Virus record (IMG/VR): IMGVR_UViG_3300028198_000202
Location: 1 to 22,314 of that record
Reading direction: 5' to 3' (one strand)
DNA length: 22,314 bases
DNA from: a virus
A program made the position numbers and the translations under genes. Shown here in pieces: positions 1 through 22,314 of the stretch (position 1 is the stretch's first letter; the number at the start of each line of letters is the position of its first letter). The notes beneath the pieces are model-generated. The model searched no databases. It saw nothing but the letters and a program-made list of their open reading frames with translations, and was not told the DNA's origin.

Positions 1-51
1 TTTACTAAAGAGATGGGATTAGAAACCAAATCTGGTGATAAGAAGAAATGA
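1..51 (+). CDS. 3' end of an upstream gene (partial)
   Basis: An open frame runs from base 1 to a TGA at 49-51 and gives only the last 16 residues (FTKEMGLETKSGDKKK), which are polar and lysine-rich. The stop overlaps the next gene's ATG as ATGA (48-51), the usual sign of translational coupling in tightly packed phage operons. That junction is the main reason to believe this is a real gene end. Too little is visible to assign a function. Confidence 0.6.
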   Translation, partial: FTKEMGLETKSGDKKK

Positions 52-2450
52 TTAGAGATTTAAATAAGATATTTGAACTTTGGAAAGATAAAGTTGGTTC
101 TAAAAGAACGCCTAATCCTAAGAGTGCCGAACATCAATACCAATTAAGAGAAATTTTGAATGACTTTAATTGGGATGAAGAAGTTATAACTGAATTGTTA
201 TATAATTTATCGGAAGCAAAAGGTAAGGTTTATTTGAAAGGAAAAAGTGCACCACCAGGAGCAGAAGTTCAAACTGGACCCCGAGGTGGACAATATTATA
301 TAGGTGATCCAGATACAGGAGAACCTGAAAAACCAAGTGCTAAAAAACCTAAACCTAAAAAACTTACAAAGACTCAACAGGCTGAAAGAGATAGAATAGA
401 TGCACTTAAAATTGATAAAAAACTTAATGATGCAGAAACTCCACAAGAAGAAGGTAAAGTTCTTGATGAAATAGTAGAAAATGAACATCAAGAAATATTA
501 GGTGGAAACTATGGGCCAGGAGGTGGAGCAGCAAGTTATGGTGAAATGAATTATTCGGAGGCTACTAATGGATTTGCAAATGGTGAACCTACACCTTTAG
601 GAGTAACACCTTCAAAACCAACACCAAAACCAGAACATAAAGAAAGATACAATCAAGGAAATCAGAAGAAAAAAAGAATTGCTTATGCACAAGAACTTGG
701 TATAGTTCCTTATAATGATGATGATGAAAAACAACGAGAAAAGGTTGTAAATGAGCTGGCCCGTAGAGAAACTTGGGTTGATGGACAAATGGAAAAACAT
801 CAGGGTACTAAAGTAAAAGACCAACATTTTAAGTCTAAAAAAGACGAGGAATCACAGAGAGAATGGTTAAGAGTTGGATTTGATGGTGGTCGTTCAACTA
901 TGGAAGATTTACAGAATGATCCTGATTATGGTGGATTAAGTGATAATCCTGAACACCCTAAACCAAAGTCAATGATTATGTCTAAGGCAAATCAAGAAAT
1001 GGTTAAAGGTTTATTGGAGAAAAAATTAAAGGCTTGTGAATTTAAAGAAACTAAAAAGGCAAAGAAGAAGTGTGAAACTCATTATAAAGAACAATTAGAA
1101 AATTTTGAACATGGACTTGAAGATCACGATACGGGAACGGTTTATTATGATAAAGATGGAAATTTAAGATTTTTAAATACTTCTAACAAGAAAAGTAAGT
1201 CTATGAAAGACCCACATAATAATTCTACAGCAGAAACAAGAATACCTACTGTAATAGCTGCTATGGGAGAGATAGCTGATAGTGGGGATTATCCAAATAT
1301 GGATGTAGAGAAAGTTGCTAAGAAAGTAAATGATGCACAAGAAACTGCAACAAAAATGTCTGTAAATGCATCAAAAAATGTTATGTTGGGAAATGATAAA
1401 GACGGAAATGCATCAAAAACACCAATAACTACAACCCAAGGAGATTCATCAGGAGAGGGATCAGATTCTGGAGGACTTGGGGTTGTGGCAAAAAGATTAC
1501 CAGCACAAAAGGCATATCAAAACGAACCTGCATATTTTGAAGCCGCAAAGAAACATAAAAAAACACAGGCTAAGTTAGAAGAACTTTATCCTGATACTCC
1601 CAAGGAAGATAAATGGTCTGATGAACAAGCATTAGTTGCAATTATGGAACTTAATAAAAGTGGAAATGGAAGTTGGAAACCACACGGTAAATTTATTAAT
1701 AAAATGGGGCAAATGTATAATCAGGTAAATGATAGATTTAATGAGTTATCTCCACCAAAAACTGAAGAACAAGCATATGAACAGATATCAAAAGAAAGTG
1801 AAATTGAAGATGATGATGGTAACATGGTCCCAGTTTATACACCCGATGAACTTAAAGAGATTAAAGAAAACGATAATTTAAAAGAAGCTGGTAAATTAAA
1901 TGAAAATTATAAGAGGGCGATGGCAAACGCACACGAAGAAGTTGTTAGTGGAGCAAAAGACTCAGATGAAGAATATTGGAAAGAAAATGGCCCCGCACCA
2001 GTTAATGAGATTACAGGGGAACCTGAAAATGGCCCCCATGTTAGAGGTTATGTAAAATCTTGGATGGCAGGAATGCATTGGGATAAATATATAGATAATT
2101 TAGATGGTAAGAAAAATATTCAAATTGGTGGTATAAATTGTAAACCAGAAGATTTTAGAAAATGTCTTGCAGACCAAGCTGGTATAGATGAAGAGCCAGA
2201 TCCTAAACCAGATACGGAGTGGAGAGAAAAATTACAAGAGCATTTAGAAAAGAATATACAAATAGATGCTGATTCTAACGCTGTTAATTTAAGGGGGAAA
2301 GATGGAAATGATGTTCATGAACTTGGAGAGGATACTTGGAGAAGTGCTGGTGATTCTAAAAAGATAGCTGGTGGTATTGGTGATGATATGATAGAATGTA
2401 TTAAAAAGAGTGTTAGTGAACGAAAGGCTATCCAGAGGAAACCTAAATAA
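48..2450 (+). CDS. Large lysine/glutamate-rich phage protein, function unknown
   Basis: This is an 800-aa hydrophilic protein with no signal peptide or membrane segment. The first ~60 residues look helical. Residues 69-96 hold a Pro/Gly-rich segment with the phrase GAEVQTGPRGGQYY; similar GPRGG-YY phrases occur as linkers in other phage proteins, including some head-associated ones. A charged, low-complexity stretch follows (about 96-230), and the rest is mostly helical with many Asn, Asp, Lys and Gly and an acidic Asp/Glu-rich zone around 590-620. No enzyme motif was recognised. It is coupled to its neighbours on both sides (ATGA at 48, TAATG at 2448-2452). Size, composition and position next to another uncharacterised gene would suit a virion or internal head protein, but that is inference. 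Confidence 0.85.
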   Translation: MIRDLNKIFELWKDKVGSKRTPNPKSAEHQYQLREILNDFNWDEEVITELLYNLSEAKGKVYLKGKSAPPGAEVQTGPRGGQYYIGDPDTGEPEKPSAKKPKPKKLTKTQQAERDRIDALKIDKKLNDAETPQEEGKVLDEIVENEHQEILGGNYGPGGGAASYGEMNYSEATNGFANGEPTPLGVTPSKPTPKPEHKERYNQGNQKKKRIAYAQELGIVPYNDDDEKQREKVVNELARRETWVDGQMEKHQGTKVKDQHFKSKKDEESQREWLRVGFDGGRSTMEDLQNDPDYGGLSDNPEHPKPKSMIMSKANQEMVKGLLEKKLKACEFKETKKAKKKCETHYKEQLENFEHGLEDHDTGTVYYDKDGNLRFLNTSNKKSKSMKDPHNNSTAETRIPTVIAAMGEIADSGDYPNMDVEKVAKKVNDAQETATKMSVNASKNVMLGNDKDGNASKTPITTTQGDSSGEGSDSGGLGVVAKRLPAQKAYQNEPAYFEAAKKHKKTQAKLEELYPDTPKEDKWSDEQALVAIMELNKSGNGSWKPHGKFINKMGQMYNQVNDRFNELSPPKTEEQAYEQISKESEIEDDDGNMVPVYTPDELKEIKENDNLKEAGKLNENYKRAMANAHEEVVSGAKDSDEEYWKENGPAPVNEITGEPENGPHVRGYVKSWMAGMHWDKYIDNLDGKKNIQIGGINCKPEDFRKCLADQAGIDEEPDPKPDTEWREKLQEHLEKNIQIDADSNAVNLRGKDGNDVHELGEDTWRSAGDSKKIAGGIGDDMIECIKKSVSERKAIQRKPK

Positions 2451-3340
2451 TGATCAAACTAAAAGACTTACTAATGGAAGATTGGATTGATGATAAGTGG
2501 TATCCTGCCCATACGAGAAAAACATTAGATTGGGTTCTTAATCAAAAAACTATTCCCATTTATCCAAAGTCAATGGAAAGAATAATTGGTAAAATACCAA
2601 TAACTTCTTTTCATGTAACAACTCTCCATCATTTAGATAATGTAAAAAGTTTACTTGGTAGTAAAAAATCTATGTCAACTTTTACTCGCGCCGGTAAAGA
2701 TTCTCAATTGGCTAAAGGAAAAGGTATCCAAACCGAAGGTGGAGTTATATTTTGGTTAGAAGGAACTTTATTGGCAAGAAAATATATGGATATGCAAAGT
2801 GAACCCGATAAAACTGGTCGTAGATGGATATCTTCAACAATAGTTTTTGATGATCCTATGCTGGTAAAATCAGCCGCTAAAAGAAAGAAGATACCTGACC
2901 GTGAAGCGTGGAGAGATTTTGAATGGGAAACAAAAGATAAAATGCAGGAAAAATTTGGTGGTGGTGCAGATAATATCAAAGAATATGAAAAGGAAGTTAA
3001 AGAAATATTAAATAAAAGAGCATCTGAAGTAATTGCTGACTATATTGACTTGACAAATAAGTTGTTGAAAAAACATAAAAAGTTAGTAAAGAAAAATCTT
3101 TCAACACCAGGCAAGAAAGGTTCTGTTTGGTGGAACGAAATTTTGATATATGGTGCAAAGATTAAAGAAATATTTGTAATGAGTAGAGTTGCTAAGGATT
3201 TGGATTGGAGTGTCACAGAAAGAGGTAAACTTGAAAAACTTGCCTCACTAGCGACTGGTAATGACCCAATCACCGTTGGAACTCCTACAAAATATCGTAA
3301 GTGGTATACAGATAGGAAAGGAGTTTTTGATGATGTTTAG
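2450..3340 (+). CDS. Phage protein of unknown function with an N-terminal HVT...STFT segment
   Basis: This 296-aa protein begins MIKLKDLLMED, a short amphipathic N-terminus of a kind often seen on proteins of large marine T4-like phages. Residues ~50-135 are the most ordered part: SFHVTTLHHLDNVKSLL, then KKSMSTFTRAG, a Gly-rich turn (KGKGIQTEGGVIFWLEG), then DKTGRRWISS. The His-x-Thr followed by Ser-Thr-x-Thr is loosely reminiscent of ADP-ribosyltransferase-like folds, but no clear catalytic Glu was placed, so that is only a guess. The C-terminal half is lysine-rich and helical (~165-225). Its ATG overlaps the previous stop by one base. The protein is likely co-expressed with, and perhaps packaged with, the 800-aa protein. 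Confidence 0.8.
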   Translation: MIKLKDLLMEDWIDDKWYPAHTRKTLDWVLNQKTIPIYPKSMERIIGKIPITSFHVTTLHHLDNVKSLLGSKKSMSTFTRAGKDSQLAKGKGIQTEGGVIFWLEGTLLARKYMDMQSEPDKTGRRWISSTIVFDDPMLVKSAAKRKKIPDREAWRDFEWETKDKMQEKFGGGADNIKEYEKEVKEILNKRASEVIADYIDLTNKLLKKHKKLVKKNLSTPGKKGSVWWNEILIYGAKIKEIFVMSRVAKDLDWSVTERGKLEKLASLATGNDPITVGTPTKYRKWYTDRKGVFDDV

Positions 3341-3358
3341 GGAGTGGAATAAAATATA

Positions 3359-3772
3359 ATGAGAACACAATTACTATGTACATTTACTAATATAAACGAT
3401 TTAAATGAAATAATTGATATTATTATTTCGTGCAATACTATAATGTATGATAAAATATATGTATTTCAGAACGAAGAGGATAAAAATCAATTAGTATGTA
3501 CGTATAATGTAGAATATGATGATGATTTTATGGAAGGTATTCCAGATACAATTTCTCTACATAGAAAAAAACAAACCAATACACTTTATACAATCAATGC
3601 ATTGAATGATATTATACGAGAATTAAATAATGGGGTTTTAGATAAAACGTATATTGTACCTTGGGAGAATTATAGAAATTCAATTTTATTAAATAATGAA
3701 AAGGGTTTAGTGAGAATAAAAACAAAAATTTATAAGATAGTGAATATTACAGAGTGGGGAACAACAGAATAG
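3359..3772 (+). CDS. Conserved-looking hypothetical phage protein (137 aa)
   Basis: Small soluble protein with no recognised domain. It has regular alternation of hydrophobic strands (QLLCTFTNI, KIYVFQN, QLVCTYNVEY) and a central segment HRKKQTNTLYTINALNDIIRELNNG that looks strongly constrained. I have the impression of having seen related sequences in T4-like marine phages but cannot confirm it. A GGAG sits at 3341-3344, rather far from the ATG. The gene ends in TAG at 3770-3772, and the reading frame then continues unbroken, in the same frame, into the GH6 gene that begins 12 nt later (see findings). Confidence 0.8.
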   Translation: MRTQLLCTFTNINDLNEIIDIIISCNTIMYDKIYVFQNEEDKNQLVCTYNVEYDDDFMEGIPDTISLHRKKQTNTLYTINALNDIIRELNNGVLDKTYIVPWENYRNSILLNNEKGLVRIKTKIYKIVNITEWGTTE

Positions 3773-3784
3773 GTTATAGGAATT

Positions 3785-4636
3785 TTGACGGATTTATTTT
3801 ATCCTGATTACATACAACATCAGAACTTAGTTAAGGAACACGAAGATTTGGGAAAAATCTATGCTCAACCGATGGCAATTTGGTTGGGTAGAGATAGATA
3901 CCATAAATTGAAACGTGTGCCTTCAAGAATTCAACGGTTGTTAAAAAGAGCAAAAAATAAAACAGTTGTATTTGTAATATATTCTATTCCGAATAGAGAT
4001 ATTAGTGGAAGACATTCTATGGGTGGAGAAGAAGATGAAGAGTCTTATTTAAAATTTATAAATGAGGTTATTGAAGGGATTGGTAATCATTCACCAATAA
4101 TAATATACGAACCAGATGCTTTATGTGATGGTGTTAAATTAACTAAAAAGAAATCACAACAACGAATAAAGTTGATGCAAACTTCACTTAAATTATTGAC
4201 TAACACAAATGCTAAAATTTATATAGATAGTGGACATCCAAACTGGTTGAAAGTAAGTGAAGTATGTTCGTTACTAAAAAGGTTTAAAAAAATACCATAT
4301 GAGGGATTTATATTGAATTGTTGTAACTTCGTAGATACTGATTCGTGTGTAGAATATGGTACGGAGATAAGTAAATACATTGGTAAGAATTTTGTTATAG
4401 ATACATCAAGAAATGGGTTAGGATATACTGGAAATATATACAATCCAACAAATATAGCAATAGGTGAGTATCCCACATTGGATACAAAAATTAAAAATTG
4501 TGATGGTTTCTTATGGATGAAACCATTAGGAGAGTCGGATGGTAAGGTTAATGGTACGCCTAAGGCAGGCCGATTCAGTTTAAAATATGCTTTAAAAATC
4601 ATTGAAAATAGTAAAAAAATAAATGTATTTAAGTAA
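3785..4636 (+). CDS. Glycoside hydrolase family 6 (cellulase/beta-1,4-glucanase-like) domain protein
   Basis: GH6 enzymes cleave beta-1,4-glucosidic bonds with inversion, acting as endoglucanases or cellobiohydrolases. The signatures appear here in the correct order: QPMAIWLG (28-35); FVIYSIPNRD (63-72) with substrate-site Tyr66 and Asp72; IIIYEPDAL (105-113) with the general acid Asp111; IYIDSGHPNWL (145-155); GFILNCCNF (174-182); FVIDTSRNG (203-211); and LWMKPLGESDG (243-253) with Asp252. By family alignment, Asp72, Asp111 and Asp252 match the three catalytic aspartates of Thermobifida/Trichoderma Cel6A. At 283 aa it is a minimal catalytic domain with no signal peptide, linker or cellulose-binding module. 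The TTG start at 3785 follows AGG (3778-3780) by 4 nt; the first ATG is codon 30, inside the conserved core. The likely target is a cellulose-like or other beta-glucan on the host or in its biofilm. Export could be by lysis or by virion incorporation (inference). Confidence 0.93.
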   Translation: MTDLFYPDYIQHQNLVKEHEDLGKIYAQPMAIWLGRDRYHKLKRVPSRIQRLLKRAKNKTVVFVIYSIPNRDISGRHSMGGEEDEESYLKFINEVIEGIGNHSPIIIYEPDALCDGVKLTKKKSQQRIKLMQTSLKLLTNTNAKIYIDSGHPNWLKVSEVCSLLKRFKKIPYEGFILNCCNFVDTDSCVEYGTEISKYIGKNFVIDTSRNGLGYTGNIYNPTNIAIGEYPTLDTKIKNCDGFLWMKPLGESDGKVNGTPKAGRFSLKYALKIIENSKKINVFK

Positions 4637-4660
4637 TATATATGATATTTATATGTGAAT

Positions 4661-4689
4661 ATGGTTACTTCGTTATTACGAATTACCAT
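4661..4689 (+). promoter_or_regulatory. Imperfect hairpin in the leader of the gp32-like gene
   Basis: ATGGT (4661-4665) pairs with ACCAT (4685-4689), and TTCGT (4669-4673) pairs with ACGAA (4678-4682) around a TATT loop, with a small bulge or mismatch between the two stems. Downstream is ~35 nt of A/U-rich, structure-poor RNA ending in a strong AGGAG (4725-4729), 8 nt before the ATG. In T4, gene 32 mRNA has a structured element followed by an unstructured A/U-rich leader through which gp32 represses its own translation. The same arrangement here suggests, but does not prove, autogenous control. Confidence 0.4.
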
Positions 4690-4737
4690 TGATAAATACA
4701 AAATAATAAATAAAACATACATATAGGAGATTAACAA

Positions 4738-5499
4738 ATGGACTTAGATAAAGTCAAGCGACGTTTAAATCAGTTACAAACATCAACACAAAGAACTTCA
4801 AATCTTTGGAAACCACAACCAGGAACACAACAAATTAGATTAGTACCTTATAAATTCAATAAGGATAATCCGTTCATTGAATTGTTTTTCCATTATGATC
4901 TAGGAGGCAAATCCCATTTATCCCCAATTAGTTTTGGTCGTCCCGACCCCGTTGAGGAGTTCGCACAGAAATTAAAGGCATCAGGTAATCGTGATGATTA
5001 TCGACTTGGTAAAAAACTCGAAGCAAAAATGAGAACTTTTGCACCAGTGATTGTTCGTGGTGAAGAATCACAAGGTACAAAGTTTTGGGGCTTCGGTAAA
5101 ACAGTTTATCAAGAAATACTCTCTGTCATCTCAGACCCAGATTACGGTGATATTACAGACCCAGTAAGTGGTCGTGATATTACAGTTGAATTTAAGACTG
5201 CAGAAGAAACAGGAGCATCATTCCCATCTACCGCAATCCGCGTTAAACCAATACAGACACCAATAAGTGAAGATAAGAATATTCTTGAAAAGGTAGCAGA
5301 TACCCAGAAGGATATTACTGAAATTTATCAGGAAAAGACTTATGATGAACTTACGGAAATTCTGAATAATTGGTTAGAAGGACGAGAAGATGATCCAGCA
5401 GAAAACACTACAAAGTCAGTAACTACGGCACAGTCTGTAGAATCTGCTAAGAGTGTAGAGAATGTTTCAGAGGCCTTTAACGAACTTTTTGATAAGTAA
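4738..5499 (+). CDS. 32: Single-stranded DNA-binding protein, T4 gp32-like
   Basis: This 253-aa protein would coat single-stranded DNA at the fork and during recombination. The basic N-terminus (KVKRRLNQLQTSTQRTS) resembles the Lys/Arg-Ser/Thr region that gives gp32 its cooperativity. The core (residues ~20-160) follows the gp32-type OB-fold pattern: LWKPQPGTQQIRLVPYK, PFIELFFHYDLGG, SFGRPDPVEEFA, then KFWGFGKTVYQEILSVISDPDYGDITD. The zinc-binding cysteines of T4 gp32 are not visible, as in some marine relatives. The C-terminal third is acidic and ends ...EAFNELFDK, like the acidic tail that contacts partner proteins. A strong AGGAG site 8 nt upstream fits high expression. It sits directly before uvsX, its functional partner. 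Confidence 0.9.
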   Translation: MDLDKVKRRLNQLQTSTQRTSNLWKPQPGTQQIRLVPYKFNKDNPFIELFFHYDLGGKSHLSPISFGRPDPVEEFAQKLKASGNRDDYRLGKKLEAKMRTFAPVIVRGEESQGTKFWGFGKTVYQEILSVISDPDYGDITDPVSGRDITVEFKTAEETGASFPSTAIRVKPIQTPISEDKNILEKVADTQKDITEIYQEKTYDELTEILNNWLEGREDDPAENTTKSVTTAQSVESAKSVENVSEAFNELFDK

Positions 5500-5516
5500 A
5501 ACTGATTGGAGAAAAT

Positions 5517-6614
5517 ATGTCAGTTAGAGACGAATTGGCAAATGTATTAGCCGATAGTTTAAACAAACAATTCAAGGATATGAAAGTAGCATATTTCTTG
5601 GACGGGTCTGATACAACACCCACAGATATTAAAGAATTTATATCAACAGGTTCGACTATGTTGGACTTGGCAATTGCTAATAAACCAAATGGTGGTATTG
5701 CGGTAGGCCGTATTACTGAAATTAATGGTTTAGAATCAAGTGGTAAATCTTTAATCGGAGCACACATACTTGCAGAAACCCAAAAGAAAGGCGGAGTCGC
5801 TGTTTATATAGATACAGAGAATGCCGTTAGTGAGGAGTTTTTGAAAGTATTAGGAATAGATACATCACAGTTACTTTACTTACAATTACAAACTGTAGAA
5901 GAAATTTTCCAGGCAATCGAGGAGATTGTTCTTAAGGTGAGAGAGGCTGAAAAGGATAGACTGGTTACAATATTAGTTGATAGTTTGGCTGCTGCTTCCA
6001 CACAAGTAGAGATAGACGCAGATTTCGAGAAAGACGGTTGGGCAACTTCCAAAGCGATTATTATATCAAAAGCTATGAGAAAGATTACCCAGATGATTGG
6101 TCGTCAAAGAATAGCACTTGTCTTTACAAATCAACTACGAGCGAAACTTGGAGTAATGTTCGGAGATCCTTGGACAACTTCAGGTGGGAAAGCTCTTCCT
6201 TTTCACGCTTCTACTCGAATTCGATTAAAGAATAAAGGTAGAATAACAGACACCAAGAAAAATGTATTGGGAATGACAATACTGGCACAAGTTGTTAAGA
6301 ATAGACTTGGGCCACCTTTAAGACACGCCGAATTTCCACTATATTTTGAAAGTGGAATTGATGATGTGGGTTCTTGGTTAGAAGTAATGAAAAAACATAA
6401 GTTGGTAAAGTCTGCAGGAGCTTGGTATACATATACCGATGTTGCAGGTGAAGAATATAAATTTCAATCTAAAGATTTTCTTAAAATATTAGAAGAAAAC
6501 TCTTTGAAGGATGAGGTTTATGATAGAATTTGTGATAAAGTAATTCTTAAGTATGATATAAAAGATATGGATGAATCTGAACTCGTGAAAGAAGAAGTAG
6601 AGGGAGATGAATAA
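5517..6614 (+). CDS. uvsX: UvsX/RecA-family recombinase
   Basis: ATP-dependent strand-exchange protein for recombination-dependent replication and repair. Walker A is GLESSGKS at 71-78. The likely ATP-activating Glu101 lies in YIDTENA. Walker B is TILVDS at ~151-156. The L2 DNA-binding region is TNQLRAKLGVMFGDPWTTSGGKALPFH at ~204-230. The length of 365 aa is normal for T4 UvsX-type proteins (about 390), with an acidic C-terminal tail (SELVKEEVEGDE). GGAG at ~5508-5511 supports the ATG at 5517. It overlaps the next gene by 8 nt (6607-6614), so the two are translationally coupled. Confidence 0.96.
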   Translation: MSVRDELANVLADSLNKQFKDMKVAYFLDGSDTTPTDIKEFISTGSTMLDLAIANKPNGGIAVGRITEINGLESSGKSLIGAHILAETQKKGGVAVYIDTENAVSEEFLKVLGIDTSQLLYLQLQTVEEIFQAIEEIVLKVREAEKDRLVTILVDSLAAASTQVEIDADFEKDGWATSKAIIISKAMRKITQMIGRQRIALVFTNQLRAKLGVMFGDPWTTSGGKALPFHASTRIRLKNKGRITDTKKNVLGMTILAQVVKNRLGPPLRHAEFPLYFESGIDDVGSWLEVMKKHKLVKSAGAWYTYTDVAGEEYKFQSKDFLKILEENSLKDEVYDRICDKVILKYDIKDMDESELVKEEVEGDE

Positions 6615-7671
6615 TCGATATTTCAGCATACTTGAAGAAATTAAGAAAAAAGGCGGTAAACTAGATGATGGTCACTTCAATGATAAAGTACTTATTATAG
6701 ATGGTCTGAATACCTTTATAAGAGTATTCAGCGTTATGCCAACTCTCAATGATGACGGAGCTCACATTGGGGGAATAGTTGGTTTTCTAAAAAGTATAGG
6801 TTACGCGATTCATCTATTTAATCCCACCCGAGCCATTATAGTATTTGATGGTAAGGGTGGGAGCACCCGCCGTCGTAAGTTATTTCCAGAGTATAAGGCA
6901 GGACGTAAAGTTAAAAAGAAACTTGTTCGCTCGTATGATTTTAATACACCAGACGAAGAACGACAAAATATGCTTGTGCAACTTCAACGAATTGTAGAAT
7001 ACTTAGAATTATTACCAGTTTCAACACTATCAATCGATAATATTGAGGCAGATGACACTATTGGTTATTTATCTAAACAAGTTTTTGATAAAAGTAAGAT
7101 TACTATTTTATCAACCGACAAGGATTTTTTACAACTTGTAAATCATAGAATTAAAGTATATTCACCCACTAAAAAGAAAACGTATGATAGAGAAACTTTG
7201 ATGGAAGAATATGGAATACCATCTAAGAATTTTTTAACATACCGAATATTAGAAGGTGATAAATCAGATAATATACCTGGAGTTAAAGGTGCAGGATTAA
7301 TTACAATCAAAAAGAGATTTCCAGCTATAGTAGATAAAGACAATTATGTTTCATTAAAAGACATAGTTGAATATTCTGAAAAACATAAAGATGAATTAAA
7401 GTTATATGAGAGTGTTGTTGTTTGTAAGGAACAATTAGAACTCAATGATAAATTAATGCAGTTAAAAAATGTAGATATTTCTGGAAATGCTAGAATGAAA
7501 ATATTATCAGGAATAGAAAAACCAATTACAGAATTGGTGAAATATAAATTTGAGACGATGTTTTATGCAGATAAGTTGTTTACATCTTTACCAAATTTAC
7601 AAGGATGGTTAGCACAAAATTTCACACAATTGAACAGATACGCAAGGATGAGTCATGGGAAGAAAGCGTAA
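6607..7671 (+). CDS. rnh: 5'-3' exonuclease / flap endonuclease (T4 RNase H-like)
   Basis: Removes RNA primers and 5' flaps from lagging-strand fragments. The 354-aa protein carries the FEN/PIN-like acidic metal-binding residues in order: Asp32 (VLIIDGLN), Asp81 (IIVFDGKGG), Glu147/Asp149/Asp150 (NIEADD), Asp171 and Asp173 (LSTDKDF), and Asp218/Asp221 in EGDKSDNIPGVKGAG, which is also the helix-3-turn-helix DNA-binding element. STRRRKLFPEYKAGRK (86-101) matches the basic helical-arch region that grips flaps. T4 RNase H is ~305 aa, so this one has a slightly longer N-terminus and C-terminal tail. The start overlaps the end of uvsX, and its own end overlaps the next small gene by 17 nt. A proofreading/replication cluster of SSB, UvsX and RNase H is plausible. 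Confidence 0.93.
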   Translation: MNNRYFSILEEIKKKGGKLDDGHFNDKVLIIDGLNTFIRVFSVMPTLNDDGAHIGGIVGFLKSIGYAIHLFNPTRAIIVFDGKGGSTRRRKLFPEYKAGRKVKKKLVRSYDFNTPDEERQNMLVQLQRIVEYLELLPVSTLSIDNIEADDTIGYLSKQVFDKSKITILSTDKDFLQLVNHRIKVYSPTKKKTYDRETLMEEYGIPSKNFLTYRILEGDKSDNIPGVKGAGLITIKKRFPAIVDKDNYVSLKDIVEYSEKHKDELKLYESVVVCKEQLELNDKLMQLKNVDISGNARMKILSGIEKPITELVKYKFETMFYADKLFTSLPNLQGWLAQNFTQLNRYARMSHGKKA

Positions 7672-7843
7672 ATACTTTACTTCAACGGAACAACACGACG
7701 CACAGAAGCGCTGGCAAATGGAACATTATGAGCGTAATAGGGAAAAACTGCAAAAATTGGCCAGAGAACGGTATAAAAAGAAAAGACACCAAGAAATTGA
7801 AGAAACTTTGAGAAACGGATTGTATGGTGAAGAAAAAATATAA
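7655..7843 (+). CDS. Small basic protein (62 aa), paralogue of the 46-aa protein at 11964
   Basis: A 62-aa, strongly basic, helical protein: MGRKRKYFTSTEQ followed by a Glu/Lys/Arg helix with HYERNREKLQKLARERYKKK. The N-terminal 32 residues match the small protein at 11964 at 14 positions (KYFT, EQ, A, Y-RNR). Both genes have AAGGA exactly 6 nt before the ATG, supporting this start over the overlapping out-of-frame alternative beginning at 7605. Repeated Y..N/R-R motifs of this sort occur in small phage proteins and beside HNH-type endonucleases. No nuclease residues are present here. The basic charge suggests nucleic-acid binding (inference). Confidence 0.75.
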   Translation: MGRKRKYFTSTEQHDAQKRWQMEHYERNREKLQKLARERYKKKRHQEIEETLRNGLYGEEKI

Positions 7844-7845
7844 TA

Positions 7846-8916
7846 ATGCGTGTAAATTATGAAGTATTACAGAATTTTGTAGACATAGATGATTTAGAAT
7901 TAAATTATCACAGAGTTACAAATGATATAAATTCTATTGATATAGAGGACGGTATTGAATGGATTTTCAAATACTATAGAGAAAAGGGATTTCCACATTA
8001 TACTGTACGAGAAGAAGAAAAAAATTCACATATAAATTCATTGAGAAAATTTGATTCGGATAGTATTTTTATTGATAATCAAATACAACAAACTATGCAT
8101 GGTTTGAGATTGGCTTGGAATTATTTTCCTCATTGGGTAGATGTTCAATGTGGAAATTCTAAAATGCCACCTATTGGATATTTCAATGATGATGATTTAC
8201 TCAAAACAATAATTAGAAAAACTTGGAAGTATGAAGAAAAACACGGTAATAATAAATTTACAGAAAATCGTTTTAGACAGAGTTTAAAATTATATCAAGG
8301 TTCTCAAGCAGTGAGTAATTTTAGACCAAGTGCAGCAAAAGTTATTTATGAGAAGTTTGGTGGTGATGGAGTGATACGAGATATGAGTTGTGGTTGGGGT
8401 GGACGATTGATTGGATTTTTAGCATCAAAAAACACTAAACATTATATCGGTACAGAACCATCAACAAAAACATATGACGGGTTGTTAAAAATGAAAAAAG
8501 AATTTTCATATTTGGGAAAACAAATAGATATATATAAACAAGGAAGTGAAGACTTTATTCCAGAAAAAGAATCAATCGATTTATGTTTCACTTCTCCACC
8601 TTATTTCGATACCGAAAAATATTCGGATGAATCAACACAAAGTTTTAAAAAATTCCCATCCGAGAACGAGTGGGTTAATGGTTTTTTAAAAAAGACCATA
8701 AAAAATTGTTATTACGGATTGAAGAAAAATGGTTATATGTTAATTAACATTGCAAATACACCAAAATATAAATTCATAGAGAAAGAAACAGTAAATATAT
8801 CAAGTGAGATTGGGTTTATAAAAGAACCTACTGTAGATTTGATATTATCAAGTGTGGCTGGTAAAGGAATAAAAACTGAACCAGTATTTGTATTCAGAAA
8901 GGGCAATAATGGATAG
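7846..8916 (+). CDS. DNA amino-methyltransferase-like protein (SPPY family), paralogue of 18541
   Basis: Class I SAM-dependent methyltransferase fold. A glycine-rich motif I, DMSCGWGGRLIGFLAS (179-194), is followed by acidic TEPS (SAM ribose binding) and the catalytic motif IV FTSPPYF with Ser250-Pro-Pro-Tyr253. SPPY motifs are typical of exocyclic amino methyltransferases (N4-cytosine or N6-adenine). Motif I precedes motif IV, unlike in the beta-class enzyme immediately downstream. The ~170-residue N-terminal region (including HGLRLAWNYFPHWVD and FRQSLKLYQGSQAVSNFRPSAAK) is probably for target recognition. The 402-aa protein at 18541 has the same architecture. The gene overlaps the next methyltransferase by 8 nt. 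Whether the target is DNA or another molecule is not settled by the sequence. Confidence 0.82.
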   Translation: MRVNYEVLQNFVDIDDLELNYHRVTNDINSIDIEDGIEWIFKYYREKGFPHYTVREEEKNSHINSLRKFDSDSIFIDNQIQQTMHGLRLAWNYFPHWVDVQCGNSKMPPIGYFNDDDLLKTIIRKTWKYEEKHGNNKFTENRFRQSLKLYQGSQAVSNFRPSAAKVIYEKFGGDGVIRDMSCGWGGRLIGFLASKNTKHYIGTEPSTKTYDGLLKMKKEFSYLGKQIDIYKQGSEDFIPEKESIDLCFTSPPYFDTEKYSDESTQSFKKFPSENEWVNGFLKKTIKNCYYGLKKNGYMLINIANTPKYKFIEKETVNISSEIGFIKEPTVDLILSSVAGKGIKTEPVFVFRKGNNG

Positions 8917-10450
8917 TAAACTAATCAACGGAAATAGTTTAGAAGTTTTAAAAGATTACGATGATAATTCAGTAGATTTACTTTGCACAGACCCACCATA
9001 CGGATACGGATTTATGGGTAAAGATTGGGATCAGACACTTCCACCACGAAAGATTTTCGAGGAATGTTTAAGAGTATTGAAACCAGGTTCATTAGCATTT
9101 GTAATGAGTGCACCAAGAAGTGATGTTCAATACAGAATGGCACAGATGTTAGAGGAAGTTGGATTTAATGTGAGTTTCACACCAATATATTGGACATATG
9201 CTACAGGATTTCCAAAGGCTATGAATATTGGAAAAGCAGTTGATAAGAGATTGGGTGCTGAACGAGAGGTTATTGAAACAAAAAAATATACAAGGAAAAA
9301 TGACGCCAGTTTCGCCTACACAGATGGTAATAATAGGTCTGAACCATTTAAAGCTGGTGAACATGAATATGATATTACAGAACCATCATCAGACAAAGCA
9401 AAAGAGCTTGATGGTTCATATGCAGGTTATCAACCAAAACCAGCAGTAGAAGTGGTGATTGTGGCAATGAAACCATTAGAACAAAAAGGTTATTTAGACC
9501 AAGCACTTGATAATCAAAAGGGAGTAACTTGGTTAGATGATTGTAGAATACCATTTGCAGGTATGAGAGATAAAGAACAGTTTGATAAAGATAATGTTGC
9601 TGCTATGATGAACTTTGATGGGAAATATGAAAAAGGTGAAGGTAAGATGTATGAAGGTGGATGGGAAAAACCAAATAGAGAAGGATTATCAAGAGGAATA
9701 CAAGCATCAAGAAAAACCACAAAGAGAAAACCACGAGAAGAAAATACGGTATTTAAGACAAGTGGATTTAAGAGTGAAGATAATGATACAGCAGATGCAT
9801 CACCACTTGGTAGATTTGCCGCTAACCTATTAGTAAGTGATAAAGTATTAGATACAGGTAAGAAAACTAAATCAACTGGTGGCCGAGCATATCAAAACAC
9901 AAATGAGATGTTTAGTGGTGGTTGGGCATATGATGAAGAAGGAACTGGAGAGAATCCAGGTAAAGGAGATGAGGGAGATTTTAGTAGATATTATAGTTTA
10001 GATGAGTGGTGGAAAAGTAGATTGGTAAAATTAAATCCAGAAGTTCAACGGACATTTCCATTTTTAGTTGTTCCCAAGGCGAGTAAGTCAGAAAAAAATA
10101 TGGGATTGGATGATTTTGAAAAACAACAAAAGATATATAATGGTCAAAGTCCAGAATCAAGTAAAGATATGAAAGGTGTAGATAAGAAATTCACTACACA
10201 ACCAACTAAAAACAACCACCCAACGGTAAAACCACTCCAACTATTCAGTTATTTAGTAACACTTGGGAGTAGAAAAGATGATGTAGTGTTAGACCCGTTT
10301 ATGGGTAGTGGCACCACACCAATATCTTGTGTGACTTTAGATAGAAAATACTTGGGGATAGAGAGAGAAAAAGATTATTTTGAAATTGCCGAAGCACGAG
10401 TAAAGAAGGCAATCAATCCAGCAAACTTAGTAGAACACGACTTTTTTTAA
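8909..10450 (+). CDS. Beta-class DNA N6-adenine/N4-cytosine methyltransferase
   Basis: Methylates an exocyclic amino group in DNA. Motif IV, LLCTDPPYGYGF, lies near the N-terminus (Asp28-Pro-Pro-Tyr31). The SAM-binding region is at the C-terminus: NNHPTVKPLQLFSYL, then VVLDPFMGSGTT (motif I, ~459-470) and YLGIEREKDYF. Motif IV before motif I defines the beta class (CcrM/type III Mod group), and DPPY favours N6-adenine. The long middle region (~90-430) is the target-recognition part and holds an unusually Gly/Lys-rich stretch. I place the start at ATG 8909, with AAAGGG 5 nt upstream. A TTG at 8888 would add seven residues inside the previous gene. No restriction partner is present, so it is probably a solitary protective methylase. 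Confidence 0.92.
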   Translation: MDSKLINGNSLEVLKDYDDNSVDLLCTDPPYGYGFMGKDWDQTLPPRKIFEECLRVLKPGSLAFVMSAPRSDVQYRMAQMLEEVGFNVSFTPIYWTYATGFPKAMNIGKAVDKRLGAEREVIETKKYTRKNDASFAYTDGNNRSEPFKAGEHEYDITEPSSDKAKELDGSYAGYQPKPAVEVVIVAMKPLEQKGYLDQALDNQKGVTWLDDCRIPFAGMRDKEQFDKDNVAAMMNFDGKYEKGEGKMYEGGWEKPNREGLSRGIQASRKTTKRKPREENTVFKTSGFKSEDNDTADASPLGRFAANLLVSDKVLDTGKKTKSTGGRAYQNTNEMFSGGWAYDEEGTGENPGKGDEGDFSRYYSLDEWWKSRLVKLNPEVQRTFPFLVVPKASKSEKNMGLDDFEKQQKIYNGQSPESSKDMKGVDKKFTTQPTKNNHPTVKPLQLFSYLVTLGSRKDDVVLDPFMGSGTTPISCVTLDRKYLGIEREKDYFEIAEARVKKAINPANLVEHDFF

Positions 10451-10451
10451 T

Positions 10452-11855
10452 ATGGCAGAAACATTAACACATTTCGGACATTCATTTCAAAAGAAAATAA
10501 TAGTATTATTATTATTCAATCGTAGATTTTTGCAAACAATTAATGATATATTGGAACCAGATTATTTTGATTCCGATGCAGATAAATGGTTGGTAAATTG
10601 TATAAAGAAGTATTATGAGAAGTATAAAGTAGAACCAACATTAGAAGCAATAAAAATACAAATAGATGAACTTAGTTCAGAAGTTTTAAAGAAATCAGTA
10701 GTGGATAATTTAAGAGAGGTATTTCAACTTAGAGAGGCAACTGATTTAAATTTTGTAGAAGAAAAGTCCATAGAGTTTTGTAAAAATCAAACATTAAAAA
10801 CTGCAATAATGCAATCTGTAGATTTATTAGAACGTCACGATTATGATGGTATAAAAACTACAATTGATGCGGCAATGAAGGCAGGAACTACAAAAGATTT
10901 AGGACATGATTATATAGAGGGATTGGAAGAAAGATTAACACATTCAACACGAGATACTGTTGCTACAGGTTGGGATATTATAGATGAAGTGATGGATGGG
11001 GGTTTAGGAAAAGGTGAGTTAGGAGTTATTGTAGCACCAGCTGGTATTGGTAAAACTTGGTGTTTACAGAGATTGGTATCAGAGACTATAAAAAGAGGTA
11101 ATACCGCAATACATTACACATTAGAATTAAACCAATCTTATGTTGGATTAAGATATGATACTATATTTTCAGGAATACCCACAGGAGAAATTAAGTTTCA
11201 ACAAGAAACTGTTAAGAAGGCATTAGAAAAAGTAAAGGGAAAATTATTAATAAAATATTTTCCAACACGGTCAGCATCAGTACAGACATTAAATGCACAT
11301 TTAAAACAAGTAGAGTTAAGTGGATTTAAACCAGATATCGTTATAGTAGATTATGCAGATATTATGAGAGATATTAGTGGTGGTAAAGAGTTAAGACACC
11401 AATTAGGAAACATTTATGAAGACCTACGAGGATTAGCGGGAGAGATGGATATACCAATATGGACAGCTTCACAAGCTAATCGTTCAGCACTTGAAGAAGA
11501 TGTGATTGATGCCAGTAAAGTTGCAGAGGCGTATAGTAAAGTTATGACTTCAGATTTTGTAGTTAGTGTTAGTAGAAAGATTGAGGATAAGGTTGGAAAT
11601 ACGGCAAGATTCCACGTGATTAAAAATAGGTTTGGAGTGGATGGAATTACTTACCCAGCAACTATGAATACTAACATTGGTAAGATAGATGTACATAGAC
11701 CATCATCATTAAGTGGACAAGAGGCATCAAAAAAGATGGTAAATTCAGAAGATTTTTTGAAACAAACATTGAGAAATAAATATAAAGATTATAAGAGTAG
11801 TGAAGAAGCGGGAGAAGAAAAAACTTCTGACAAAAACTTTACTGATTTTGGTTAA
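10452..11855 (+). CDS. 41: Replicative DNA helicase, T4 gp41 / DnaB-like
   Basis: Hexameric fork helicase of the RecA-fold DnaB family. The N-terminal ~150 residues are helical, as expected for the oligomerisation/primase-contact domain (HFGHSFQKKIIVLLLFNRRFL, EPDYFDSDADKWLV). The motor domain shows Walker A VAPAGIGKT (194-202), motif H1a HYTLELNQSY with Glu225, Walker B IVIVDYADIM and a sensor-like WTASQANRSAL. At 467 aa it matches T4 gp41 (475 aa). The ATG at 10452 begins one base after the methyltransferase stop. The charged tail (EEAGEEKTSDKN) may be a protein-interaction site. No gp61-like primase was seen in this window. Confidence 0.94.
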   Translation: MAETLTHFGHSFQKKIIVLLLFNRRFLQTINDILEPDYFDSDADKWLVNCIKKYYEKYKVEPTLEAIKIQIDELSSEVLKKSVVDNLREVFQLREATDLNFVEEKSIEFCKNQTLKTAIMQSVDLLERHDYDGIKTTIDAAMKAGTTKDLGHDYIEGLEERLTHSTRDTVATGWDIIDEVMDGGLGKGELGVIVAPAGIGKTWCLQRLVSETIKRGNTAIHYTLELNQSYVGLRYDTIFSGIPTGEIKFQQETVKKALEKVKGKLLIKYFPTRSASVQTLNAHLKQVELSGFKPDIVIVDYADIMRDISGGKELRHQLGNIYEDLRGLAGEMDIPIWTASQANRSALEEDVIDASKVAEAYSKVMTSDFVVSVSRKIEDKVGNTARFHVIKNRFGVDGITYPATMNTNIGKIDVHRPSSLSGQEASKKMVNSEDFLKQTLRNKYKDYKSSEEAGEEKTSDKNFTDFG

Positions 11856-11862
11856 TTTTAAA

Positions 11863-11885
11863 ATATTCGGGATAGAACCGAATAT
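11863..11885 (+). other. Perfect 8-bp inverted repeat after the helicase gene
   Basis: ATATTCGG (11863-11870) and CCGAATAT (11878-11885) form a perfect stem around a 7-nt GATAGAA loop, beginning 7 nt after the helicase stop. The following sequence is A/T-rich but has no clean run of U, so it is a weak candidate terminator. It could equally stabilise or process the mRNA, or be a protein-binding palindrome. It lies in the longest non-coding stretch of the window (11856-11963), where nothing else convincing is present. Confidence 0.4.
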
Positions 11886-11963
11886 ATATAATATTTATTT
11901 ATGGTTGGGAAAGTAAATTGAAAATAAAAAAGATTTTCTCTCTACTTTTATTAAGGATTTGGT

Positions 11964-12104
11964 ATGGCTAGACCTCAAAAATATTTTACTAAAAAAGAGC
12001 AAATTGAAGCTCGCAGGGCACGACAACGGAAATATTATTATAGGAATAGAGATATAATTCTTAATAAGAAGATAAAGAAATATTGGGCAAATAAATATAA
12101 ATAG
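11964..12104 (+). CDS. Very small basic protein (46 aa), paralogue of the protein at 7655
   Basis: A short open frame, ATG 11964 to TAG 12102-12104, preceded by AAGGA at 11953-11957 with 6-nt spacing. It encodes MARPQKYFTKKEQIEARRARQ and continues with KYYYRNRDIILNKKIKKYWANKYK. Over the first 32 residues it matches the 62-aa protein at 7655 at 14 positions with no gaps, which shows it is a real gene. It is extremely Lys/Arg/Tyr-rich, which fits nucleic-acid binding. The function is unknown. It could be a remnant of a duplicated gene or of a homing-endonuclease-associated element, but no catalytic residues are visible. Confidence 0.75.
   Translation: MARPQKYFTKKEQIEARRARQRKYYYRNRDIILNKKIKKYWANKYK
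12096..12103 (+). promoter_or_regulatory. Possible T4-like late promoter box (TATAAATA)
   Basis: An exact TATAAATA octamer, the T4 late-promoter -10 consensus, ends 22 nt before the GTG of the ribonucleotide reductase gene. It overlaps the last codons of the 46-aa gene (Tyr-Lys-stop) and the genome is AT-rich, so chance is a real possibility. A late promoter before a nucleotide-metabolism gene would also be unusual. Confidence 0.2.
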
Positions 12105-12125
12105 TTTTTAGAAGGGAAGTTACGA

Positions 12126-14114
12126 GTGGAATTTAAGTTATCGGAAAATTTTATAAATAAGTACAAGAGAAAAAAACCACCATTTGGTTTTAATGGTTTA
12201 GGTGAATTGGTGTATATGAGAACCTATTCTCGTATCAAAGAAGATGGTAAAAATGAACGTTGGTGGGAAACAGTTCGTAGGGTTGTAGAAGGTACTTACT
12301 CGATGCAAAAAAATTGGATTGATCAACATCAACTTGGTTGGAATGCTTGGCAAGCTCAAGCATCAGCTCAAGAAATGTATGAGAGAATTTTCAATATGAA
12401 ATTTTTACCACCAGGGCGTGGTTTGTGGGCGATGGGAACTCCAATCACCGAAGAAAAGAAGTTATATGCGGCATTAAATAATTGTGCCTTTGTTTCTACT
12501 TCTACAATAAAAGACGATTACTCGAAACCATTTTGTTTTTTAATGGATGCATCAATGTTAGGTGTTGGAGTTGGTTTTGATACAAAGGGGGCTGGTCATG
12601 TACATATAAAGGGCCCTAACAACGACAGACAAGAAGAAGTTTATGAGATTCCCGATACACGAGAGGGATGGGTTGAAAGTTTGAGATTGTTGTTAGAGTC
12701 ATTTTTTCATGGAACGGCCCCTGTTACATTTGATTATACGAAAGTTAGAGATGAGGGAGAACCAATCAAAGGGTTTGGTGGAGTTTCAAGTGGCCACGAA
12801 CCTTTAAAAGAAGTTCACGAAAGTATTAGAAATGTATTGAATAATAATTTAAATAATCCAATTACCGTAACTACAATTGTGGATATAATGAACCTAATTG
12901 GTAAATGTGTCGTAGCAGGGAATGTAAGACGAACGGCGGAGATTGTGTTCGGTGATCCCTATGATGACGAGTATTTGGATTTAAAAAATTATAAAGTTAA
13001 TCCAGACAGAGAACAATATGGGTGGACTTCAAACAATAGTATTTTTGCAGAACTAGGTATGGATTATACTGATGTGTGTAAGAGAATTAATGATAATGGC
13101 GAACCAGGATTCGCATGGTTAGACAATATGAGAAAATTTTCTCGTATGCAAAATGGTGGAGATAATAAAGACCATAGAGTAGCGGGTGGAAATCCTTGTC
13201 TTGAACAATCACTTGAATCATATGAGTTATGTTGTTTAGTAGAGACGTTTCCAAACAATCACGATTCATTAGAGGACTATCAAAGAACACTTAAATATGC
13301 TTATCTGTATGCCAAAACCGTAACATTAGGTAAAACTCATTGGCCCGAAACCAATAGAGTTATGTTAAGAAATAGACGGATTGGATGTAGTGTAAGTGGT
13401 GTTGCACAATTCATTACAAAACACGGAATGGAAGAATTAAGAACTTGGTTAGAAAACGGATACGACACTATACAAGAATGGGATAAACAATATAGTGATT
13501 GGTTCGCAGTTCCAAAATCTATCAAGACCACGAGTGTTAAACCAAGTGGAACAGTTTCCTTATTAGTAGGGGCAACTCCTGGAATGCACTATCCAGAAAG
13601 TAGATTTTATATTCGAAGAATAAGAGCATCTAAACATTCAGAATTATTAGAACCGTTGAAACGGGCAGGTTATACGGTAGAACCAGCGTTTGGTTCAGAA
13701 GATAGTACCGTTGTTATAGAAGTACCAGTTGATGTTGGAGAAGGTATAAGAACTGCAAGTGATTTATCAATATGGGAACAATTCAGTTTAGCCGCATTCT
13801 TACAACGACATTGGGCAGATAACCAAGTTAGTTGTACGGCAACATTCGACCCCGAAACAGAAGCAGATGAACTACCACACGTGTTGAATTATTTTCAATA
13901 TAGATTAAAAGGTATATCATTATTACCACGACATGAGTTAGGTGCTTATAAACAAATGCCATATGAAGCAATTGATGAGAAAACTTATAATAAAAAATTA
14001 AAAAAATTAGGTAGGTTGAGTTTTGTAGGTATTGAAGGTGAGGAAGCGGAAATAGACAAATTTTGTAATAACGATGTTTGTGAAATTCCAGGAGAAATAA
14101 TTTATGAGTCATAA
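12126..14114 (+). CDS. nrdJ: Adenosylcobalamin-dependent (class II) ribonucleotide reductase
   Basis: Reduces ribonucleotides to deoxyribonucleotides using a B12-generated thiyl radical, so it needs neither oxygen nor a NrdB partner. The sequence resembles the monomeric Lactobacillus-type enzyme. Key residues align with constant spacing: Cys120 (NNCAFVST), Cys358 and Glu360 (GGNPCLEQ, radical Cys and acid) and Cys369 (ELCCLVE), equivalent to Cys119/408/410/419 in the L. leichmannii enzyme. The C-terminal redox pair Cys647-x4-Cys652 (FCNNDVCEI) has the spacing of its Cys731/736. Other signatures are FLPPGRGLWAMGT, GVGVGFDTKG, AGNVRRTAE and KPSGTVSLL. Its 662 aa is shorter than the ~739 of that enzyme. 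The GTG start follows GAAGGGAAG. The gene overlaps the next one by 11 nt. T4 itself uses class I NrdAB. Confidence 0.95.
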   Translation: MEFKLSENFINKYKRKKPPFGFNGLGELVYMRTYSRIKEDGKNERWWETVRRVVEGTYSMQKNWIDQHQLGWNAWQAQASAQEMYERIFNMKFLPPGRGLWAMGTPITEEKKLYAALNNCAFVSTSTIKDDYSKPFCFLMDASMLGVGVGFDTKGAGHVHIKGPNNDRQEEVYEIPDTREGWVESLRLLLESFFHGTAPVTFDYTKVRDEGEPIKGFGGVSSGHEPLKEVHESIRNVLNNNLNNPITVTTIVDIMNLIGKCVVAGNVRRTAEIVFGDPYDDEYLDLKNYKVNPDREQYGWTSNNSIFAELGMDYTDVCKRINDNGEPGFAWLDNMRKFSRMQNGGDNKDHRVAGGNPCLEQSLESYELCCLVETFPNNHDSLEDYQRTLKYAYLYAKTVTLGKTHWPETNRVMLRNRRIGCSVSGVAQFITKHGMEELRTWLENGYDTIQEWDKQYSDWFAVPKSIKTTSVKPSGTVSLLVGATPGMHYPESRFYIRRIRASKHSELLEPLKRAGYTVEPAFGSEDSTVVIEVPVDVGEGIRTASDLSIWEQFSLAAFLQRHWADNQVSCTATFDPETEADELPHVLNYFQYRLKGISLLPRHELGAYKQMPYEAIDEKTYNKKLKKLGRLSFVGIEGEEAEIDKFCNNDVCEIPGEIIYES

Positions 14115-15093
14115 ATTAGAATATTTATGGTTAGATGGATGTACACCAACTCAAATTAGGTATAAGACAAAAGTTGTAAAAGAACCATTAAAAGTACCTG
14201 AATGGGGATTCGATCCCATTTGGGGATTTGATGGTAGTTCTACTGAACAGGCAGATGGTGGTAGTTCTGATTGTCAATTAAAACCAGTAAGGGTTTACCC
14301 AAATCCATTAGAAGAAGATAGTTCTATCGTATTGTGTGAAGTCTATAATGTAGATGACACACCACACAAATCTAATACAAGAAGATTATTAGAAGAAACT
14401 ATACCTGGTGGTATTGATGAATGGGTTGGTTTTGAACAAGAATACACATTATTTAAAGATGCTATACCATTAGGGTGGCCTGAAGTTGGAGAACCTAATC
14501 CACAAGGAGATTATTATTGTGGTAGAAATATCGGTGAAAATATTTCAAGAGAACATTTAAATGCTTGTATCAAAGCTGGTATTAGTATTTGTGGAACTAA
14601 CGCAGAGGTAATGTTAGGACAATGGGAATATCAGATTGGTGCAGGTGGTTCTATTCATATGAGTGATGATTTGTGGGTAGCCCGTTGGTTGATGGAAAGA
14701 ATTTGTGAGAAACACGGATTATCAGTATCCTTACATCCCAAACCAGTAAGTGGTGATTGGAATGGTGCAGGTTGTCATACTAATTTCTCTACAAAACATA
14801 TGAGGGAAGATGGTGGTTATGATAAGATAATAGAAGCCTGTGAAAAACTATCAAAAAATCCACAAGAACATATTGATGTGTATGGTCAAGATAATGACAA
14901 AAGACTTACAGGAGAACATGAAACTTGTTCTATTGAAGAATTTCGTTATGGTGTTTCAGATAGAGGAGCATCTATCCGTATTCCGTGGCAGGTGGAAAGG
15001 GATGGTAAAGGTTATTTAGAAGATAGACGACCATCTTCAAATTGTGATCCATATGTGGTTTCACAAAAATTAATGGAAACTATTTGCAAATAA
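14104..15093 (+). CDS. glnII: Type II glutamine synthetase (GlnII-like)
   Basis: Condenses glutamate and ammonia to glutamine using ATP. It is full length (329 aa, like rhizobial GlnII) with every GSII landmark: HKLEYLWLDG (3-12), WGFDGSSTEQADG (40-52), metal-binding EQEYTL (Glu111, Glu113), GTNAEVMLGQWEYQ (Glu168, Glu175), DWNGAGCHTNFST with His225, RLTGEHET (267-273), DRGASIRIP (286-294) and GYLEDRRPSSNCDPY with Glu306. The PW after RIP replaces the Arg seen in animal enzymes, but bacterial GlnII also varies here, so it should be active. It overlaps nrdJ by 11 nt and is therefore co-translated with it. A role in supplying amide nitrogen for purine and CTP synthesis, or in resetting host nitrogen control, is inference. 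Confidence 0.95.
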   Translation: MSHKLEYLWLDGCTPTQIRYKTKVVKEPLKVPEWGFDPIWGFDGSSTEQADGGSSDCQLKPVRVYPNPLEEDSSIVLCEVYNVDDTPHKSNTRRLLEETIPGGIDEWVGFEQEYTLFKDAIPLGWPEVGEPNPQGDYYCGRNIGENISREHLNACIKAGISICGTNAEVMLGQWEYQIGAGGSIHMSDDLWVARWLMERICEKHGLSVSLHPKPVSGDWNGAGCHTNFSTKHMREDGGYDKIIEACEKLSKNPQEHIDVYGQDNDKRLTGEHETCSIEEFRYGVSDRGASIRIPWQVERDGKGYLEDRRPSSNCDPYVVSQKLMETICK

Positions 15094-15096
15094 AGC

Positions 15097-15126
15097 TTGA
15101 CTTATATAGGTTTTTATTCGTATATT
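15097..15126 (+). promoter_or_regulatory. Candidate sigma70-like promoter for the DNA polymerase gene
   Basis: TTGACT (15097-15102) and TATATT (15121-15126) are separated by 18 nt. Each matches five of six consensus positions. The element lies in the 65-nt gap after glnII, ~30 nt before the polymerase ATG. Transcription of T4-like early and middle replication genes by the host sigma factor makes it plausible. If the host is from Bacteroidota, whose consensus differs, the match would mean less. Confidence 0.45.
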
Positions 15127-15158
15127 CACATATGTTAAATTGGAAAGTTATAATATAA

Positions 15159-17723
15159 ATGTATCAAAATATATATTTTGATGGTCGTATGATTCATATA
15201 TGGGATGATAAATTAGGTTATAGAAAAACACCATATAAAAGATATGCCTATTTGAATGACAAAGTTGGTAAATTTACTGCACTTGATGGAACTCGTTTAA
15301 AAAAGGTTTTTAGATATGATAAAGAAGATGAAAATTTATATGAATCTGATGTAATAGCAACTACAAGAACTTTAGTAGACCAATATACTGATTCAGACGA
15401 ACCATCAGTAGGTCATAGAACTATGATTTTTGATATTGAGGTAGAGGTTACAGAAGGGTTTCCATCTCCCGCAAAAGCAGAAAATAAAATAACTGCTATT
15501 GCATTATGGGATAGTGTTACAGACGAATATTATTGTTATGTTTTAGATCCAGAGAATAAACTTGAGATAGAATCAAAAAACTGTGTATTAAAAAATGGTA
15601 ATAATACCATAATTGGATTTAAATCAGAGATTGAGATGTTAAATGCTTTTTTGGGTAAATATTGTGAGATTCGTCCAACTATTATTACAGGTTGGAATAC
15701 AGATAATTTTGATATACCATATTTGTATAATAGAGTACTTCAATTATTAGGTCAAGAGTTTGCAGGGTTATTATCACCAATAGGAGTTGTTAAATATTCA
15801 GATTATAGACAGAGATTTGAAATAGCGGGAGTTAGTTGTTTAGATTATTTAGGATTATATAAAAAGTTTACACCGAGTTTAAAACCGTCTTATAGGTTAG
15901 ATTCAGTTGGTGAAGATGAGATAGGAATTAAAAAGGTTTCTTATGAGGGAACTCTAAATGAGTTATATGAGAATGATAGAAAACGATTTGTAAAATATAA
16001 CTTAAATGATGTTCATATAGTTGTAGAGTTAGATAAGAAATTAGATTATATTGAAATATCACGAGGTATATGTCATATTGGTCATGTATCATATGAAGAT
16101 ATTTACGCAAGTTCTCGTTATTTAGAAGGAGCAATTTTAGTCTATTGTAAAAAAATAGATGTGGTTGTACCAAATAAGAATAAAAATGCAAGAACTTTAA
16201 TGACTAAACGGGCGAGAGAAGATAAGTTTGCAGGGGCGTATGTTCAAGACCCAATACAAGGTAGACATGAATGGGTTTATGATTTAGATATTACATCTAT
16301 GTATCCAAGTGTTATTAGGTCATTGAATATATCACCAGATACTAAAATAGGTAAGGTTGTGGGGTGGGATTCTAAAGAATTTATTAAAAAAGATAATAAA
16401 AAAACATATACAATAATGGTTGGTGATAAAGAAAAAGGAAAGTTGACAGAAACAGAATTAAAAGAGTATTTTGAAAAAACTGATGTGTCAATTAGTTCTA
16501 ATGGGATATTGTATAGGATGGATAAAGTAGGATTAATTCCAGCAATTCTTGGTAAGTGGTTTGACGATAGAGTTCAATTTAGAAAATTAGCAAAACAATT
16601 TAACGATGACGGTAATGATGAGAAATTTCAATATTTTAATAGACGACAATATTTACAGAAGATTTTGTTAAATTCTCTATATGGTGTATTGGGTTTACCA
16701 GTATTTCGTTTCTATGATTTAGATAATGCAGAGGCTGTAACTTATACAGGTCAATCTCTCATTAAGTTTAGTAAGAAAATTACAAATCATTATTATAATA
16801 AAGAACTTGGTACGGATGAAGATTATGTTATCTATATAGATACAGATTCTATTTTTGCATCAGCCACACCGTTGGTTAAATCACGACATAAAGGAATTGA
16901 CACTAACGCTGAAGCTATTATGACACAACATATTCTAAATATTGCAGATGAAATTCAGGCGTATTTGAATAAGAGTTATGATTTATTTGCAGAGAGATTT
17001 TTAAATTTAGATAAACATTATTTTGAAATTAAACAAGAGGTTATTGCTAAGAGTGGTTTATTTGTAACTAAGAAACGTTACGGACTAAAGATTATTAACG
17101 AGGAAGGTAGAAAAGTTAATAAAACTCACGTTAAGGGATTAGATACGGTTAGAAGTTCTTTTGCAAGAGGAATGAAGTCTTTATTATCAGAAGTATTGGA
17201 AGATTTATTAGTAAATGTACCCAAAGAACAAATAGATAAACGAATTTTTAAGTTTAAAAAGGGTATGAAGTCGATGAGTTATGATGAAATCTCATCACCG
17301 ACAGGAGTTAAACGATTAGGTAAATTTATAAAAAAAGTAGATGAGAGAAATTTCCACCATGGGGATAGAACAATAGGTGGTAAATTAATAACAACATATT
17401 ATGCAAAGGCCACACCAGTTCATGTAAAGGCATCTTTAGCATATAATGATATGATAGATTATTATGATAAAAAAAGATATTCAAAAATAGCGAGTGGTGA
17501 AAAAATTAAATGGGTTTATTTAAAACAAAATCCACTTAGCTTAGCAGTTTTAGCATATAAAGGGGATGAAGACCCTCCAGAAATTTTACAATATATTAAA
17601 AAATATATTGATGTTGATAAGTTATATAATCAGGCACTTAAAAAGAAGATTAAAATGTTTTATGATGCGATGGGATATGGATTACCCGTAGATGAAAGAT
17701 ATACTTTAGAAAGATTTTTTTGA
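15159..17723 (+). CDS. 43: Family B DNA polymerase with 3'-5' proofreading, T4 gp43-like
   Basis: Replicative polymerase. The exonuclease motifs are Exo I MIFDIEVEV (Asp92, Glu94), Exo II TGWNTDNFDIPYLYNR (~178-193) and Exo III YNLNDVHIV (~285). The polymerase motifs are A, DLDITSMYPSVIRSL (~374-388); B, KILLNSLYG (~501); and C, YIDTDSIF with Asp561 and Asp563. All catalytic acids are present. At 854 aa it is close to T4 gp43 (898 aa) and lies in one uninterrupted frame, with no intein or homing endonuclease. The upstream spacer holds a promoter-like element. The C-terminal ERFF end resembles the clamp-binding tail of such polymerases, and the clamp gene follows immediately. Confidence 0.97.
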   Translation: MYQNIYFDGRMIHIWDDKLGYRKTPYKRYAYLNDKVGKFTALDGTRLKKVFRYDKEDENLYESDVIATTRTLVDQYTDSDEPSVGHRTMIFDIEVEVTEGFPSPAKAENKITAIALWDSVTDEYYCYVLDPENKLEIESKNCVLKNGNNTIIGFKSEIEMLNAFLGKYCEIRPTIITGWNTDNFDIPYLYNRVLQLLGQEFAGLLSPIGVVKYSDYRQRFEIAGVSCLDYLGLYKKFTPSLKPSYRLDSVGEDEIGIKKVSYEGTLNELYENDRKRFVKYNLNDVHIVVELDKKLDYIEISRGICHIGHVSYEDIYASSRYLEGAILVYCKKIDVVVPNKNKNARTLMTKRAREDKFAGAYVQDPIQGRHEWVYDLDITSMYPSVIRSLNISPDTKIGKVVGWDSKEFIKKDNKKTYTIMVGDKEKGKLTETELKEYFEKTDVSISSNGILYRMDKVGLIPAILGKWFDDRVQFRKLAKQFNDDGNDEKFQYFNRRQYLQKILLNSLYGVLGLPVFRFYDLDNAEAVTYTGQSLIKFSKKITNHYYNKELGTDEDYVIYIDTDSIFASATPLVKSRHKGIDTNAEAIMTQHILNIADEIQAYLNKSYDLFAERFLNLDKHYFEIKQEVIAKSGLFVTKKRYGLKIINEEGRKVNKTHVKGLDTVRSSFARGMKSLLSEVLEDLLVNVPKEQIDKRIFKFKKGMKSMSYDEISSPTGVKRLGKFIKKVDERNFHHGDRTIGGKLITTYYAKATPVHVKASLAYNDMIDYYDKKRYSKIASGEKIKWVYLKQNPLSLAVLAYKGDEDPPEILQYIKKYIDVDKLYNQALKKKIKMFYDAMGYGLPVDERYTLERFF

Positions 17724-17740
17724 TTTTGGGAAATAAAATA

Positions 17741-17762
17741 GATATATATATATGTATATATC
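17741..17762 (+). repeat. AT-rich palindrome in the clamp gene leader
   Basis: GATATATA (17741-17748) and TATATATC (17755-17762) form a perfect 8-bp inverted repeat around a 6-nt centre. It lies in the 76-nt gap between the polymerase and clamp genes, upstream of a strong AGGAG. It may act as a weak hairpin, an operator or an easily melted site, but an alternating AT run can arise by chance here. Confidence 0.35.
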
Positions 17763-17799
17763 AACAATTAATTAATAAATGTAATATAGGAGATACAAA

Positions 17800-18525
17800 A
17801 TGAATAAAGCTTATTTAGATAGGTTTATAAGTAAATATTCACTTGGAGATAGTGTGAATTCGGTGGTTTTGAATGTAAATAATGAAGTTTTAACTACTGA
17901 GTTTATAACTTTGGATAAGTCTTTACTTGGAAAGGTTACTTTAGATACTTTTCAGTTTGAAGATGTGCAGTTGGGAATCTACGATACTAAACAGTTGGCT
18001 AGTTTACTAAGTGTTTTAAATGATGATATTAATTTAACAGTAGTTAAATCAGAAGATAAAGTGGTTTCGATTAAATTTGAAGACTCATATGCATCTGTAA
18101 ATTATATGTTGAGTGATTTATCGGTTATTCCAGATGTACCATCAATGAAAAGTGTTCCAGAGTTTGAATTGTCGTTAAAAATAGATAGTTTGTTTATAAC
18201 GAAATTTATTTCTGGTAAAAATGCATTAGCTGAATCAGAAACTTTTACAGTTTTGACAGATGCTAATACGGATAGTTGTAAATTTGTTATTAATTATTCG
18301 GCTATTAATACTAACAGGGTTAATTTACCAGTAACGGTAGATACTTTTAGTGATGTTGGCCCATTGTCCTTTAACGCGGAACTGTTTGCAAAAGTTTTAC
18401 AGGCTAATAAAGAATGTGAAAGTGCAAGTATGGAAATTTCGAGTAAAGGATTGGCAAGAGCATCTTTTAAAGTAGATAATTATGATGCAGTTTATAATTT
18501 AGTTGCTAGTCAAAGTGTAGATTAA
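17800..18525 (+). CDS. 45: Sliding clamp (polymerase processivity factor), T4 gp45-like
   Basis: Ring-forming clamp that tethers the polymerase and, in T4, also activates late transcription. The 241-aa length matches gp45 (228 aa). Short motifs are weak, as usual for this family. The strand-rich pattern with two repeated subdomains is clear: SLLGKVTLDTFQFEDVQLGIYDTKQLASLLSVL in the first half, and FELSLKIDSLFITKFISGKNAL followed by GPLSFNAELFAKVLQANKECESASMEIS in the second. Position between the polymerase and the clamp-loader genes strongly supports the call. The ATATAGGAGAT ribosome-binding leader is nearly identical to that of the gp32-like gene and implies high expression. Confidence 0.88.
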   Translation: MNKAYLDRFISKYSLGDSVNSVVLNVNNEVLTTEFITLDKSLLGKVTLDTFQFEDVQLGIYDTKQLASLLSVLNDDINLTVVKSEDKVVSIKFEDSYASVNYMLSDLSVIPDVPSMKSVPEFELSLKIDSLFITKFISGKNALAESETFTVLTDANTDSCKFVINYSAINTNRVNLPVTVDTFSDVGPLSFNAELFAKVLQANKECESASMEISSKGLARASFKVDNYDAVYNLVASQSVD

Positions 18526-18540
18526 TCAAATCGGTTATCA

Positions 18541-19749
18541 ATGTATTTAGATTACTTTGATAAGTTTAAAAATATGGAGCCCTACCTTAAAATAGATAAA
18601 AAGGAATGGGCTTACATAAAAGAAACTTACGATAGACCAGATATTCAAGAAACTCTCGTAGAGATTTTGAAGGATTATGAGTTACCTACACAAGAGTTGA
18701 CCAAAAAAGATGCTTACAAAGATTTTATGAAGTTAAAGGGAATACAATGGCCTGATTACTTAAAAGAATCTGAATGGTACGCAAGGTCAGAATATAAATG
18801 GCCGTTAACTAAGAAAATTATACGAAGGATAAATAGAGGAAATGACGCTAGTAATTATTTCCAACAGTATAATAGATGGTCGGTAGATGGAACTATTTCT
18901 CCAGGTCCAGTTAGGACTTGGGGAAATCCAAAGTTTATGTATACTTTGTTAGGTTCATTATTCACACTTGAGGTAGAGAAGGTAGATAGGGGAACATTAA
19001 GGTCTTGTATTGGACTTCGTAAGTATATATGTTCTCAATTCAAACCAAATGTAGCAAAATCAATTTATGATATGTTTAAGGCAGAGACCATACTTGATTT
19101 TTCTATGGGATGGGGTGATAGACTGGCTGGATTTTACGCGAGTGATTATGGGAAACATTATGTTGGTATTGACCCACGTAAAGAGAACCATTCAATATAT
19201 GAAGAACAATCAAAGTTTTACAACAAACATTTAGGATTTTTCGAACAAGAGAGAAAGTCTGAATTTCATTGTTCTCCCGCTGAGGAGTTTGATTTTTCAC
19301 AATATGATAATTATTTTGATTTGGTATTCACTTCACCACCATATTTTAATGTAGAGCGTTATAGTTATGATGATACACAAAGTTGGGTTAGATATAAAGA
19401 TATAGATGATTGGAATACAGAGTTTTTACAGAAAACGTTGAATAATTTATGGAGAAGTATTAAAACTGGTGGATATTTATTAGTGAATATAAGTGATGTA
19501 AATGCATCGAGTAAAGGTAGGAAGGCAAAGGGTTGGCTACCTATTTGTGATCCTATGAACGACTTTTTAGATACATTTAAAGATAGTGAATATAAGGGTT
19601 GTGTTGGTTATGAAATGGCAAAAAGACCTAATTCAATAGGAGCTGGAACTGCTAAAGTAACAGAAGAAACTAATAGAAAACCAGAATATATCTTACCAGT
19701 AAAAGAAGGATTATTTGCTGAACCAATTTGGACATGGAAAAAAATATGA
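18541..19749 (+). CDS. DNA amino-methyltransferase-like protein (SPPY family), paralogue of 7846
   Basis: A 402-aa SAM-dependent methyltransferase with motif I DFSMGWGDRLAGFYAS (186-201), the SAM-ribose acid in YVGIDPRKEN, and motif IV FTSPPYF (Ser265-Pro-Pro-Tyr268), followed by VERYSYDDTQSW. The 356-aa protein at 7846 shows the same order and equivalents of the flanking phrases (CGWGGRLIGF, TSPPYFDTEKYSDESTQSF), so the two are diverged paralogues. The C-terminus here is longer (GWLPICDPMNDF ... PIWTWKK). The first 150 residues differ, which suggests a different target site. It is inserted between the clamp and clamp-loader genes, and its TGA overlaps the clamp loader's ATG (ATGA). Confidence 0.82.
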   Translation: MYLDYFDKFKNMEPYLKIDKKEWAYIKETYDRPDIQETLVEILKDYELPTQELTKKDAYKDFMKLKGIQWPDYLKESEWYARSEYKWPLTKKIIRRINRGNDASNYFQQYNRWSVDGTISPGPVRTWGNPKFMYTLLGSLFTLEVEKVDRGTLRSCIGLRKYICSQFKPNVAKSIYDMFKAETILDFSMGWGDRLAGFYASDYGKHYVGIDPRKENHSIYEEQSKFYNKHLGFFEQERKSEFHCSPAEEFDFSQYDNYFDLVFTSPPYFNVERYSYDDTQSWVRYKDIDDWNTEFLQKTLNNLWRSIKTGGYLLVNISDVNASSKGRKAKGWLPICDPMNDFLDTFKDSEYKGCVGYEMAKRPNSIGAGTAKVTEETNRKPEYILPVKEGLFAEPIWTWKKI

Positions 19750-20678
19750 TTATAAAAGAAGATCACGGGTTATGGGTAGAACGCTATCGGCCTTCAACAA
19801 TGGAAACTTACATAGGGAACGAACATCTCAAAAGTAAGGTATCCATTTATTTAGAGAGTGGAGACTTGCCACATCTTTTACTGTACGGAAGAGCCGGCAC
19901 AGGTAAGACCACTCTCGCAAAACTACTTGTAAAGAATATAGAGTGTGATTATCTTTATATTAATGCTAGTGATGAAAATAATGTAGATACAGTTAGAACT
20001 AAAGTGAAGACCTTCGCATCCACGATGGGATTTAAGGATATGAAAGTTATTATCTTAGATGAGTGTGATTACATTACACCTAACGCACAGGCAGCATTAA
20101 GAAATCTGATGGAAACATTCTCGAAACATTGTAGGTTTATTCTAACTTGTAATTATGTCGAGAGAATTATAGACCCGATACAATCTCGGTGTCAATCATT
20201 TCAGATTATTCCACCATCAAAGAAAGAAGTGGCAGTTCATTTATCAAATATATTAAAAAATGAGAATGTAATTTTTAAAGTAGATGATATAGCAACTATT
20301 ATTAATGGTGGATATCCAGATATTAGAAAAGTTATAAATACATCACAACGACAAGTTGTAAAGAATGAACTTAAATTAGATGCTCAAGAAATTATATTGA
20401 GTGATTATAAATTAAAATTATTAAAAGTAATACAGACTAAAAGTAAAACACGAAAGGAAATATTTACAGAAATAAGACAAATACTGGCAGATGCAAAAGT
20501 TACAGATTTTGCAGATTTTTTCAGATTGTTATACGATGAAGTAGATACTTATGGGACGGGTCATATAGCAGAATGTATTTTGATTATCGCACGATATGAA
20601 TCATCCGATACCCATGTAGTAGATAAAGAGATAAATGCAATGGCAATGTTAATAGAAATATTAGGAGTAATTACATAA
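19746..20678 (+). CDS. 44: Clamp loader large subunit, T4 gp44 / RFC small-subunit-like AAA+ ATPase
   Basis: ATPase that opens and loads the sliding clamp. Walker A is GRAGTGKT (48-55), Walker B ILDECD (Asp105, Glu106), sensor 1 LTCNY (~133-137) and the trans-acting arginine finger SRC (147-149). The N-terminal WVERYRPSTMETYIGN is the typical RFC-box start. The length of 310 aa is like gp44 (319 aa). I choose ATG 19746: it forms ATGA with the preceding stop and has GGA 7 nt upstream. TTG 19728 would add six residues. Its TAA shares one base with the ClpP-like gene's ATG. Confidence 0.94.
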   Translation: MIIKEDHGLWVERYRPSTMETYIGNEHLKSKVSIYLESGDLPHLLLYGRAGTGKTTLAKLLVKNIECDYLYINASDENNVDTVRTKVKTFASTMGFKDMKVIILDECDYITPNAQAALRNLMETFSKHCRFILTCNYVERIIDPIQSRCQSFQIIPPSKKEVAVHLSNILKNENVIFKVDDIATIINGGYPDIRKVINTSQRQVVKNELKLDAQEIILSDYKLKLLKVIQTKSKTRKEIFTEIRQILADAKVTDFADFFRLLYDEVDTYGTGHIAECILIIARYESSDTHVVDKEINAMAMLIEILGVIT

Positions 20679-21283
20679 TGGAAGAAAAGTATTGGGGAGA
20701 GAAAAACTCTCCCGTTAAGAAAGCAGTTAATAATAAAGAAATTACAGAAAAACATATAGCAGTACATGAGAACAAGATTTATTATTATGCAGGAGTGAAT
20801 AGAGAAAGTGCAGCAGAACTAAATAAAAAGATTGGTGAATTACAAGTTAGAAGTTTTACAATGGCAAATAACTTGGATGTAGAACCATATCCTATTCATC
20901 TACATATAAATTCGGGAGGCGGTTCCCTTATTTCAGGAATAGCATCAATGGATACAATACTGAGATGTAAAGTCCCAGTTTATACATATGTTGATGGATT
21001 TGCTGCAAGTGCAGCAACATTTCTTTCAATAGTGGGTAATAAGAGATTTATTAGTAGACATTCATATATGTTAATACATCAATTATCTTCAAACTTTTGG
21101 GGAAAATATTCAGAGTTTCAAGATGCAAAACAAAATTTAGATTTGATGATGGACACAATTAAAAATGTATATAAGAAATATACAAAAGTTCCAGTCAAAA
21201 AATTAAATGAAATATTAAAACATGATTTAATGTGGGATGCTGAAACGTGTTTGAAATACGGTTTAGTGGACGAAATCATTTAA
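20678..21283 (+). CDS. clpP: ClpP-like serine protease
   Basis: Member of the ClpP/crotonase-fold peptidases. The catalytic triad is present: Ser111 in DGFAASAATFL, His134 in YMLIHQLSS and Asp183 in KHDLMWDA. It also shows the oxyanion-type loop INSGGGSLISG (78-88) and the terminal YGLVDEI. At 201 aa it is the length of bacterial ClpP, with a divergent polar N-terminus in place of a propeptide. ClpP relatives occur in cyanophages and other T4-like marine phages, where they may pair with host Clp ATPases. In some other phages ClpP-fold enzymes serve as head-maturation proteases. Placement within the replication cluster favours intracellular protein turnover (inference). Confidence 0.92.
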   Translation: MEEKYWGEKNSPVKKAVNNKEITEKHIAVHENKIYYYAGVNRESAAELNKKIGELQVRSFTMANNLDVEPYPIHLHINSGGGSLISGIASMDTILRCKVPVYTYVDGFAASAATFLSIVGNKRFISRHSYMLIHQLSSNFWGKYSEFQDAKQNLDLMMDTIKNVYKKYTKVPVKKLNEILKHDLMWDAETCLKYGLVDEII

Positions 21284-21305
21284 ACAAAACAACAGGAGAA
21301 ACAAA

Positions 21306-21488
21306 ATGGCAACAGTTAAAGAACTACACGCAAAAATCAAAGAACACTTTGAAGAATTTGATCTAAATCACGCAGTACATGCTGAAAAAGGTAACAAAGC
21401 AGCTGGTGGTAGAGCAAGAAAACATATTGGAGAGATAAAAAAACTGGTAACAGATTATCGTAAAGCTTCAATATCAGAATCGAAATAA
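21306..21488 (+). CDS. Hc1 / histone H1-like DNA-binding protein
   Basis: A 60-aa basic protein whose signature GNKAAGGRARKHIGEIKKL (29-47), followed by a DYRKASISESK tail, closely fits the Hc1/histone-H1-like family that I associate with chromosome compaction in Chlamydiae and with small abundant proteins of Bacteroidota. The N-terminal helix MATVKELHAKIKEHFEEFD also fits. An AGGAG 8-9 nt upstream of the ATG predicts strong translation. It probably binds DNA non-specifically, packaging phage DNA or altering the host nucleoid. A host-derived gene is likely, and it is the main clue to the host phylum. Confidence 0.82.
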   Translation: MATVKELHAKIKEHFEEFDLNHAVHAEKGNKAAGGRARKHIGEIKKLVTDYRKASISESK

Positions 21489-21500
21489 TAGGAGAAAAGT

Positions 21501-21701
21501 ATGTGGAAACATATAGGTGATATACCAAACACAAGGGATGAACATATCACAAATTTAGAGGAACAATTTTTTGATTTATTTCCAGATTGTGAAGACAAAA
21601 ATAAGGCACTCGGTTTATTTAATGAGATTGTTCAATATTTGATTGTACGAACTGATAATATTATGTCTGGAAGAGAATATAAAGATGGTGAACTAAAATG
21701 A
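21501..21701 (+). CDS. Small hypothetical protein (66 aa)
   Basis: Acidic, helical 66-aa protein (MWKHIGDIPNTRDEH, then EEQFFDLFPDCEDKNKALGLFNEIVQYL). No family was recognised. A strong TAGGAG lies 7-8 nt before the ATG, and the TGA overlaps the next gene's ATG (ATGA, 21698-21701), so it is a genuine operon member. Confidence 0.75.
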   Translation: MWKHIGDIPNTRDEHITNLEEQFFDLFPDCEDKNKALGLFNEIVQYLIVRTDNIMSGREYKDGELK

Positions 21702-21943
21702 GTACAAAACCTATGAAACCTTTATCTAAACCTAAACAAACTGTAGATTTATCTAAGGCAGATACTTTACAATGTGAGGAATGTGATAATTATTTGTTTA
21801 TTACCTCATATGTGATTAAACGAGTTTCTGCAATTTTATCACCATCTGGACAAGAAGGATTAGTTCCAATTCAAGTTTATAGTTGTGGTAATTGTGGTAC
21901 AGTTCCGAAAAAGTTATTAGAAGGTAGTGGACTTGAAACCTAA
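21698..21943 (+). CDS. Small zinc-ribbon protein (81 aa)
   Basis: Two CxxC pairs, Cys26-Glu-Glu-Cys29 and Cys63-Gly-Asn-Cys66, are set 34 residues apart and separated by a strand-rich segment (FITSYVIKRVSAIL, GLVPIQVYS), which is the pattern of a zinc ribbon. The N-terminus is a Pro/Lys-rich tail. Such proteins in T4-like marine phages usually lack a known role; protein or nucleic-acid contact is possible. It overlaps both the previous gene (ATGA) and the next one (11 nt). Confidence 0.78.
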   Translation: MSTKPMKPLSKPKQTVDLSKADTLQCEECDNYLFITSYVIKRVSAILSPSGQEGLVPIQVYSCGNCGTVPKKLLEGSGLET

Positions 21944-22314
21944 AGGTCTATTTGATCATCTTAATCATATAACAATAAATAAAACAAAAGATTATTGGAT
22001 CACTTTAACAGAAACAGAGAAGAAACAATGGTCTAATTATATGATTAATCGTTTTCTCTCTATGAAAATGGAGTGGACTGATTTTGTTAATGAAATACAG
22101 AAATTAAAGCTTGACCCACGTCAGCTTTATGTTGTATATTCCAGTATATTACCGAAGGGTAAGCAGTATTTAAAATATATTAAGAAGAAAAAAGACCCTA
22201 TTTATAATACACAAGTTGTTCAGAAAATTTCTGAATATTTCGAATGTAGTCAATCCGAATCGGAAGACTATTTAAAATTATTAACAAAAAAACAAATTAG
22301 AGAATTGGTATCTA
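21933..22314 (+). CDS. 62: Clamp loader small subunit, T4 gp62-like (partial, runs off the window)
   Basis: An open frame from TTG 21933, with AAGG 8 nt upstream, continues past base 22314 and gives 127 residues. The text KPKGLFDHLNHI ... WSNYMINRFLSM ... LYVVYSSILPKGKQYLKYIKKKK ... ISEYFECSQSESEDYLKLLTKKQIREL follows the pattern of gp62-type subunits: a PKGK-Y-KYIK basic stretch, then an acidic helix spelling E-DYL-LL. gp62 joins gp44 to form the clamp loader, and its placement in the same operon supports the call. An in-frame TAG at 21918-21920 bounds the start. The first ATG is far inside, so a TTG start is needed. Frame continuity and context are solid, while family assignment rests on weak similarity. 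Confidence 0.7.
   Translation, partial: MKPKGLFDHLNHITINKTKDYWITLTETEKKQWSNYMINRFLSMKMEWTDFVNEIQKLKLDPRQLYVVYSSILPKGKQYLKYIKKKKDPIYNTQVVQKISEYFECSQSESEDYLKLLTKKQIRELVS

Follow-up and report, generated by a model that had tools for sequence, protein, structure and literature searches.

The open reading frame (ORF) directly downstream of p137 in the window encodes a GH6 enzyme, as confirmed by its profile match, its predicted fold and its aligned catalytic aspartates. By the window we mean the whole stretch of DNA analysed, 22,314 nucleotides of IMG/VR record IMGVR_UViG_3300028198_000202, from a virus of ocean bacteria. The protein belongs to a clade found only in phages, whose members carry no signal-like N-terminus. 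Its most likely use, to which we give about an even chance, is as a soluble β-1,4-glucanase that would be made in the cytoplasm, be released at lysis and cut a cellulose-like matrix.

Identification of the GH6 gene

A model that saw only the sequence had originally predicted a GH6 hydrolase here and proposed an HMM search against the family. We observed a significant match of the ORF to the Pfam profile Glyco_hydro_6 (PF01341; E 4.5e-39, 135.5 bits, compared with a curated cut-off of 27), and its best sequence match in the PDB was M. tuberculosis Cel6 (E 2e-35). No model of PHROGs or NCBIfam matched the protein. A TAGGAA run stands directly 5' of the TTG start, and this start context was the same in 17 of 17 close relatives, all of them near-identical contigs. 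Pairs of close relatives gave dN/dS values of 0.13–0.35 for the gene, on which purifying selection acts. The ORF is not a chance one, because the Pfam and PDB matches are joined by this dN/dS range and by a fold Z of 36.7 (see below); a chance ORF or an artefact was excluded by profile, fold, conservation and selection. The coordinates are collected in Table 1.

Table 1. Positions in the window of the GH6 gene, its neighbours and its conserved blocks
Feature	Position	Strand	Remarks
p137	3359..3772	+	Conserved phage gene; directly 5' of GH6 in the window's phage family, in which it occurs with or without GH6
GH6 gene	3785..4636	+	283 aa, TTG start; lone catalytic domain without signal peptide
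YSIPNRD..S..GG block	3980..4024	+	Residues 66–80; Tyr66, D72 and Ser78 of the mobile active-site loop
EPDA block	4109..4120	+	Residues 109–112; D111 is the expected general acid
YIDSGH block	4220..4237	+	Residues 146–151; contains D148
DTSRNG block	4400..4417	+	Residues 206–211
KPLGESDG block	4520..4543	+	Residues 246–253; D252 is the putative base
GH6–gp32 intergenic region	4637..4737	+	
gp32-like single-strand DNA-binding protein	4738..5499	+	PF08804, E 1.7e-12; phrog_1192
UvsX-like recombinase	5517..6614	+	phrog_97, E 4e-71

Catalytic site and predicted fold

The catalytic landmarks lie where they had been predicted, with D72 in YSIPNRD, D111 in EPDA, D252 in KPLGESDG and DTSRNG at residues 206–211, and the blocks follow one another in the order YSIPNRD, EPDA, YIDSGH, DTSRNG and KPLGESDG. 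The fourth GH6 aspartate, D148 (in YIDSGH), is also present, together with Tyr66 and Ser78. We take D72, D111, D148 and D252 to be the counterparts of D79, D117, D156 and D265 of T. fusca Cel6A, and Tyr66 and Ser78 those of its Y73 and S85. Throughout the phage clade the four aspartates and Tyr66 were each found in 53 of 53 sequences, and Ser78 in 46 of 53. Across 54 aligned GH6 sequences, the EPDA block, D148, D206, R209, G211, K246, S251 and D252 were invariant.

An AlphaFold2 model, for which the input was an alignment of 54 sequences (the window protein and the retrieved loci), reached a pLDDT of 92.8 and a pTM of 0.92. Its confidence was lowest at residues 71–80, the loop following D72, the equivalent of which is mobile in known GH6 structures. 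The model predicts the distorted barrel of the Cel6 type, and the top structural matches were GH6. Foldseek placed M. tuberculosis Cel6 first (TM 0.89, E 6e-27), and VIA-align superimposed the model on the same enzyme with a Z of 36.7 and an rmsd of 1.9 over 274 residues; T. fusca Cel6A ranked next, and then a GH6 endoglucanase from compost. The fold of the model is therefore like that of Thermobifida Cel6A, the comparison that the original prediction had proposed. Of the outcomes that the prediction had named as refuting it, none was observed: the HMM match was strong, the fold was of the Cel6A kind and the aspartates aligned. When the fold was searched against one viral structure library, nothing GH6-like turned up there (best TM 0.40).

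The matched endoglucanases have 278–300 residues in their structures, and the cellobiohydrolases ranking below them run to about 360 or more; the additional residues of cellobiohydrolases make up tunnel loops. As the phage protein is short like the endoglucanases and without this extra length, it is by length of the endoglucanase type. The structures that it resembles most are endoglucanases of comparable size (286–293 aa) and not cellobiohydrolases of the tunnel type.

A phage-only GH6 clade

A profile search of IMG/VR with GH6 retrieved 74 loci; p137, the gene next to it, served as a second query and led to further GH6 carriers at 50–60% identity. We built a GH6 tree (LG+C20) of 99 dereplicated rows, in which the bacterial sampling consisted of the best 80 matches and a few plasmid records. 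In this tree the 23 dereplicated marine-type phage rows, all IMG/VR contigs, formed one group with support of 100/100, and none of the sampled bacterial rows fell inside it. The nearest relatives of the window GH6 are phage genes, with 60% identity to that of locus L200. All clade members are single-domain proteins of about 272–291 aa, and extra domains were found in none of them. The window gene is thus not an isolated capture, as it is a member of a phage-specific clade that occupies two genomic settings. A recent transfer from an actinobacterial donor is not supported, given this close kinship with phage genes and a phage clade that is closed with 100/100 support.

Recent bacterial cargo or a binning artefact, without any role specific to phages, is a very improbable explanation of the gene. 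Some GH6 records called viral do look bacterial (L086–L088 and MT836874), but the window GH6 stands among T4-like replication genes, occupies one recurrent site across many contigs, belongs to a phage-only clade and is under purifying selection. Two of the records filed as phage, L020 (MT836874.1) and L087, are bacterial-looking by their neighbouring genes.

Genomic setting

The window is part of a T4-like phage. Its gp32, UvsX, exonuclease, gp41 and gp43 genes were identified by profile, which bears out the T4-like setting originally proposed, and a relative of 131.8 kb has a gp23 capsid match (E 1e-75). The gp44- and gp45-like genes were assigned from sequence and gene order only. The lineage of the window is related to Microcystis phage Mel-JY01 and Flavobacterium phage immuto, and in its capsid protein to Rhodothermus phage RM378.

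In the family of the window, the gene order is p137, GH6, gp32 and uvsX, with other genes sometimes placed between GH6 and gp32. In the second setting GH6 mostly follows peptide deformylase, and in that lineage UvsX comes nearest (67%) to those of Sinorhizobium phage Phosso and Agrobacterium phage Atu_ph07.

p137 has at least 589 relatives in IMG/VR. Among 80 p137 loci, GH6 was the next gene in 23 and did not adjoin p137 in the retrieved flanks of the other 57; many loci devoid of GH6 run straight to gp32 after about 105–115 bases. In L200 and L202, a poly-A/TTGTTTTT stretch after GH6 resembles, by eye, one that directly follows p137 in relatives devoid of GH6. Pairwise alignment scores for the bases after GH6 against those after p137 were mostly within the shuffled range, L230 excepted. 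The presence and absence of GH6 on a tree of p137 and gp32 required at least three changes. This pattern is compatible with an old gene that has a fixed location and has undergone several losses, or with a small number of transfers.

Several other genes of these contigs were recorded. L067 has a phage Ro60/TROVE RNA-binding protein (11501–13108; PF05731, E 4e-36) between GH6 and gp32. At the left end of the window, the proteins encoded at 48–2450 (800 aa) and 2450–3340 (296 aa) matched nothing in Pfam, PHROGs or NCBIfam, and relatives of the 800-aa protein sit before p137 elsewhere in this phage family. Three DNA methyltransferase-like genes lie at 7846–10450 and 18541–19749; one methyltransferase-like protein, of 520 aa, matches N6_N4_Mtase, and its region differs among relatives. 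A GlnII-type glutamine synthetase at 14104–15093 (NCBIfam NF041605, E 2e-135; 451 bits, below the cut-off of 500) is directly preceded by an adenosylcobalamin ribonucleotide reductase at 12126–14114, and the 131.8 kb relative has a similar pair.

Loss of export and disulfide features

Bacteria and fungi normally secrete their GH6 enzymes. We found a signal-like hydrophobic N-terminus in none of 52 clade members. Among the comparison rows, mainly bacterial, 78 of 84 had a hydrophobic stretch before the domain; as these frames run from stop to stop, a few of the stretches may lie ahead of the real start codon. The first pair of cysteine positions (73 and 118 in the window protein) was occupied by cysteine in 0 of 53 phage rows at either position, as against 82 of 83 in bacteria. 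At the second pair, cysteine stood at position 219 in 23 and at position 255 in 7 of the 53 phage rows. Judging by T. fusca Cel6A, 73/118 and 219/255 are presumably disulfide pairs. All four GH6 cysteines are missing from the window protein. Its description as signal-less and stripped holds, and throughout the clade the hydrophobic N-terminus is missing and the single domain is the rule.

As the signal peptide and the disulfide cysteines have been lost, folding of the enzyme probably takes place within the infected cell. Considered jointly with release at lysis, we would put at evens an adaptation of the clade to synthesis in the bacterial cytoplasm, by way of a single domain and the loss of export and disulfide features.

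Proposed function

On the sequence and the model, a catalytically competent GH6 endo-β-1,4-glucanase would be the product of the gene; together with release at lysis, this seems to us about as probable as its opposite. The enzyme would accumulate as a soluble protein in the cytoplasm of the infected cell and be set free when the cell lyses. It could then cut cellulose or another β-1,4-glucan that surrounds the host or its aggregate, which might help progeny virions to exit and to reach new cells. Phage S6 offers a precedent for cellulose breakdown (PMC9544554). Counted against release at lysis are the absence of a carbohydrate-binding module from the phage GH6 and the position of the gene outside any lysis cassette; the 131.8 kb relative has its GH108 endolysin gene ~83 kb away.

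The upstream sequences were also inspected for promoter motifs. The T4-type late box TATAAATA was not found just upstream of GH6, and TATTTATAGT, another repeated motif, stands before a number of structural genes in the 131.8 kb relative without preceding GH6. This relative (L178–L182) has TATTTATAGT eight times on the + strand, seven of them intergenic, and once on the − strand. The intergenic copies lie 23–75 bases 5' of genes for the tail sheath, an adjacent small protein that is probably the tail tube, a reductase and gp43. TATTTATAGT, the reverse complement of the T4 late box, is a candidate phage promoter.

The lost export features fit a cytoplasmic role equally well as they fit release at lysis. 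An intracellular auxiliary enzyme is possible, if rather unlikely; it would act on imported cello-oligosaccharides in host sugar catabolism, or on nascent β-glucan, so that the synthesis of surface polysaccharide is altered or stopped. The missing signal peptide and disulfides agree with this role, as do the neighbours of the gene, which are replication genes or peptide deformylase and not virion or lysis genes. The 131.8 kb relative is also rich in sugar genes (glucosamine-6-phosphate isomerase family, PIG-L, GDP-mannose dehydratase, NeuB and a cytidylyltransferase). However, these resemble surface-glycan synthesis more than glucan catabolism; such surface-sugar genes imply that host-surface glycans matter to these phages. 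Counting further against an intracellular enzyme, GH6 of the endo type works best on polymers, and we know of no cytoplasmic pool of β-1,4-glucan. We regard as doubtful the wider proposal that the phage-specific branch would be the first GH6 to act within the bacterial cytoplasm, where it would use nascent or imported β-glucan as substrate and remodel the host surface or metabolism in the course of infection.

Action from the virion, which the original prediction had allowed for, is weakly supported, as the gene lies outside the tail module and its product has neither an anchor or extra domain nor the disulfides of secreted GH6. A depolymerase attached to the tail or packaged in the particle would clear a β-glucan layer at entry, as many phage depolymerases do, and Gilgamesh-type actinophages have their GH6 among tail genes, behind ~150 extra N-terminal residues. 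The marine clade, however, has no such extra domain and no tail-module location, and the actinophage GH6 sits in a different part of the tree; we consider this explanation distinctly unlikely. A tail-borne depolymerase was rejected on the neighbours of the gene (p137, gp32 and uvsX, or peptide deformylase) and the lack of an anchor domain.

Comparison with known systems

M. tuberculosis Cel6 (1up0/1uoz) and T. fusca Cel6A (1tml/2bod) have the fold, the catalytic aspartates and the length in common with the phage GH6 (Z 34.6–36.7, rmsd 1.7–2.1 over 262–275 residues, 27–32% identity). Unlike these enzymes, the phage protein has no signal peptide and 0 of 4 GH6 cysteines at the aligned positions. 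Gp72 of Streptomyces phage Gilgamesh and related GH6 of actinophages and prophages (L089–L097) are, like the window GH6, phage-encoded and have the catalytic aspartates. They differ from the marine clade in their tail-gene neighbours, their extra N-terminal region and a second cysteine pair that is largely retained, and the tree places them apart from it.

Viral GH6 genes annotated as auxiliary genes for carbon degradation have been described from Mariana Trench sediment metagenomes (PMC8725595) and from Aral Sea soil metagenomes (PMC9948696). These come from bulk annotation and are likened to the window clade by description only; the accessible portions of the two reports contain neither a tree of a phage-only clade nor a mention of cysteine loss. 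The original statement that no characterised example was known stands in part: in the open-access subset of the literature we found no biochemically characterised phage GH6, but Gilgamesh gp72 and the viral GH6 of the metagenomes are precedents for the gene itself. What appears to be new is a T4-like, phage-only and export-less GH6 clade with a fixed genomic site.

The occurrence of this branch in two unrelated T4-like lineages suggests that β-1,4-glucan, as a barrier or as a resource, is worth a dedicated gene to ocean phages. It raises the question whether marine hosts make a cellulose-like matrix that phages remove at lysis. The clade could also be a source of cellulases that need no disulfides and fold in the cytoplasm of E. 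coli.

Erwinia phage S6 needs bacterial cellulose as its first receptor and carries GH5 and GH48 enzymes (PMC9544554). Its gp094 (GH48) and gp095 (GH5) are aimed at bacterial cellulose; unlike the window GH6, they belong to other GH families, are multi-domain and have been proposed to reside on the particle (PMC9544554).
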